Origin: Thalassotalea psychrophila
GTDB taxonomy: Bacteria; Pseudomonadota; Gammaproteobacteria; Enterobacterales; Alteromonadaceae
DNA length: 64,000 bases
Assembly: GCF_031583595.1 (NCBI RefSeq)
Contig: NZ_CP134145.1
Coordinates: forward strand, 3,782,001 to 3,846,000
Direction: 5' to 3'
Shown here one piece after another: positions 1 to 64,000 of the stretch; the first letter of the stretch is position 1; every line of letters starts with the position of its first letter. The position numbers were made by a program, and so were the translations under genes. Below the pieces are notes generated by a model. That model saw nothing but the letters and a program-made list of their open reading frames with translations. It was not told where the DNA came from and did not search any database.

Positions 1-470
1 TCTGTAAAATTAAAGCCTATATATCGTTACAAACAATAGCCGCAATTATTTGTGCGTTAAGTTACTTTATTGGTAGCGAACAACTTACTTTAGCATTTGT
101 TGTGTTCTTCTTATGGCGCTTCTTCCTTGAAATGGCAACACCATTACTTTGGGCAAAAATGGCTGATACCATCGATTATGGTCATTGGAAAACCGGTGTT
201 AGAATTACTGGTATCGTATATTCATCGGTAGTATTTTTTATTAAATTAGGTCTCGCCTTAGGCGGAGCTTTAGCCGGTTGGTCTCTAGCTTATTACGGTT
301 ATCAAGCCGATATGGAACAAACTGAAGCTACAAAACAAGGGATTTTATTATCGTTTACCTTGTTTCCAGCAATAGGTTCTTTATTAGTTGCTTTCATTAT
401 GCGTTGGTACATATTAGATGACAAAAAGGTCGCTGACATACACCAACAACTTAATCAGGCTACTGGTTAA
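1..470 (+). CDS. Sugar:cation symporter (GPH family, MFS), C-terminal fragment
   Basis: The reading frame is open from the first bases of the window to the stop at 470, so only the C-terminal part of a larger gene is visible (about 155 residues); an internal GTG at 102 is not a real start. The segment with ADTIDYGHWKTGVR is typical of the glycoside-pentoside-hexuronide:cation symporters and aligns by eye with YADTADFSEWKTGRRAT in the transporter encoded at 5217-6590. Hydrophobic membrane segments precede and follow it, and the protein ends in a short polar tail. The gene lies 92 bp before a LacI-type regulator on the same strand, so it probably belongs to the same sugar-use locus. The substrate cannot be read from this fragment. 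Confidence 0.85.
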   Translation, partial: CKIKAYISLQTIAAIICALSYFIGSEQLTLAFVVFFLWRFFLEMATPLLWAKMADTIDYGHWKTGVRITGIVYSSVVFFIKLGLALGGALAGWSLAYYGYQADMEQTEATKQGILLSFTLFPAIGSLLVAFIMRWYILDDKKVADIHQQLNQATG

Positions 471-562
471 TTTGGCTGCAATCATGATACAGTGTCACCC
501 AAAATAAGGTTATAATTTTTCTACTAATTATTTAATTCAATAACTCTAAGGATCAGCGTTAA

Positions 563-1561
563 ATGGCCACAATTTATGAAGTGTCGGAATTAGCAGGAGT
601 ATCTCTTGCAACTGTTTCGCGAGTAATGAATAACAATGCGAAAGTAAGCGACAAAACGCGAACTAAAGTATTGCAGGCCATGGATAAATTAGGATATAAA
701 CCAAATTCTATTGCGCAATCCTTAGCGTCTAATCGTACCAATAGTGTCGGTGTATTAGTTTCTGAATTACATGGTGGATTCTTTGGTTTTATCATGGACG
801 GTATTGAAAACGAACTTCGTATAGCCAACAAGCATATTATTATTACCACTGGTCATAGTGATGAAGCGCAAGAAAAAAGCGCTATTGATTTTTTAATTAG
901 CCGAAAGTGTGATGCGCTAATTTTACTAACAGATTCAGTAGATGATGACTATCTCATTAGTATTTCAAAAACTATCCCGACAGTGCTTGTTAACCGTAAA
1001 ATAAATGGTATTGCCAATAATTGTATTAGCTTGAATAACGAGCAAGGTGGTTACTTAGCAACAAAGGCATTAATAGAAAAGGGCCACGAAGACATAGCTT
1101 ACATTGCAGGACCAGACTGGAAAGTTGATTCTCACGATCGTCTTTTAGGCCATAAAAAAGCCCTTACTGAACATAATTTAGCTTATAAAACCGAGCTTTT
1201 CTTTCAGGGTGATTTTAATGAAGACAGCGGTTTTGACGGATTTAACCAATTAAAGACAGCAGCAACAAAATTTACTGCAATAGCTTGCGGAAATGATGAA
1301 ATGGCATCAGGCGCGATGAAAGCGGCAAGAAAACAAGGCTTAGATTTACCCAAAGATCTATCTATAGTCGGTTTTGATAATAATATGTTTGCCAGTTATT
1401 TATATCCAGAGCTAACTACTGTAGATAACTCTGCATATTTTATGGGTAAAATGGCAACTGACATTATTTTAAAAAGTGTTTATAAACAAGATGATATTAC
1501 TATCCAGAATGTATTTGAACCAAAATTAGTGCAACGTAACTCTATCGCTTCAATATCATAA
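563..1561 (+). CDS. LacI-family transcriptional regulator
   Basis: This 332-residue protein has the standard LacI/GalR layout. Residues 2-22 form the helix-turn-helix with the recognition helix SLATVSRVMN. A hinge follows, and a periplasmic-binding-protein-like sugar domain runs from about residue 60 to the end. The length is normal for the family. It faces the sugar operon at 1590-6590 and lies downstream of a sugar symporter. The palindrome at 6620-6635 in front of that operon has the central CG typical of LacI-family operators, so this protein is the obvious candidate repressor. The effector is unknown; a cellobionate- or gluconate-related ligand is an inference from the operon content. 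Confidence 0.93.
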   Translation: MATIYEVSELAGVSLATVSRVMNNNAKVSDKTRTKVLQAMDKLGYKPNSIAQSLASNRTNSVGVLVSELHGGFFGFIMDGIENELRIANKHIIITTGHSDEAQEKSAIDFLISRKCDALILLTDSVDDDYLISISKTIPTVLVNRKINGIANNCISLNNEQGGYLATKALIEKGHEDIAYIAGPDWKVDSHDRLLGHKKALTEHNLAYKTELFFQGDFNEDSGFDGFNQLKTAATKFTAIACGNDEMASGAMKAARKQGLDLPKDLSIVGFDNNMFASYLYPELTTVDNSAYFMGKMATDIILKSVYKQDDITIQNVFEPKLVQRNSIASIS

Positions 1562-1589
1562 GCTATTAGGTTTAGTACTGCCGTTGGTA

Positions 1590-2354
1590 TTAGTGCAGTT
1601 TAATTTTTCCAAATACACTAGCATCAATATAGCCTAGATTTTTATCGCCATTTTTAGGTTTTATATCATCTGATCCTATAAAATGTTCACGTTCTTTACT
1701 GCCATCATTATCGCAATAAGCCAACATAAAACCGATAACTTTGCCTTTTGTTAATTTCACGGGTGTATGCTTACCTTTTAGAGTGAAACTATCATCATAC
1801 AATTTTATAGCTAACTCCCAGGTGATCACATTTTCAGGACTAGCATTTCTTTGCCAGCCACTTTGCACATGTTCATTAAGTAAAATAAAATTAGTACTAC
1901 CATCTGAGTTTTTAGGCCCGATATCAGCGACTTGGTTATCTAACGCGACATGATAAGCAAAGGCATTAAAACTAAATTGATGTTTACCTCCTGACGCATC
2001 TTCATCAATAAATACTTCTAGGCTGTCGTCATCCCAGTATTTCTCAGTCGGGTTTGCATATTGATCAAACAAAACATCATCTCTAATTTCTGCCATTAAA
2101 TATAAATAATCTTCATCCCAGAGTAATTTGAAACGACCAGAGAAATCGTCACTACTTGGATATTCACCAACAATATGCTTATCAATAAGTGACCATTGTG
2201 CTTTATTCCAAGCTTGCTCTGATGCTTTTCCATCAATAGTAATTGCAGATTCAGCTTCAACCACAGCGGCTATATTTTCATCAGCAAGACATTGTATTGC
2301 AAAGAATAAACAACACAATGACATAGCTTGTTTTAATCGTGGAAGGTGTTTCAT
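1590..2354 (-). CDS. Secreted CBM9-like carbohydrate-binding protein
   Basis: This 254-residue protein starts with a signal peptide (hydrophobic core near residues 10-24, probable cleavage after CLA). It continues as one domain resembling carbohydrate-binding module family 9, seen in the early segment ITIDGKASEQAWNKA, the YLYLMAEIRDD strand and the YWDDDSLEVFID motif. No catalytic domain is attached. Its start codon overlaps the stop of the upstream phosphorylase-kinase gene in an ATGA arrangement at 2351-2354, so the two are translationally coupled. A periplasmic or surface role in capturing the sugar used by this operon is likely but inferred; the ligand is unknown. Confidence 0.8.
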   Translation of the reverse strand: MKHLPRLKQAMSLCCLFFAIQCLADENIAAVVEAESAITIDGKASEQAWNKAQWSLIDKHIVGEYPSSDDFSGRFKLLWDEDYLYLMAEIRDDVLFDQYANPTEKYWDDDSLEVFIDEDASGGKHQFSFNAFAYHVALDNQVADIGPKNSDGSTNFILLNEHVQSGWQRNASPENVITWELAIKLYDDSFTLKGKHTPVKLTKGKVIGFMLAYCDNDGSKEREHFIGSDDIKPKNGDKNLGYIDASVFGKIKLH

Positions 2355-5230
2355 GCGTCGCCCTTTTTAAGGTGAGTAACTATTTGTCCCAAGACACTTG
2401 CTTGCGGTTGGTTGGCATCAATTTGGTAAACATCTAACTCCCCTTTTGGGCGCTGTAATGCGACAAATTGGCTGGCGAGTAAATCAGCTTTGAAAAAGTG
2501 CGAGTTTCTAGCTTTTAATCTTTTTGAAATTTGTTTTTCATCAACGTCTAAAAATACAAAGCGAGTAACAAAACCAAGTTGTCTGAATTTTTCTCGATGC
2601 TCTGCTCGAAGACCAGAGTAAGCTAACACACAACCATTGTCTTTCATGAATTCTTTTTGTAAACAAGCACATATTTTATCAATCCAAGGTCCACGCTGAA
2701 CATCGGTTAAAGGTATCCCCTTAGCCATCATTTCTATCGAATCTTTTGAATGAAAATCGTCTGCCTCTATGTATTTATAGTTATACTGTTGGCTAACTTG
2801 CTTTGCGATAGTTGATTTACCGCAACCACTAACCCCCATTATAATTATCAGCTCGGATTGGGCGGGAATTAATACTTTGACCAGATAATTTTTGCCTGCA
2901 ACAATATTAGTAATACGATTAGATGTTATATAACTACCATTAACCTGAATCGTTTGTTGGCTTACTTGCTTTGACTTCGTAATCTCAACTTCAAAAATCG
3001 AACCATTGAATTTTCTGTTCACAGATAATTTGGGCCAATGCGTAGGTAGTTGTGGCTTAATTAACAAATCACCTTTGTGCCCTACTAGTCCTGCTATACA
3101 TTCAATCACACAACGATAAAACCAAGACACTGTGCCGGTATTAAATAACTGGCTTGAGCGCCCTGCGGTTCTAGGATGTTGATAATAGGCACCACGATAA
3201 TAATTAGGAATAAAAGTTGGCAATTGCCCTCGCTGGATAAAATCATCATCCGGTAGCATCTTCCTCATAACTTCAAATGCTTTATCACCCTCACCAATTT
3301 TAAATAAACTATATGCATAGAAAATTGCCGCATGATTATAGATAGAGCCATTTTCAGCTGTGCCGGAAAATTTCTGGGTAACTCTACCAACATCTTCACG
3401 CATTTTTGTATAACTTGGCGCTAGCATCATAGTGCCAAATGGAGTATCAAGTTGCTGTTTTATTTGCGCAAGTAATTTACCTTTTTGCTCGGTTGATGCC
3501 GCCCCAGAAAGTATTGCCCAACTTTGTGGGTTTAAGAAAATCCTCCCTTCTTTATCATCAGCAACGCCAAAGCTTACGTTATCATCTGTAATACCACGGC
3601 TATACCACTCCCCTCCCCAACAATGTGTATTAACCGCTTGATTAAGCTGTATTGCAAAAGCACGATATTTTGAATTTATTTCAATTTGATAATCATTACA
3701 AATATCTATCCAAGTGTTAATTGCATAGGCACTTGCCAACGTTAACCAAGTTGACACACCTCTACCTTTGTAACCGACCATATTCATAGGGTCACACCAA
3801 TCTCCTTGTGCGATATAACTAAGGCCTCGTTCATCTCGTGCGCCAATTAACCAGTCTAATGCTAATTCAATATGCTGCTTGACTGTTTGCTTATTTGGGT
3901 TATCAGCAAAGCCAACTAATTGATCTAGTAATGCTAGGTCATTTGTTTCATTTAAGTATGCTTGAATGCATATAGGAAGCCATAAACAGTGGTCAGTGTG
4001 AGGCACTTGATTGATGTATTTCAAGCTTGCATCAGGATGAATTAAAATACCATCAGGCATCTCTCCTGTCTGGTATTGCTGACTCAATGCAGTGATGAAC
4101 GCTTGGCGTGCGGTGTTTGGCGCAATATAACTCATGCCAAGGTTATCTTGTAAATAATTACGAGTTTGAGGGTCGGTTGTTAAGCGGTTTACATCACCAA
4201 GATAAAACACTTGTCTGGGCAGCCAATGATTCACAAATTGATCTAAAATATTGTCGCCTGTATCAATTTTTATTGGGCCAGAACTTTGCATTACATAATG
4301 TTGATAATTATTTTTTTCTTGGTCAAAGCATAATGTTTTGCCAAAGTATCTATTTTTAATTTCTGATACTTGCTGATCATTAGATGCAGGACCAAATAAA
4401 AAGCGATAGTTCATTCTCTGCTCAGGCTGAAAACATTGTTGATATTGCATGACCGCAGCAGGCACTTCATATAATGAATTTATTTGCTTTAATGCATAAG
4501 CTTTTATGCCATCTGGGAAAGATACGTCGCTGTTGCCCTCAAACACTTTTTGATTACAACACCACGATGTCGGAACCGTGTCGGCGATAAAAAAGGTTTT
4601 TTCTTTTAAATTATGTCGTGCAAAGTACTCTTCAACTTTTTGATAAGGGCTGATACAAGTAGCAATGATCGCATTTAACTCTGGGAAAAAGTCTGCCGAT
4701 TGATTCATCCACGACATATAGCCAATAGTGAAATAAGGATAAATACTGATATTACGCACTTTATTGTCTAAGTTGGTAACATTTAACTCCCACATTTCAA
4801 TCGCATCAGAATCGCTAAGAGTTACCATTATGGTAACCTCAATATTTAGCGCTTCAATGCGCCATTTAATATCATTTTGGCCAGCTGAAAAACAAAAATA
4901 ATCGAGTGAGGTTTTTGTTGGTTCAAATGGCGCTGAAAACACTTCACCAGTATCATCATCTTTAATATAAAAAAATCGCCCCGGATGATTGGCATAATAC
5001 GCATGCTCTGGTTGCATAAATGTTTTTGCTTCCAGGTTTGGTGCATAAGCGTATTTACTTGGCTCTGGCTGCATAAATTGACCTACTGCATAACCACGAC
5101 AATTAAATTGCACCATCATGTATTTATTCCACAAAAAACCACCTGCCTCAGGCATTTCAGTCGGACTATATAGTTCTACGCGCTGGCCTTTTTTATCCAC
5201 ATAAACTAGCTCATCTTTAGGCTTGTTCAT
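2351..5230 (-). CDS. GH94 phosphorylase (cellobionic acid phosphorylase-like) fused to gluconokinase
   Basis: The protein is 959 residues long from the ATG at 5230, which has a purine-rich RBS; an in-frame ATG 27 bp upstream would add nine residues. Residues 1 to about 790 are a GH94 phosphorylase with the catalytic-acid motif GDWCDPMN (Asp480 of the DWCD motif). Arg616 and Lys620 have the same four-residue spacing as Arg609 and Lys613 of Saccharophagus degradans cellobionic acid phosphorylase, which bind the gluconate carboxylate. Residues from about 794 to the end are a complete GntK-type gluconokinase: P-loop GVSGCGKST (799-807), GDFLH-like EADDFHS, and RLKARNSHFFKADLL. Cellobionate plus phosphate would give glucose-1-phosphate and gluconate, and the kinase would make 6-phosphogluconate. 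The substrate is inferred. The gene overlaps the upstream symporter by 14 bp. Confidence 0.88.
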   Translation of the reverse strand: MNKPKDELVYVDKKGQRVELYSPTEMPEAGGFLWNKYMMVQFNCRGYAVGQFMQPEPSKYAYAPNLEAKTFMQPEHAYYANHPGRFFYIKDDDTGEVFSAPFEPTKTSLDYFCFSAGQNDIKWRIEALNIEVTIMVTLSDSDAIEMWELNVTNLDNKVRNISIYPYFTIGYMSWMNQSADFFPELNAIIATCISPYQKVEEYFARHNLKEKTFFIADTVPTSWCCNQKVFEGNSDVSFPDGIKAYALKQINSLYEVPAAVMQYQQCFQPEQRMNYRFLFGPASNDQQVSEIKNRYFGKTLCFDQEKNNYQHYVMQSSGPIKIDTGDNILDQFVNHWLPRQVFYLGDVNRLTTDPQTRNYLQDNLGMSYIAPNTARQAFITALSQQYQTGEMPDGILIHPDASLKYINQVPHTDHCLWLPICIQAYLNETNDLALLDQLVGFADNPNKQTVKQHIELALDWLIGARDERGLSYIAQGDWCDPMNMVGYKGRGVSTWLTLASAYAINTWIDICNDYQIEINSKYRAFAIQLNQAVNTHCWGGEWYSRGITDDNVSFGVADDKEGRIFLNPQSWAILSGAASTEQKGKLLAQIKQQLDTPFGTMMLAPSYTKMREDVGRVTQKFSGTAENGSIYNHAAIFYAYSLFKIGEGDKAFEVMRKMLPDDDFIQRGQLPTFIPNYYRGAYYQHPRTAGRSSQLFNTGTVSWFYRCVIECIAGLVGHKGDLLIKPQLPTHWPKLSVNRKFNGSIFEVEITKSKQVSQQTIQVNGSYITSNRITNIVAGKNYLVKVLIPAQSELIIIMGVSGCGKSTIAKQVSQQYNYKYIEADDFHSKDSIEMMAKGIPLTDVQRGPWIDKICACLQKEFMKDNGCVLAYSGLRAEHREKFRQLGFVTRFVFLDVDEKQISKRLKARNSHFFKADLLASQFVALQRPKGELDVYQIDANQPQASVLGQIVTHLKKGDA

Positions 5231-6590
5231 TGCTGATAGTCTCTTGTTTTTGATCATTCAGCTGACCTTGGATATCTATAATTTTGTTATCATTTAATGG
5301 ATAGAGCCGGATCACAAATACTGAAATTAATGCAAAAATGGCAGGTAGAAGTGTCATTAACAATACAATGCCGTGTTGTGACTCCAAGCTTTGAGCTTGA
5401 TTAGCTACATAACCTAAACTTGCAAGTAACCAACCCATCATAGCGCCGGCTAACGCTCCTCCTAATTTTTGCGCGAATGCCGCTGCAGAGAAAATCATTG
5501 CCGTTGCTCGCCTGCCAGTTTTCCACTCTGAAAAATCTGCTGTATCAGCATACATAGAAAAGACTAATGGCGACTTAGGCCCTAGACAAAAGCCAATGGC
5601 TATTTGTAATGAAAAGATAAGCCAAAGTTGGTCTTTTTGAACAAAATAAAATAACGCCGACAATACCGTTACAGCGATCATTAAAATGAACAATAATGTT
5701 TTTTTATCAAAGAATTTTGTCAGTATTGGCGTACTCGCCGCCCCAACACCTAAAGACAGCATATAAGCTAAGCTAAAACTGCCAATTAAGTCCTCTCGCT
5801 CAACAAAATACTTAAAATAAAAGGTGCCTGAACTGCCCCGTAAAGTGATGGTCATCATGATAATCAATGCTAAAGAAAACAGTATTAGCCAAGGTTTATT
5901 GTTAAATAAATCTTTAATGTCTTGCAGAACGGGGGCACTCTTCTCGGCTACAGGTTGAATGCGTTCGGTGGTAGAAATAAAGCTAATAAAAAATAGTGCT
6001 GCGGCGACAACCCCATAGGTCAGCATAGTTAATTGCCAACCTAATACTTGATCAGCCCCACCATAATAATTCACCAATTCAGGTGTTAAATAAGCAACTA
6101 AGCTTCCTCCAGAAAAAGCGCCAATAAAACGAAAACTAGTTAATAAGGTACGCTGTTGGCTATCACCAGTAATAACGCCAAGTAATGCTCCATAGGGCAC
6201 ATTAATAAAGGTATATGCCAGCATCATAAATATATAGGTACAGTATGCCCAAGCCAACTTACCACTATCATCAAGATCAGGTACCGTAAAAGTTAATACG
6301 CCGGCAGCAACTATCGGAATAATCCCCCAAAGCAAGTAAGGTCTGAACTTTCCCCAGCGAGTTTTTGTTCTATCAGCAACTGCGCCCATTAGCGGATCAG
6401 AAAAGGCATCAATTAAGCGAGTAACCAGCATCATGGTTCCTACAGCACCTGCAGATAACCCAAATACATCGGTATAAAAAATGAAAAGAAATACGTCAAA
6501 TACGCGCCAATAGAAATTTGAAGCGACATCTCCGCAGGCATAACCCGCACTTTCTTTTATTGAAAATTTATTATTTATTTGTTGTTTCAT
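5217..6590 (-). CDS. GPH-family sugar:cation symporter (MFS)
   Basis: This protein of 457 residues has about twelve hydrophobic segments and GPH/MelB-type motifs: DVASNFYWRVFDVFLF near the N-terminus, LIDAFSDPLMGAVADRTKTRWGKFRPY in the first cytoplasmic loop region, and TADFSEWKTGRRAT in the second half. The ATG at 6590 was chosen because the N-terminus then reads MKQQINNKFSIKES, as in relatives; an ATG nine codons upstream is less likely. It is the first gene of the operon symporter - phosphorylase/kinase - CBM9 protein. Its promoter region carries the LacI-type palindrome at 6620-6635. Import of cellobionate or a related oxidised cello-sugar is inferred from the next gene. Confidence 0.9.
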   Translation of the reverse strand: MKQQINNKFSIKESAGYACGDVASNFYWRVFDVFLFIFYTDVFGLSAGAVGTMMLVTRLIDAFSDPLMGAVADRTKTRWGKFRPYLLWGIIPIVAAGVLTFTVPDLDDSGKLAWAYCTYIFMMLAYTFINVPYGALLGVITGDSQQRTLLTSFRFIGAFSGGSLVAYLTPELVNYYGGADQVLGWQLTMLTYGVVAAALFFISFISTTERIQPVAEKSAPVLQDIKDLFNNKPWLILFSLALIIMMTITLRGSSGTFYFKYFVEREDLIGSFSLAYMLSLGVGAASTPILTKFFDKKTLLFILMIAVTVLSALFYFVQKDQLWLIFSLQIAIGFCLGPKSPLVFSMYADTADFSEWKTGRRATAMIFSAAAFAQKLGGALAGAMMGWLLASLGYVANQAQSLESQHGIVLLMTLLPAIFALISVFVIRLYPLNDNKIIDIQGQLNDQKQETISNEQA

Positions 6591-6619
6591 TGATTGTTCA
6601 CTTATATACCAGTACAAAA

Positions 6620-6635
6620 ATGTAAGCGCTTACAT
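6620..6635. promoter_or_regulatory. LacI-family operator in front of the symporter operon
   Basis: The sequence ATGTAAGCGCTTACAT is a perfect 16-bp palindrome with the central CG pair usual in LacI/GalR operators. It lies 29 bp before the symporter ATG on the minus strand and overlaps a plausible -10 region, so binding would block transcription. The only LacI-type gene in view is at 563-1561. The pairing of regulator and site is inferred. Confidence 0.8.
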
Positions 6636-6687
6636 ATAAGTTAACAATTTATTTACAACTTGTAAATAATATTCAATATGAAATGTA

Positions 6688-6715
6688 AAATGCCCATCAG
6701 GGTTGATAGGCATTT
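6688..6715 (-). terminator. Hairpin downstream of the sortase gene
   Basis: Two 12-base arms (AAATGCCCATCA and TGATAGGCATTT) pair with a single mismatch around a GGGT loop, just past the sortase stop. On the minus strand the stem is followed by a short T run. It is probably the terminator of the sortase operon. Confidence 0.55.
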
Positions 6716-6739
6716 AAGGGGAATACCAATTCTATTAAG

Positions 6740-7495
6740 CTAAAACGTTAAGGAAATATTCTGTCTATACTTTTTCATCAGCCTCGCCCCTTGCTTAGCT
6801 ATCAATGTCGATTGCGGCATATCTTCAACAGGTAAAGCTTCAATAATATATCTTAACGGAGTATTTGCTGCGTCACTATCAAATGGAAAGCAAGTTACTA
6901 GTAGTAAACGCTCGTATTCAGTTTGCAGTATGTCTACTTCATCAATATCAACAACGCTTATTTTATGTATTTTGTAACTATGCTGCTCTCCAGAAATGCT
7001 TTCGAGAATCACTTCTTCCGTTGGGTTTAAATATTGTAGAAGGCTAAAGTGAGTATCTCTATGCCCAGATATAACTAATGTTCCCTCTTCACCCGGCTGT
7101 ACACTTAAATGGCTTAGTCCAGGGCCAAATGCCAATGCCTGTCCAGAGTCTCCAGCGAGGACAATTTGCTCATTGCCTAAAGTTGGAAAATTAATTTTAG
7201 CCACCGGATGACTATCAAACCAAGGCCATGGTTTTTCTACATTGTCTGCGCTACTTTGTTGCCAAGCTTGGCTCAAAAGGTATTGTGCGAAGTACGCTTT
7301 AATATGAATATAAGATGCACTTACGATACAAGCTAAAGCAATTATCACAAATATTGTTTTCAATAATTTGAGCAAATTTTTTTGGTCTTTCTCAACTTGA
7401 TTCTCTGTTTTTTTAGCTTCGAACAGTGTTTGGTCAGAAGCAATGCTCTTTAACTTCGATAAATCGGTAACTGGAATAAATTTAATATTACTCAT
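6740..7495 (-). CDS. Class GN sortase (dedicated sortase of the Pds system)
   Basis: This 251-residue protein has a basic, charged cytoplasmic N-terminus and one membrane helix at about residues 44-63. A sortase domain follows in the periplasm. The catalytic residues are visible: His145 in TLVISGHRDTHF, Cys202 in LLLVTCFPFD and Arg215 in TPLRYIIEA. The gene sits 2 bp after the gene of a VIT/VWA protein with a C-terminal sorting signal. This two-gene pair is the hallmark of the marine proteobacterial sortase system, in which one sortase serves one neighbouring substrate. The two-component genes pdsR and pdsS and the OmpA-like pdsO lie 4-6 kb away. The sortase most likely cleaves the target near its C-terminus; where the product is attached is unknown. 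Confidence 0.93.
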   Translation of the reverse strand: MSNIKFIPVTDLSKLKSIASDQTLFEAKKTENQVEKDQKNLLKLLKTIFVIIALACIVSASYIHIKAYFAQYLLSQAWQQSSADNVEKPWPWFDSHPVAKINFPTLGNEQIVLAGDSGQALAFGPGLSHLSVQPGEEGTLVISGHRDTHFSLLQYLNPTEEVILESISGEQHSYKIHKISVVDIDEVDILQTEYERLLLVTCFPFDSDAANTPLRYIIEALPVEDMPQSTLIAKQGARLMKKYRQNISLTF

Positions 7496-7497
7496 CT

Positions 7498-9729
7498 TTA
7501 TTCCTTTATTGTCAGTTTGTTATTAAGCTTATAATTGCTTAGGACTAATTTATGATATTGCCTTCTAGAGCAAGTTGCCAACATACACAGACCAGTGATT
7601 AACAGCATTAATACTCCAACCTTGAATAATGCATTGGCATTGGTTGCGGTTTGGGCCAATGGAATTTTTTGAGTTGAACCTTTTGGCATGGCATTAGGTA
7701 CAGGACGTTTTTTCAATATGTCAGCAAGCTTTCTACTTGGCGTTTTTTCAACGGCAACGAAACTTGTGTATTTTGATAGCAAACGGTTATTAATTGCTAT
7801 TTTTGTGATCTTATCAATGTATTGCTGTTTTTCTGCTCTGTCATTGCTGTCGTATAGCTCATAAGTAAGGTGTTTAATTTTTTGTCTTGCCCACCAAGTG
7901 GCTATTCCGGATTGCTTCATAGCACTATTAACAGGCATGTCTTGCAACCAAAGTTGCTGATTAATTTCACCGCTCACGGTCATTGGTGCAGTGTTATTCA
8001 ACAAAGAATTTGACGGCCAACGGGCACTGATAATAAGAGGCTCTGTTGCGTATAAGTCAGGAATTTTATTAGGTAATAATTCAACCTGCTCACTTGGCCA
8101 GTTAATGTTTATATCAGTCAGCATTGGTTGAGCAATGCGATTAAATAGAGCATTCATTTTTTGCTTAACTTCACCAACATTGCCAACATAACTAAAAGAC
8201 CCACGTCCAAGTTCAGCTGCGCGTTCCATAAAATGGCTATTCGGCGCACTACCGATCCCTACAGTATGCAACCTAGAATCATAAAGCTTCGATCTTATGA
8301 TACGAAATAACTGCTCTTCATTACCAACACTACCATCGGTAATAAATACTATTTGTCTAATATAGCCAGAATCAGAAGATACACCTGTAGCGGCTTTTAA
8401 TGCGCCTACCATTTCAGTGCCTCCATTGGCTTGTAAACTACTTATCCAATTAATAGCTCTATTCACAGAGCTCTTTGAGGCAAATTCTGATTGATTAAAC
8501 AGCGTTGTATAAGTTGAATTAAATTCAATGATATTGAATCTATCAGTAGGCGTTAGTTGCTTAACGGCAAAATTTAATGCTTGCTTAGCTTGTTTAATTG
8601 CAACACCGCCCATTGAGCCTGATGTATCGATGATGTAGATCATTTCTTTTGGGATAGTAATGCTAGTTTTCAGTGCTGTTGGTGGGGTGATCATAAATAG
8701 ACCATAATCATAGCCGCCTTTGCTTTCTTTAAAGTATGCAGCTTGTGGCCTGGAGCTTTCCTTTATCGTCCAATTTAGGACAAAATCACGATTCATAACA
8801 ATGCAGGAATTGGTAAGTGAAATTTTATGAGTTTGCTCTTTTTCAGAATGATTTATTTGATGATAATCGCTGTTAACTTCAGACAAGGGCAAACCAACAT
8901 CTAAATTAATTGATATAGATGCTTTTTGACCTAAATGTTCAGGTACTTGCAAAGGCGTAATTCGCGATGTATCAGGTACGGTAAAAGTATTAACAGACCA
9001 ACCTAAGCCTTGTTTTATATCTATTGGTTGAGTTTGTTGCTCTAATTGCTTTGCTGTTTGCTGTTGTTCATATTTTAGTTTTTTTTCAGTGTACTCTTTT
9101 GGAATGTACCTTGGCGTTATCGTTAATGGCAAACGTAAACTAAAAGTATTGGCAAGCAATGGTACCTGTTGCAAATAACTAATTTTAATTTTAATTATTT
9201 CACCGGGGGGAATGTTTGCCACTGAGGTAGTAAACATATTCGGCCGTTCCTGCTCAACCAAACTGGCTTTTTTACCTGCCTTTTTTGCTACATCGTAGGT
9301 TTTCTTTGCCTGTTTACGCTCTTGAATTTCGGCTTTAATAAACCGCTCGCCTATCCACATTTCCATATCATCAACGGCAGCACCTTCAGTTAAAGGAAAC
9401 ACATAAATTCCTTCTACCCAATCATTTGACGTATTGATAAAGCTTTGAGTAACAACCACTCTTGCCATCATGGCATTAACATCAATTTGATAATCACTAT
9501 CAGTAACTAAAGAGTACACTACTCCCTGCTCGCTTTTAAGAAACAAACTACCAGATTCAACAGCGCTATAATCAATTTTTTCTGAGTATTGTGTAGAACT
9601 TGAGTTTGCAGTGGTATTAGCGCTTGCATAAACAACAAAGCAGCTGACCAGCATCGAGCCGACAACAAGATAAGTAAGCCAGAGCGCCGTGCTAGTTAAA
9701 TAATATTTCAATAAGGGTTTAGGTGTCAT
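7498..9729 (-). CDS. Marine proteobacterial sortase target protein (VIT-VWA)
   Basis: The 743-residue protein has an N-terminal signal/membrane segment (about 12-36). A VIT domain (about 55-200) includes GIYVFPLTEGAAVDDMEMWIG. A von Willebrand A domain (about 360-540) has the MIDAS motif DTSGSMG (Asp368, Ser370, Ser372). The C-terminus carries a sorting signal: PLAQTAT at 690-696, a membrane helix at about 701-719, and the basic stop SRRQYHK. The order of parts matches the family of dedicated sortase substrates. The pentapeptide region reads PLAQTA, where relatives usually have an LPxTA-like sequence. The gene is followed after 2 bp by its sortase. A metal-dependent adhesive role at the cell surface is likely from the VWA domain but unproven. 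Confidence 0.93.
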   Translation of the reverse strand: MTPKPLLKYYLTSTALWLTYLVVGSMLVSCFVVYASANTTANSSSTQYSEKIDYSAVESGSLFLKSEQGVVYSLVTDSDYQIDVNAMMARVVVTQSFINTSNDWVEGIYVFPLTEGAAVDDMEMWIGERFIKAEIQERKQAKKTYDVAKKAGKKASLVEQERPNMFTTSVANIPPGEIIKIKISYLQQVPLLANTFSLRLPLTITPRYIPKEYTEKKLKYEQQQTAKQLEQQTQPIDIKQGLGWSVNTFTVPDTSRITPLQVPEHLGQKASISINLDVGLPLSEVNSDYHQINHSEKEQTHKISLTNSCIVMNRDFVLNWTIKESSRPQAAYFKESKGGYDYGLFMITPPTALKTSITIPKEMIYIIDTSGSMGGVAIKQAKQALNFAVKQLTPTDRFNIIEFNSTYTTLFNQSEFASKSSVNRAINWISSLQANGGTEMVGALKAATGVSSDSGYIRQIVFITDGSVGNEEQLFRIIRSKLYDSRLHTVGIGSAPNSHFMERAAELGRGSFSYVGNVGEVKQKMNALFNRIAQPMLTDININWPSEQVELLPNKIPDLYATEPLIISARWPSNSLLNNTAPMTVSGEINQQLWLQDMPVNSAMKQSGIATWWARQKIKHLTYELYDSNDRAEKQQYIDKITKIAINNRLLSKYTSFVAVEKTPSRKLADILKKRPVPNAMPKGSTQKIPLAQTATNANALFKVGVLMLLITGLCMLATCSRRQYHKLVLSNYKLNNKLTIKE

Positions 9730-10123
9730 AACGTTTCTCCATAGGTTATGAGCTTATTTAAGCGAAACTTTATGACCTAAAAGGTAGATAAATATGACTG
9801 ATAGATTTTGAATAATGATCAATTATGACTGACAGTACAGCACAGGAAGCAAAGTAGAAAAGAACAACTCCAATGAGCGACGCAGCCTAAGTCCATATAT
9901 TTAAGCGCCGCACTTTAAACTTATTAAAAATAAGAAGGAATTGTGAACACACAATTATCTTTAATTATATCTAGTACAAAAACTCCACGTCAGGCAAGCA
10001 GCTTGGCGTTAAGCTAGCTTTATTTAAATTTTGCCACCATTAAATGTTTCACAATTGTTAACAAATATAATTTTCTAGATATGGTTTATTTGATGTTCAC
10101 CTAAAAGAGGACTGTTACTGAAC
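9730..10123. other. 394-bp divergent intergenic region between the sortase target and a membrane protein gene
   Basis: The left third holds the repeats described at 9792-9835, about 60-105 bp upstream of the target gene. The remainder is AT-rich with small palindromes (for example around 9998-10020) and ends in TTCACAATTGTTAACAA-type sequence before the gene at 10124. No open reading frame or RNA gene could be supported here. Confidence 0.5.
9792..9835. promoter_or_regulatory. Tandem repeat box, candidate PdsR binding site (sortase operon)
   Basis: Two 10-bp units lie side by side at 9811-9830: AATAATGATC and AATTATGACT. A third copy of the core (ATATGACTGATAG at 9792-9804, compare TTATGACTGACAG at 9823-9835) lies 31 bp away. 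The same type of double unit, AATTATGACC AATTATGATG, occurs upstream of pdsR at 12509-12528. OmpR-type regulators bind direct repeats with about 10-11 bp spacing, so this is a plausible PdsR site. Binding is inferred. Confidence 0.5.
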
Positions 10124-11386
10124 ATGGAAAAGATGTTTCTACCACTCAATGGCGTTATGCAAGATAGTGCTAAGTTAACCGCAAATAACTTATCGTTAAT
10201 CTTTTGGCTTACCTGGCCATTTATACTCTTTAATATTGTTGATCCTTATCTGTTAACAGATTTAACCATTTCAAATGCACCAGCGATAGTTATATATGGG
10301 ATTGCGTTACTTTTACTCTCTGCCATTACAGCTTTTAATTGCCATCAAATATTTCTGCTAAAAAGCGAGACAAAAAGCAGTCTTAGTTGGTTGCACTGGG
10401 GAAGTAGAAATACCTGCTTTTTATTTAAGTTCTTACAATTAGGTGTTGTCAGCACCCTGTTATTTATGCCGATGATAATCGTTTCAGGGTTATTTCTTGT
10501 GAATAATTACGACAAACATTCTGCCTATATAGGCCTGTTCAACTTTTGTGCAATGCTACCGGTTGCTTATTTTATTGCTCGGTTTTCTTTAGTTCTACCT
10601 GATGCCGCGGTTGGCAAGCAACGTTCACTGCGGTGGTCATGGCGAGTGAGCAAAGGGCATAGTCTTAGGTTATTCCTATTATTAGGCTTTATTCCCGGTG
10701 TTTTAGGCTTCGCATTACATTCATTAACCGAAATCATTACCAACGAATTTATTGTTGAGTGTATTGATACTTTAATTTATCTCGTTATTGCCTTGATGGA
10801 AGTTTGTTTTTTGTCTGTTTCATATCGCTATATTGTCAACCACAATGCTGATCCTGAAAAGGCTGAAATGCCGAAACCGCAAAAAATGTCAAAAGCAGAA
10901 AAGCTCTTTAATAGCCTTATAGTGATATTGATAATTTCAATCGGGACGTTTCTGTTTGTTATTAAGAACGTTGAAACCGAGCCCTATATTGTCAGTTATG
11001 GCTTAATTAACACCGATGTGGTTGATATCAATCATCTAACAAAAGATGAGACGTTTTTTGTAACCCGTGATGGCTATGAGCAATCGATTACCCGTATATC
11101 AAAACAAATTGGCACCGAGTTTGGCATCGAAGTATATATTCCAAAGGGATACTCTGATAAACCGTTGCAGGTCGAGTCAGGTTTTATTTTTCCTAAACAA
11201 GGTTTGTTGGACCCAGAACAAGGCCGAATTTTTTCCGATCTTGAAATAATTGAATTTGAACCCGGAAGCTTTCAACCATTTAGTTATATTATTGAAGATG
11301 ATTGGGAAGCAATCGCCGGTATGTGGAAATTCCAGCTAAAAATTGATGGTGAACTAACCATTGAAAAAGAGTTTTTGCTAGAGTAA
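10124..11386 (+). CDS. Multi-pass membrane protein with DUF3859-like C-terminal domain
   Basis: I do not recognise a defined function. The 420-residue protein has about six hydrophobic segments between residues 25 and 240. A lysine-rich linker follows (MSKAEK near 265), then one more membrane helix (about 270-290) and a soluble C-terminal domain of about 125 residues. That domain resembles DUF3859: IGTEFGIEVYIPKG, a FIFPKQG strand, and a final region with EDDWEAIAGMWKFQLKIDG. It lies between the sortase pair and pdsO and has its own upstream region. It is not one of the usual dedicated-sortase genes, so its link to that system is only positional. Confidence 0.8.
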   Translation: MEKMFLPLNGVMQDSAKLTANNLSLIFWLTWPFILFNIVDPYLLTDLTISNAPAIVIYGIALLLLSAITAFNCHQIFLLKSETKSSLSWLHWGSRNTCFLFKFLQLGVVSTLLFMPMIIVSGLFLVNNYDKHSAYIGLFNFCAMLPVAYFIARFSLVLPDAAVGKQRSLRWSWRVSKGHSLRLFLLLGFIPGVLGFALHSLTEIITNEFIVECIDTLIYLVIALMEVCFLSVSYRYIVNHNADPEKAEMPKPQKMSKAEKLFNSLIVILIISIGTFLFVIKNVETEPYIVSYGLINTDVVDINHLTKDETFFVTRDGYEQSITRISKQIGTEFGIEVYIPKGYSDKPLQVESGFIFPKQGLLDPEQGRIFSDLEIIEFEPGSFQPFSYIIEDDWEAIAGMWKFQLKIDGELTIEKEFLLE

Positions 11387-11542
11387 TACAGGGGCTGAGA
11401 ATGCCACTTATTAGCTCCTAAAAAAGTTCAGGAAGCCATTATTTCTCTCCACAATAAGCTTCATTTGCTACCACACCACGCTAGTGTTTGTAATTATAAT
11501 ACACTGTATACATTCTTATATGTATAGTTACAAGCGACACAA

Positions 11543-11574
11543 AAAAGCCATTTATCTGTTGATAAATGGCTTTT
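11543..11574. terminator. Bidirectional terminator between the DUF3859-like gene and pdsO
   Basis: A perfect 14-bp stem (AAAAGCCATTTATC and its complement) closes a TGTT loop. A run of six T follows on the minus strand and four on the plus strand. It serves the converging genes ending at 11386 and 11612. Confidence 0.8.
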
Positions 11575-11611
11575 ACTTGGCGGGAGACTTTTCGGTTCAA
11601 AAAATGTTAAA

Positions 11612-12379
11612 TTACAAATTTGCTTGTTTGGCCACCTCCTCACTATCTACTTTTAATTTCATTACTACACGTCGGTCAAAGTAATTCACTTCAGAGGCGA
11701 TGGTTTCATCAACGGGGGCCATTTCACCAAAGGCATTAGTAAATATACGCTGTTCGCCTATGCCTTCATCAAGTAATAACTGCTTAACGCTGGCAATACG
11801 TTGCTCAGCTAATTGAAGGTTTAGTTGTTCATCACCTTGTTTGTCGGTATAGCCAGACAAGTCGATATTTAAGTGTGGTGAACGTTGTAAAACTTGCGCT
11901 AATGCTTTTACCTGCTGTTCATAATGAGGTTCAATTACGCTTGAGCCTGTTCTAAACATTAAGCTAACTAATATGTTTTCTACTTGCGCTTTTTCACTGT
12001 TTTCATAGCTGTTGGCAATATTCATTACTTCTTGTTGATATTGCATTTCAAGGTTTTTCATTTCACCATTATGCTTATGCTTTGCATTGGTGGCATTAAG
12101 CTGTTGTTTTTCAACTTGTATTTCAAGAGCGCTTATTTCCTCTTCTGCCAGCATGTTTTTAGCAATAAAATCGCCGGCAATAGCTGTAATGAATGCCCCA
12201 GGAGGTCCGCCAAATATCCCACCGATAATTGCGCCAATACTTACCCCTACTTTTTCTTCTGTTGGGATTTCTTCAATATGCTCAATAATGTTTTTTTCTT
12301 CTGCATACGCTTGTGGAGCAATCAAAGAGGTTGTGAGTATTAGCGAGCTAAGTGCTATTGCTGTCATTGTCTTTTTCAT
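11612..12379 (-). CDS. pdsO: Sortase-associated OmpA-like protein PdsO
   Basis: This 255-residue protein has a clear signal peptide ending AYA (about residue 26). A glycine-rich segment follows at about 44-70 (GAIIGGIFGGPPGAFITAIAG), then a coiled-coil-like stretch (about 78-125). A C-terminal OmpA-like peptidoglycan-binding domain (about 133-245) includes LSGYTDKQGDEQLNLQLAEQRIASV and FGEMAPV. A glycine-zipper-type segment plus an OmpA domain is the layout of PdsO in dedicated sortase loci. It is divergent from pdsR, with the shared promoter region at 12380-12604. It probably anchors some part of the system to the cell wall; the exact task is unknown. Confidence 0.88.
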   Translation of the reverse strand: MKKTMTAIALSSLILTTSLIAPQAYAEEKNIIEHIEEIPTEEKVGVSIGAIIGGIFGGPPGAFITAIAGDFIAKNMLAEEEISALEIQVEKQQLNATNAKHKHNGEMKNLEMQYQQEVMNIANSYENSEKAQVENILVSLMFRTGSSVIEPHYEQQVKALAQVLQRSPHLNIDLSGYTDKQGDEQLNLQLAEQRIASVKQLLLDEGIGEQRIFTNAFGEMAPVDETIASEVNYFDRRVVMKLKVDSEEVAKQANL

Positions 12380-12508
12380 AATGTTTACCTTTTTAGTTAA
12401 TGTAGATACTTAAGTTGCAGTTAAGTTTTTTTGCCCTAACTTTCAATGACTTCATTAAACTCGATAAAAATGACAATCCAATTATTCTAAAATGAACTTT
12501 TAACGCGC

Positions 12509-12528
12509 AATTATGACCAATTATGATG
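12509..12528. promoter_or_regulatory. Tandem repeat box, candidate PdsR binding site (pdsO/pdsR promoter)
   Basis: Two adjacent 10-bp units, AATTATGACC and AATTATGATG, lie in the divergent promoter region of pdsO and pdsR, 76 bp before the pdsR start. They match the double unit at 9811-9830 upstream of the sortase target gene. Control of all three transcripts by PdsR is an inference from this shared motif. Confidence 0.5.
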
Positions 12529-12604
12529 ATTAGCCTGTTATCCTTAACAATTGAAACATTTAAGATATATTGGCGTAATACAGTCCAACAACTAAGAAAA
12601 AGAG

Positions 12605-13300
12605 ATGATGAGCAAACGAATTGCAATTGTTGAAGATGATGAAGCGATCAGAGAAAATTATGCCGACGCTTTGCGTAAACAAGGCTTTGTGGTGCAAACC
12701 TATAAAAACAAGCAAACAGCTATCGATGCGTTTGAATTATCGCTGCCGCATTTAGCCATTTTAGATATAGGGTTGGAAGATGAATATGATGGTGGTTTTG
12801 ATTTATGTCGCTATCTGCGTGATAAGTCTGAAACGTTGCCGATTATATTTTTAACCGCTCGAGATTCAGATGCAGACTTAATTAGTGGCTTACGTTTAGG
12901 CGCTAATGACTATGTAAGTAAAACAATGAGCTTTGCCAATTTAAGTGCCCGTATACATGCTATTTTGAATTACCTCAAATTTATCGATAAGCCGATAATC
13001 GAAAATAAAGTAGACCGCGGCGAGCTCTGTATCAATAAAGATAGATTAAGCATTCATTGGCAAGACAAATTAATAAACACCACCATTACTGAATTTTGGA
13101 TGGTTTACTCTTTAGCTTTAAATCCAGGACATGTAAAAAATAAAGAGCAGCTAATGACAGACGCCAATATAGTCGTTGATGACAACACAGTTACCGCTCA
13201 CATCAAGCGCATTCGTAAAAAGTTTGCCTCACAAGATAGCACCTTCAATTGTATCGATACAGTATACGGTATGGGGTACCGCTGGCATGATGGGAAATAA
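12605..13300 (+). CDS. pdsR: Dedicated sortase system response regulator PdsR
   Basis: The 231-residue protein is an OmpR-type regulator. Its N-terminal receiver has the acidic pair EDDEA (Glu10-Asp12) and the phospho-acceptor Asp54 in AILDIG. It also has the conserved Thr of FLTARD and the Lys of VSKT. A C-terminal winged helix (about 130-230) has TAHIKRIRKKF and the final VYGMGYRW. A second ATG one codon later could also be the start. Its gene is followed after 12 bp by the kinase pdsS, and it is divergent from pdsO. The match to the regulator dedicated to marine sortase systems rests on the combined context and domain layout. Confidence 0.92.
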   Translation: MMSKRIAIVEDDEAIRENYADALRKQGFVVQTYKNKQTAIDAFELSLPHLAILDIGLEDEYDGGFDLCRYLRDKSETLPIIFLTARDSDADLISGLRLGANDYVSKTMSFANLSARIHAILNYLKFIDKPIIENKVDRGELCINKDRLSIHWQDKLINTTITEFWMVYSLALNPGHVKNKEQLMTDANIVVDDNTVTAHIKRIRKKFASQDSTFNCIDTVYGMGYRWHDGK

Positions 13301-13312
13301 GGGATTATCAGT

Positions 13313-15481
13313 TTGCGCTTAAGCATCACCATAAAGTTAATGTTTTTTGCCAGTTTTTTACTGGCTATTCCAATGATAGGTTACAACTATATTTGGGATA
13401 TGGAAAAACACTTGCGCAAAGGTCAAGAACAAACCTTAATGAACAATGCTAAGGCACTGGCAACAGCATTACATGAGCGCGAGAATTTATTTAATAATCA
13501 GGCCAGCTATAAAGATGCCTTGGTTAAAGGCAAAGATTTTTTTCCAAGTGAAATTACTAAAGCAATAAAGCTGGATGGGCTTGAAAATGACTGGCTCGAA
13601 CACGCTAATAGCAAAAGCATTAACCGTTATAACCACCTTAACCAAATTAACTCTACTCTTAGCGAAGCAGAAGTTAGCTTAAATTTTAGTTCGCAAATAG
13701 GTCGATATAAAGACTATGTATACGCAATATTAACAGTTACCGATGACAAGGTATTATTTCGCCCTCAAAATGCTTTATCGGTTATTGAAAATGATCATAT
13801 TGAAATAGCAACGCTTGACCAAAACCAAGAATTTTCTCGCTATGTGATAAGTAACCATAGCCCCGGATGGGTTAGCGCATTTAAAATGCCCAAAGCAGAT
13901 GTAGATACTCCCCCACAAAATGAAACCGCAATACAAGGCCAATGGCAATTAACCAAAGACGGCTATATTGTCGAACTTAGAATTAAAAAAGCATTACTCG
14001 GTGAAAAAGTAGGTTTTAGTATTACCGATGTTGACTCATTTAAAAAACCAATTCAAAAGGTTGTTATTGGCACCGCTGATACTCAAAACTCTAATGACTT
14101 AGGTACACTTACGGTGCCTTCACCCAAAATTGAAAGTATTATTAAGGCCATGGGGCGCAGCCATTCAAAAATCAGTGTTGTAGATAAGCATCAACAACTG
14201 TTAACTGAGCATGGTGATATTCAAAATGCGGCTGGAGATTGGTCTGATAATAATTTCTATCTTGAAAAAGACACTTGGTTTAGTCAAATAAGAGACTTGA
14301 TCATTAACCCTTTTTATCAATACTTTTTAACTAAACCACCAAAAATATTCACCATTGAACAGTTTGAAAATCGCCGTCATAAAAACCGTCATGTTCAGAC
14401 AGCAATTGACACCGGGAAGCTAACCTCAATGTGGTGGACCACCAATGATAATAAAGCGGTTATTTTGTCTGCGGCGCATCCGATTTATGTCGACAACCAA
14501 GTAAAAGGTGCGGTAATTGTTGAAGAAACAACCCATGGTATTCGCAGCATTCGTAATAAAGCAGTTGAAGGTATATTACTGACCAGTATTTTCATTTATT
14601 TATCGGTAGCGGCATTATTTCTATATACCCTAAGGTTGTCATTTCGTATTCGTAAACTACGTAATCAAACCGAAGCCGTAGTTGATGAGCAAGGTAAAAT
14701 AAAGTCCAACTTACCCTCTACCAAAATAAACGATGAAATTGGTGATTTATCAAAAAGTTTTACCAATATAATTAGCCAACTTGGCCAATATAATAACTAT
14801 CTACAAAATATGTCTTCACGTTTATCACATGAACTAAAAACGCCAATATCTGTGGTACGTTCATCACTTGAAATGATGGAAAACCAGCAATTACCACAAG
14901 ACAGTCAAGTTTATATGAAGCGCGCAAAGGATGGTATAAACCGTTTAAATTCAATGTTAATGGCAATGAGTGAAGCAACTCATTTAGAGCAAGCATTGGC
15001 AACATCTGAGCGTGGTGAATTTGATCTTGCCGCTTTAGTTGAGGGTTGTAGCCAAAGCTACCAACAAATATATCAGCAACAACAGTTCAATATCAATATT
15101 ACTAATAAACCCATATTTATTAACGGCTGTGATGAGCATATAGCGCAACTCTTTGATAAGTTAATATCGAACGCTGTTGAATTTAGTAACAACGGTGATG
15201 ATATTAAGGTTAATTTAGCGCTAGAAAATAGCAAGAAACAGGTTATGTTATCGATAGAAAATAAAGGCACTTTATTACCAGAAAAGATGCAGGCTAATAT
15301 TTTTGATGCCATGGTTTCTGTGCGTACTGAAGAGCAGAAAAAACAGCCTCATTTAGGCATTGGCTTATATATTTGTAAATTGATCAGCGATTATCACAAT
15401 GGCACTATCATTGCTGAAAATTTATCAGATAAAAGTGGCGTAAGGTTTATACTTACTTTACCTGTAGCCCGATTAACTTAG
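13313..15481 (+). CDS. pdsS: Dedicated sortase system histidine kinase PdsS
   Basis: This protein of 722 residues starts at a TTG placed 8 bases after AAGGGA; no ATG fits as well. A membrane helix lies at about 7-26. It is followed by an unusually large periplasmic sensor region of nearly 400 residues, a second helix at about 420-441 and a HAMP-like linker. The HisKA domain has the phospho-accepting His506 in SRLSHELKTP. A HATPase domain at the C-terminus has N-box-like LISNAVEFSN and GIGLYICKLI. The large sensor with its central stretch resembling a carbohydrate-binding fold is typical of kinases next to these sortases. The signal sensed is unknown. Confidence 0.92.
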   Translation: MRLSITIKLMFFASFLLAIPMIGYNYIWDMEKHLRKGQEQTLMNNAKALATALHERENLFNNQASYKDALVKGKDFFPSEITKAIKLDGLENDWLEHANSKSINRYNHLNQINSTLSEAEVSLNFSSQIGRYKDYVYAILTVTDDKVLFRPQNALSVIENDHIEIATLDQNQEFSRYVISNHSPGWVSAFKMPKADVDTPPQNETAIQGQWQLTKDGYIVELRIKKALLGEKVGFSITDVDSFKKPIQKVVIGTADTQNSNDLGTLTVPSPKIESIIKAMGRSHSKISVVDKHQQLLTEHGDIQNAAGDWSDNNFYLEKDTWFSQIRDLIINPFYQYFLTKPPKIFTIEQFENRRHKNRHVQTAIDTGKLTSMWWTTNDNKAVILSAAHPIYVDNQVKGAVIVEETTHGIRSIRNKAVEGILLTSIFIYLSVAALFLYTLRLSFRIRKLRNQTEAVVDEQGKIKSNLPSTKINDEIGDLSKSFTNIISQLGQYNNYLQNMSSRLSHELKTPISVVRSSLEMMENQQLPQDSQVYMKRAKDGINRLNSMLMAMSEATHLEQALATSERGEFDLAALVEGCSQSYQQIYQQQQFNINITNKPIFINGCDEHIAQLFDKLISNAVEFSNNGDDIKVNLALENSKKQVMLSIENKGTLLPEKMQANIFDAMVSVRTEEQKKQPHLGIGLYICKLISDYHNGTIIAENLSDKSGVRFILTLPVARLT

Positions 15482-15509
15482 ATAATAGTAATGTAGAAAA
15501 TATCAATTT

Positions 15510-16085
15510 ATGTGTGGACGATTTTCAGTAAATAAACAGCAAATAGAGTCATGGGTGACCAGCAATTTACTCAGTCCATTTGCGTGTGCTGATAATAGTG
15601 ACTTATGCCCTAGCCAATCGGTAAGTACTATAATAGAGACAGGTGGAGAACTTGCCCAGCAAGATACTTTGTGGGGGATAAAGCCAGCATGGGCAAATAA
15701 GTTGTTAATTAACGGACAAGCTGAAAGCATTACTGAAAAACCAACCTTTAAGCAGGCTTTTAAAAAGCAGCGCTGCCTCATTCCATTTTCAACTTGGTTC
15801 GAATGGAAAACTGATGAGCAGGGAAAAAAACAGAAATATCAGTTTGCTAATAACACCACAACGCCATTATTGATGGCAGGGATTTATTATCAAGCTAAAG
15901 ATGGTGATAAGCCTTTGCTGGTCACGTTAACCACCGAGTCTACCGAGCAATGCTCTCAATATCACAGCAGAATGCCACTAATAATTGCACCGAACTCTGT
16001 AAATGAATGGTTTAGTGATGATATAGAATTAGTTGCACCATTGCTGGCAACGATAGAGCAACCTTTCCAAATAACAGCGGCTTAA
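15510..16085 (+). CDS. SRAP domain protein (YedK/HMCES type)
   Basis: This protein of 191 residues begins MCGRFSVN. After removal of Met1, Cys2 would be the residue that forms a thiazolidine crosslink with abasic sites in single-stranded DNA. Other family marks are visible: NARSESI-like NGQAESITEKPTFK, the FSTWFEWK segment with its conserved Glu, and the HSRMPLII motif with the active-site His. The length is slightly short but complete. It follows pdsS by 28 bp but shares no obvious function. Its role is protection and repair of abasic sites at replication forks. Confidence 0.92.
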   Translation: MCGRFSVNKQQIESWVTSNLLSPFACADNSDLCPSQSVSTIIETGGELAQQDTLWGIKPAWANKLLINGQAESITEKPTFKQAFKKQRCLIPFSTWFEWKTDEQGKKQKYQFANNTTTPLLMAGIYYQAKDGDKPLLVTLTTESTEQCSQYHSRMPLIIAPNSVNEWFSDDIELVAPLLATIEQPFQITAA

Positions 16086-16099
16086 AGCAGCTTTGTGAA

Positions 16100-16774
16100 T
16101 TAGTTTGCTTTTATTTCTTTTGAGTAGTCGTCTTGCTCAATAGAAAATTCTTTAGAATGGGTCATGTAAGGATGGTCTTCTAAAAAGATCTCAATGGCAC
16201 GTTTTACTTTATTACCGATAAAATCAATTTTGTCATCAAAGAAATTTTTACGATGATCTTCAGAATCAAAAATACCAATTACATCACCGTCTGGTCCAAA
16301 TATAGGGCAACAAAGCTCCGATTTAACTTTCGCATCACAACGATAATATGGACCGTCGTGGGTATCAACATCTGGAATATAATATTGCTGTTTTTCCATG
16401 ATCACACGAGTATTAATCGACTTTTCTAAGTGCTCTTCTGAGATCTCAAATTCAGCTTTACTCATTTCACCGTTGTAAACGTACTTAACCAACTTGTCGC
16501 CATGGCGAAGGTAAATACCAAACCACAATACATCAGATTTAATGTGGATCCAGCGCACCAAACGGTTTAAACGAGCCAGTAAATCTAACAAATTAGCTTT
16601 CTGTTCAGCGCTATCAATATATTGCATTAAGTCATAGGTATTTCCTGCAACCTTATAGATTGGACAAGTACCGTCTGCGTTTAACTCAGGCTCAATATAA
16701 GTTAACAAATGATCATGGTTATCAAGGGTGTTAATTGGCTCATAAAGAACCCCTAATATGTCAAATAATCGCAT
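16100..16774 (-). CDS. GAF domain-containing protein
   Basis: This 224-residue protein has a GAF-type domain at about 50-200, including WFGIYLRHGDKLVKY, an RCDAKVKSELCCPIF segment with cysteines, and the DGDVIGIFDSED strand. That pattern resembles free-methionine-sulfoxide-reductase-like GAF proteins, with extra N- and C-terminal extensions. Enzyme activity cannot be claimed without checking the cysteine positions against that family. It ends close to the SRAP gene, in convergent orientation. No membrane segment or signal peptide is seen, so it is cytoplasmic. Confidence 0.75.
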   Translation of the reverse strand: MRLFDILGVLYEPINTLDNHDHLLTYIEPELNADGTCPIYKVAGNTYDLMQYIDSAEQKANLLDLLARLNRLVRWIHIKSDVLWFGIYLRHGDKLVKYVYNGEMSKAEFEISEEHLEKSINTRVIMEKQQYYIPDVDTHDGPYYRCDAKVKSELCCPIFGPDGDVIGIFDSEDHRKNFFDDKIDFIGNKVKRAIEIFLEDHPYMTHSKEFSIEQDDYSKEIKAN

Positions 16775-16906
16775 TTGCTTTACCTATAAAATGTTATGTT
16801 AATAAACCATTAATTTAGATGTATAGACGTCTAAATGAAAAATCTATTATACAGAAGATTGTTCTGATGCCAACACATTTTATTATTTAGCAGAAAACAG
16901 AAACAA

Positions 16907-17380
16907 TTATAGTATTTCGGCGTAGGCGACAATTGGCTTAGTTAAAAGCTCAGGAAGCTGATTAAGCTCAACTCGATCGAGTAAATTTTTTACTGCAAGC
17001 CCTAACTCAACATCACCTTCAATCAATAACTTGCGTTTAAAAAACAAGGTGTCAGGGTCAATAGTTTGTGATGCTAATAAAACAAATGAATTAAAGTCTC
17101 CGCTGATCACTACATCGCTATTTAGTTGTGTCTTGCTCATATGACTAACATTGATTTTTTCATCCTCGACGGTAAAAAACCAAGACTTATTGAGGTCAGT
17201 TACTTTTATTTCTAGGAATACCTCTTCTAAAAAATCTAATTCGCCATCTTCAAGTTGCTCTTTAAGTGCGTTATTAATCGCAACAGTAATAACCTTACTT
17301 TGAATTGAACCAGGAACAATATGACTTGATACATGAGCTATTTTAGGCAGGATTTGACAAAGTTTTTTGGGAAGTTTCAT
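16907..17380 (-). CDS. ubiT: SCP2-domain protein UbiT (ubiquinone biosynthesis accessory factor)
   Basis: The 157-residue protein starts at the ATG at 17380, giving MKLPKKLCQILPKIAH; an upstream in-frame ATG at 17419 is less likely. It is an SCP2 (sterol carrier) domain protein, visible in VISGDFNSFVLLASQTIDPDTLFFKRKLLIEGDVELGLAVKNLLD-type sequence near residues 85-140. UbiT holds prenylated intermediates in the oxygen-independent branch of ubiquinone synthesis. It is divergent from ubiU and ubiV, and an FNR-like box lies in the gap. That gene trio makes the assignment firm. Confidence 0.9.
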   Translation of the reverse strand: MKLPKKLCQILPKIAHVSSHIVPGSIQSKVITVAINNALKEQLEDGELDFLEEVFLEIKVTDLNKSWFFTVEDEKINVSHMSKTQLNSDVVISGDFNSFVLLASQTIDPDTLFFKRKLLIEGDVELGLAVKNLLDRVELNQLPELLTKPIVAYAEIL

Positions 17381-17445
17381 AGGTTCTAAATAAAAGGTTA
17401 GTAGTTTCAATATAAACAAGATAACAAATTATAAATATCTATTGT

Positions 17446-17459
17446 TTAATCCATATCAA
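17446..17459. promoter_or_regulatory. FNR-like box between ubiT and ubiU
   Basis: TTAATCCATATCAA differs from the FNR/EtrA consensus TTGATnnnnATCAA at one of ten fixed positions. It lies midway in the 144-bp divergent promoter region of ubiT and ubiUV. In E. coli these genes are used under low oxygen and are under FNR control, so the site is plausible. Function is inferred. Confidence 0.5.
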
Positions 17460-17524
17460 ATATATATCTAACTGATTAGTTAGAATAATCTCGCATAAAA
17501 ATAACTAAGAGTATGATCTTCCCC

Positions 17525-18520
17525 ATGGAATTACTTTGCCCAGCCGGTAGCCTGCCTGCAGTAAAAACAGCCTTAGAGCATGGCGCTGATGCAATATTTA
17601 TCGGCATGAACAATGAAACTAATGCTCGCCACTTTGCCGGCCTTAATTTTAACGATAAACGAATTTTGCAAGCCGCCAACTTAATTAATCAAAAAAATAA
17701 AGACTTACATATAGCCATTAATACCTTTGCCAAACCTGGTGAATTCAGACATTGGCAATATGCCGTAGATAAAGCGATAGATATAGGTGCAAAAGCATTA
17801 ATTATTGCTGATATGGCGGTACTTGATTACGCTGCAGATAAATATCCAGATGCTGAAATTCATCTTTCAGTGCAAGCTTCTGCCACCAATAAAGCTGCGA
17901 TTGATTTTTACAGAAATAATTTCAATATTCATCGCGTTGTATTGCCTAGAGTATTGTCGCTTCAACAAGTAAAACAACTGTCTCGTCAAACTAACATTGA
18001 ACTTGAAGTCTTTGCTTTTGGCAGTTTGTGTATTATGGCTGAAGGTCGATGTTATTTATCTTCTTATTTAACTGGTGAAAGCCCTAATACTGTTGGCGCT
18101 TGCTCGCCAGCAAAATATGTCGACTGGAAACAAACTGAAAATGGCTTAGAGTCACGTTTAAATGATGTATTAATTGATCGCTACCAAGACGACGAAAATG
18201 CCGGCTACCCTACTCTATGTAAAGGTCGATTCAAGGTAGACGATAATCTTTACCATGCCCTAGAAGAGCCAACGAGTTTAAATACTATTGATTTAATTCC
18301 TGAGCTTGCCAAAGCAAATATTGCTTCGGTAAAAATTGAAGGCCGACAACGCAGCCCTGCTTATGTTGCCACGGTAACTCGATTATGGCGACAAGCTATA
18401 GATTGCTATAAAAAAGATCCTGAAAACTATAAAGCTGATCCAACCTGGATGAGCGAGCTTGGTAATATTTCTGAAGGCTCACAAACAACACTAGGTGCCT
18501 ATCACCGCAACTGGCAATAG
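17525..18520 (+). CDS. ubiU: UbiU, oxygen-independent ubiquinone hydroxylation protein (U32 family)
   Basis: The protein of 331 residues is a peptidase-U32-family member. The start MELLCPAGSLPAVKTAL at 17525 matches the usual UbiU N-terminus; an ATG four codons earlier is possible. Family marks include NARHFAGLNF and the cysteines of FGSLCIMAEGRCY, VGACSPAKYVDW and TLCKGRFKV, which correspond to the four ligands of the 4Fe-4S cluster. Together with UbiV it hydroxylates the ubiquinone ring without O2. UbiV follows after 10 bp and ubiT is divergent. This would let the cell make ubiquinone at low oxygen. Confidence 0.93.
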   Translation: MELLCPAGSLPAVKTALEHGADAIFIGMNNETNARHFAGLNFNDKRILQAANLINQKNKDLHIAINTFAKPGEFRHWQYAVDKAIDIGAKALIIADMAVLDYAADKYPDAEIHLSVQASATNKAAIDFYRNNFNIHRVVLPRVLSLQQVKQLSRQTNIELEVFAFGSLCIMAEGRCYLSSYLTGESPNTVGACSPAKYVDWKQTENGLESRLNDVLIDRYQDDENAGYPTLCKGRFKVDDNLYHALEEPTSLNTIDLIPELAKANIASVKIEGRQRSPAYVATVTRLWRQAIDCYKKDPENYKADPTWMSELGNISEGSQTTLGAYHRNWQ

Positions 18521-18530
18521 AGGAAAAGTA

Positions 18531-19403
18531 ATGAAGTATTCATTAGGTGCAAATCAATTCTATTGGCCAAAAGCAAAGGTTGAAGAATTTTACCAACAAG
18601 CAGCATATTCAAATGCTGACATTATATACTTGGGCGAAACTGTTTGCTCAAAACGACGAGAGCTTCGCCAAAAAGATTGGCTTGAGCTTGCTAAGGAATT
18701 AGCAAATTCAAATAAACAAATAGTATTGTCTACAATGGCACTTTTGGAAGCCCCGTCAGAAGTATCAATACTTAAAAAATATTGTGATAACGGCGACTTT
18801 ATTATTGAAGCAAATGATGTTGGCGCAATTGAGTTTTGCCGACAAAACAGGGTTGAATTTGTTTGTGGACAGGCAATAAATGCCTACAACGCCCCTGCTT
18901 TAAAGCGCTTAATTAATATGGGAATGCAGCGCTGGGTAACACCGGTTGAGTTAGGCCGAGATTGGATCAAACATACCTTAGATGATTTAGCCAACCAAGG
19001 GCTACGTGACAAGTTTGAAGTTGAAGTTCAATCTTATGGGTATTTACCGTTGGCCTATTCTGCTCGCTGTTTTACTGCAAGAAGTGAAAACAAAAGTAAA
19101 GATGATTGTCAGCTGTGTTGTATCAATTACCCAAGCGGGCGAATTGCCGACAGCCAGGAAGATAAACAACTGTTTGTATTAAATGGAATTCAAACTATGT
19201 CAGGTGATTGTTATAACTTAAGTAATGACATAACAAGTATGAAAGACTTGATAGACATAATCCGTATAAGCCCACAAGCAGAAGATACGTTCACTGTACT
19301 GGATGATTTTATAGCTAAAGAACAACAACCAACATTTGAAAAACTACCAAACAATCATTCGAATGGTTATTGGCATCAAATCGCTGGAATGGACACTATT
19401 TAA
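18531..19403 (+). CDS. ubiV: UbiV, oxygen-independent ubiquinone hydroxylation protein (U32 family)
   Basis: This protein of 290 residues starts at the ATG at 18531, with AGAGGAAAAG directly upstream. The N-terminus MKYSLGANQFYWPK is typical. Cluster-ligand cysteines can be seen in ETVCSKRRELR and in ARCFTARSENKSKDDCQLCC. UbiV forms a complex with UbiU, each carrying a 4Fe-4S cluster, and the pair catalyses oxygen-independent ring hydroxylation in ubiquinone synthesis. The gene follows ubiU closely and is ended by a hairpin at 19422-19447. Confidence 0.93.
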   Translation: MKYSLGANQFYWPKAKVEEFYQQAAYSNADIIYLGETVCSKRRELRQKDWLELAKELANSNKQIVLSTMALLEAPSEVSILKKYCDNGDFIIEANDVGAIEFCRQNRVEFVCGQAINAYNAPALKRLINMGMQRWVTPVELGRDWIKHTLDDLANQGLRDKFEVEVQSYGYLPLAYSARCFTARSENKSKDDCQLCCINYPSGRIADSQEDKQLFVLNGIQTMSGDCYNLSNDITSMKDLIDIIRISPQAEDTFTVLDDFIAKEQQPTFEKLPNNHSNGYWHQIAGMDTI

Positions 19404-19421
19404 ACAACTTCACCAAAAATG

Positions 19422-19447
19422 AACAAGAGTATAATTTTACTCTTGTT
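19422..19447 (+). terminator. Hairpin after ubiV
   Basis: A 10-bp stem (AACAAGAGTA and TACTCTTGTT) closes a six-base loop 18 bp past the ubiV stop. It is followed by T and C residues rather than a clean T run, so it is a moderate terminator candidate. Confidence 0.5.
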
Positions 19448-19528
19448 TCCCCTCCGTAAAATCATTATCGATCGTTTCATTGTATCTACAAGTTGTTATA
19501 CTAAAAAAAAGCATTGATAGAGATAAGC

Positions 19529-19933
19529 ATGAGTTCGGTTCAAAATATACGAAATAAAACCAATACATTAATAATGGATGACGCAACCATTGATATCATC
19601 AACTTGCGCTTACGTACCTATATTGGTTTTAACCCCGAAGAGATAAGTAAACAACAAGACATCGTTATTAACGCACGAATTAGCTACCCAGCAGGAAATG
19701 CTTGCACTACTGATGAAGCAGCACAAGCGTTAAACTATAAAACAATTACCAAAAAAATGATAAGCCATGTTGAAGGTGGAAACTTTAAACTGTTAGAAAA
19801 GTTGACTTCAGATTTATTAGAAATTGCCATGACTTCCAAACTTGTAACCTTCGCAAAAGTTACCGTAGAAAAGCCGCATGCGTTGCGCTTTGCTGATTCG
19901 GTATCACTTACCTTAAGTGCCAAGCGTAAATAA
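19529..19933 (+). CDS. folX: Dihydroneopterin triphosphate 2'-epimerase FolX
   Basis: This 134-residue protein has its start at the ATG at 19529, with AGAGATAAGC upstream; a TTG at 19514 and an ATG at 19574 are alternatives. It belongs to the FolB/FolX tunnel-fold family and matches FolX closely: INLRLRTYIGFNPEEISKQQ, ALNYKTITKKMISHVE, and KPHALRFADSVSLTLS. FolX epimerises dihydroneopterin triphosphate to dihydromonapterin triphosphate. It is followed by folM and folE, the partners for making tetrahydromonapterin. The N-terminal 15-20 residues are longer than in E. coli. Confidence 0.93.
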   Translation: MSSVQNIRNKTNTLIMDDATIDIINLRLRTYIGFNPEEISKQQDIVINARISYPAGNACTTDEAAQALNYKTITKKMISHVEGGNFKLLEKLTSDLLEIAMTSKLVTFAKVTVEKPHALRFADSVSLTLSAKRK

Positions 19934-19950
19934 TTTGTGGTAGGTAATTT

Positions 19951-20673
19951 ATGATAGACAATGCAATAGTTATCACCGGTGGAGGGCAACGATTAGGCTT
20001 GGCATTCGCAAAAGCCTTACATAGTAAACTTACGCCTGTAGTAATTACCTATAGAGCTGAACGTGAGTCAATAACTGAACTACAAAACCTTGGCATAATC
20101 TGTATCAAAGCGGACTTTTCAACCGATGAAGGCGTTGCTAACTTTAACCAATTCATTCAAAGTAATTGTTCTTCGTTAAAAGCGATAATACATAATGCGT
20201 CCGACTGGTTAGCCGAAAGCGCCGCAGTTTCCCCTAGTGAAACAATGCAAAGTATGATGCAAGTCCACGTACAAGCCCCCTATCAGCTTAATTTATTCTT
20301 GCAGCCTTTATTGGAAAATTATTACCTACAAACATCTAACGCAGCTGATATAATTCACTTAACTGACTTTGTAGTTGGTAAAGGCAGTAAAAAACACATA
20401 GCATATGCCGCAAGTAAGGCTGCATTAGCCAATTTAACACTTTCTTTCTCTGCCCTCTTAGCACCTAAAGTAAAAGTAAATTCTATTGCACCGTCGTTAC
20501 TTATGTTCAATGAAAACGACAGTGACAGCTATAAACAAAAAACTTTAAAAAAATCATTAATGCAAATAGCCCCAGGTGAAATTGAAGGGGTTGAAGCAGT
20601 ACAGTACTTACTAAACAGTAGGTATATCACCGGCCATACACTACACTTAAATGGTGGCCGACATTTAGCTTAA
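19951..20673 (+). CDS. folM: Dihydromonapterin reductase FolM (SDR family)
   Basis: This 240-residue short-chain dehydrogenase has the nucleotide-binding start IVITGGGQRLGLAFAKAL, in which TGGGQRLG is typical of FolM/PTR1-like enzymes. The NAS motif appears as IHNASDW and the catalytic Tyr-Lys as YAASKAA. The C-terminus LHLNGGRHLA is also usual. FolM reduces dihydromonapterin (and dihydrofolate weakly) with NADPH. It lies 17 bp after folX and 44 bp before folE. In E. coli tetrahydromonapterin serves as pterin cofactor; whether a phenylalanine hydroxylase uses it here cannot be seen in this window. Confidence 0.93.
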   Translation: MIDNAIVITGGGQRLGLAFAKALHSKLTPVVITYRAERESITELQNLGIICIKADFSTDEGVANFNQFIQSNCSSLKAIIHNASDWLAESAAVSPSETMQSMMQVHVQAPYQLNLFLQPLLENYYLQTSNAADIIHLTDFVVGKGSKKHIAYAASKAALANLTLSFSALLAPKVKVNSIAPSLLMFNENDSDSYKQKTLKKSLMQIAPGEIEGVEAVQYLLNSRYITGHTLHLNGGRHLA

Positions 20674-20717
20674 AACCATAAAAGCTAAACTAAGTATTAA
20701 TAACTGAGAAAATTATA

Positions 20718-21407
20718 ATGAATAGCATGCAAGCAAAAAAACTAGCTAGCATTAGTAGCAACAAAGCAAGCAGTCCTGCGGCTAAAATTGTACAAAAAGC
20801 ATTAATAAATGCCGGTTTAGAAACGCCTTTGCAAAGTAATAACAAACTCAGTAATGATGAAAAATATCAAAAGATAAAGCAATCATTCACTGATATTTGT
20901 GACACTCTAGGGTTAGACTTATCCGACGATAGTCTTCAAGAAACGCCTCATCGTATTGCTAAAATGTACGTGCAAGAAATTTTCTCCGGTTTAGATTACA
21001 GTAACTTTCCAAAAATTACTGTCATCGATAATAAAATGGCTAATGATGAAATGATTATGGTTAAAGACATCAACCTAACCAGCACTTGTGAACATCACTT
21101 TGTCACCATAGATGGCTTAGCAAAGGTTGCTTATATTCCTGGTGATAAAATTATTGGCTTATCTAAAATCAATCGTCTGGTTCGCTTTTTTGCCCAACGG
21201 CCACAAGTACAAGAACGTTTAACTCAGCAAATTTTGATCTCATTAAAAGCACTATTAGACACAGAACATGTTGCGGTAACAATCAATGCCGTGCATTATT
21301 GCGTGAAAGCTCGTGGCGTTATGGATTCAAATTCAAGTACCACAACAACAGCCTTAAGCGGTTGTTTTAAAAGTAACCCCTCGACTCGCAGCGAATTTTT
21401 GCAATAA
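20718..21407 (+). CDS. folE: GTP cyclohydrolase I (FolE)
   Basis: The 229-residue protein is a type I GTP cyclohydrolase. It has the zinc-binding motif [20 protein letters not shown] with its Cys and two His, the third ligand Cys in HYCVKARGV, and [20 protein letters not shown]. It makes dihydroneopterin triphosphate from GTP, the substrate of FolX. The gene is third in folX-folM-folE, so the three steps to tetrahydromonapterin are clustered. A poorly conserved N-terminal extension of about 40 residues precedes the catalytic domain. Confidence 0.95.
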
Positions 21408-21454
21408 TATTTATCCCATTTGGTATAAACATTCCCCCTTTATATGGAACGCGT

Positions 21455-21715
21455 ATGAAAAAAATTAAAAATGAACAGGCTTTATTAAAAATAGCCCTTA
21501 GTGTAGGTGAAAAATACGCAATAAATAGAGGTTTTAAAAGTTTTGGTGCAACCGATGCATCCAAACAAAAGATTGAAGCTTTATATCGTTTGTTAGTACA
21601 AGATAAATTAGTTCATCCACTTCCAGAAGATAAAGAAGATTTATTAAGTATGAAGCATAAGCTTGCGCTGTGGATACAGAAACAACTTCCTGAAGGTCAT
21701 GAATTACTAAAATAG
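21455..21715 (+). CDS. Small conserved protein (DUF5062-like)
   Basis: This 86-residue cytoplasmic protein starts MKKIKNEQALLKIALSVGEKYA and ends in a Leu/Lys-rich tail. I believe it resembles the DUF5062 family of small gammaproteobacterial proteins, but this is from memory of the N-terminal pattern. No catalytic motif is visible. It lies 47 bp after folE on the same strand and is followed by a strong hairpin at 21722-21759, so it could be the last gene of the fol transcript. Confidence 0.65.
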   Translation: MKKIKNEQALLKIALSVGEKYAINRGFKSFGATDASKQKIEALYRLLVQDKLVHPLPEDKEDLLSMKHKLALWIQKQLPEGHELLK

Positions 21716-21721
21716 ATTTAC

Positions 21722-21759
21722 TATCTGATATCAGTTTATATACTCACTGATATCAGATA
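21722..21759 (+). terminator. Hairpin after the DUF5062-like gene
   Basis: A perfect 14-bp stem (TATCTGATATCAGT and its complement) closes a 10-base loop directly after the stop at 21715. There is no T run after it. Each arm also contains the palindrome CTGATATCAG, so a protein-binding role cannot be excluded. Confidence 0.5.
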
Positions 21760-21948
21760 AATTAAATAGAATTAGGTGTACTTAATTCTATTTTCACTAA
21801 ATAAGTGCCTGCACCGAAACATCTGGCAACATTTTATTAACATTTAATATAGCTATATTAGTTTTGAACTCTTAAAATAAGCGCCTAAATCTTCCCTTAA
21901 CCATATTAGTTTGGTTATTTATACTGCTTAACACTATTTGGACTTACC

Positions 21949-23028
21949 ATGAACTTTAAACCCTGGTTAATTACCTTGTGTCTGTTATCTCTTGCCTTGT
22001 TCAGTTTATACCAATACAAGCAATTACTTATGTCTCCTAATGCCGCAGAACAACATTTTGAACCCGCTGCAACCGTAGATGCAGTCACAGTATCTTCCAT
22101 TTCATTTCAAAAAAAAGTACAAGTGAATGGTGAAATAAAAGCAATAAAACAACTTGAATTAAAAAATGAGTTAGCAGGAAAAATTATAAAACTAAATTTA
22201 ATTTCCGGCAGCAAAGTATTCAAAGACCAAATTCTGATTGAAATACAACACACCCAAGAAAAAGCGCAATTAATAGCGGCTAATGCCCAATTAACCTTAA
22301 CTAAAAATAGCTTAACACGTTATAAAACCTTAAAAGAAAGTAACGAAGTTAGCCAAGAATTAGTAGATAACGCAGAATCAGGTTTTGCTACCGCACAGTC
22401 TAACGTCATTTTATTGCAAGATAGTATTGCTAAAAAGATTATAAAAGCCCCATTTGACGCAGTAGTGGGTATTAATGAACTAGAGTTAGGGCAATACCTT
22501 GATAGTAATACCTCAATAACTACATTAGTTGGCGTTAATGATTTTATTTGGGTCGATTTTTCACTCCCACAAACTTATGACGACTTAGCAGTTAATACTG
22601 AAGTTATGCTCAGCAAAGTTGGCTCTGATGAATTACCAGTCAGAGCTGAAGTAATAGCAATTAACCCAAGCTTATCGGCTAATTCTCGACACTTAAAATA
22701 TCGCGCGAAAGTATTAAAATCGACATTACCTCTACGACCCAATACGCTAGTAAATGTTAGCGTCCCAGTTTCAGCTAGTAAACAACAAATAGCCATTCCT
22801 GATCTAGCTCTTACTCATGACCAGTTTGGTGATTACGTGTTCGTGCTCCAACCTCAAGATGACGGAAGCTATAGAGCAAAGCGTCAAAAAGTAATTGTTT
22901 TAGTACGAGTAGCTGAGCAAGCAATCATTAGTAGTGGCTTACAAAATAAGCAGATCGTAGCAACGGATGGTGCTTTTAAGTTGCAAGAAGGTATGAAAGT
23001 ATTTATCAATAAACTAATTGCGGATTAG
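21949..23028 (+). CDS. RND efflux periplasmic adaptor (membrane fusion protein)
   Basis: This 359-residue protein has an N-terminal membrane/signal segment (about 5-22), a lipoyl-type domain split by a coiled-coil hairpin, then beta-barrel domains. The coiled-coil hairpin (about 105-150) includes NSLTRYKTLKESNEVSQELVDNAESGF. The lipoyl half-motifs are INGE-like VNGEIKAIKQLELKNE and IKAPFDAVVGINELELGQYL. It lacks a lipobox. The RND permease gene starts 10 bp later, so the pair forms an efflux pump that would need an outer-membrane TolC partner encoded elsewhere. Substrate is unknown. Confidence 0.92.
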   Translation: MNFKPWLITLCLLSLALFSLYQYKQLLMSPNAAEQHFEPAATVDAVTVSSISFQKKVQVNGEIKAIKQLELKNELAGKIIKLNLISGSKVFKDQILIEIQHTQEKAQLIAANAQLTLTKNSLTRYKTLKESNEVSQELVDNAESGFATAQSNVILLQDSIAKKIIKAPFDAVVGINELELGQYLDSNTSITTLVGVNDFIWVDFSLPQTYDDLAVNTEVMLSKVGSDELPVRAEVIAINPSLSANSRHLKYRAKVLKSTLPLRPNTLVNVSVPVSASKQQIAIPDLALTHDQFGDYVFVLQPQDDGSYRAKRQKVIVLVRVAEQAIISSGLQNKQIVATDGAFKLQEGMKVFINKLIAD

Positions 23029-23038
23029 GGTAAGTATT

Positions 23039-26000
23039 ATGTTTAAGACCTTAAAATCTAAAAACAGTTTAATGGATGTGTTTGTACACCGACCAGTGCT
23101 ATCGATTGTATTATCAATTGTTATTTGTCTGTCGGGTCTATGGGCAGCATTTAGCATACCGGTGATCCAATTTCCACAAATGGAGAGTTCATCTTTAGTT
23201 ATCGAAACCTACTATACGGGCGCATCTGCCAAGGTGGTAAAAGGTTTCATCAGTGATCCTATCGAACGCGTTGCTTCGACCATACCTGGTGTTGATTATG
23301 TCGATTCGGTTACTAGCTCAGGAACAAGTAAGGTAACAGCTTGGTTGAAACTCAATGAAGATAGTACCAGAGCGTTAGCAGAATTGAATACTAAGCTAAG
23401 TCAGATTAGATTTGAATTACCAGAAGGTGCGCAAGATCCATCGGTTTCAGTGGTAAGAACCGACCGCTCTTTTGCAGCATTTTACTTAAATGTTGACTAT
23501 GGCGACCTAAATAAATCGCAGGTATCTGATTATTTGAATAGGCAAGTGAATCCAATTTTAAATAATGTTGATGGGGTACAACGAGTACAACTAGAAGGTG
23601 GTCGAATTCCTGCCATGCGAGTTAACCTAGATACTGCTCGTTTATCTACTTTTAACCTCAGTACTGATGAAGTTTTTAATGCCCTGAGAAATAACAACTC
23701 TATTGCCACCATGGGTTATAGCCAAAATACCAGACAACGTATCGACATAGTCACAAATTCACAACTCTCAACAGTTGCTGAATTTGAAAACCTTGTGGTC
23801 AAGCGTATAGACCAAGATGTTATTTATCTAAAAGATATCGCAGAGGTATCTTTAGGCGCTGAAGAAGCAAATTTAAGCGCCCGAATAAACCTTAGTGACA
23901 CAGTTTATATTTCAGTATGGCCATTACCTGGCGCAAATGAAATAACTATTGGTAACGGTTTGTATAAAGCGGTTGATCAAATTAACTTAAATTTACCATC
24001 TGGTATGCATATTGATTTTGCCTACGACGGTACGTTGTACATGCGTGATGCATTGAAAGAAATTGTTATTACATTATTAGAAACCGTTACGATTGTTGGC
24101 TTGGTAGTACTTCTTTTAATGGGTTCGTTTAGAGCTGCTTTAGTACCCTTAATCACTATACCTATTTCTATTTTAGGCGCTATTGCGGCAATGTCGCTAA
24201 TGGGGTTTTCGTTAAATTTACTAACTGTATTAGCCATTGTATTATCTGTTGGCTTGGTTGTTGATGATGCAATTGTTGTTGTTGAGAATGTCTCTCGGTT
24301 TATGCGAGAAGGTATGACGAGAAGACAAGCAGCATTACTAAGTTCAAGACAACTACTTGTGCCAATAATCTCAATGACATTAACTCTTGCTGCCGTATAC
24401 GCACCGATAGGCTTCTTGTCAGGACTGACCGGAATGTTATTTAAAGAGTTCGCCTTTTCGCTAGCAATAGCGGTTATAATTTCGGGCATTGTTGCTGTCA
24501 CATTATCGCCAATAATGAGTGCTCACGTATCAGCTAAAGGTGGTCAAGAAAGTAAACTTACAATCAAGATAAACAATATATTTACTACCTTGCAAAATAC
24601 TTATGCAAAAGCATTAAAGAAAATTTTTACGTTAAAATATCAAATACCCTTCATTGCCATCGTGGTGAGCTTATTAACGATACCTTTTTATTTATTTTCA
24701 TCAAAAGAATTGGCGCCAATAGAAGATCAAAGCCAGATTATTATAATGATCCAATCTCCAGCTCAGTCATCACTTGATTATAATATTAAAAATACGGTTA
24801 AAATGACTGAAAGCTTACTGAAAATTCCAAATACAACAGAAATGTGGCAGGTAGTTTTTGGCTCAGGTGGGTTTGGCGGCCTAGGTTTTGTAAAGCCACA
24901 TCAGCGTGATGAAAACATCGCTGAGCTTGTTCCTTCGGTGTATATGGACTTGGTTAAAAATCCAGGGGTAAATTCACTGCCAATATTACCACCATCTTTG
25001 CCTACTGCGGGGCAATTTGATATTGAACTTGTATTAAAGTCATCATCTTCATTTGAAGAAATGAAAGTATATGCCGATCAACTTGCTGATGCGGCACTTA
25101 CAAGTGGTATGTTCTTATTTGCTCAATCTGACCTGCAGATAGATTTACCTAATATAGAATTAACCATAGACCGAAGAAGGCTAGCTGATTTAGGACTAAA
25201 TTTTGCTGAGGTGAATCAACAATTAAGCGTATTTTTATCAAGCAATTACGTTAACCGCTTTGATTTAAATGGTAAAGCCTATCAAGTGATACCTATGGTT
25301 GAAAATGAAGTGAGAGGGAAGCCTGAGAATATTTTGAATTTAACCATTAAAGTTCCTAATGGAGAATTCGTTCCGGTCTCCAGTTTTGCCACTTTAAATT
25401 GGATCACAGGCCCTAGACAGCTTACGACTTTTAGCCAGTTAAATTCCGTAAAAATTTATGGCGGTGTATTACCGGGCATAAGTAAAGAACAAGCATTAAC
25501 AGCCATTGAGAAAGTGGCTACAGACATTTTGCCAAAGTCATATAGTATAGATTACGCCGGAGAATCAAGACAAATTAGAAAAGAAGGCAACACCTTAATG
25601 ACAGTGTTAATGGTTTCTTTGATTATTGTATTTTTGATTTTAGCAGTGCAATTTAATAGTTTTAGCGATCCTTTAGTGGTATTGCTTGGATGTGTGCCAC
25701 TAGCTCTTTCTGGCGCTTTATTATTACCATTTATTGAACTAACCACCGTCAATATTTATTCGCAAATAGGCCTAATCACACTGGTTGGACTTATAACTAA
25801 AAATGGGATTTTAATTGTTGAATTTGCCAATCATGTGCAAGAACAAGGAAAGAGTAAACTCGAAGCTGTAATTGAAGCCGCTACCACAAGATTGCGACCA
25901 ATTTTAATGACTACTGGCGCTACTGTTTTTGGCCATTTCCCGTTAGTACTTGTTACAGGAGCAGGAGCGGAAGCGCGAAATAGTATTGGTATCATATTAG

Positions 26001-26125
26001 TTGCAGGTATGCTTATTGGAACAATATTTACATTAATTGTTTTACCAATATTTTATTTATGGTTTGCAAAGAAGCGCGATAAACTAACCGGTGATGAATT
26101 ACTTTCAGCACATGCTTTTACATAG
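23039..26125 (+). CDS. RND efflux permease (HAE1-like inner membrane transporter)
   Basis: The protein of 1028 residues has the usual RND length and layout: an N-terminal helix (MDVFVHRPVLSIVLSIVICL), a porter domain, and six further helices. In helix 4 the proton-relay aspartates appear in LSVGLVVDDAIVVVENVSRF. A second porter domain and a second helix bundle with TTVNIYSQIGLITLVGLITK follow. The ATG at 23039 is used; an upstream TTG is unlikely. It exports substrates with its adaptor from the gene before. No regulator is adjacent. The transcript ends at the hairpin 26137-26162. Confidence 0.94.
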   Translation: MFKTLKSKNSLMDVFVHRPVLSIVLSIVICLSGLWAAFSIPVIQFPQMESSSLVIETYYTGASAKVVKGFISDPIERVASTIPGVDYVDSVTSSGTSKVTAWLKLNEDSTRALAELNTKLSQIRFELPEGAQDPSVSVVRTDRSFAAFYLNVDYGDLNKSQVSDYLNRQVNPILNNVDGVQRVQLEGGRIPAMRVNLDTARLSTFNLSTDEVFNALRNNNSIATMGYSQNTRQRIDIVTNSQLSTVAEFENLVVKRIDQDVIYLKDIAEVSLGAEEANLSARINLSDTVYISVWPLPGANEITIGNGLYKAVDQINLNLPSGMHIDFAYDGTLYMRDALKEIVITLLETVTIVGLVVLLLMGSFRAALVPLITIPISILGAIAAMSLMGFSLNLLTVLAIVLSVGLVVDDAIVVVENVSRFMREGMTRRQAALLSSRQLLVPIISMTLTLAAVYAPIGFLSGLTGMLFKEFAFSLAIAVIISGIVAVTLSPIMSAHVSAKGGQESKLTIKINNIFTTLQNTYAKALKKIFTLKYQIPFIAIVVSLLTIPFYLFSSKELAPIEDQSQIIIMIQSPAQSSLDYNIKNTVKMTESLLKIPNTTEMWQVVFGSGGFGGLGFVKPHQRDENIAELVPSVYMDLVKNPGVNSLPILPPSLPTAGQFDIELVLKSSSSFEEMKVYADQLADAALTSGMFLFAQSDLQIDLPNIELTIDRRRLADLGLNFAEVNQQLSVFLSSNYVNRFDLNGKAYQVIPMVENEVRGKPENILNLTIKVPNGEFVPVSSFATLNWITGPRQLTTFSQLNSVKIYGGVLPGISKEQALTAIEKVATDILPKSYSIDYAGESRQIRKEGNTLMTVLMVSLIIVFLILAVQFNSFSDPLVVLLGCVPLALSGALLLPFIELTTVNIYSQIGLITLVGLITKNGILIVEFANHVQEQGKSKLEAVIEAATTRLRPILMTTGATVFGHFPLVLVTGAGAEARNSIGIILVAGMLIGTIFTLIVLPIFYLWFAKKRDKLTGDELLSAHAFT

Positions 26126-26136
26126 CCTACCTCCAA

Positions 26137-26162
26137 TAAACGCTTCGCATTTGAAGCGTTTA
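26137..26162 (+). terminator. Terminator after the RND permease gene
   Basis: A 10-bp perfect stem (TAAACGCTTC and GAAGCGTTTA) closes a six-base loop 11 bp past the stop. A short run including CTTTATAA follows. Confidence 0.6.
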
Positions 26163-26327
26163 CTTTATAAATGATATTGCCTCAACTCTCCCCGTAATTA
26201 ATTAACTAAAAACCGGCTAAAAGCATAATATTTACTATACTTAGGTACCCCCTTAGCTTTTGTGCTCTGGTAATCCTCTGCACCTGCTAAGACAGTATGT
26301 TGTTCACAATTGGTAAAGGAGGGTATT

Positions 26328-26699
26328 ATGAAGTTTGCCAATTTGTCGATTTTAGCCCTATTAATAGGGGCATCACCTGTAACTTTAGCAAGTCAATATA
26401 AGTTTGTTGCTACTGATAATAACCCGTTAACTAAAATTTGCTTGGCGGCCGTTCAAGACAACCTACTTCGTTACACGCGGGTGGTTAAAAATAATGGCTT
26501 TACTTATCAAGTAATTGCCAATCACCTTAAGTGCAATGATCAGAATATTGCTGATTTTGCTTATTCTTATAATTCAATACGAACGGCAAAATTTATTAAT
26601 GTTTATAGAAAACATGCAGTTTCTTTTACCGAAATAGCGGTACATAGTTCGAGTAAAGGTCCGCATGATATTGAGGTTATTTATATTACTTCAAAGTAG
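26328..26699 (+). CDS. Small secreted protein (DUF3718-like)
   Basis: This 123-residue protein starts at the ATG at 26328 behind a strong AAGGAGGG site. It has a signal peptide (about 1-21, ending TLA). The mature part has paired cysteines in KICLAAVQ and HLKCNDQNIADFAY, which could form a disulfide in the periplasm. The pattern resembles DUF3718 proteins of Alteromonadales. The function is unknown and it is monocistronic. Confidence 0.7.
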   Translation: MKFANLSILALLIGASPVTLASQYKFVATDNNPLTKICLAAVQDNLLRYTRVVKNNGFTYQVIANHLKCNDQNIADFAYSYNSIRTAKFINVYRKHAVSFTEIAVHSSSKGPHDIEVIYITSK

Positions 26700-26731
26700 T
26701 TAAATAGTAATAAGTAAATAAATTAATGGCT

Positions 26732-26898
26732 TATACCAAGTCTACTAATTATCTGCTCATTTTTACTGGTTAAAATAAATAACTACGGCGTTATAAAATA
26801 TTTAAGTAGAATAGCTACTTATAAAATTTTATACCTTGTATTTATCCATTTTTCCTCACTAAAAAGTAGATCACATAATTAATAGAATTGGTATTATA
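26732..26898. repeat. MITE-like element with terminal inverted repeats
   Basis: The left end (TATACCAAGTCTACTAATTA) and the complement of the right end (AATACCAATTCTATTAATTA, positions about 26898 back to 26879) match at 16 of 20 positions. The interior of about 125 bp is AT-rich and has no open frame. The 15-base core ATACCAATTCTATTA also occurs at about 6724-6738. The element fills most of the 307-bp gap between the DUF3718-like and DUF1326 genes. Mobility is inferred. Confidence 0.5.
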
Positions 26899-27006
26899 CA
26901 ATTAGCTTTGTAGACGGCTGCGAGTCAAAAAAACTACTGTTACCTTGAGAATAAAGATTTGTATTTTTTGGACTATACTTAACCCACTTTTACAAAGGAG
27001 TTAATT

Positions 27007-27630
27007 ATGTCTAACGAACATTCTTGGGCATTATCCATGCACCAGATTGAAAGTTGTAGCTGTAGTCATGGGTGTGGATGCCAATTTGCAGGTTTTCCTA
27101 CTAGTGTAAATGGTGGCTGTGATGCCATTTTAGGTTGGCAGGTTATAAAAGGCCATTTTAACGAGTTAGATTTGTCTGGCTTAAAAGCTGTGTTTGTTGC
27201 GATGTGGCCAAAAGCTATGCATGATGGCGAAGGTAAAGGCGCACTGTTTATTGACCGAGCAGCCAGTGAAGAACAAGTAACCGCTTTAGCGACTATTTTT
27301 TCAGGTCAGGCAGGTGGTATGCCTGTTGAAGCCATAGCAACATTATTTTCAGAGTTTGAAGGGCCAATAATTAGCGATATTGCAATGGATCCACAAGATC
27401 ATACCTCTACCGTTTCTATTGCCGGCATTTTAGAAACAGGTCAGGCACCGCATATAAATCCAGTAACAGGTGAGGAGAATAAAGTTCATATTACCTTCCC
27501 TGAAGGCGGTTTTATGTGGAATGATGGCTTTGCGGGGAAAACAACAACGCTGAAGGTCGAGCATGGTAATTTAGCGTTTAATTATTCAGATACCTTTGCC
27601 GCAAAAGCAATTGTTAATTGGCCGACTTAA
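27007..27630 (+). CDS. DUF1326 domain-containing protein
   Basis: This protein of 207 residues has a cysteine-rich N-terminal motif (ESCSCSHGCGCQF, residues 16-28), followed by GDGGCDA-like NGGCDAILGW and a beta-rich body, as in DUF1326 proteins. The start follows AAAGGAG at good spacing. It is cytoplasmic by sequence. The next gene encodes a DUF2182 membrane protein, a pairing seen widely. The cysteines suggest metal binding, but the function is unknown. Confidence 0.88.
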   Translation: MSNEHSWALSMHQIESCSCSHGCGCQFAGFPTSVNGGCDAILGWQVIKGHFNELDLSGLKAVFVAMWPKAMHDGEGKGALFIDRAASEEQVTALATIFSGQAGGMPVEAIATLFSEFEGPIISDIAMDPQDHTSTVSIAGILETGQAPHINPVTGEENKVHITFPEGGFMWNDGFAGKTTTLKVEHGNLAFNYSDTFAAKAIVNWPT

Positions 27631-28375
27631 TCAAATTGGTTTAATAGTACTGTTGCAAAACATAATTAATAAAGGGTTAGTATTAATAACCATAGGACTG
27701 CTCATATATATGAGTTGGTATTATATGCTTTATGGTATGACCATGAACATGGAACCTGTGGCTACTTGGTCTTCTGCTGACATTGCCCTTTTATTTATGA
27801 TGTGGGCCATAATGATGGCAGGAATGATGCTGCCGTCTGCCCTACCTGTTATATTACTTATTGATAAATTAAACCAACAACGCCAACAACGAGGAGCTAG
27901 CTATACGCCCACTATATTCTTCTCTCTTGGTTATTTAATTGCTTGGGCTATTTATAGTGTTTTTATCACTATTATTCAAACTTGGTTACATCACCTCGAA
28001 TTACTCAGCCCGATGATGGATAGTGCTAATTTACAATTTAGTGCCATTATTCTTATTATTGCCGGTATTTATCAATTCACCCCTTTTAAACAAAATTGCT
28101 TACAACTATGCCGATCTCCTTTAGCTTTAATATCAGGAGACTGGCAAGAAGGCATAAAAAGCGCGATCAGTTTAGGATTAAAGCACGGTAGCTATTGCGT
28201 GGGCTGCTGTTGGTTTTTAATGGCAATATTGTTTGTAACAGGTGTGATGAATTTACAATGGATATTAATACTAACCTTGGTAGTTTTAGTTGAAAAAGTA
28301 GTACCAAAAGGTGAGGTAGTTAGTAAGTATTTAGGAGCGTTACTTATTATGCTTGGGCTTAGCTATTTATTCTAA
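27596..28375 (+). CDS. DUF2182 integral membrane protein
   Basis: The protein is up to 259 residues with about six membrane helices. Family motifs are MMWAIMMAGMMLPSALPV and GLKHGSYCVGCCWFLMAI; the second holds Cys and His residues that could bind a metal. No ATG lies before the first helix, so translation must start at a non-ATG codon: TTG at 27596, 27611 or 27653. The first two would overlap the DUF1326 gene. It is probably co-transcribed with that gene and converges on the hydrolase gene, ending 7 bp from it. Confidence 0.85.
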   Translation: MPQKQLLIGRLNQIGLIVLLQNIINKGLVLITIGLLIYMSWYYMLYGMTMNMEPVATWSSADIALLFMMWAIMMAGMMLPSALPVILLIDKLNQQRQQRGASYTPTIFFSLGYLIAWAIYSVFITIIQTWLHHLELLSPMMDSANLQFSAIILIIAGIYQFTPFKQNCLQLCRSPLALISGDWQEGIKSAISLGLKHGSYCVGCCWFLMAILFVTGVMNLQWILILTLVVLVEKVVPKGEVVSKYLGALLIMLGLSYLF

Positions 28376-28382
28376 AAAATTA

Positions 28383-29186
28383 TCAATTGTTGCCATTATT
28401 CTTTATAAATTCAATAGAGTGCTGATTAAACTCTTGCGGCTTTTCTACATTACATACATGCCCACAATTACTAATTTCAGTAAGTTGACTACGACTATGT
28501 TTGGCAACCATTTCTTTCACTGGTCGCATAAACATATGATCATTTTCACCCATCAAATATAACGTTGGTGTGTTAATTTCATTCTCTTTGTAATACTTCA
28601 TTAGTGGATTTACATCTGCGGCAAGTTTAAACCAACGTTTAAACTCTTTTTGACAAAGCTTCTTCGCATCTTTAATAAACATACCACGAGATTCAACCTG
28701 ACCTTTTTGCGGCATTAAAATATAGGCAAATAATCGGTATAGCCACATATAAGGCATTACATGTTTAAAAAAGTCACCAATTTTAACCAGAGTATTAGAG
28801 CGAAAATCAAACCGTGTGACTGCGCCGCCTAAAACCATTGTTTTAACTCGACTAGGTGCAAGCTCTGCCAATTTTTGAATTAATATTGTGCCAAGTGAAA
28901 TACCAACAAAGTGTGCACCTTTAATTTTTAAATGGTCGAGCACTTGCACAATATCTAGTGCGACATCATTAAAGGTATAGCCATGTTTTAGCATTTCTTT
29001 GAAGGTAACCGCAGCCGAACGACCATGACCTCGTAAATCAATAAATACTAAGTTGAAATGCTTCTTATATTCTTTAATTTGCTTAAACCAAATACTTGAG
29101 CTGCCGCCAGCGCCATGCACAAAAACAACCCATTCTTTGCTGTCTGGGTGTAAATAAGTTTTGTGATAAAGCATTGCTGCGTTCAT
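28383..29186 (-). CDS. Alpha/beta hydrolase
   Basis: This 267-residue cytoplasmic protein has a complete alpha/beta-hydrolase set. The oxyanion HGAGGSSSIW is near residue 24, DLRGHGRS near 50, and the nucleophile Ser lies in VGISLGT near 96. The acid Asp is in MGENDHMF, and the His is in SNCGHVCNVEKP. The substrate is not evident. It stands alone and converges on the DUF2182 gene. Confidence 0.9.
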   Translation of the reverse strand: MNAAMLYHKTYLHPDSKEWVVFVHGAGGSSSIWFKQIKEYKKHFNLVFIDLRGHGRSAAVTFKEMLKHGYTFNDVALDIVQVLDHLKIKGAHFVGISLGTILIQKLAELAPSRVKTMVLGGAVTRFDFRSNTLVKIGDFFKHVMPYMWLYRLFAYILMPQKGQVESRGMFIKDAKKLCQKEFKRWFKLAADVNPLMKYYKENEINTPTLYLMGENDHMFMRPVKEMVAKHSRSQLTEISNCGHVCNVEKPQEFNQHSIEFIKNNGNN

Positions 29187-29468
29187 ATATAGGCCATTAA
29201 TAAATCAATGCGCTAATCATACCATGTAGATTTTAGTTATTAGTACAACTTTTATAAATTTTAAATAAATAAGGACTGATGATAATAAGAAATAAAATTG
29301 CTATTTTTTAATTAGTGTCGCAACCAAAACTTTAGTGGTTACTAAATACTAAATAGACGCTATATTAATGAAATATGCATTTAACACTTTCACTTAATAG
29401 ATCAGAAAAGGTATATAATAAAAGCATTAAGTCGGAATAATTCAACCGGTTCGAGATGAGATAAAACC

Positions 29469-29963
29469 ATGACCATTGACGAAATAAAAAAGAAAACGCA
29501 GCAAATTGTTGCAAATAAAAAATCCTTACCTGGTGCTCTGTTACCTATTCTTCATGATATTCAACATGAATTTGGTCATATACCTGAACAAGCATTATCT
29601 ATAATTGGTCAATCATTAAATCAAACCGAAGCAGAAATTTTTGGCGTGATCAGCTTTTATGCCCATTTTAGAATGCAACAGACAGGTCGACACGTTATAG
29701 AAATTTGTCGAGGTGAAGCATGCCAATCTATGGGGTCAAAGTCGCTAGAGCAAGCAGCTCAATCTCAGCTTGATATTAAATATAACCAAATATCAAAAGA
29801 TAATAACTTCACCTTAGAGCCTGTTTATTGCTTAGGTAATTGTGCTTGTGCACCCTCAGTAAAAGTTGCCGAAACAGTTTATGGCAGAATGGATAGTGAA
29901 AAATTTGCAAGACTTACCGACAAGCTTAGTACTTATAAGATTAATGTTGGGGAGATTGTTTAA
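29469..29963 (+). CDS. fdsG: NAD-dependent formate dehydrogenase gamma subunit FdsG (NuoE-like)
   Basis: The 164-residue protein is a NuoE-type thioredoxin-fold subunit with one 2Fe-2S cluster. The ligands Cys80 and Cys85 lie in IEICRGEACQSMGS, and Cys121 and Cys125 in VYCLGNCACAPS. In soluble formate dehydrogenases it pairs with the NuoF-like FdsB to pass electrons to NAD+. It is the first gene of fdsG-fdsB-fdsA-fdhD-fdsD; the next gene begins at the following base. A TATAAT element at 29414-29419 may be its -10 box, though no good -35 box was found. Confidence 0.92.
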   Translation: MTIDEIKKKTQQIVANKKSLPGALLPILHDIQHEFGHIPEQALSIIGQSLNQTEAEIFGVISFYAHFRMQQTGRHVIEICRGEACQSMGSKSLEQAAQSQLDIKYNQISKDNNFTLEPVYCLGNCACAPSVKVAETVYGRMDSEKFARLTDKLSTYKINVGEIV

Positions 29964-31592
29964 ATGACTACTACTGTGTTTATCCCTAGAGATACTACGG
30001 CATTATCAATGGGGGCTGACGATGTTGTACAGGCGCTAAAGTTTCAAAGCAAAGCTATAACTGATGATATAACAATCGTTCGTAATGGCTCGCGTGGATT
30101 ATTTTACTTAGAGCCCCTGGTAGAAGTGATGACGCCAAAAGGGCGTGTTGCTTATGGTCCGGTACAAGTTGAAGATGTAGAGTCATTACTTGCCCAAGGA
30201 TTGTTAGATGGAAACAGCGACCATCCATTGTATTTAGGCTTTACTGAAGAAATTCCCTTCCTTGCTAAACAACAACGTTTAACGTTTATCCGTGCAGGTA
30301 TTATTGATCCAACAAATATTGATGAGTACATTGACCATAGCGGTTTTTCCGGATTAACAAACGCGTTTGCGATGCTCGACCAAGATAATGACAACGGCCG
30401 ACAAGCAATAGTCGATGAAATCAAAACCTCTGGTTTACGCGGACGAGGCGGCGCGGCATTTCCAGCAGGTATAAAATGGCAAACCGTATTAGACGCTAAA
30501 GCAAAAGCACCCGAGCAACAAAAATACATTGTGTGTAATGCCGATGAAGGCGACTCAGGTACATTTTCTGATCGTTTATTAATGGAAGCCGATCCTTTCT
30601 GTTTAATCGAAGGCATGATCATTGCCGGACTAGCAGTAGGTGCTAGCCAAGGCTATATTTATTTACGTTCTGAATATCCACAAGCTAAAAATATTTTAGA
30701 GCAAGCGATCACTATCGCCTACCAACAGCACTATTTAGGTAAAGACATACAACAAAGTGGTCAAACATTTGATTTGGAAGTAAGAATAGGCGCCGGCGCT
30801 TACATTTGCGGCGAAGAAACGTCACTATTAGAAAGCCTTGAAGGCAAGCGAGGTTTAGTACGAGCCAAACCGCCATTACCTGCAATCGAAGGCTTATTCG
30901 GTCAACCAACAATCGTTAATAATGTGATCAGTTTGGCCTCAGTACCAATTATTATGGAAAAAGGTGCGCAATATTATCAAGATTTTGGCGTTGGTCGCTC
31001 GCGCGGCACTCTGCCCTTTCAATTGGCTGGCAATATTAAACAAGGTGGTTTAGTTGAACTGGCATTTGGTACAAGTTTAGCTGACTTAGTTAATGATTTT
31101 GGCGCAGGAAGTTATAGCGGTAAGCCGATAAAAGCAATTCAAGTAGGAGGCCCGCTTGGCGCCTATTTACCTGAACATCAATGGCCGACTGAACTCGATT
31201 ACGAAGCGTTTGCAAAAATGGAGGCGGTATTAGGTCATGGTGGCATTGTTGTTTTTGATGATAGCGTAGACATGACGGCACAAGCGCGCTTTGCTATGGA
31301 ATTTTGTGTAGCAGAATCCTGCGGAAAATGTACTCCATGTCGTATTGGCTCCGTCAGAGGCGTAGAGGTCATCGATAAGATGACAAAAACTCATCAAGAA
31401 CGAAGTGAAAAATCTACTGAACAACTTGCTGAGCTTAATACACTTTTAGTTGATCTTTGCGATACTATGACCGACGGCTCGTTATGTGCAATGGGAGGTA
31501 TGACACCTATCCCTGTACGTAGTATTCTCAACCACTTTAGCGATGATTTTGTAGCTACAACGGATAAATTCAATGTTAAGGAGACAAACTAA
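29964..31592 (+). CDS. fdsB: NAD-dependent formate dehydrogenase beta subunit FdsB (NuoF-like)
   Basis: The protein of 542 residues has an N-terminal thioredoxin-like part (about 1-110) and then the NuoF-type FMN/NAD domain. GLRGRGGAAFPAGIKW binds FMN or NADH, and CNADEGDSGTFSDR follows. The 4Fe-4S ligands are in AESCGKCTPCRIGSVRG, with a further Cys in DGSLCAMG. It accepts electrons from formate via FdsA and reduces NAD+. Its stop codon overlaps the start of fdsA by one base. Confidence 0.94.
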   Translation: MTTTVFIPRDTTALSMGADDVVQALKFQSKAITDDITIVRNGSRGLFYLEPLVEVMTPKGRVAYGPVQVEDVESLLAQGLLDGNSDHPLYLGFTEEIPFLAKQQRLTFIRAGIIDPTNIDEYIDHSGFSGLTNAFAMLDQDNDNGRQAIVDEIKTSGLRGRGGAAFPAGIKWQTVLDAKAKAPEQQKYIVCNADEGDSGTFSDRLLMEADPFCLIEGMIIAGLAVGASQGYIYLRSEYPQAKNILEQAITIAYQQHYLGKDIQQSGQTFDLEVRIGAGAYICGEETSLLESLEGKRGLVRAKPPLPAIEGLFGQPTIVNNVISLASVPIIMEKGAQYYQDFGVGRSRGTLPFQLAGNIKQGGLVELAFGTSLADLVNDFGAGSYSGKPIKAIQVGGPLGAYLPEHQWPTELDYEAFAKMEAVLGHGGIVVFDDSVDMTAQARFAMEFCVAESCGKCTPCRIGSVRGVEVIDKMTKTHQERSEKSTEQLAELNTLLVDLCDTMTDGSLCAMGGMTPIPVRSILNHFSDDFVATTDKFNVKETN

Positions 31593-34483
31593 TGGTTGAT
31601 ATTTATGATCCGAGAGCGGACCAAAACCAAGGATTAAACTCTAGTAATCTTAATGATTTAGGCACGCCATTTGTTGATTCATCGCAACAGGTTACATTAA
31701 CCATCGACGGTCAGAACATATCGGTACCAAAAGGCACCTCGGTGATGCGTGCCGCTGCTTTGTTAAATATCGCGATCCCGAAACTTTGTGCTTCAGATAA
31801 TCTCGAATCATTTGGCTCATGTCGTTTATGTGCAGTAGAAATAGATGGCCGTAAAGGCATGCCGGCTTCGTGTACAACACCCGCAGAGCAAGATATGCAA
31901 GTGTTTACGCAAAACGCAAAAATTGCGCGTTTACGTAAAAACATCATGGAATTGTACATTTCTGATCACCCTTTAGACTGCTTAACCTGCCCAAGTAATG
32001 GTGACTGTGAATTACAAGACATGGCAGGTGCTGTTGGTCTACGTGAAGTGCGCTATGGTTTTGATGGTGACAACCACCTTGATGCTGCTAAAGATACTTC
32101 TAACCCTTATTTTACCTTCGAACCGAGTAAATGTATTGTTTGTTCTCGTTGTGTTCGCGCCTGTGAGCAAGTACAAGGAACCTTCGCGCTAACCATTGAC
32201 GGTCGAGGTTTTGATTCAAAAATATCAACCGGTTATAACAACGACTTTATCAGTTCAGATTGCGTTTCTTGTGGCGCCTGTGTGCAAGCCTGCCCAACGT
32301 CAACGTTAACTGAAAACAGCATTATTGAACAAGGACAACCCGAGCACAAAGTTACAACAACCTGTGCTTACTGTGGCGTTGGCTGTTCGTTTGATGCTCA
32401 TATGCAAGGTGAAAAAGTTGTGCGTATGGTGCCGACAAAAGATGGCGAAGCCAACCATGGCCACTCTTGTGTGAAAGGACGTTTTGCTTTTGGTTATGCC
32501 ACCCATCAAGATCGTATTACCAAGCCGATGGTTCGGGATCATATCGACCAAGCTTGGCGCGAAGTAAGCTGGGATGAAGCAATACAGTTTGCCGCAACTA
32601 AATTAAAGAGTATTCAACAAAAATACGGAAAAGATAGTATCGGCGGTATTACTTCTTCTCGTTGTACCAATGAAGAAACTTATTTAGTACAAAAATTAAT
32701 CAGGGCTGCATTTGGTAACAACAATACCGACACTTGTGCTCGTGTATGTCATTCACCAACAGGCTTTGGTTTAAAAGCGACACTTGGCGAATCAGCAGGT
32801 ACGCAAACTTTTGATTCAGTAATGAGCGCGGACGCCGTTTTAGTGATTGGTGCTAACCCAACCGATGCGCACCCTGTTTTTGGCTCTTTATTAAAAAAAC
32901 GCCTACGCCAAGGGGCAAAACTTATTATTGCCGATCCTCGTAAAATAGATTTAGGTAAAAGTCCGCATGTGCATTTAGATCATCATTTACCTTTACGACC
33001 TGGCACCAATGTGGCGTTTATTAATGCGATGGCTCATGTCATCGTCGATGAAGGGTTAGAAGATAAAGATTTTATTGCACAGCGCTGTCAAACCAATGAT
33101 TACCAACAATGGTACAGCTTTATAAAAGATCCTCGTCATTCACCAGAGCATACTAGCGATATTACAGGTATTGATGCTAACGATTTACGCCAAGCCGCAC
33201 GTATTTATGCCACCGTTAACAATGCCGCGATTTACTATGGATTGGGGGTTACAGAACACTCCCAAGGCTCAAGCATGGTAATGGGTATTGCTAACTTAGC
33301 GTTACTTACCGGCAACATTGGTCGTGAAGGCGTTGGGGTTAATCCATTACGAGGTCAAAATAACGTGCAAGGGTCATGTGATATGGGCTCGTTTCCTCAT
33401 GAGTTGCCGGGGTATCAACATGTGGGTAATGATCTATTTCGAGAAAAGTTCGAGCAGCATTGGCAAGTAACGTTAGATGCTGAACCCGGCCTGCGTATTC
33501 CAAACATGTTTGACGCTGCGATTGATGGTACGTTCAAAGGTTTATATTGCCAAGGTGAAGATATCGCTCAATCGGATCCAAATACCCATCATGTACAAGC
33601 GGCATTAGGCTCATTAGAATGTTTGATCGTACAAGATATTTTCCTTAATGAAACGGCAAAATTTGCCCATGTATTCTTACCAGGCTCGTCATTTTTAGAA
33701 AAAGATGGCACGTTCACTAATGCCGAGCGACGCATTAATCGCGTAAGAAAAGTGATGACACCATTGGCTGGATTAGCGGATTGGGAAGCCACCATGGCTC
33801 TTTCAAACGCACTTGGCTATGAAATGAATTACCAACATCCTAGTGAAATTATGGACGAAATTGCCGAGCTAACACCAAGTTTTAGCGGCGTAAGTTATGA
33901 GAAGCTCGACCAACTTGGCAGTATTCAATGGCCATGTAACGATGAAAACCCTATTGGCACGCCTACCATGCATGTAGATAGTTTCCCGATAGGTAAAGCT
34001 ACCTTTGCGGTTACCGAGTATGTTGCCACCAGTGAGCGAGCAAACCGAAAATTCCCATTACTGTTAACCACGGGGCGTATACTTTCTCAATACAATGTTG
34101 GCGCACAAACTAGGCGTACCGATAATCAAATTTGGCATGACAAAGATGTGTTAGAAATTCATCCTCATGACGCTCAGGAACGCGGTATTGTTGATGGTGA
34201 CTACTTAGGCATTAACAGCCGCAGTGGTGATACCGTACTTATTGCCAAAATTACTGAGCGAATGCAACCGGGTGTGGTTTACACCACCTTCCATCATCCA
34301 GAAAGTGGTGCCAATGTTGTTACAACTGATAATTCAGATTGGGCGACAAATTGTCCAGAATATAAAGTTACTGCGGTGCAGGTCAATAAGGTTTCATCAC
34401 CTTCAAAATGGCAAGAGCGTAATAAAGCATTCGATAAAGCGCAAATAAATTTTCTGCCGAAAAAGAAAAAAATAACGCAATGA
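31592..34483 (+). CDS. fdsA: NAD-dependent formate dehydrogenase catalytic subunit FdsA
   Basis: This molybdenum/bis-MGD enzyme subunit has 963 residues. The N-terminal 2Fe-2S ferredoxin domain has Cys66, Cys77, Cys80 and Cys94. The His/Cys-type 4Fe-4S site is DHPLDCLTCPSNGDCEL. Two more 4Fe-4S sites are at CIVCSRCVRAC and CVSCGACVQAC, and the catalytic domain starts with CAYCGVGC. The molybdenum ligand is Cys386 in ARVCHSPTG, with the conserved His387, so this is a cysteine rather than selenocysteine enzyme. It oxidises formate to CO2 in the cytoplasm. Confidence 0.95.
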   Translation: MVDIYDPRADQNQGLNSSNLNDLGTPFVDSSQQVTLTIDGQNISVPKGTSVMRAAALLNIAIPKLCASDNLESFGSCRLCAVEIDGRKGMPASCTTPAEQDMQVFTQNAKIARLRKNIMELYISDHPLDCLTCPSNGDCELQDMAGAVGLREVRYGFDGDNHLDAAKDTSNPYFTFEPSKCIVCSRCVRACEQVQGTFALTIDGRGFDSKISTGYNNDFISSDCVSCGACVQACPTSTLTENSIIEQGQPEHKVTTTCAYCGVGCSFDAHMQGEKVVRMVPTKDGEANHGHSCVKGRFAFGYATHQDRITKPMVRDHIDQAWREVSWDEAIQFAATKLKSIQQKYGKDSIGGITSSRCTNEETYLVQKLIRAAFGNNNTDTCARVCHSPTGFGLKATLGESAGTQTFDSVMSADAVLVIGANPTDAHPVFGSLLKKRLRQGAKLIIADPRKIDLGKSPHVHLDHHLPLRPGTNVAFINAMAHVIVDEGLEDKDFIAQRCQTNDYQQWYSFIKDPRHSPEHTSDITGIDANDLRQAARIYATVNNAAIYYGLGVTEHSQGSSMVMGIANLALLTGNIGREGVGVNPLRGQNNVQGSCDMGSFPHELPGYQHVGNDLFREKFEQHWQVTLDAEPGLRIPNMFDAAIDGTFKGLYCQGEDIAQSDPNTHHVQAALGSLECLIVQDIFLNETAKFAHVFLPGSSFLEKDGTFTNAERRINRVRKVMTPLAGLADWEATMALSNALGYEMNYQHPSEIMDEIAELTPSFSGVSYEKLDQLGSIQWPCNDENPIGTPTMHVDSFPIGKATFAVTEYVATSERANRKFPLLLTTGRILSQYNVGAQTRRTDNQIWHDKDVLEIHPHDAQERGIVDGDYLGINSRSGDTVLIAKITERMQPGVVYTTFHHPESGANVVTTDNSDWATNCPEYKVTAVQVNKVSSPSKWQERNKAFDKAQINFLPKKKKITQ

Positions 34484-35274
34484 ATGTTCAGCAAGTAACG
34501 AGAAAAATTAGAACTACAGCGCAAACCCAAGAGGATACTGATTGGGTTGTTAGTGAGCAAGCGATAGCATTAGTGTATAACGGTATTTCACATGCCGTTA
34601 TGATGGCAACACCTGCTGATTTGCATGACTTTGCCCTGGGTTTTAGTTTGAATGAAGGTATTATCGAACGTGCAACTGACTTATTAGATTTTGAGATCAA
34701 TGAGCAAGCTCATGGTATAGAGCTAGACATTACCCTTAATTCTCGACAATTCTCAGCCTTAAAAACCAAACGTCGCAGTTTGGCTGGAAACAGCGGCTGT
34801 GGTTTGTGTGGTGTAGAGTCGTTAGCACAAACCATAAAACAACGCCCCAGCCTACCGCAAAGCTCGTTGGTCAGTTTAGCTGCATGTAAAACAGCTATTG
34901 AGCAATTTACCGATAAGCAAGCACTGAAAAAGAAAACCGGTGGCGTTCATGGAGCGGCATTTTGCTCAACAACGACAGGTGAAATATTGTTGATACGCGA
35001 AGATGTAGGACGCCATAACGCCCTTGATAAGTTAATTGGCGCATTAGCAAAAACTAACAGTGAATTGACTTTAAGCGCAGGCTTTATATTAGTGTCTAGC
35101 CGAGCGAGTTATGAAATGGTTGATAAAACCATTGCCTCAGGCATTCCTCATTTAGTGAGTATGTCAGCGGCCACTAGTAAAGCAATTGATTGGGCCAAAC
35201 AACATCAATTAAACTTAATTGCCTTTGCGAATAGCAATCGACAAGTTATCTATGCTGATAACTCAAATGCCTAG
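34480..35274 (+). CDS. fdhD: Formate dehydrogenase accessory sulfurtransferase FdhD (FdsC)
   Basis: This 264-residue protein belongs to the FdhD family. It has the CxxC motif GNSGCGLCGVESL (Cys107, Cys110) that carries the persulfide passed from a cysteine desulfurase to the molybdenum cofactor. Other motifs are GVHGAAFCS and REDVGRHNALDKLIG. Its ATG overlaps the fdsA stop (ATGA), so expression is coupled. In this operon position it corresponds to FdsC, which matures and inserts bis-MGD into FdsA. Confidence 0.94.
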   Translation: MNVQQVTRKIRTTAQTQEDTDWVVSEQAIALVYNGISHAVMMATPADLHDFALGFSLNEGIIERATDLLDFEINEQAHGIELDITLNSRQFSALKTKRRSLAGNSGCGLCGVESLAQTIKQRPSLPQSSLVSLAACKTAIEQFTDKQALKKKTGGVHGAAFCSTTTGEILLIREDVGRHNALDKLIGALAKTNSELTLSAGFILVSSRASYEMVDKTIASGIPHLVSMSAATSKAIDWAKQHQLNLIAFANSNRQVIYADNSNA

Positions 35275-35305
35275 TTAATCAGATAAAATTCAGAGAAGTA
35301 TATTC

Positions 35306-35524
35306 ATGACCATTAGACTAAATAGCATTATCAAAATGTGTAATCAAATATCCGACAATATTGGCCATCATCTAACGCCAATACAAGCGGCAGATAAAGT
35401 AGTAAATCACTTAACGCTATTTTGGGCTAAATCAATGAAAGCCCAATTGATACAGTACTACCAAAATGATGGCGCAGAGCTTAATGATATTTCAAAGTTG
35501 GCTGTGGAAAAATTGAGTCAATAA
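35306..35524 (+). CDS. fdsD: Formate dehydrogenase delta subunit FdsD
   Basis: This 72-residue protein is a small FdsD-type subunit: LNSIIKMCNQISDNIGHH near the start, HLTLFWAKSMKAQLIQY in the middle and LSKLAVEKL-like sequence at the end. GAGAAG lies before the start. FdsD helps assembly and stability of the formate dehydrogenase. It closes the fds operon, 31 bp after fdhD. Assignment relies on length, pattern and position. Confidence 0.85.
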   Translation: MTIRLNSIIKMCNQISDNIGHHLTPIQAADKVVNHLTLFWAKSMKAQLIQYYQNDGAELNDISKLAVEKLSQ

Positions 35525-35591
35525 ACATGTAGGGGTAGTTTTGCGAATTTAAAGGATATAGACAAACTGTAATTAAATTTCAGGCACAAAA

Positions 35592-35612
35592 AAACCAGCT
35601 ATTAGCTGGTTT
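35592..35612 (-). terminator. Terminator of the tRNA-Leu transcript
   Basis: A 9-bp perfect stem (AAACCAGCT and AGCTGGTTT) closes a three-base loop. On the minus strand it is followed by a run of T residues, 37 bp past the tRNA 3' end. It may also act on the fds operon from the other side. Confidence 0.75.
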
Positions 35613-35648
35613 ATTGTGTTCTTAATTTTATATACAGAAATTAAGAAA

Positions 35649-35733
35649 TGGTACCGGTGGGCGGACTCGAACCGCCACGCATTGCTGCAACGGATTTTGA
35701 ATCCGTCGTGTATACCAATTTCACCACACCGGC
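35649..35733 (-). tRNA. tRNA-Leu(CAA)
   Basis: The 85-base minus-strand sequence folds as a class II tRNA. The acceptor arm is GCCGGTG paired with CACCGGT (one G-T pair at the end). It has an anticodon stem ACGGA/TCCGT with loop TTCAAAA, giving anticodon CAA. A long variable arm follows, then the T loop GTTCGAGTC. The CCA tail is encoded at 35649-35651. It reads the Leu codon UUG. Confidence 0.95.
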
Positions 35734-36082
35734 ATCAAATGCCAACTAAGTTAGTTGATGCTTGGCATTATAGGTTACTTAGGTGAACTCGCAAGCGTTT
35801 TCTTTGTGTTGTTGTTCATCTGCTTATGTTTTATACAAATAAAAGGTTTGCATGAATAAAAACATCTTTGCGATCTCTTTTACATTTGGGTAACAGCGTT
35901 AATTTTTAGTTAGTGTATTATTAATAACAGTTAACTTTTATAGTTTTCTTCCCTGAAATGCTATTTTTATGCCACCTCCTTAGGTGGCATTTTTTTTGCC
36001 TGTTGTTTATGGATTCCAACCACTTTTTATAGCCTAGATCAGAAAGGCGACTGTTATAGTCGCCTTTATAATATTAATCAAT
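35734..36082. other. Intergenic region with two hairpins
   Basis: Between tRNA-Leu and der there is no open frame. A hairpin at 35970-35988 (TGCCACCT and AGGTGGCA) is followed on the plus strand by a run of eight T, although no plus-strand gene lies just before it. A second hairpin at 36044-36066 (AAGGCGACT and AGTCGCCTT) lies 17 bp past the der stop and is probably its terminator. The sequence TTCTTCCCTGAA at about 35949-35960 is also seen near other terminators. Confidence 0.5.
36044..36066 (-). terminator. Hairpin after der
   Basis: A 9-bp perfect stem (AAGGCGACT and AGTCGCCTT) closes a five-base loop just downstream of der on the minus strand. The T run is short. Confidence 0.55.
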
Positions 36083-37546
36083 TTACCTTTTCTTAGCTTT
36101 TGCTTCGTCGCTCCAGCCTTGAGTTTCACGTTCTTTTTTCTTACGTTCGGTATAAGTTAATTTACGTTTACCAGCAAACGGATTAGCCGTTCCTCTGAAT
36201 TCAACTTTGATAGGTGTTCCCATAATTTTAAGAGATTTACGGAAATAGTTAATTAAGTAACGTTTATAAGATTGCGGTAAGCTGTCTACTAGGTTGCCGT
36301 GAATAACAATTAATGGCGGGTTATAACCACCTGCATGAGCATATTTCAACTTAACTCTGTTACCACGTACTAAAGGTGGTTGATGATCAAACGCAGCCAT
36401 CTCTACGATTTTGGTCAGCATAGCTGTAGAAGTACGCTTAGTCGCTGAATCAAATGCTTCTTCAACTGATTCAAACAAGTTACCTACGCCGGTACCATGT
36501 AATGCCGAGATAAAGTGTATACGAGCGAAGTCGATAAACCCTAAACGGCGATCAAGCTCTGATTTAACTCGGTCTTTAATATCTGTGTCTAGGCCATCCC
36601 ACTTATTAATAACAAGTACTAATGAGCGACCTGATTCTAGAACAAAGCCTAGCAGGCTTAAATCTTGATCGGTAATACCATCGCGAGCATCAATAAGCAG
36701 CATTACTACATTTGAGTCTTGAATAGCTTGCAAGGTTTTAATAACCGAGAATTTCTCGACGGCGTCAGTCATATTTTTACGACGACGTACTCCGGCGGTG
36801 TCAATTAAGGTATATTCACGATCTCCACGTTCCATAGGGATGTATACACTATCGCGCGTTGTACCAGGCATGTCATAAACTACAACACGTTCTTCACCTA
36901 ATATACGGTTGGTTAAAGTTGATTTACCTACGTTAGGTTTACCAATAATCGCTAATTTTATTTTGTCGTCTTGTTGAGTTTCTTCTGAATCATCAAATTC
37001 TTCGCCTTCGGCTAAGTTGATAATTTTGGTTTCTTCAGTTTGAGTAGAAAACTCTTCAATATATGGTGCTAACGCTAAATTAATTAATTGAGTAACACCG
37101 CGATTATGCGCAGCAGCAATTGGGTGTACTTGACCTAAGCCAATATCGTAAAATTCAGCAACCGCAGAATCTGCATCAACGCCATCAATTTTATTGGCTA
37201 CCAAGAATACTTTTTTGCTTTGTTTACGTAAATGCTCACTAATAGCGATATCAGCAGATGTAGAGCCCGTACGAGCATCTACCATGAACAACACTGCATC
37301 AGCTTCTTCTATGGCTAATAACGATTGCTCAGCCATTTTTGCATCAATGCCTTGCTCATTACCTTCAATACCACCAGTATCAATAACAATGAACGGCAAG
37401 CCTTCAACGTTCGCTTGGCCATATTGTCGATCACGGGTTAAACCAGGGTAATCGGCAACTAACGCATCACGTGTGCGAGTTAAGCGGTTAAATAATGTTG
37501 ATTTACCAACATTGGGACGCCCTACTAGGGCTACAACAGGAAGCAT
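36083..37546 (-). CDS. der: Ribosome assembly GTPase Der (EngA)
   Basis: The 487-residue protein has the two tandem GTPase domains unique to Der. The first P-loop is GRPNVGKST (residues 8-16) and the second GKPNVGKST (about 207). Each has DxxG (DTGGIEG, DTAGVRR) and NKxD (NKIDG, NKWDG). A C-terminal KH-like domain follows with a basic tail. Der acts in late assembly of the 50S subunit. It is the last gene of the block and is preceded by a strong hairpin after bamB. Confidence 0.97.
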
Positions 37547-37604
37547 GGCTACCTCAAAAAAATTGACTACTGAGTATCAAAAACTCAATAAAAATAAACA
37601 AACG

Positions 37605-37631
37605 ACGGCCCCACATAAAATGTGGGGCCGT
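37605..37631 (-). terminator. Hairpin between bamB and der
   Basis: A 12-bp GC-rich perfect stem (ACGGCCCCACAT and its complement) closes an AAA loop. On the minus strand it is followed by a T-rich stretch. It should terminate or attenuate the bamB transcript before der. Confidence 0.7.
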
Positions 37632-37686
37632 CCATAATTTTAGCAAATTGTCAGAAAGACGACAGATTAATTATCGTTTTCTTATT

Positions 37687-38916
37687 TTACTCGGCACTTG
37701 CCTTAATAATTTCTGGTGTTTTAATCACTTCTAAATCACCATCGCGGCTTTGTACATATAACAATCCTTCATGCACGATAGGCGTTACATAAATACCGCT
37801 TGAATCAACTTGATGACGGGCAACGATTGTGCCATCAGCTTTATCGATCCAATGTAAATATCCTTCAAAATCACCAATCACCACATAATCGCCAACGCTT
37901 ACTGCGCCAGTAGTACCGCGATTGGTAAGAGCTAAATTACTCCATAACTCCATACCAGAATTACGATTGATCGCGTATAAATGACCTTGAATATCAGTGG
38001 CAAAGATTTGGTTACCTGAAATTGATAACTTACGGAAAGACGAATACTTACGCTTCCATACTTCACGACCACTGCGCAGGTCAATTGCAGCTAAATTGCC
38101 ATTTGATGAAATTGCAAAAACTTTATCACCGAAAATAACAGGTGTTACATCTACATCTACAATCCGCTGTAATTCAGTCGAGCCACTTGGTTCACCTATT
38201 TCTTTAGTCCAACCTTGCTGGCCATTTTCAATTATATAAACACCAACTTCGCCTGAAGCTAAACCAACAAATATTCCACCAGAGTTAATGGTTACACCAC
38301 TTACACCACGTAATGATAAAGGCGGAACAGATTGCTCTGCTTTCCACACTTCTTCACCTGTGGTTACATCTAACGCCACTAAAGCGCCAGAAGCTGTATT
38401 AATGATAACTAAGTTGCTATCAAACTCAGGCTTAGAAATAACTTCACCAGGAACTTTAGCTTGCCACTCTAGCTCACCAGTTTCTGCATTTATGGCGAAG
38501 ACCTCACCATTTTCACTGCCCCAAACTACTTTGTCATAACCTGTAGACGCACCACCGGCAATACGAGCAGATTCGCGATCATCGAAGAAGCCACGTTCGT
38601 CATTAACGTCACTTAAATCTATAGACCAAAGTTCGTCACCAGTCTCTAAGTCAAGCGCGTATGCATCGCCCAATCTATCGGCGACAAACACTTTTCCATA
38701 AGCGATTGCAGGAGATAAACGTGAAAAATAATGCTCAACACCATCACCTATGCTTTCATCCCAAATAACTTCAGGTTCAAAAAGTTCTTCAATTTCAGTT
38801 AATTCAGCAAATGCCGGTAACTCTTCTTCATCATCAGATGAACAAGCGACTAAAGCACCAGAAAATAATAAAGCAGTTAAAATTCGTTTGTTAAAAAATG
38901 TCACAAAACTCTCCAT
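37687..38916 (-). CDS. bamB: Outer membrane assembly lipoprotein BamB
   Basis: This 409-residue lipoprotein has a signal peptide with the lipobox LVAC (Cys25) and an acidic stretch after it. The remainder is a PQQ-type eight-bladed propeller with repeats such as YALDLETGDELWS, FAINAETGELEWQ and VALDVTTGEEVWK. BamB is part of the BAM complex that inserts outer membrane beta-barrels. It follows yfgM directly, overlapping by one base, in the conserved order. Confidence 0.96.
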   Translation of the reverse strand: MESFVTFFNKRILTALLFSGALVACSSDDEEELPAFAELTEIEELFEPEVIWDESIGDGVEHYFSRLSPAIAYGKVFVADRLGDAYALDLETGDELWSIDLSDVNDERGFFDDRESARIAGGASTGYDKVVWGSENGEVFAINAETGELEWQAKVPGEVISKPEFDSNLVIINTASGALVALDVTTGEEVWKAEQSVPPLSLRGVSGVTINSGGIFVGLASGEVGVYIIENGQQGWTKEIGEPSGSTELQRIVDVDVTPVIFGDKVFAISSNGNLAAIDLRSGREVWKRKYSSFRKLSISGNQIFATDIQGHLYAINRNSGMELWSNLALTNRGTTGAVSVGDYVVIGDFEGYLHWIDKADGTIVARHQVDSSGIYVTPIVHEGLLYVQSRDGDLEVIKTPEIIKASAE

Positions 38917-39548
38917 TAACCGGCTACATTAACAGCTAAATCATCCAATTTAATTTGTAATGTTGGATTAGCTTGTAAACCACCAGCATCGGCTGCTGCT
39001 TGATAAGCTGCACGAGCAAGTTCGCTGTTACCCTGTTTAAGGTAAGTGTCACCTTTAATTTCTTCAATACTTGCTTTAAAAGTTTCAGGCATTGTTTGTG
39101 CTAAAGTAGCTAAGGCATTATCGAACGCTTCAAGTTGTACTTGTACACGAGCTAAACGTAGGTATGCAATTGCTTTAATGTTTTCATTTGCAGCAAGTTC
39201 AGCGGCTTTCTTTAACTGAGTTTCTGCGCTAGTAAAGTCTTTATGCTCAACAGCATCTTTAGCTAGAGCAAATGCAGCAAAAGCTGAGAATGCGGTAGAT
39301 GAATTAGCATCAATAAATGCTTGGGTATTTAATCTAAAATCAGCTTCTTCACTTTCAAAAGCTTGCATAGTTTGTTGGTACTGGTAAGAAGCAACTTGTT
39401 GAGCTTCTATAACGCTGTCTTGATAGTAGTTCCAACCAATAAAGCCACCTAGGCCAATGACTAAACCAGCAATTAATGAATTACCATTTTCTTTCCAATA
39501 ACCTTTAATCGCTTCTACTTGTTGCTCTTCAGTTTGATACGTTTCCAC
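38916..39548 (-). CDS. yfgM: YfgM family protein (SecYEG-associated, TPR)
   Basis: This 210-residue protein has a short cytoplasmic start, METYQTEEQQVEAIKGYWKENG, and one membrane helix at about 22-42. A periplasmic TPR-like helical region follows. YfgM binds the Sec translocon and periplasmic chaperones and helps hand over exported proteins. Its position between hisS and bamB is conserved across gammaproteobacteria. Confidence 0.93.
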   Translation of the reverse strand: METYQTEEQQVEAIKGYWKENGNSLIAGLVIGLGGFIGWNYYQDSVIEAQQVASYQYQQTMQAFESEEADFRLNTQAFIDANSSTAFSAFAAFALAKDAVEHKDFTSAETQLKKAAELAANENIKAIAYLRLARVQVQLEAFDNALATLAQTMPETFKASIEEIKGDTYLKQGNSELARAAYQAAADAGGLQANPTLQIKLDDLAVNVAG

Positions 39549-39558
39549 TGTTCTACCC

Positions 39559-40848
39559 TTAAATTAATTCTTCTAATAACTGTGCGACATTTGCAAATGG
39601 CACCGTTTGTTGTTCTTTACTTTCACGCAGATACTTAATCGTAGCTTGTTGCTGCTCTATTTCAGAATCACCTAAAATAATCGCAACCAACGCACCTGAT
39701 TTATCTGCACGTTTCATTTGTTTATTAAATTTACCACCGCCACAATGACTTTGAATGCGGATGCTAGGCACCTCATCACGCCATTGCTCGGCCAATGTTA
39801 CTCCAGCAAGTTCGGCACTTTCGCCAACCATAGCTACATATACATCTGTAGTTGCTCGAATATTATCTAATTTATCTAATTCAGTAAGCATTAATACTAA
39901 GCGCTCGATACCCATAGCAAAACCGACTCCAGGAGTTGCTTTACCGCCTAACTGCTCTACTAAACCATCGTAACGACCGCCAGCACAAACAGTACCCTGT
40001 GCGCCTAAGCTATCAGTTACCCATTCAAACACTGTACGGTTATAGTAGTCTAAACCACGAACTAATCGTTCATTGATATTATATTTAATACCTGCAGCAT
40101 CTAAACGTTGGCATAAATTAGCAAAGTGTACAGTAGATTCCTCATCTAAGTATTGTGACAACTTAGGGGCATCAACTAACAAGGCTTGCACATCTTTATT
40201 TTTACTATCTAACACACGTAGCGGGTTTGCGTGCATGCGACGTTTAGAATCATCATCTAGCTTATCTTCATGCATAGTTAAAAACTCAACTAATGCATCA
40301 CGATAGTCTGCTCGTGCTTGATTTGATCCTAACGAGTTCAACTCTAGTGTGACAAAATCTTCGATGCCAAGTTCCCGCCAAAGTCGAGCACTTAACATAA
40401 TAACTTCTGCATCGATATCTGGCGTTGCAATACCAAAGCTTTCAATACCAAACTGATGGAACTGTCGGTAACGGCCTTTTTGCGGACGTTCGTGACGGAA
40501 CATTGGCCCCATATACCACAATCTCTGCTCTTGATTATAAAGCAAACCATGCTGGTTACCAGCACGCACACAACTTGCAGTACCTTCAGGGCGTAAGGTC
40601 AAGCTGTCGCCATTTCTGTCGTCAAAAGTGTACATTTCTTTTTCAACAATATCGGTTACTTCACCAATACCACGTTTAAAAAGGCTGGTTGATTCAACAA
40701 CCGGCATACGAATTTCTGCATAACCATAATTACCGGCAACGCGACGCATTGCATCTTCTACCATTTGCCATTTATTGGTTTCACCGGGTAAACAGTCATT
40801 CATACCACGAATTGCTTGGATCGCTTTACTCACTTTTGATGTTCTCAT
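39559..40848 (-). CDS. hisS: Histidine-tRNA ligase
   Basis: The 429-residue protein is a class II aminoacyl-tRNA synthetase with the HisRS motifs [16 protein letters not shown] and [14 protein letters not shown]. Motif 2 is [18 protein letters not shown], and the C-terminal anticodon-binding domain includes [17 protein letters not shown]. The start at 40848 is an ATG; a GTG five codons later is a possible alternative. It charges tRNA-His. Confidence 0.97.
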
Positions 40849-40969
40849 CAGTTATGCCAACCGTATTTAAACCATTGGCAATTTATTAAATTAAAGGCGG
40901 CATTATAGGGTAAAAGTGCTCATTCTTACAACACATAACGCTATTAATACTGCTAAGCCTGTTTCCTCT

Positions 40970-42085
40970 TTACAGTTCTTTAACGTCTATTTTATTATTT
41001 GTGTCTAAAAGGCTGGCACGAGCTCGAATTTTTTTCTCAAGCGTATCAACAATATTGTCATTATCAATACGTTCTCGTTGACGTTCACCGTCTAGATAAA
41101 AGCCACTTTTACGGGCACTACCAGTTAAACCGATATCTGAAACAGTTGCTTCACCTGGACCATTAACTACACAACCAATAATAGACACGTCCATAGGAGT
41201 GATTAAATCTTCTAATCGCTCCTCTAAAGCATTAACTGTTGAGATAACATCAAATTCTTGACGTGAACAACTTGGACAAGCAATAAAGTTGATGCCGCGG
41301 CTGCGTAGTCGTAACGACTTTAATATATCGAAGCCAACTTTAATTTCTTCAACCGGATCTGCTGCTAATGAAACACGTAACGTGTCGCCAATACCTTCGG
41401 CTAATAACATGCCCATGCCTACAGATGATTTAACTGCTCCAGAGCGGAAACCACCAGCTTCGGTAATGCCTAAATGTAATGGGTTGTTTATTTGCTTAGC
41501 TAGTAAACGATATGCCCCAACAGCTAAAAATACATCTGAAGCTTTAACACTTACTTTAAATTGATCAAAATTAAGCCTATCAAGAATATCAACATGCCTA
41601 AGTGCTGATTCTAATAGCGCTTCAGGGTTAGGCTCTTTGTATTTTTCTTGTAGGTCCTTTTCTAAAGAACCACCATTTACACCAATTCTAATTGGAATAT
41701 TTTTGTCGCGAGCTGCTTCAACAACTGAGCGAATTCGATTTTCGTTACCAATATTGCCTGGGTTAATACGTAAACAATCAACGCCATATTCAGCCACTTT
41801 TAAGGCAATACGATAATCAAAATGAATATCAGCAACCAAAGGGACTTTAACTTGCTGTTTAATTAATTTAAATGCCTCTGCGGCATCCATAGTTGGGACG
41901 CTCACCCGAACGATATCAGCACCAACATTTTCTAATGCGCGAATTTGCGCAACTGTGGCATCTACATCTGTGGTTAAGGTGTTGGTCATCGACTGCACAG
42001 TAATTGGTGCATCACCACCTACAGGTACATTTCCCACCATTATCTGCGTGGACTTACGACGTTTTATTGGGGTTTCACTAAACAT
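40970..42085 (-). CDS. ispG: 4-hydroxy-3-methylbut-2-enyl diphosphate synthase IspG
   Basis: This protein of 371 residues has IspG features: the TIM-barrel start with [15 protein letters not shown], and the 4Fe-4S cluster ligands in [13 protein letters not shown] and [10 protein letters not shown]. It makes HMBPP in the methylerythritol phosphate pathway of isoprenoid synthesis. It lies between rodZ and hisS as in most relatives. Confidence 0.97.
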
Positions 42086-42162
42086 AATTACTCAATAATT
42101 TGGCCAGTTTTACTTGACCTAATTTCATCTATTTATAACTCAGGTTTTGTCAAAAGCTTTAA

Positions 42163-43095
42163 CTATGACTTGGGCCAAGTGAACTTGGCTATTTGACCTT
42201 GCTGAAATTGGCTCATATCAATAGCAACTTCATTATAATCTATTGACACCAATTCTGGTTTACCTAATGTAATTGAAAAAGGTGCTTTGCCATTCAGGGT
42301 CATAATATAATCAGCTTTTTTAATGCCCCAAGCTAAACGCTCACCATTGGCATCAAAGATATTTACCCAACAATCGCCTGAAAATTGAAACACTAGTCGC
42401 TCTAGTTGAACCATTTCTTCTACAAGGGGTTCTGGCTCTACAACTGTATTTATTTTATTTGCTTCAACAGCTGCGGTGTCTGGGTTATTAGCTATGTGTT
42501 GCTCAAAAGCTTTATCAGCTGGCTCTTCTTCAATATTTTCAGCTAACTCTTCAACAACAGGTTCTATGGCAGAACTGCTCTCTTCTGTAGTCATATCTGC
42601 TGTTGATATTGGTTCTAAAATAGAAGCCGGTTGACTTTGCTCTGTATTACTTAAGGCCGGTGTGGCTTCTTTTAACTTAGATTCTTGCCACCACCAAACA
42701 ATAAATAATGCTACTAAGGAAAAGCCAATTGCATAAATGATCATCATTAAACGATTGTTTTCAGCTTTTTTACGGGTGCTTTGCGAGAAGCTTTTCATCT
42801 CATCGCCTTGCTTTTCAGCTACCGCTAACATTTCATAACTGGCAATAATATCAGTTTGACTTACACCAACAAATTTTGCGTAGTTTTTTAAATAACCACG
42901 TAAAAATGTTGCCGGCATATTAGTGTCAAATTGTTCGTTTTCAAAATCTGTAATTAGTGCAAGGCGCAGGTTTAAATGCTCAGCAACTTCAGCTTCTGAT
43001 AGCCCTAATGCAATTCGAGCATCTTTTAACATCTGGCCTGGTCCTATAACAACAATATCATCACTGATATCAATAGGTTCTTGATTGTCGCTCAT
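42163..43095 (-). CDS. rodZ: Cell shape protein RodZ
   Basis: The protein of 310 residues has a cytoplasmic helix-turn-helix domain (about 18-85, LGLSEAEVAEHLNLRL) and a membrane helix at about 115-135 (MMIIYAIGFSLVALFIVWWW). An acidic, low-complexity linker follows, and then the periplasmic RodZ domain (FSGDCWVNIFDANGERLAWG). RodZ links MreB to the membrane elongation machinery. It lies between pilW and ispG. Confidence 0.95.
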   Translation of the reverse strand: MSDNQEPIDISDDIVVIGPGQMLKDARIALGLSEAEVAEHLNLRLALITDFENEQFDTNMPATFLRGYLKNYAKFVGVSQTDIIASYEMLAVAEKQGDEMKSFSQSTRKKAENNRLMMIIYAIGFSLVALFIVWWWQESKLKEATPALSNTEQSQPASILEPISTADMTTEESSSAIEPVVEELAENIEEEPADKAFEQHIANNPDTAAVEANKINTVVEPEPLVEEMVQLERLVFQFSGDCWVNIFDANGERLAWGIKKADYIMTLNGKAPFSITLGKPELVSIDYNEVAIDMSQFQQGQIAKFTWPKS

Positions 43096-43106
43096 ATTCA
43101 GTCTAA

Positions 43107-44486
43107 TTATGGTTTCGTTAATCTAAGTACTTGGCCAACATTGATGCTCTCTTTTGTAAGATCATTCCAACGACGAATAGTACTAATGGTTATGTTATAT
43201 TTCACTGATATTTGATATAAATTTTCGCCCTTTTGTACGGTATGTACGGGGTTATCTAAATCAGCAATACTAATACTTTTCTGTGCTGGAGCAGGTGTTT
43301 GAGCTTTAGTTGCGGTATTAACCTTTGGCTTAGCACTTGCCACCACAGTTTTAACTGGCATTGATTTAACCGGCACTGTTTTAGGTGTATTATTTACCTG
43401 TTTAGAAGCGGGTTGTGAATGCCCTGTTTTTGGCTTCATCTGAGTATCAATTTGGCTATTCTTAGCAATACTCTGACCTGTTTGTTGAGCAATAGTTGCA
43501 TCATCAACTAACTTTTCATTAGAAAAGTTAATGACAGGTTCTTTTTGCTTAAAACCATCCGATTTGATTTGATTTGGTTTTGCTTTAGTCAGCACCACCA
43601 CAGGTTTTTTATTGATCTTAACACCAGAATTAATTAGCTTGTATTTTCGGTATTTAAGCGCTAAATCATCAGCTTCAATTTGCACCAACTCATTATCTAA
43701 ATATGCTTTAGCTTGGCTTGAATCAGGGAACATTTTAAGCAGCATTGTTGCGTAGTTATTCGATACGTCTTCGTTACCTAATTTTTTCTGTACTTTAAAA
43801 GCTAGAGCTATTGCTTGTGGAGTAAATCGTCTGGTTGCTAATTCAAATCGACTTAAGTAATTAGCACTTTTTTCATAACTGCCTTTTGCATATTGCAATT
43901 GCGCCATTTGCATTAAACTTGATGGACTATTCGGACTATGGGCAATACTGCGCTTTAAGGCATGTTCAGCTTTTGTATATTGTTCAACTTTTAAATGACA
44001 AAGGGCAATGTTTTCATAACTTTCTGAAACACGAATATAGGTTGGTACTTCAATCGCTTTCAAAAAATATTTTTCTGCCTCGTCTACGCGGTTTTGACGG
44101 CATAAGAATACGCCAAAATTATTTAATGTGTCGGCATCTCCATCTTCTATAGACAAAGCTTGTAAATATGAATCTTCAGTTTTTTCAAACTCGCCAACGC
44201 TTTCATAATAATGAGCAAAAGCGGTATAAACATCGACAAGGTTTGGAGAATACTGCTTGGCTTTTTCTAAGTTAAACTTAGCTTGTGCGGTATTACCCAT
44301 CCTTAAATAGCCTAATGCTAAAGAAATACGAGTTCGGGCAATTTGATCATCACTAAAATCTCGTTCAACAACAGGTTTATCTTCAGAAAAGTTCTGGGTA
44401 ACGCAAGCACTCAGCCCTGCAAGGGCTATAAAAATGAATGTTATCTTTCCTGTATATTGTACTAATTTTCGCATACGGTAACTCAC
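43107..44486 (-). CDS. pilW: Type IV pilus assembly lipoprotein PilW (PilF) with C-terminal LysM domain
   Basis: The 459-residue protein has a lipoprotein signal with LSAC (Cys28) and a TPR array at about 48-245, including TLNNFGVFLCRQNRVDEAEKYF. PilW proteins of this kind promote outer membrane assembly of the PilQ secretin. Typical members have about 250 residues. Here the TPR part is followed by about 160 residues of Lys/Gln/Thr-rich linker and a LysM domain (about 414-457: HTVQKGENLYQISVKYN and SINVGQVLRL) that should bind peptidoglycan. It stands between rlmN and rodZ as usual. Confidence 0.9.
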   Translation of the reverse strand: MSYRMRKLVQYTGKITFIFIALAGLSACVTQNFSEDKPVVERDFSDDQIARTRISLALGYLRMGNTAQAKFNLEKAKQYSPNLVDVYTAFAHYYESVGEFEKTEDSYLQALSIEDGDADTLNNFGVFLCRQNRVDEAEKYFLKAIEVPTYIRVSESYENIALCHLKVEQYTKAEHALKRSIAHSPNSPSSLMQMAQLQYAKGSYEKSANYLSRFELATRRFTPQAIALAFKVQKKLGNEDVSNNYATMLLKMFPDSSQAKAYLDNELVQIEADDLALKYRKYKLINSGVKINKKPVVVLTKAKPNQIKSDGFKQKEPVINFSNEKLVDDATIAQQTGQSIAKNSQIDTQMKPKTGHSQPASKQVNNTPKTVPVKSMPVKTVVASAKPKVNTATKAQTPAPAQKSISIADLDNPVHTVQKGENLYQISVKYNITISTIRRWNDLTKESINVGQVLRLTKP

Positions 44487-44551
44487 TGGTGTATTTGTTA
44501 TTGTTATAAAGCGGGTGACACTTAAATCAGTGTACCCTGCTATTAAACCTA

Positions 44552-45679
44552 TTACACCATTTTCACTGAAATTTCGTCAGCTTGCAGCTGTTTTTTAACG
44601 CTGCGTTTAGTTCTATCAAATACATCACCTGCCAATTGACCACAAGCAGCGTCAATATCCTCACCCCTAGGGCGACGAGTTATTACTGTAAGGCCATAAC
44701 TTTGTAGAACTTTATCGAACCTGTCGATACGAGAATTGCTCGGTCTTGAGTAAGGAGAGCCTGGATATGGATTAAATGGAATTAGATTAATCTTACTTGG
44801 CGTACCTTCTAGTACTTTTGCTAGTTCATGTGCTTGCTCAGTTGAATCATTTATGTGATCTAACATCACGTATTCAACAGTCACTTGTTTATTCGCTTTT
44901 GAACCATCAATATAGTTACGACTGGCTGCCAGAAAATCTTCTAACGGGTACTTTTTATTGATTGGTACCAATACATCACGTAATGCGTTGTCTGGTGCAT
45001 GAACAGAAATAGCTAAGGCACAATCAATTTTTTCTTTCAACATTGCTAATGCAGGCACAACACCTGACGTGCTTACCGTTACACGGCGTTTTGATAAGCC
45101 ATAACCTAAATCATTTAAAAACGTATCTAATGATGGAATAAGGTTTTTCATATTAAGTAATGGTTCGCCCATCCCCATCATTACAATGTTGGTAATAGGT
45201 CGAGTGCCGGCTATACGGGTAGCACCAATGTCGTTAGCTACACGCCATACCTGGCCGATAATTTCAGAGACATTTAAGTTACGGTTAAACCCTTGTGTGG
45301 CCGTAGCGCAGAATGTACATTCCAACGCACAACCCACTTGAGAAGACACGCATAACGTAGCGCGCTCTTTTTCTGGGATCCATACTGTTTCTACTTCTTG
45401 GCCACCTTCAAGCAGTAATGCGTACTTGATAGTGCCATCTTCTGAAACTTGTTTTTCTGAAATGGTTGGCGCTTTAATTTCACATATTCGTGCAAGCTTT
45501 TGCTTTAATGCTTTATTAAGGTTGGTCATTTGCTCAAAATCTTCATAACCAAAATGGTAAATCCATTTCATCACTTGGTCGGCACGAAAGGCTTTTTCGC
45601 CAATAGACTCGAAAAACTCGCGCATCATCTGATGATCAAAATTTAATAAGTTAACCTTTTTTACAGCATTGTCGGTCAT
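44552..45679 (-). CDS. rlmN: Dual-specificity 23S rRNA/tRNA methyltransferase RlmN
   Basis: The 375-residue protein, from the ATG at 45679, is a radical SAM enzyme. Cluster ligands are Cys117, Cys121 and Cys124 in GCALECTFC. Cys110 lies seven residues before the cluster as in E. coli, and a Cys near the C-terminus ([12 protein letters not shown]) is the methyl carrier. RlmN methylates A2503 of 23S rRNA and A37 of some tRNAs. An ATG 45 bp upstream is in frame but unlikely to be used. Confidence 0.97.
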
Positions 45680-45805
45680 GTAAATCTCTTCACTTAATAT
45701 TTCAAAGGGGGGCGAATTGTACACTTTTCAAGCAAGTGAAACAATTTAGCTTTGTTATGATTTTGTTACAGCCGGTAACATTTAAGTTAACAGCCCTTAA
45801 AACAA

Positions 45806-45841
45806 CAAAAGGATTTTACCTTAAACAGTAAAATCCTTTTG
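45806..45841 (-). terminator. Terminator after ndk
   Basis: A 13-bp perfect stem (CAAAAGGATTTTA and its complement) closes a 10-base loop downstream of ndk, with T-rich sequence after it on the minus strand. It lies between ndk and rlmN. Confidence 0.7.
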
Positions 45842-45901
45842 TGGAACATGCTGAGGTTGTTAGAACCCCGTTGCTTGCTCCTAGTTCAGTGCTCGTTTAA
45901 A

Positions 45902-46333
45902 TTAACGAGTACGTGAACAAACTTCTTCGTCAGAAAAGAAGTAAGCAATTTCACGTGCAGCAGATTCTAAAGCATCTGAACCGTGACATGCATTTTCGTC
46001 GATTGACTCAGCGAAATCGTGACGTAAAGTACCAGCAAGTGCTTCAGCAGGGTTAGTTGCACCCATGATTTCACGGTTTTTAAGAACAGCGTTTTCGCCT
46101 TCTAAAACTTGAACCATTACTGGACCAGAAGTCATGAAGTCAACTAAAGCGCCAAAGAAAGGACGCTCAGAGTGTTCTGCGTAGAAACCTTCAGCTTTTT
46201 CACGGCTTAAGTGCATCATTTTAGCTGCAACGATCTTAAGACCAGCAGATTCAAAACGGTTGTAGATAGAACCAATTACGTTTTTAGCAACTGCGTCTGG
46301 TTTTACGATAGAAAAAGTACGTTCGATAGCCAT
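45902..46333 (-). CDS. ndk: Nucleoside diphosphate kinase
   Basis: This 143-residue protein has the NDPK start [12 protein letters not shown] and the catalytic His in [12 protein letters not shown]. It keeps nucleoside triphosphate pools balanced by phosphate transfer from ATP. A 10-bp inverted repeat (TCCACAACAA at 46388-46397 and its complement at 46412-46421) lies 55-88 bp upstream of the start. Confidence 0.97.
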
Positions 46334-46638
46334 GATAGCCCTCTATTAATTATGTATATTCAAAAATTGGCGCGATTATAGATTAAATCCACAACAATTA
46401 CATTAATTAATTTGTTGTGGAATTGTTAACTTATTCGTAATTAAATTTAGTAAATGACAGAATACGATTAAATGCCAATAACATTATATACCCTTGCTTA
46501 CTCGAGATGCATGTTTCAATTGCTTTTAACTACCACTGATACCTTGCTCTTTGAGGTAAAACCGGCATAGGTAGTAACTTCATACTTTATTAGGCATTAT
46601 CTACTATAGAATAAAAACAATAATTAGACGTCAATAAC
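46334..46638. other. 305-bp divergent intergenic region (ndk / lipoprotein gene)
   Basis: Apart from the inverted repeat at 46388-46421 next to the ndk promoter, I see no structured element, RNA gene or open frame in this AT-rich stretch. Confidence 0.4.
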
Positions 46639-47232
46639 ATGTACCAACATATTAAGGCCTATAGATCTTCATTGTTATTTATCGGTTCAGTATTCATTTT
46701 ATGCTCTTGCGCTAAACCGCAAGAGCAACTCCAACATGACAGCCAAATTCAAGTACTAATACCAGATATTGCTCCCTCTGATATTCAACACGAATTGACT
46801 GAAATTGAAATAAAAGAAGTTGAATTACCCGATAACAATACAATGCCACTAATCGCACGACACTCAACCAATAACAATATACAACAGGACAACAACGTTG
46901 ATACTAGTGCTCCGGCTAATTTGGGATTCATTATTAACCAAGAAATATGCCGAGAAAGTATCGTTTCCTACAAAGTGGCCGATGAATCTGGTTACATTAA
47001 CACTCACAGGACTAAAGCTCAGGCTCAAGCAACAATAATAGAGGTTAATAACAAACAAATAAAACTAATGATCAGTGGATGGTATAGCCGTGATAAAAAT
47101 TTATATCATTGGCAACCTTATTTAAAGGAGCAACCAATGATGGGCTTAATGAGATTAGATAAGGGAAAAGTCTATTGGGATGATAAGACTAACTGGTACT
47201 TGTGCAGCTTTAACGCAGGGGAAATCATCTAG
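46639..47232 (+). CDS. Hypothetical lipoprotein
   Basis: This protein of 197 residues begins with a lipoprotein signal (hydrophobic 11-21, lipobox LCSC, Cys24). A linker rich in Asn, Gln and acidic residues follows to about residue 95. The C-terminal part (about 98-197) is beta-rich and has two cysteines (EICRES, WYLCSF) that could pair. I do not recognise the family. It is monocistronic and ends before the terminator at 47317-47340. Confidence 0.75.
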   Translation: MYQHIKAYRSSLLFIGSVFILCSCAKPQEQLQHDSQIQVLIPDIAPSDIQHELTEIEIKEVELPDNNTMPLIARHSTNNNIQQDNNVDTSAPANLGFIINQEICRESIVSYKVADESGYINTHRTKAQAQATIIEVNNKQIKLMISGWYSRDKNLYHWQPYLKEQPMMGLMRLDKGKVYWDDKTNWYLCSFNAGEII

Positions 47233-47243
47233 TGGCCGTTTGC

Positions 47244-47316
47244 ATTCCTTTTTTTACAGGATGTAATGTATGCCATTTTCACATGGATGTGATCAAAATG
47301 GTCTTCCCTGAAGTAA
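47244..47316. repeat. Intergenic repeat copy A
   Basis: This stretch contains the pieces GTTTGCATTCCT (starting about 47237), TATGCC, ACATGGATGT and TCCCTGAAGTAAAAA. The same pieces occur in the region 50318-50400 in the opposite orientation and another order. In both places the last piece abuts a terminator stem. A dispersed Colwelliaceae-type repeat is likely. Confidence 0.45.
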
Positions 47317-47340
47317 AAATCCCGACTGATGTCGGGATTT
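47317..47340. terminator. Bidirectional terminator between lipoprotein and symporter genes
   Basis: A 10-bp perfect stem (AAATCCCGAC and GTCGGGATTT) closes a TGAT loop. T residues follow on the plus strand and the complement of AAAAA on the minus strand. It serves the converging genes. Confidence 0.8.
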
Positions 47341-47364
47341 TTTGCTTATACGATTACGAATCGA

Positions 47365-48639
47365 TTAAGCGCGAGCGGCTATAACATCACCTTCAGTAGG
47401 TGTTTCAAGTTCACCTTCTGATTTAGCAACAATAGTATTAATAGCAGTGTCACCTACCACGTTAGCCGTAGTACAGAACATGTCACAAATACGGTCAACA
47501 GCAGCAACTATTGCTAATGCTTCAATAGGAAGACCAAAAGTGCTTAGACAAATACCGATTGAAACGATACCACCACCAGGAACACCACCGGCACCAATTG
47601 ATAGTAATAATACAGTAAAAGCAAGAGGTAACATTTGCTCAGCTGACATTGGCATACCGTATGCGTTCGCAACAAACATTGTAGCAATAGTTGTGTAAAT
47701 TGCAGCACCTGACATATTCATAGTCGCGCCAAGAGGAACACCAAAACCAGCAACTGATTTAGATACACCAATCTTCTCAACTACCGTACGTAACGTAACA
47801 GGGATAGTAGCGTTTGAAGACGCACTTGATAATGAAAACATGATTTGTTCACGGATATGCTTGATAAACGTTAGTGGTTTAATACCTGTAGTTAAGTAAA
47901 CAACTACAGGGTAAACAACCATGAACATAAAGATGAACATTGATACCACAAGGCCAATATAACCAGCTACAGCAAACATTTTACTTGAATCTAAAGTTGC
48001 GCCTAAAGAAATCATTAAGAAGAACACACCGTATGGTGCAAGTGACATAACTAAGGTAATTAGCTTCATCATGATTTCATTTGCCATTTTAAAGGTACGA
48101 ATAGCTGGACCACCACGCTTATCAAGTGCTTGGATTGCAATACCTGTCATGATAGCCATAAAGATAATCTGTAACATATCGCCTTTTGCAAACGCTTCAA
48201 ATGGGTTTGACGGGATAATGTTAATAACCATTTGCCACATGTTAGGAGTTTCAGTAGCTGCAAGTGTTACAGCTTCTGCGTGCGCACCTAAGTTAACACC
48301 AACACCTGGCTGTAACCATGAAACAATTGCAATAGTACCGGCGATCGCAAGAATAGTATTGATGATATAGAAACCAAACGTTTTAGTCCCTAAGCGACCA
48401 AAGCTTGATAAATCTTTTAATTCACATATACCACAAGTGATAGAGATGAACACTAACGGTACAACGATTAATTTAATCATTGATACGAACATACCACCTA
48501 AACCACCAGCAGCTTCGGTAGTAAATGAAGCCATTGCCCATGACGGAGGAATTACGTATTGAATCATCGAACCGATGATTAAACCAAAAATCAAACCAAG
48601 GAAAACCTTAGCTGATAATGAATTTTTTATTGCGTTCAT
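47365..48639 (-). CDS. Dicarboxylate/amino acid:cation symporter (DAACS family)
   Basis: The 424-residue membrane protein has the GltP/SstT/DctA fold with family motifs: SSASSNATIPVTLR (hairpin 1 serine-rich tip), NMSGAAIYTTIATMFVAN (helix 7) and GAGGVPGGG (hairpin 2). It carries dicarboxylates or acidic/neutral amino acids with Na+ or H+. Which of these it carries is not clear from sequence alone. A glutamate symporter gene, gltS, is divergent from it 404 bp away. Confidence 0.93.
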   Translation of the reverse strand: MNAIKNSLSAKVFLGLIFGLIIGSMIQYVIPPSWAMASFTTEAAGGLGGMFVSMIKLIVVPLVFISITCGICELKDLSSFGRLGTKTFGFYIINTILAIAGTIAIVSWLQPGVGVNLGAHAEAVTLAATETPNMWQMVINIIPSNPFEAFAKGDMLQIIFMAIMTGIAIQALDKRGGPAIRTFKMANEIMMKLITLVMSLAPYGVFFLMISLGATLDSSKMFAVAGYIGLVVSMFIFMFMVVYPVVVYLTTGIKPLTFIKHIREQIMFSLSSASSNATIPVTLRTVVEKIGVSKSVAGFGVPLGATMNMSGAAIYTTIATMFVANAYGMPMSAEQMLPLAFTVLLLSIGAGGVPGGGIVSIGICLSTFGLPIEALAIVAAVDRICDMFCTTANVVGDTAINTIVAKSEGELETPTEGDVIAARA

Positions 48640-49043
48640 TATTTAACTCTACTTTTATGGATATAATTTGAATGACTCAATCATAATGAATTTAATAAGT
48701 ATCTCTAGTAATAAAGCCCCTATAAAAACAAATCAAAACACTCTGAACACTCCATTCCAACACAACAAAAACACTAGTTAACACAACAACAAAAAACAGT
48801 TACACATCCAAGTAAAACTCATGGAAATTGTAATCCTAAAATGAGCAACATTTAGCCCATTGAACAATTAACAAGCAATAAAATATGACCGTAAAAATGA
48901 TAAAAAAGACATTATTGCTAAAAAAACTTCCAAAAAGACTCTTTAGCTAAAACTTTGTTCTATAGTTAATGAGACCACTCAGTTAATGAGCTTATCCAAC
49001 CCATGAACATAAACATAAACGAATATTTTAAAGGTTAATAAAT
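48640..49043. other. 404-bp divergent intergenic region (DAACS symporter / gltS)
   Basis: The stretch 48720-48830 is very poor in G on the plus strand and rich in A and C, which could be an unstructured leader. No hairpin, RNA gene or open frame could be supported. Promoters for both genes must lie here. Confidence 0.4.
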
Positions 49044-50267
49044 ATGAACAATGTCATTGAAGTGGACGCTATTGAATCTCTAATTATTGCTATTTTGGTG
49101 TTATTTATAGGCCGTTTCATCAACTACACAGTTAAACCTTTGCAGCGATTCAATTTTCCAGAGCCAATACTAGGCGGTTTAGTTATTGCAATTTTTATCA
49201 CCTTTCTACACACAAGCGGAACAACGATAAGCTTTAACTTACCTTTGCAAGATACTTTTATGATGTTGTTTTTTTCAACTGTTGGTTTGTCGGCAAGTTT
49301 TAAATTGCTTGCCCAAGGCGGCGCAAAGGTATTTATATTTTTAGGCGTTGCCTCTTTATATATTATTGTTCAAAACGGAGTTGGAGTCGGCCTTGCATCC
49401 TTACTAGGGCTTGAACCACTAATGGGGTTAATTGCAGGTTCTATTACTTTATCAGGAGGGCACGGTACTGGTGCAGCTTGGGCAGCAACATTTCAGGAAA
49501 TGTACGGCATTCAAACGTTAGAATTGGCGATGGCTGCAGCAACCTTCGGTTTAGTTATGGGGGGTATAATCGGTGGCCCTGTAGCACAACGAATAATGGA
49601 TAAGAACGGCTTGGAATCAGAATTTGGTAAAGGTGGTCATCACCATGACACTCATCCTGAGCTGGTTACTTACAATCAATTAGAAGAGGACAAAGTTACC
49701 GCTAAGAAAATTACTGAAACATTATTCATACTATTAATATGTGTTGGTGGAGCAAAGTACTTTAAGGGTTTTATTGATTCTTTTGAGATCAAATCTTTGA
49801 TGATACCCAATTTTGTCTACGCACTGTTTATTGGTGTGATTATCACTAATGTTACTGAATCGACCAAAACCTATAAAATTAATAACGAAACTGTTGATAT
49901 TCTTGGTACGGTTTCCTTAGCGTTATTTTTATCCATGGCGTTAATGAGCTTAAAACTTTGGGAAATTTTTGACTTAGCCGTTCCACTACTTATTATTTTA
50001 GTGTGTCAAACCATTATGCTAGCGTTCTTTGCTTATTTTGTTACCTTTAAGTTTATGGGCAGAAATTATGATGCGGCGGTGATGGCCGGAGGCCATTGTG
50101 GTTTTGGTATGGGAGCCACGCCTACTGCGGTGATGAATATGGGGACATTAGTTTCAAGGAATGGACCTTCGCCACAAGCCTTTATGGTTGTTCCAATTGT
50201 TGGCGCATTCTTTATCGATATTGCCAACTTAATAATTTTGCAGGGTTATTTAGCCTTTATTGGCTAG
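49044..50267 (+). CDS. gltS: Sodium/glutamate symporter GltS
   Basis: This 407-residue membrane protein matches GltS: LTLSGGHGTGAAWAATF-type segment (residues about 136-152) and its inverted-topology counterpart MAGGHCGFGMGATPTAVMNM in the second half. About ten membrane segments surround a polar central loop with His residues (GKGGHHHDTHPE). It imports glutamate with Na+. It is monocistronic and ended by the hairpin at 50299-50319. Confidence 0.95.
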   Translation: MNNVIEVDAIESLIIAILVLFIGRFINYTVKPLQRFNFPEPILGGLVIAIFITFLHTSGTTISFNLPLQDTFMMLFFSTVGLSASFKLLAQGGAKVFIFLGVASLYIIVQNGVGVGLASLLGLEPLMGLIAGSITLSGGHGTGAAWAATFQEMYGIQTLELAMAAATFGLVMGGIIGGPVAQRIMDKNGLESEFGKGGHHHDTHPELVTYNQLEEDKVTAKKITETLFILLICVGGAKYFKGFIDSFEIKSLMIPNFVYALFIGVIITNVTESTKTYKINNETVDILGTVSLALFLSMALMSLKLWEIFDLAVPLLIILVCQTIMLAFFAYFVTFKFMGRNYDAAVMAGGHCGFGMGATPTAVMNMGTLVSRNGPSPQAFMVVPIVGAFFIDIANLIILQGYLAFIG

Positions 50268-50298
50268 TGAAAACTCAAACATTTAATGATTCAAAAAT

Positions 50299-50319
50299 AA
50301 AGCGCCCTATAGGCGCTTT
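50299..50319 (+). terminator. Terminator after gltS
   Basis: An 8-bp perfect stem (AAAGCGCC and GGCGCTTT) closes a five-base loop and is followed by further T residues, 31 bp past the gltS stop. Confidence 0.8.
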
Positions 50320-50400
50320 TTACTTCAGGGATGAAGGAATGCAAACTGCCATGGACCTCTCCTTAACATCCATGTTATCGCGGCATATACAACTTCCATG
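50320..50400. repeat. Intergenic repeat copy B
   Basis: Read on the minus strand this stretch contains ACATGGATGT, GTTTGCATTCCT and TCCCTGAAGTAAAAA, pieces shared with 47236-47316. The last piece abuts the gltS terminator stem. It also contains several CATGG/CCATG half-palindromes. See the matching entry at 47244. Confidence 0.45.
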
Positions 50401-50445
50401 TTGAAAACGCTCTTAAGTTTGTAACTTTAAGGTTTATAAACCAAG

Positions 50446-51018
50446 TTAGTCTCTTGGGTCTGTTTCTATAACTTCTTCACGATTACTATTATTTTTATAA
50501 AACTCTAATAATGTAGGGAAAGCGGTAAAATCTACCAGCGGTCTAAAATGTGCCCAATCAATTAAACAATACAAACAAATACTGGGGTAGTGCCATTCAT
50601 TAAAGTCTCCTGCAACGCACTGTTTTTCTAGTTCGGCAAACACAGTATCGGTTCGTTGGCGTTGCAAGTTAAAAAACATTTTATCTTCGCTAGTATCTAT
50701 CTCACTACGGCTTAGTAAAAACATCGACACCAACGAGTCACTAATTGAGTCAATTAAGGTTAAGGTATTTTCTTGTTGCCAAGTAATTGGTGTTAATTCA
50801 AATTTATCGGTTATATAACGATGTATCACTCTTGAATCAAAGATATTAACGTCATTATCAACTAAAAAAGGTACTTTTAAGGTTGGATTCTTAGCAATTA
50901 AGACTTTGCGATCTTCACCTGCAAATATATCCATCACCACAAAATCAACCGGAATACTATGAGTAAACATGCGAATGCGGCGAACGAAAGGAGAAGTAGT
51001 TGAACCATACAGAATCAT
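50446..51018 (-). CDS. Glutathione S-transferase family protein
   Basis: The 190-residue protein starts at the ATG at 51018, preceded by AGGA at good spacing. It has an N-terminal thioredoxin-like GST domain: MILYGSTTSPFVRRIRMF (with Ser rather than Cys at the active position), NPTLKVPFLVDND, and IFDSRVIHRYI. A helical C-terminal domain follows. Its substrate is unknown. It is cytoplasmic and monocistronic. Confidence 0.85.
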   Translation of the reverse strand: MILYGSTTSPFVRRIRMFTHSIPVDFVVMDIFAGEDRKVLIAKNPTLKVPFLVDNDVNIFDSRVIHRYITDKFELTPITWQQENTLTLIDSISDSLVSMFLLSRSEIDTSEDKMFFNLQRQRTDTVFAELEKQCVAGDFNEWHYPSICLYCLIDWAHFRPLVDFTAFPTLLEFYKNNSNREEVIETDPRD

Positions 51019-51127
51019 TGTGTGTCCTATTAAAAGTACCAATTTATAATGCTTAGCGCATTACTATAGCTATAGTTAAGGCATTATGGCAACATTGCGC
51101 CATAAAAGTATACAACAGGAAAAATAC

Positions 51128-51571
51128 ATGAGCGATGTAAATAAAGACGTAAATGATGAAGAATTTGAAAATGCAGAATTAGAACGCCAAGAGCAGTTAG
51201 CGCGTGATCGAGTTGGTGACGATAAGGTTGATCAACGACTTGAGCAATTAGCTAACTTAAGTATAGAAGATACCATGGCCCTTAAAGAAAAGGCAGATGC
51301 TTTTAATACTCAAATTGCACAAGCTACTACTTTTGCTATCGACTCTGATGAAATGCAAGCAGTAGTACAACACTATCTTGCTTACACCACGTTTGCGTTA
51401 TCAACTTTGCAAAAAAAATCAGTACTTATTAGCAAAGAAAAATTTAACGCCATGGCAAACAGTATTGCTAATGATGCTGATCAAAAAGCAAATTTTGAGC
51501 AGTTCTCTACAGGGTTTTCTAAAACTTTCAGCGATGCAATGCTGCATTACGCGCAGAAAAACCTGAAATAA
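51128..51571 (+). CDS. Hypothetical cytoplasmic helical protein
   Basis: This 147-residue protein starts at the ATG at 51128 behind ACAGGAAAA; an in-frame ATG at 51086 is less likely. The first 60 residues are highly charged and look coiled-coil-like (EEFENAELERQEQLARDR). The C-terminal part has a weak resemblance to TipAS-like helical domains (QAVVQHYLAYTTFAL, then GFSKTFSDAMLHYAQKNL), which I would not rely on. The function is unknown. Confidence 0.7.
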   Translation: MSDVNKDVNDEEFENAELERQEQLARDRVGDDKVDQRLEQLANLSIEDTMALKEKADAFNTQIAQATTFAIDSDEMQAVVQHYLAYTTFALSTLQKKSVLISKEKFNAMANSIANDADQKANFEQFSTGFSKTFSDAMLHYAQKNLK

Positions 51572-51619
51572 AGTACAGATCAGATTTAAATGCATGCTTG
51601 TTACAAATTAGTACACCCT

Positions 51620-51680
51620 AATACTTGAGTGTTTTACTCGGGTATTATAAGATAATAACCAAGTAAAACACTCAAGTATT
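51620..51680. repeat. 19-bp perfect inverted repeat upstream of the small CCGGCH protein
   Basis: The arms AATACTTGAGTGTTTTACT (51620-51638) and its exact complement (51662-51680) are separated by 23 bases that also pair partly. The right arm ends 16 bp before the start codon at 51697, just ahead of the AAGG ribosome site. There is no T run, so it need not be a terminator. It could act as a translational hairpin or protein site. Confidence 0.7.
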
Positions 51681-51696
51681 AAAAAGGTAAATTATC

Positions 51697-51840
51697 ATGT
51701 CGATTTTAAATGTATTCAAAAGCAAAAAAACAGAAGATAAAATAACTGAAGAGCAAGAGTCAGCAAAAGAAGCAACAACACAAGAAACCAAAAAAGCAAA
51801 ACATGGTGAAGATGGTGTTTGTTGTGGTGGTTGTCACTAA
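51697..51840 (+). CDS. Small CCGSCS-motif-like protein (47 residues, ends CCGGCH)
   Basis: The frame runs from ATG at 51697 to TAA at 51838-51840, with AAAGGTAA upstream. The protein starts MSILNVFKSKK and has a Lys/Glu/Thr-rich middle. It ends GEDGVCCGGCH. I place it near the family of small proteobacterial proteins that end in CCGSCS, because length, charge pattern and cysteine-rich tail fit. The cysteines suggest metal or cofactor binding or modification, which is unproven. It stands alone and is preceded by a large inverted repeat. Confidence 0.75.
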   Translation: MSILNVFKSKKTEDKITEEQESAKEATTQETKKAKHGEDGVCCGGCH

Positions 51841-51853
51841 TCGCGATTTAGAA

Positions 51854-51903
51854 ATGTAGGGTCAGAGTAAAGTAAACTAACAAACTTGACTCTGACCCTA
51901 CTT
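51854..51903. repeat. GGGTCAGAGT hairpin (REP-like)
   Basis: The arms TAGGGTCAGAGT and ACTCTGACCCTA pair perfectly around a loop of about 20 bases. GGGTCAGAGT-type palindromes are common dispersed repeats in marine gammaproteobacteria and are often linked to REP-associated transposases. No transposase is present here. Confidence 0.55.
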
Positions 51904-51911
51904 TAAACAAA

Positions 51912-51934
51912 AAAGCCAGCTGACGCTGGCTCTT
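51912..51934. terminator. Bidirectional terminator, guaA side
   Basis: A stem AGCCAGC/GCTGGCT closes a TGAC loop and is flanked by A runs on the left and TCTTTTA on the right. On the minus strand it lies about 30 bp past the guaA stop with six T after the stem, so it should end the guaA transcript. Confidence 0.75.
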
Positions 51935-51963
51935 TTATAATAAGTAGAATTTACCTTACTTAT

Positions 51964-53541
51964 TTATTCCCACTCGATAGTTGCTGGTGGTTTACCAGAA
52001 ATATCGTAAACTACCCGAGAAATGCCATCAATTTCATTAATGATCCGGTTAGAAACTAGGCCTAAGAAGTCGTAAGGTAAATGTGACCAACGCGCTGTCA
52101 TAAAATCAATGGTTTCAACACAACGTAATGAAACAACCCAATCATATTTACGAGCATCCCCCATAACACCAACTGAACGTACTGGCAAAAATACGGTGAA
52201 TGCTTGGCTTACTTTTTTGTATAAGTCATGCTTGTGTAATTCTTCAATAAAAATAGCATCGGCACGGCGTAATAAATCAGCATATTCTTTCTTCACTTCA
52301 CCTAAAATACGAACCCCTAAACCAGGCCCAGGAAACGGATGACGGTAAAGCATGTCGTAAGGTAAACCAAGCTCTAAACCAATTTTACGTACTTCATCTT
52401 TGAATAATTCACGCAATGGCTCAACTAACCCCATTTCCATATCGTCAGGTAAACCGCCGACGTTATGGTGAGATTTAATTACATGTGCTTTACCTGTTGC
52501 TGATGCTGCAGATTCGATAACGTCAGGGTAAATAGTACCTTGCGCTAACCATTTAGCATTTTTAAGTTTCTTTGACTCTTCATCAAATACTTCAACAAAT
52601 ACGTTACCAATGATCTTACGTTTTGCTTCTGGCTCACTTTCATCGGCTAAACGATCTAAGAATCTATCTTCTGCATTCACATGAACGATTTTTAAGCCAA
52701 AGTGATCACCAAACATGTCCATCACTTGTTGACCTTCATCTAAGCGAAGAAGACCATTATCAACAAATACACAGGTAAGCTTATCGCCAATAGCACGCTG
52801 TAATAACATCGCTACTACTGAAGAATCAACGCCACCAGATAAACCAAGAATAACTTCATCGTCACCAACCTGCGCTTTCATTTTGGCAATAGCATCTTCA
52901 ATAATAGAAGCAGACGTCCATAACTTTTCACATTGACAAATATCAACCACAAAGTGCTCTAAAATGCGCAAACCTTGTTTAGTGTGAGTTACTTCTGGGT
53001 GAAATTGTACGCCGTAGAATTTCTTATCTTCATTGGCCATTGCTGCATATTTACAGCTTGGCGTTTGTGCAACAGTAATAAAACCTTCAGGGATTGCTGA
53101 TACTTTATCACCATGACTCATCCATACGTCTAATAACGCATTGCCATTTTCACCAACACTATCTTCAATAGCATTGAATAATGCAGATTTACCAATTACT
53201 TCAACCGCAGCATAACCAAACTCTTTATGTTCAGAGCCTTGTACACCACCGCCAAGCTGCTCAGCCATGGTTTGCATACCATAACAAATACCAAGAACGG
53301 GTACGCCAGCATTAAATACGTACTCAGGTGCACGGGGTGAATTATCTTCAGTTACAGATTCTGGTCCACCAGCAAGGATAATACCTGTAGGATTAAAGCC
53401 TTTAATTTGCTCTTCAGTTACATCCCAAGCCCACAGTTCACAGTAAACACCAATTTCACGAACACGACGAGCAATAAGCTGCGTGTACTGAGAACCAAAA
53501 TCTAAAATTAGAATTCGATGATCATGAATATCTTGACTCAT
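51964..53541 (-). CDS. guaA: GMP synthase (glutamine-hydrolysing)
   Basis: This protein of 525 residues has an N-terminal class I amidotransferase domain with the nucleophile Cys in [15 protein letters not shown] and the His/Glu dyad in [11 protein letters not shown]. The ATP pyrophosphatase domain has [16 protein letters not shown], and the C-terminal dimerisation domain ends [12 protein letters not shown]. It converts XMP to GMP. It lies 196 bp downstream of guaB on the same strand, with a hairpin between them. Confidence 0.97.
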
Positions 53542-53646
53542 TAGTCTTTTCTCTTTTTCAATAGAGCATCATTACATTTAAACAATGCTTTTAAAATTAA
53601 TTATAAACACCCAAATTTTTATATTTAGAGTGAGAATTTTTGTTCT

Positions 53647-53706
53647 ATTTCAGGTTTTAGTGCACGGAGTTTAGTTTACTAAATGAGTACACTAACAACC
53701 TGAAAT
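53647..53706. repeat. Long imperfect hairpin between guaB and guaA
   Basis: ATTTCAGGTTTTAGTG (53647-53662) pairs with CACTAACAACCTGAAAT (53690-53706) with one extra base. A second small palindrome (TTTAGTTTACTAAA) lies in the loop. It may attenuate read-through from guaB to guaA or be a dispersed repeat; there is no T run. Confidence 0.55.
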
Positions 53707-53737
53707 TGGGCAAAAAGGCCGCTATAAATTAAAAATT

Positions 53738-55207
53738 TTAGCCTAAGCGGTAATTTGGCGCTTCTTTTGTGATTGTTACATCATGTACATGCGACTCGCC
53801 CATACCTGCTGCAGTAATTTTCACAAACTGTGGTTTAGTACGCATTTCTTCAATATCAGCTGAACCAGTTAAGCCCATTGCACTGCGAATACCACCAATC
53901 TGCTGATGAATAATCGCTGCCATAGGTCCCTTATAAGCCACACGACCTTCAATACCTTCTGGTACTAACTTGTCAGCTTCATCAGATTTTTGGAAGTAAC
54001 GATCTGATGAACCTTCTTTTTGGTTCATTGCGCCAAGTGAGCCCATACCACGGTATGACTTGTAGTAGCGGCCTTGATAAAGTTCAACTTCACCTGGTGC
54101 TTCTTCAGTACCCGCAAGCATTGAGCCAACCATTACACAGTGTGCACCTGCAACTAATGCTTTAGCGATATCACCAGAAAAACGAATACCACCATCGGCA
54201 ATTACGGGAATATCAGTACCGGCTAAGCCTTTAACCGCTTCAGAGATCGCAGTGATTTGTGGAACACCACAACCAGTTACGATACGAGTAGTACAAATTG
54301 AACCAGGGCCAATTCCTACTTTAACTGCATTAACACCAGCGTCCGCTAGTGCTTTTGCACCATCAGCAGTAGCTACGTTACCAGCAACAATTTGTAAATC
54401 AGGGAATGCTTGACGAGTTTCTTTTACTCTATCTAAAACACCTTGTGAATGTCCGTGTGACGTATCAATAAGTAAAATATCAACGCCAGCAGCAACTAAC
54501 GCAGTGATGCGTTCATCGGTACCAGCGCCAACGCCAACAGCAGCACCAACACGTAAACGACCAAGTTCGTCTTTACAGGCGTTAGGTTTACTTTCTGCTT
54601 TTTGGTAATCTTTTGCTGTGATCATACCGATAATTTCAAAATCTTCATTAACTACTAAGATTTTTTCTATGCGGTTGGCGTGCATTTTGTTAAGAATTTC
54701 TTCACGTTCTGCATTTGCTTTTACCGTAACCAGCTTATCTTTAGGTGTCATTAAATCAGAAACTTTCTTTTCTAAATCTGTTTCAAAACGTAAATCACGT
54801 GAGGTAATAATACCAACTAGGTTATTGTCACCGTCAACAACAGGGAAGCCGGAGAACTTTAATTCATCAGCAAGGTAAAATACTTCGCGAATGCTAATAT
54901 CTGGACTAACTGTAACAGGATCTGTCACAATGCCACTTTCATACTTTTTAACTTGACGAACATTGGCAGCTTGTTCTGCAATGGTCATGTTTTTATGGAT
55001 AAATCCTAAACCGCCTTCTTGCGCTAAAGCAATAGCTAAACGGGCTTCGGTAACAGTGTCCATAGACGCTGATAAAATAGGCACATTTAATTCAATCTTA
55101 CTAGTAAGTTTGGTTTTAAGGCTTGCAGTATGGGGTAAAACCGTTGAGTGGGCTGGTACTAATAGTACATCATCAAAGGTTAGGGCTTCTTGGGCTATTC
55201 TTAGCAT
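53738..55207 (-). CDS. guaB: IMP dehydrogenase
   Basis: The 489-residue protein starts at the ATG at 55207, giving [21 protein letters not shown]; in-frame upstream codons lengthen it implausibly. It has the TIM-barrel with two CBS domains inserted at about 95-205. The catalytic loop is [11 protein letters not shown] with its Cys. It oxidises IMP to XMP with NAD+, the step before GuaA. The gene is divergent from xseA. Confidence 0.97.
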
Positions 55208-55352
55208 TGCAACATTCTCGCTTATGTGGGAGTCGTACTCCAATAGATAGGAGTAATAATTGCGAATGGATTTTAACCACTTTGCCCGCTTAGGTAAACT
55301 TAAATTTTGTAAAAACACGTATTTATTTTAAAAATAGTCATAAAAGCAGCCA

Positions 55353-56705
55353 ATGAACCAATTAGAACAGAGCAAACAGCATATATTACAGGTAAGTGAG
55401 CTTACCAAAAAAGTACGTTTTATCTTAGAAAGTGAGCTAAGAACCCTATGGTTATGTGGTGAAATATCTAATTTCATCGCTGCTGGCTCAGGTCATTGGT
55501 ATTTATCGTTAAAAGATAGTAAAGCACAAGTGCGCTGTGCCATGTTTAAAGGCAATAATCGTTATACTCGAATTAAGCCTAAAAATGGCCAACAAGTATT
55601 AGTAAAAGCCAAGGTTTCACTTTATGAGCCTCGTGGTGATTTTCAATTAATCATTGAACAGATGGAAGATGCTGGTGAAGGCTTACTTCGTCAGCAATTT
55701 GAGTTATTAAAGAACCAGCTCCAAGGTGAAGGTTTATTTGACCAGCGTTATAAACAGCCTATTCCTGATTTTGTAAAAACCGTTGGCATTGTCACCTCAA
55801 GTACAGGTGCCGCGATTAAAGATATTCTTACTGTATTAAAGCGCAGAAACCCAAGTATTGAAATTGTCATCTACCCTACTCTTGTACAAGGTGAATTAGC
55901 TGCAGAACAAATCAGTGATGCTATCTACAATGCTAATGAACGCGATGAATGTGATGTATTAATTGTCGGTCGAGGTGGAGGTTCGCTTGAAGATTTATGG
56001 GCTTTTAATGAAGAGCCGGTAGTTAGAGCTATTTTCGATTGTGACATCCCAGTGATAAGTGCTGTAGGTCATGAGGTCGACACCAGCCTATCTGATTATG
56101 TTGCCGATATGCGTGCACCTACACCTTCTGCAGCGGCGGAATTAGTATCAAGTGATAACCAACAATTAATTACGCAAATAAAGCACTATCGCCAGCGTTT
56201 AACTCACTTAATTAAACAAGCAGTGCAAGATCACAAAGCTAACCATCAGTACTTTAATCATCAGTTAGCGCTAACTAGTCCGGTTAAACAATTGCAAAAC
56301 CAACAACAAAAAGCAGATGATTTAACCATGCGTTTAAACCGAGTAATGAGCGAACAACAAACGCAGATAAACAACCAAGTAGCATTACTACAACAACGAT
56401 TAGCGAGTGCCAATCCAAAGCAACAAATACAATTAGCGAAGGTGAAACTTAGCGATTTGGCTAGTCGCTTAACCAGATCGCAATTACAAACTAAAGATAA
56501 CAAGCAACTTCAACTTGCTAAACTTGCCCATAACTTAAACATTGTCAGCCCACTAGCAACCATAGCCAGAGGCTATTCAATTACCAGAGATTCTCAGGGT
56601 AAAATTGTGAAGCAGGTTGATAATATTAGTGTCGGAGACACCATCAATACGCAATTATCAAATGGCAAAATTGAGAGTAAAGTTATTAAAATCACTCAAA
56701 ATTAA
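55353..56705 (+). CDS. xseA: Exodeoxyribonuclease VII large subunit
   Basis: The protein of 450 residues has an N-terminal OB fold (VRFILESELRTLWLCGEIS, GHWYLSLKDSKAQVRCAMF) and the nuclease domain with TSSTGAAIKDI, VGRGGGSLEDLWAFNEE and SAVGHEVDTSLSD. A long coiled-coil with many Gln and Lys follows. It degrades single-stranded DNA together with XseB, which is not in this window. It overlaps the convergent gene at 56702 by four bases. Confidence 0.96.
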   Translation: MNQLEQSKQHILQVSELTKKVRFILESELRTLWLCGEISNFIAAGSGHWYLSLKDSKAQVRCAMFKGNNRYTRIKPKNGQQVLVKAKVSLYEPRGDFQLIIEQMEDAGEGLLRQQFELLKNQLQGEGLFDQRYKQPIPDFVKTVGIVTSSTGAAIKDILTVLKRRNPSIEIVIYPTLVQGELAAEQISDAIYNANERDECDVLIVGRGGGSLEDLWAFNEEPVVRAIFDCDIPVISAVGHEVDTSLSDYVADMRAPTPSAAAELVSSDNQQLITQIKHYRQRLTHLIKQAVQDHKANHQYFNHQLALTSPVKQLQNQQQKADDLTMRLNRVMSEQQTQINNQVALLQQRLASANPKQQIQLAKVKLSDLASRLTRSQLQTKDNKQLQLAKLAHNLNIVSPLATIARGYSITRDSQGKIVKQVDNISVGDTINTQLSNGKIESKVIKITQN

Positions 56706-57184
56706 AGCCAGCGCCTTACTTGCTGGCAATATTTAATATATGCATCGCCAAAGATCTTAGTTAATGCTCGTTCTTCTGGTTTAATTTGAAAGCGGCTCAT
56801 AAACCAGATAAAAACAGCAAGCCAAAGAAAGGCAACTAAGCTCTGCATTTTAATTGCCATTGCCAGCAACATTATGGCAAAACCTAAATACATCGGATTT
56901 CGAGTAAATTTATAGATACCAAAATTAACCAATTGTGACGCTTTGTTGGGGTTCACCGGATCAACCGTAGTGTTTGCTTTTCTAAAACAATATATCCCTA
57001 ACAAAATAATCAATGCTGAGATAACAAATAGAACACGGGTTGTGTAATAAACCAGAGCTGGGTCTACCGAAAAGTAGATAATAGGGTTTGGCGAAAAATA
57101 CATGGCCAACGCCGAAAAAAATACGACTAACACTGGTGGTATTTTTAATTCTAAAAATGAAAGCAACACATGCTCCTTTAACAA
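56702..57184 (-). CDS. Membrane methyltransferase-like protein (isoprenylcysteine methyltransferase family)
   Basis: This protein of 160 residues has four or five membrane segments and the family motif KFTRNPMYLGFAIMLLAMA, with RNPMY as the signature, then ending KPEERALTKIFGDAYIKYC. These integral membrane enzymes bind S-adenosylmethionine. The bacterial substrate is unknown. It is divergent from the RDD gene. Confidence 0.85.
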   Translation of the reverse strand: MLKEHVLLSFLELKIPPVLVVFFSALAMYFSPNPIIYFSVDPALVYYTTRVLFVISALIILLGIYCFRKANTTVDPVNPNKASQLVNFGIYKFTRNPMYLGFAIMLLAMAIKMQSLVAFLWLAVFIWFMSRFQIKPEERALTKIFGDAYIKYCQQVRRWL

Positions 57185-57300
57185 CTATATTTATTAACAA
57201 TAATGTACCTAATTGCTTAGATTTTTGGAACTGCATTGTCTTTTTTTACGTAAATGCTACACTTGCGCCATTATAGGTTCAGGTATATTTAGTAGTATTT

Positions 57301-57798
57301 ATGGAAACATTTCCTCGCGCAGGCTTTAGACGCCGTATAGGCTCATACGTTTATGACTTTTTATTATCAATAGCTGTTTATATGTTTTCCGGAGCCATTG
57401 CATTCGTAATTTTTGCGCTTTTATTTGCCCAAGGAACTATTGATAATCAAGGCTTTGAGCATGCCATAGATTTAAAAAACAACTCTGTATTATATGAATT
57501 TTTAATTACAGGTTGGGGCTTTTTCTGGGTTGGTTTTTTCTTTGTTTTCTTTTGGGCAAAAAGCGGGCAAACAATTGGCATGCGTGCCTGGCGTTTACGA
57601 GTTCAAAATGTTGATGGTAGTAAAATATCGAAGAAAACCGGCGTTAAGCGCTTGTTGTTTACCTTGTTAGGTTTAGGTAATTTGGCAGTGATTTTTGATC
57701 GTAAAAATAAGTTATCACTACAAGACAGGTTTACCAACACCGAAGTTGTAGTGCTTAGTTTAGAAGCCAACAAAGCACGTACTGGAGAGTTAAAGTAG
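57301..57798 (+). CDS. RDD family membrane protein
   Basis: The 165-residue protein has the RDD-family start with FRRRIGSYVYDFLLSIAVY, in which the Arg and Asp of the first helix are typical, and two or three membrane segments. A second-half motif GQTIGMRAWRLRVQN is also characteristic, followed by FDRKNKLSLQDRFTNTEVV. Its function in transport or membrane physiology is not known. It stands alone between divergent and convergent genes. Confidence 0.88.
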   Translation: METFPRAGFRRRIGSYVYDFLLSIAVYMFSGAIAFVIFALLFAQGTIDNQGFEHAIDLKNNSVLYEFLITGWGFFWVGFFFVFFWAKSGQTIGMRAWRLRVQNVDGSKISKKTGVKRLLFTLLGLGNLAVIFDRKNKLSLQDRFTNTEVVVLSLEANKARTGELK

Positions 57799-57868
57799 TA
57801 TTATAATTTGGCTGAACACTTGCTAAACTAAGCGAAATGCAGCCCAAACTACTCTCTAAAAAAGAACG

Positions 57869-57925
57869 CTGTCATCCTTGAGGAGCATAAGCGACATCAG
57901 GGACCTACTGACGCGCGCAGTGACT
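57869..57925. repeat. REP-like intergenic element
   Basis: TCCTTGA (57875-57881) pairs with TCAGGGA (57897-57903) with one mismatch around a 15-base loop. The stretch is richer in G and C than its surroundings. The type GTCATCCTTGAGGAGC...GCGACATCAGGGA resembles dispersed repeats of Alteromonadales. It lies between convergent genes. Confidence 0.45.
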
Positions 57926-57939
57926 CCAAAAAGAATTTA

Positions 57940-59004
57940 TTAAGCTTTGCGTCTTAGCAAATACACCGCCACCATTACAAATAACAAACTTGGTAGTACT
58001 GCGCCAATAATTGGTGGTAACTGAAATGTTTGACTAATAGAGCCAAACATACGGTTAGCAAAATCGTAAGCAATACCAGTACCTATGCCCATCATAATTC
58101 TGGCCCCCATGGATACAGAACGAAGTGGTCCAAAGATGTAAGACAAAGCTACTAATAACATTACCGCGACAGTAATTGGTTGCATCAGCTTGCGCCAAAA
58201 TGCTAGTTCATAACGGCTAGTATCTTGGTTGTTTTCTTCTAAATAATCTAAGTAACTGATCAATCCTTGCACTGATAACGCTTCAGGCTTTACCGTTACT
58301 ACACCCAACTTTTCCGGGGTGAGTGATGATTTCCATTCTTTAGTGCTTTCATTGGTATTATTGATACGTTGCTCTGCGAAATCAGAAACTTTAATATCAT
58401 GCAATAACCAATGGTCTTCTACCCAATTTGCGCTTTTTGCGGTTAACCATTGCTGCATTTGTAGGTTTTGATCGAACTTATACAACGATATGTTTTTTAA
58501 AGTACCCGTGTCAGCTACCTCAGTAATATGCACAATAAGTTCGCCATCTTTAGCCCAAACACCACTTTTGGAAGATATTAAACTTCCCTCAGAAATCGCC
58601 TGCGCTCTTAACTCTCTAGCCGTAGCTTCACCTTGCGGAGCTAACCACTCACCCACCGCCATACTCATTAAAATCAAGATAGCCGCGGTTTTCATCACTG
58701 ATTTAATTATTTGTATTTTTGATAAACCAGCCGCTTGCATTACCACCAATTCACTATTACTGGCCATCATGCCTAAACCAATTAAACCGCCAACTAGCGC
58801 GGCCATAGGAAAGAATATTTCTATGTCTCTTGGCATTGCATAGAAAGCATATAGAGCAGCATCGAGCAAATCATAACTACCACGACCAATCGCTCTCATT
58901 TGCTCGACGAACTTAATAATACTGCTTACGCTAACTAAAACTGCGAGAGTTAAAAAAGTTGTAGTTGCGATTATTTTGCCAATATAAATATCTAAAATAC
59001 GCAT
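57940..59004 (-). CDS. lptG: Lipopolysaccharide export permease LptG
   Basis: This 354-residue protein has the YjgP/YjgQ fold: three membrane helices in the first 110 residues, a periplasmic beta-jellyroll (about 130-255) and three C-terminal helices. Its start reads MRILDIYIGKIIATT, as in LptG. With LptF and the LptB ATPase it extracts LPS from the inner membrane. It overlaps the lptF stop by one base. Confidence 0.95.
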   Translation of the reverse strand: MRILDIYIGKIIATTTFLTLAVLVSVSSIIKFVEQMRAIGRGSYDLLDAALYAFYAMPRDIEIFFPMAALVGGLIGLGMMASNSELVVMQAAGLSKIQIIKSVMKTAAILILMSMAVGEWLAPQGEATARELRAQAISEGSLISSKSGVWAKDGELIVHITEVADTGTLKNISLYKFDQNLQMQQWLTAKSANWVEDHWLLHDIKVSDFAEQRINNTNESTKEWKSSLTPEKLGVVTVKPEALSVQGLISYLDYLEENNQDTSRYELAFWRKLMQPITVAVMLLVALSYIFGPLRSVSMGARIMMGIGTGIAYDFANRMFGSISQTFQLPPIIGAVLPSLLFVMVAVYLLRRKA

Positions 59005-60113
59005 TAGGTTTTGCTCCTAGACATTTTGGCTTTTAATCGTTTACCACTGCCTCGGCTTTTTATCAGTAAAGACCAGCCTAAAAATAGAGCGGTTAAATGA
59101 ATTGGCCATAAGCCTACCTCAACAGCAATTTTACCGTCATCCATGGCCGATCGAGCGCTAGTCAACAAGATGAAATAGCCTAAAAACAACAATAGCGCAG
59201 GAAACATTTTGGCAAATTTACCTTGCCTTGGATTAACAACACTTAACGGTACTGCAATTAGCGTTAAAATAAATACAGAGATTGGAAATGAAAAACGCCA
59301 TTGCACTTCAGCAGCAGCTTCATGAGAAGGGTTACTCAATAGCTGCAGGGTCGGAATAGCACTTAACTTACGTAAACGTTCTTCTACTTTTTGATCTTTA
59401 ATTTGCATTTCATAATTAGCAAAAGATAGCGTTTGAAACTTATTATTTATATTATTTTTTTGATAACGGTTACCCATGTCTAAAATTAACCGATGGGCAC
59501 CACTTTCATCTTCAATAACCTTGCCCTTTGCTGCATAAATAACATTGACTTGATCTTGCATACCATCATCATTCTTAGGGAGTTGTGCGACAAAGACCTT
59601 TTCTAATTCATTATTTTCATTTATTTTTTCTATAAATACTACGGCTTCATCGTTGTTAGTTTTTTGGAATCGCCCCGCCGACAATGCAGCAATACCAACA
59701 TCTTTAGATAATTGTTCTTTTACTTGATACTCGGTTTCAGCGGCTAAAGGAGAAAGGTAAAGAGTGAATGCACCAGTAATAACTGCGGTGATAAATGCAA
59801 TGACCAGCGTCACTCTAACTACATACCACTCACTAACACCACAGGCATGCAACACGGTCATTTCGTTTTCAGCGTAAATACGACCATAAGCCAGTAAAAT
59901 ACCAAGAAAAAGGCTAAGCGGTAAAAGGATGCCCATAAGGTGAGGAATAGTCAGCCCCATAAAGGTTAAAACCATTTGTGCAGGGAAGTCACCATCGGAA
60001 GCATCGCCAAGTATGCGCACAAATTTTTGGCTAATGAATATGGTCATCAACACAAAGAAAACACCTAGTTGTGTTCTGCCTACTTCATTTAACAAATATC
60101 GAAAAATAATCAC
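59004..60113 (-). CDS. lptF: Lipopolysaccharide export permease LptF
   Basis: The 369-residue protein starts MIIFRYLLNEVGRTQLGVFFVL, typical of LptF, with helices, the periplasmic domain (about 125-250) and C-terminal helices as in LptG. It forms the LptB2FG exporter core with LptG. It is divergent from pepA, as in many gammaproteobacteria. Confidence 0.96.
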   Translation of the reverse strand: MIIFRYLLNEVGRTQLGVFFVLMTIFISQKFVRILGDASDGDFPAQMVLTFMGLTIPHLMGILLPLSLFLGILLAYGRIYAENEMTVLHACGVSEWYVVRVTLVIAFITAVITGAFTLYLSPLAAETEYQVKEQLSKDVGIAALSAGRFQKTNNDEAVVFIEKINENNELEKVFVAQLPKNDDGMQDQVNVIYAAKGKVIEDESGAHRLILDMGNRYQKNNINNKFQTLSFANYEMQIKDQKVEERLRKLSAIPTLQLLSNPSHEAAAEVQWRFSFPISVFILTLIAVPLSVVNPRQGKFAKMFPALLLFLGYFILLTSARSAMDDGKIAVEVGLWPIHLTALFLGWSLLIKSRGSGKRLKAKMSRSKT

Positions 60114-60382
60114 TGATTTAATCCAAAAAACTTAGTTTTTTTCTGACAACTGGGCAATTTTTGAGTAAACTTACCGTTTTTATATATAATTAATTTTGGC
60201 TACGATTAGTAATCAAAATGCAACAGCGCTGAATCTAGCTATAATAATAGCCTAAACAGCCAGAATAAAAACGAAAGGCCTTATTTAGTCTATCTGCTAA
60301 AGGCAGATTTTAGCAAGTTGAAACTGACAAATAAGCCAAAAACAAGCAATTAAACATAAAGTAAGTATAAATAGGAGTGTTC

Positions 60383-61888
60383 ATGGAGTTCAGTGTAAAA
60401 AGTGGCAGCCCAGAAAAACAACGCAGTGCCTGCATCGTAGTTGGTGTGTATGAGCCACGTCGTTTGTCAGCTGTAGCTGAGCAACTTGATGAGATCAGTG
60501 GTGGTTATATTTCTAACCTATTGCGTCGCGGTGATCTAGAAGGTAAATCAGGTCAGATGTTATTATTACATCAAGTACCTAATATTCTTAGCGAACGCGT
60601 TTTGTTGGTCGGTTGTGGTAAAGAACGTGAGCTCGATGAACGCCAATATCGTCAAATTATTAGTAAAACAATCAGCACTCTTAATGAGACAGGTTCAATG
60701 GAAGCAGTTTGTTTCTTATCTGAACTTCATGTAAAGGGTCGTGATACTTACTGGAAAGTACGTCAAGCAGTTGAAGCCACTCAAGATTGTTTATACAGCT
60801 TTAATAGCTTAAAAACTCGTAAAGAAGAAGCACGTCGTCCGCTTCGTAAAATTGTATTCAATGTGCCAACTCGTCGTGAATTACCTATGGGTGAGCGTGC
60901 AATAAACCACGGTTTAAGCATTGCTGCTGGTATCAAAGTATGTAAAGACGTAGCTAACTTACCACCTAATATCTGTAATCCAGCGTATCTTGCTGAGCAA
61001 GCTCGAGAGCTAGCGACTAACAATGACAAAGTAAATACTCATGTCGTTAATGAAGCTGAAATGGAAAGCTTAGGAATGGGCTCATACCTTGCAGTGGGCC
61101 GTGGTAGTGTGAACGAATCTTTAATGAGCGTAATTACCTACAATGGCGCTGGTGATGACTCAAAACCTATCGTTCTTGTCGGTAAAGGATTAACGTTTGA
61201 CTCAGGTGGTATTTCATTAAAACCAGGCGAAGCCATGGATGAAATGAAATATGACATGGGCGGCGCAGCTGGTGTACTAGGTGCAATGAATTCATTAGTG
61301 CAACTAGATTTACCAATTAACGTTATTGGTGTATTAGCCGGTTGTGAAAACATGCCTGATGCTAACGCTTATCGTCCTGGTGATGTACTAACAACAATGT
61401 CAGGCCAAACTGTAGAAGTATTAAATACAGATGCCGAAGGTCGTTTAGTTCTTTGTGATGCATTAACTTATGTTGAACGTTTCGAACCAGAGCTTGTTGT
61501 AGATGTTGCGACATTAACAGGTGCTTGTGTTATTGCTTTAGGTGCGCATGCAACTGGCTTATTAAGTTCTCATAATCCGCTTGCTCATGAGCTATTAAAT
61601 GCTTCAGACCAAAGTGGCGATAGAGCTTGGCGTTTACCATTATGGGACGACTATGCTGATCAACTAGACAGCCCGTTTGCAGATTTTACTAACTTAGGTG
61701 GGCGCGCAGCAGGTACCATTACTGCAGGCTTATTCTTATCCAAGTTTACTAAAAAGTATCATTGGGCTCACTTAGATATTGCCGGTACTGCATGGCGTGG
61801 CGGGGCTAATAAAGGCTCAACAGGTCGCCCGGTTAGCATGCTTACCCAGTTCTTGTTAAACCGAAGTGGTCAAGAGCAAGGCGAATAA
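60383..61888 (+). CDS. pepA: Leucyl aminopeptidase PepA
   Basis: The protein of 501 residues starts at the ATG at 60383 behind AGGAG. It has the M17 metal-binding motifs [14 protein letters not shown] and [10 protein letters not shown], and the general fold with a non-catalytic N-terminal domain (1 to about 160). It releases N-terminal amino acids, and in E. coli PepA also binds DNA. holC follows after 1 bp. Confidence 0.96.
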
Positions 61889-61889
61889 C

Positions 61890-62351
61890 ATGACAAGTCA
61901 GGTTTTCTTCAATTTACTCGACGCAAACAGCGACATTGAAAGTGAACAAGATCACCTGTCTGGCTATTTAAACTTGGCCTGTGTAAAAGCAGCAAGTTTT
62001 TATCGCCAAAATAAACGGGTTTTTATCTTTTGTGATGACCAACAAATGGCGCACAAAATTGATGAATTATTGTGGGCGTTTGATGCCAACAGTTTTGTAC
62101 CACATAATTTACCTGGTGAAGGTTTACATAGTGGTTCACCCGTTGAAATAAGTTGGCAAGCGCCAACGAACAACCGAAATATATTAATTAATTTGTCTAG
62201 CCAAGTACCAAGCTTTGCCAGTCAATTTTCACAAATCATCGACTTTGTACCGACAGACGAAGCGCTAAAAAAATTAGCTAGGTTGAGATATCGTGCATAT
62301 CAACAACTTGGCTTTAATGTAAGCGCAACTCCGGCTGTACAAGCTGCGTAA
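61890..62351 (+). CDS. holC: DNA polymerase III chi subunit
   Basis: The 153-residue protein starts at the ATG at 61890, one base after the pepA stop. The HolC pattern is visible: NLACVKAASFYRQNKRVFIFCDD, DELLWAFDANSFVPHNL, and a final RYRAYQQLGFNV. Chi links the clamp loader to single-stranded DNA-binding protein. The pepA-holC-valS order is conserved. Confidence 0.94.
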   Translation: MTSQVFFNLLDANSDIESEQDHLSGYLNLACVKAASFYRQNKRVFIFCDDQQMAHKIDELLWAFDANSFVPHNLPGEGLHSGSPVEISWQAPTNNRNILINLSSQVPSFASQFSQIIDFVPTDEALKKLARLRYRAYQQLGFNVSATPAVQAA

Positions 62352-62365
62352 ATAAATAGAAGACC

Positions 62366-64000
62366 ATGGAAAAAACATTTAATCCTGCTGATATCGAACA
62401 AACACTTTACTCTTCTTGGGAAGAGAAAGGTTATTTTAGTCCTACTACCGAAGGTGATGGCTACTGTATTGCTATCCCACCACCTAATGTAACGGGTAGC
62501 CTCCATATGGGCCATGCCTTTCAACAAACGATCATGGATACTTTAATCCGTTATCAACGTATGCAAGGTAAATCTACCCTTTGGCAAACAGGTACAGATC
62601 ACGCGGGTATAGCTACGCAAATGGTGGTTGAACGTAAAATTGGCGCCGAAGAAGATAAAACACGTCATGACTATGGTCGTGATGCATTTATCGATAAGAT
62701 TTGGGAATGGAAAGAAGAGTCAGGCGGCACAATAGGCAAACAAATGCGTCGCTTGGGTAACTCTATCGATTGGGGTCGTGAACGCTTTACTATGGATGCA
62801 GGCATGAGTAATGCCGTACAAGAAGTATTCGTACGTTTATATGAAGATGACCTTATATACCGTGGCAAGCGCCTAGTTAACTGGGATCCAAAATTGCACA
62901 CTGCAATTTCAGATTTAGAAGTTGAAAACAAAGACAAAAAAGGCCACATGTGGCATTTCCGTTATCCACTAGCTGATGGTGTTAAAACAGCTGATGGTAA
63001 GGATTACATTGTTGTAGCAACCACTCGTCCAGAAACAATGCTTGGCGACACAGGCGTAGCAGTAAACCCTGATGACGAACGTTATAAAGACTTAATTGGT
63101 AAAAACATTTTATTGCCATTAGTAAATCGTTTAATTCCAATTGTTGGCGATGAACATGCTGATATTGAAAAAGGTACGGGTTGTGTAAAAATCACTCCTG
63201 CCCATGATTTTAACGATAATGAAGTTGGTAAACGTCATTCATTACCACTAATCAATATTTTTGATAACAATGCGAATATTTTATCTGCAGCTGAAATTTA
63301 TGCCAACAACGGTGAAGTTTCTACCGCTTACAGTCCTGCACTTCCGCAAGAGTTTGCCGGTATGGACCGTTTTGTTGCTCGTAAAGCGATTGTGGCAAAA
63401 TTTGAAGAACTTGGTCTATTAGATGAAGTTAAAGATCATGATTTAACTGTGCCTTTTGGTGATAGATCTGGCGTGGTTATTGAACCATTACTTACTGATC
63501 AATGGTACGTGCGTGCAGAAACATTAGCTCAACCAGCAATTAAAGCGGTTGAAGATGGCGATATTGAATTTGTTCCTAAGCAATATGAAAACATGTACTT
63601 TGCTTGGATGCGTGATATTCAAGATTGGTGTGTATCTCGTCAACTTTGGTGGGGTCATAGAATTCCAGCCTGGTATGACAATACTGGCCGTGTTTATGTA
63701 GGCCGTAGCGAAGATGAAGTACGCGCTAATAATAACTTAGACACCTCAGTAACACTGTCTCAAGATAATGATGTATTAGATACTTGGTTCTCTTCTGCAC
63801 TTTGGACTTTCTCAACATTGGGTTGGCCAGATAACGAAGAAGCGATGAAGAAATTCCATTCTACTGATGTATTAGTAACTGGTTTTGACATTATTTTCTT
63901 CTGGGTTGCCCGCATGATAATGATGACCATGCACTTTGTTAAAGATGAAGATGGCACACCACAAGTACCTTTTAAAAAGGTTTATGTAACTGGCCTTATT
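62366..64000 (+). CDS. valS: Valine-tRNA ligase, N-terminal part
   Basis: The frame opens at the ATG at 62366 and remains open to the window end, giving about 545 residues of an enzyme usually near 950. It starts [20 protein letters not shown]. The HIGH motif is [12 protein letters not shown], the editing domain lies at about 195-345, and [16 protein letters not shown] is seen. The KMSKS motif would lie past the edge. It charges tRNA-Val and follows holC by 14 bp. Confidence 0.96.

What the first reader, a model, noticed from the sequence alone, without database searches (positions are those of the whole stretch)
2351..5230. Cellobionic acid phosphorylase-like GH94 enzyme fused to a gluconokinase
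The sequence shows a complete GH94 phosphorylase followed in the same frame by a complete GntK-type gluconokinase. If the GH94 part acts on cellobionate, its products are glucose-1-phosphate and gluconate, and the fused kinase would at once make 6-phosphogluconate. One polypeptide would thus move both halves of an LPMO-type oxidised disaccharide into central metabolism. Arg616 and Lys620 have the spacing of Arg609 and Lys613, which bind the gluconate carboxylate in Saccharophagus degradans cellobionic acid phosphorylase. I do not know of a described fusion of this kind.
Basis: partly seen in the sequence, partly recalled or inferred. Interest (0 to 1): 0.85.

Follow-up and report, generated by a model that had tools for sequence, protein, structure and literature searches.

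The report
Phosphorylase-gluconokinase fusion for oxidised cellobiose
A bacterium carries one protein that joins two known enzymes, predicted to split oxidised cellobiose with phosphate and then phosphorylate the released gluconate; related bacteria have the same fusion, and another group appears to have made it separately in the opposite order.

Summary
ORF 2351-5257 (minus strand, 968 aa, or 959 from the ATG at 5230) is a complete GH94 phosphorylase followed directly by a complete GntK-type kinase. The GH94 part is cellobionic acid phosphorylase (CBAP)-like: 1095 bits to the solved Saccharophagus enzyme, with Arg/Lys at its Arg609/Lys613 positions, absent from the cellobiose and chitobiose phosphorylases aligned. 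The kinase passes the TIGR01313 cut-off (141.8 against 113.75 bits) and is the genome's only match to that model. The fusion is no artefact: 13 further protein clusters and one more sampled genome carry it. Three clusters have the kinase first; a common origin with the kinase-last fusions is rejected (AU p 0.0001). Among 36 CBAP genomes sampled, gntK directly follows CBAP in 23, lies one gene upstream in 4, is fused in 2. The operon is GPH symporter, CBAP-GntK, CBM9 protein, under a LacI-type operator found six times in the genome, five in this beta-glucoside cluster. No LPMO_10, GH5 or GH9 match was found in the genome, so cellobionate probably comes from elsewhere. Parts and pathway are known; I found no description of the fusion in the open-licence papers searched. 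Activity and channelling are untested.

The parts
2858..5257 (-). GH94 cellobionic acid phosphorylase-like region (residues 1-800; start codon at 5257 or, more likely, 5230)
   Evidence: PF06165 and PF17167; 1094.9 bits to 4zle, aligned 23-800; the two closest relatives start at the position of the 5230 ATG
3791..3793 (-). Asp489 of the GDWCDP motif, aligned with Asp472 of 4zle; taken as the catalytic acid
   Evidence: alignment; invariant in A1 and A2; its role is recalled, not from a call
3371..3385 (-). acceptor-site Arg625 and Lys629 (Arg616/Lys620 in the 959-aa numbering) in GRVTQK
   Evidence: 120 of 120, 80 of 80 and 30 of 30 CBAP relatives keep the motif; contact with the carboxylate is recalled
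2375..2851 (-). GntK/IdnK-type gluconokinase domain (residues 803-961)
   Evidence: TIGR01313 141.8 bits, cut-off 113.75; E. coli GntK 1knq 99.5 bits
2813..2836 (-). Walker A P-loop GVSGCGKS of the kinase (residues 808-815)
   Evidence: sequence; conserved in the C-terminal fusions aligned
2606..2623 (-). AYSGLR motif (residues 879-884), in place of the SALK motif of E. coli GntK
   Evidence: the SGL form is shared with 13 of 25 stand-alone kinases compared, all 13 from CBAP gene clusters
5217..6617 (-). GPH-type (MelB-like) sugar:cation symporter, first gene of the operon; ATG likely at 6590 (inference); overlaps the start of the fusion gene
   Evidence: PF13347 323 bits, TIGR00792 397.7 bits; a GPH gene precedes CBAP in 75 of 80 GTDB loci
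1590..2354 (-). protein with a signal-peptide-like start and a CBM9-like domain; its ATG overlaps the stop codon of the fusion gene
   Evidence: PF06452 148.7 bits; overlap read; follows CBAP in 18 of 80 GTDB loci; the signal peptide is judged by eye
6620..6635 (.). perfect palindrome ATGTAAGCGCTTACAT, LacI-family operator-like, upstream of the operon
   Evidence: expected by chance in the window 0.02; 6 sites of TGTAAGCGCTTWCA in the genome, 5 in this cluster
563..1561 (+). LacI/GalR-family regulator, the likely reader of the operator (inference)
   Evidence: PF00356 and PF13377
1..470 (+). C-terminal part of a second GPH symporter whose gene begins upstream of the window, next to a GH1 gene
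   Evidence: PF13347 in the window and in the full gene, L032 17142-18470

Best explanation
It is a bifunctional cellobionate-utilisation enzyme. The N-terminal GH94 domain splits cellobionate (glucosyl-beta-1,4-gluconate), brought in by the GPH symporter, with phosphate into alpha-glucose 1-phosphate and gluconate. The C-terminal GntK domain then phosphorylates gluconate with ATP to 6-phosphogluconate, which enters the Entner-Doudoroff and pentose-phosphate routes, for which the genome has edd and gnd. The fusion is derived from an operon in which gntK directly follows the CBAP gene. Shown: the architecture, its recurrence, the class-specific acceptor residues, the operon, the shared operator-like site and the absence of a second GntK-type match. 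Inferred: both activities, the substrate, transport by the GPH symporter, control by the LacI protein, the route of origin. No evidence bears on substrate channelling.
For: 1095 bits to SdCBAP over 23-800, the Foldseek top hits of the model being 4zle/4zlf at 57% identity (one search lists 4ZLE-4ZLI as SdCBAP with acceptor D-gluconate); CBAP-type Arg/Lys present here and absent from the other GH94 chains shown; GntK above cut-off; it is the only TIGR01313 match in the genome, and no FGGY match reaches the FGGY gluconokinase cut-off; edd and gnd present; among 36 CBAP genomes gntK directly follows CBAP in 23, lies one GPH gene upstream in 4 and is fused in 2; opposite-order fusions of separate origin; operator-like site shared by TonB-receptor, GH1, GH3 and this transporter gene. 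Published precedent for the pathway as separate proteins: S. cerevisiae with a cellobionate transporter and CBAP consumed cellobionate only when a gluconokinase was added (PMC4537572, passages).
Against: No biochemical data. The genome has no LPMO_10, GH9, GH5 or BBE oxidase match, so an endogenous source of cellobionate is not evident. The kinase carries SGLR..HR where E. coli GntK has SALK..YR, and it evolves faster than the GH94 half (51% against 68% identity to L073). TIGR01313 is a subfamily model; neither gluconokinase equivalog reaches its cut-off (109.8 against 265 and 104.6 against 304 bits). In 7 of 36 CBAP genomes gntK is not near CBAP, and in 26 of 80 GTDB loci no GntK lies in the fetched stretch.
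Confidence: 0.87

Rival explanations
1. The GH94 domain mainly acts on another beta-glucosyl acid, for example a glucosyl-glucuronate, and the kinase handles only a minor product.
For: I recall that SdCBAP was also crystallised with a glucosyl-glucuronic acid (4ZLI; not shown by any search). The organism has no match to LPMO_10 or to the two cellulase families searched.
Against: A GntK is fused, directly downstream or one gene upstream in 29 of 36 CBAP genomes, and the two were fused at least twice in different orders, which points to gluconate as the released product. The acceptor Arg/Lys do not vary in the sequences examined.
Confidence: 0.07
2. The kinase domain is decayed or has another substrate, so the protein is in effect only a phosphorylase.
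For: Faster divergence of the kinase half and a changed SALK motif.
Against: P-loop, HFF and other kinase motifs are kept in the 14 C-terminal fusions aligned; dN is below dS in the kinase half in the 8 of 15 pairs where dS could be computed (for example L073 against L074: 0.17 against 1.20; dS is near saturation). The genome has no other TIGR01313 match. The changed motif is shared with stand-alone kinases of CBAP clusters.
Confidence: 0.05
3. The fusion is an assembly or frameshift artefact joining two neighbouring genes.
For: The two genes are often neighbours, and in G331 in the same frame with one stop between them, so one base error could mimic a fusion.
Against: 13 other clusters and one other genome have the same in-frame fusion, including Thalassotalea nanhaiensis and T. 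fonticola on contigs of 4.3 and 4.9 Mb.
Confidence: 0.01

Closest known systems
Saccharophagus degradans cellobionic acid phosphorylase (SdCBAP, Sde_0906, PDB 4ZLE-4ZLI)
   Same: Alignable over nearly the whole GH94 part, catalytic motif, Arg609/Lys613 and Gln347 equivalents
   Different: SdCBAP is a stand-alone chain of 796 residues in the PDB entry; here a gluconokinase follows directly
GntK/IdnK-type gluconokinase (E. coli GntK, PDB 1KNQ; TIGR01313)
   Same: Full-length domain, P-loop, HFF motif, curated cut-off passed
   Different: Carried as the C-terminal domain of a phosphorylase; SGLR..HR in place of SALK..YR
Neurospora crassa CBT-1 / CAP / gluconokinase cellobionate pathway (PMC4537572, passages read)
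   Same: Same reaction sequence: transport, phosphorolysis, gluconate phosphorylation
   Different: Separate fungal proteins
GntK-GH3 fusions of Arthrobacter/Paenarthrobacter (P0158 and relatives)
   Same: A gluconokinase joined to a glycoside-cleaving enzyme family
   Different: Other catalytic family (GH3), kinase at the N-terminus in P0158, substrate unknown

Membership tests
GH94 | supersandwich plus (alpha/alpha)6 catalytic domains | tested here: met
   PF06165 73 bits, PF17167 212 bits, both above cut-off; Foldseek top hits are GH94 structures
Cellobionic acid phosphorylase class of GH94 | closest solved relative is a CBAP, far above other GH94 classes | tested here: met
   1095 bits to SdCBAP; next chain 184 bits
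Cellobionic acid phosphorylase class of GH94 | Arg and Lys at the positions of Arg609/Lys613 (role recalled) | tested here: met
   Arg625/Lys629; absent in the ChBP, cyclic glucan synthase and CBP chains shown
Cellobionic acid phosphorylase class of GH94 | phosphorolysis of cellobionate and not of cellobiose | not testable with these tools
   needs an enzyme assay
GntK/IdnK-type gluconokinase | curated TIGR01313 cut-off reached over nearly the full model | tested here: met
   141.8 against 113.75 bits, model 1-160 of 164
GntK/IdnK-type gluconokinase | SALK..YR motif as in E. coli GntK | tested here: not met
   SGLR..HR here; the SG form in 15 of 15 C-terminal fusions and 13 of 25 stand-alone kinases compared. 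That the motif faces the substrate is inference, so this is a variation and not a failed family criterion
GntK/IdnK-type gluconokinase | ATP-dependent phosphorylation of gluconate | not testable with these tools
   needs an enzyme assay

The most novel reading that the evidence does not exclude
CBAP-GntK fusions are single-chain cellobionate-to-6-phosphogluconate enzymes in which the kinase has specialised for the phosphorylase's product (SGL-type kinases tied to CBAP clusters, and in this genome the only GntK-type kinase). Gluconate would be passed on locally, and ATP-driven trapping would keep the reversible phosphorolysis running forward.
Probability: 0.2. Interest if true: 0.65.

Novelty: new variant of a known kind. 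Interest (0 to 1): 0.5.

Why it matters
The fusion ties a phosphorylase of oxidised cellulose fragments to the kinase that consumes its product. Fusion in both orders is genomic evidence that gluconate is the physiological product of this GH94 clade. It marks bacteria that may use oxidised cello-oligosaccharides even when no LPMO_10 gene is found in their genome. It is also a possible single-gene module for cellobionate use in engineered strains, where gluconokinase was the limiting step in yeast (PMC4537572, passages). Of the kinase-last clusters with a source name, four (P0002, P0003, P0005, P0011) are called only 'gluconokinase' and one (P0016) 'AAA family ATPase', which hides the phosphorylase.

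Tried and rejected
A cellobiose phosphorylase reading was rejected on similarity and on the acceptor residues. A chance or artefact fusion was rejected on its recurrence. An endogenous LPMO source was looked for and not found in G000; LPMO_10 occurs in 9 of the 36 CBAP genomes. A PQQ sugar dehydrogenase match (PF07995, 144.8 bits) exists in G000 but is far weaker than the best match in each of the five other genomes searched (382-437 bits), and I draw nothing from it. A single origin of the C-terminal fusions is not rejected (AU p 0.45 for 14 rows; 0.34 for 15 with G375), so I claim only two separate origins, kinase last and kinase first (p 0.0001 for the 14 plus 3 rows as one clade, G375 left out). 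In the quick tree itself the C-terminal fusions stand in three places (3 changes), with long branches. The tree held 75 rows: 15 C-fused, 3 N-fused, 28 stand-alone from the order sample (6 of the 36 genomes gave no locus and are missing) and 29 stand-alone chosen by me from the listed hits. The kinase comparison used a motif filter that missed some kinases (those of loci L033-L036: G105, G379, G311, G213, none near CBAP), so its 25 stand-alone rows are a part. dN/dS is near saturation and only indicative. The structure model (mean pLDDT 79.5) is of low confidence at the acceptor loop 605-636, so it was not used for active-site geometry; the 50 Foldseek rows shown include no gluconokinase. The JBC 2015 CBAP structure paper is not held. 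The claim that no fusion is described rests, all limited to open-licence PMC papers and mostly to listings; I read passages of four papers (PMC4537572, PMC8950772, PMC5309861, PMC8062543). The discovery papers of CBAP themselves could not be read.
Full report
Observation. The ORF at 2351-5257 on the minus strand encodes 968 residues without a stop. Residues 89-289 and 329-723 match the two GH94 domains; residues 804-961 match the GntK/IdnK gluconokinase model over positions 1-160 of 164 and above its cut-off. The alignment to the solved CBAP runs to residue 800 and the kinase model begins at 804, so there is almost no linker.

Class of the phosphorylase. The best solved relative is 4zle, 1095 bits over residues 23-800; the next chains are at 184 bits and below. 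A review table lists 4ZLE-4ZLI as S. degradans CBAP with D-gluconate as acceptor and as a dimer (PMC8950772, passages). Arg609 and Lys613 of that chain align with Arg625 and Lys629. At the same two places the Vibrio chitobiose phosphorylase has F and V, the cyclic glucan synthases Y and Y, and a Clostridium thermocellum cellobiose phosphorylase E and Y (organism); the remaining GH94 classes were not shown. The Arg/Lys motif was found in 120 of 120 listed homologues, 80 of 80 GTDB loci and 30 of 30 loci of the order sample. Gln347 of SdCBAP, which fills subsite +2 (PMC5309861, passages), aligns with Gln364, which is invariant in both alignments. That Arg609/Lys613 hold the carboxylate is recalled.

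The kinase. E. coli GntK is the best solved relative of the C-terminal part (99.5 bits). It is the only TIGR01313 match in the 4.8-Mb genome, and the two FGGY-kinase matches stay far below the gluconokinase cut-off (162.5 and 61.5 against 648.55 bits). All 15 C-terminal fusions compared carry SG(L/I) where E. coli GntK and the 3 N-terminal fusions carry SAL. Of 25 stand-alone kinases compared, 13 share the SG form, all from genomes in which gntK directly follows CBAP or lies one gene upstream, while 12 keep SAL or SSL, 9 of them also directly after CBAP. The form is thus a mark of some kinase lineages, not of fusion. Its effect is unknown.

Recurrence. Of 2401 homologues, 120 are listed; 15 of these hold a P-loop kinase, 14 at the C-terminus (the window's included) and one, P0107, at the N-terminus. 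A search with the kinase part of P0107 gave 192 hits, 120 listed, three of them GntK-GH94 proteins: P0107 and P0127 (no source name) and P0128, from Roseateles sp. BYS87W. A search with the window's own kinase part gave 12 hits, 6 of them GH94 fusions. In a sample of 394 genomes of the order, 36 have a CBAP relative and 2 of those are fused, G000 and G375. In the GTDB scan 538 relatives were found and 80 kept; 5 of the 80 are fused: a Thalassotalea MAG, Thalassomonas sp. M1454, Psychrosphaera saromensis, Psychrosphaera sp. B3R10 and a gammaproteobacterial MAG. The other 458 were not seen.

Origin. On a tree of 75 GH94 sequences, holding 14 C-terminal and 3 N-terminal fusions together is rejected (AU p 0.0001), while a single origin of the C-terminal ones is not (p 0.45 for 14 rows, 0.34 for 15). 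Among the 36 genomes, gntK follows CBAP directly on the same strand in 23, precedes it with one GPH gene between in 4, is fused in 2, and lies elsewhere in 7. In G331 the two genes are in the same frame, parted by one stop codon and 18 bases. Among the 80 named loci, gntK is within 300 bases downstream in 17, further downstream within 2.5 kb in 6, upstream on the same strand within 2.5 kb in 13 (six Rheinheimera, six Duganella, Pelomonas sp. Root1444; in 12 of the 13 a GPH gene lies between), not found in the fetched stretch in 26, and elsewhere or on the other strand in 13. The order of the fusion would thus mirror gene order: downstream gntK in Colwellia-like bacteria, where the kinase-last fusions are, and upstream gntK in some Burkholderiales, the group of the named kinase-first fusion. 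This last link is inference from few cases; Massilia and others show no such neighbour, and Rheinheimera has gntK upstream without a fusion.

Operon and regulon. A GPH symporter gene stands upstream of CBAP on the same strand in 75 of 80 loci, and a CBM9-domain gene downstream in 18 of 80. In the window the symporter gene overlaps the start of the fusion gene, and the CBM9 gene's ATG overlaps its stop codon. A perfect palindrome, ATGTAAGCGCTTACAT, lies at 6620-6635, upstream of the operon. The pattern TGTAAGCGCTTWCA occurs at 6 places in the genome and its backward control at none; 5 are in a 22-kb stretch: two before a TonB-dependent receptor gene, two between an MFS-GH3 pair and a GH1-GPH-LacI set, and one here; the sixth is just upstream of another GH3 gene. 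The same site, with at most one mismatch, lies within 500 bases upstream of the symporter gene in 18 of 75 named loci, including all 5 fused ones. In G375 a one-mismatch site lies about 140 bases before the start of a gene for an LPMO_10-CBM2 protein. Against a general link: G375's own CBAP operon shows no such site, even with 3 mismatches, in the stretch held (about 90 bases upstream), and the LPMO loci of five other genomes show none.

Source of the substrate. G000 has no LPMO_10, GH9, BBE-type oxidase or GH5 match; other cellulase families were not searched. LPMO_10 occurs in 9 of 36 CBAP genomes. G000 has edd (984 bits) and gnd (575 bits) for the fate of 6-phosphogluconate. The likeliest picture is a scavenger of beta-glucosides and their oxidised forms released by other organisms. 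This is inference.

How it most likely works. Symporter import of cellobionate; phosphorolysis to glucose 1-phosphate and gluconate by the GH94 domain; phosphorylation of gluconate by the fused kinase. Per cellobionate one ATP is used and two phosphorylated products result. The gain over separate enzymes may be fixed stoichiometry, pull on a reversible reaction, or channelling; nothing here tells these apart.

Known or new. The reactions and both families are known, and the pathway as separate proteins has been rebuilt in yeast, where gluconokinase was limiting (PMC4537572, passages). No paper describing a GH94-gluconokinase fusion, or any gluconokinase fusion under the phrases tried, turned up in the listings. 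I file it as a new variant of a known kind.

Noticed in passing
P0158 and many relatives (Arthrobacter, Paenarthrobacter): GntK is fused N-terminally to a GH3 enzyme (P0158: TIGR01313 200 bits plus PF00933). Some GH3 enzymes are phosphorylases (Nag3, PMC8950772, passage), so this could be a second, unrelated solution to the use of gluconate glycosides.
   Followed up: partly
P0121; P0157, P0164, P0203: Other kinase fusions found with the GntK queries: with 6-phosphogluconate dehydrogenase (P0121), a lactate racemase-like domain (P0157), aldose 1-epimerase (P0164) and an FCD regulator (P0203) (domains).
   Followed up: partly
   Followed up: partly
window 1590-2354: A CBM9-domain protein with a signal-like start overlaps the end of the fusion gene and its relatives follow CBAP in 18 of 80 GTDB loci; its role is unknown.
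   Followed up: partly
L032 2581-10665 (upstream of the window): TonB receptor, tryptophan halogenase-like protein, SapC and cupin genes in line, with two operator copies before the receptor gene.
   Followed up: no
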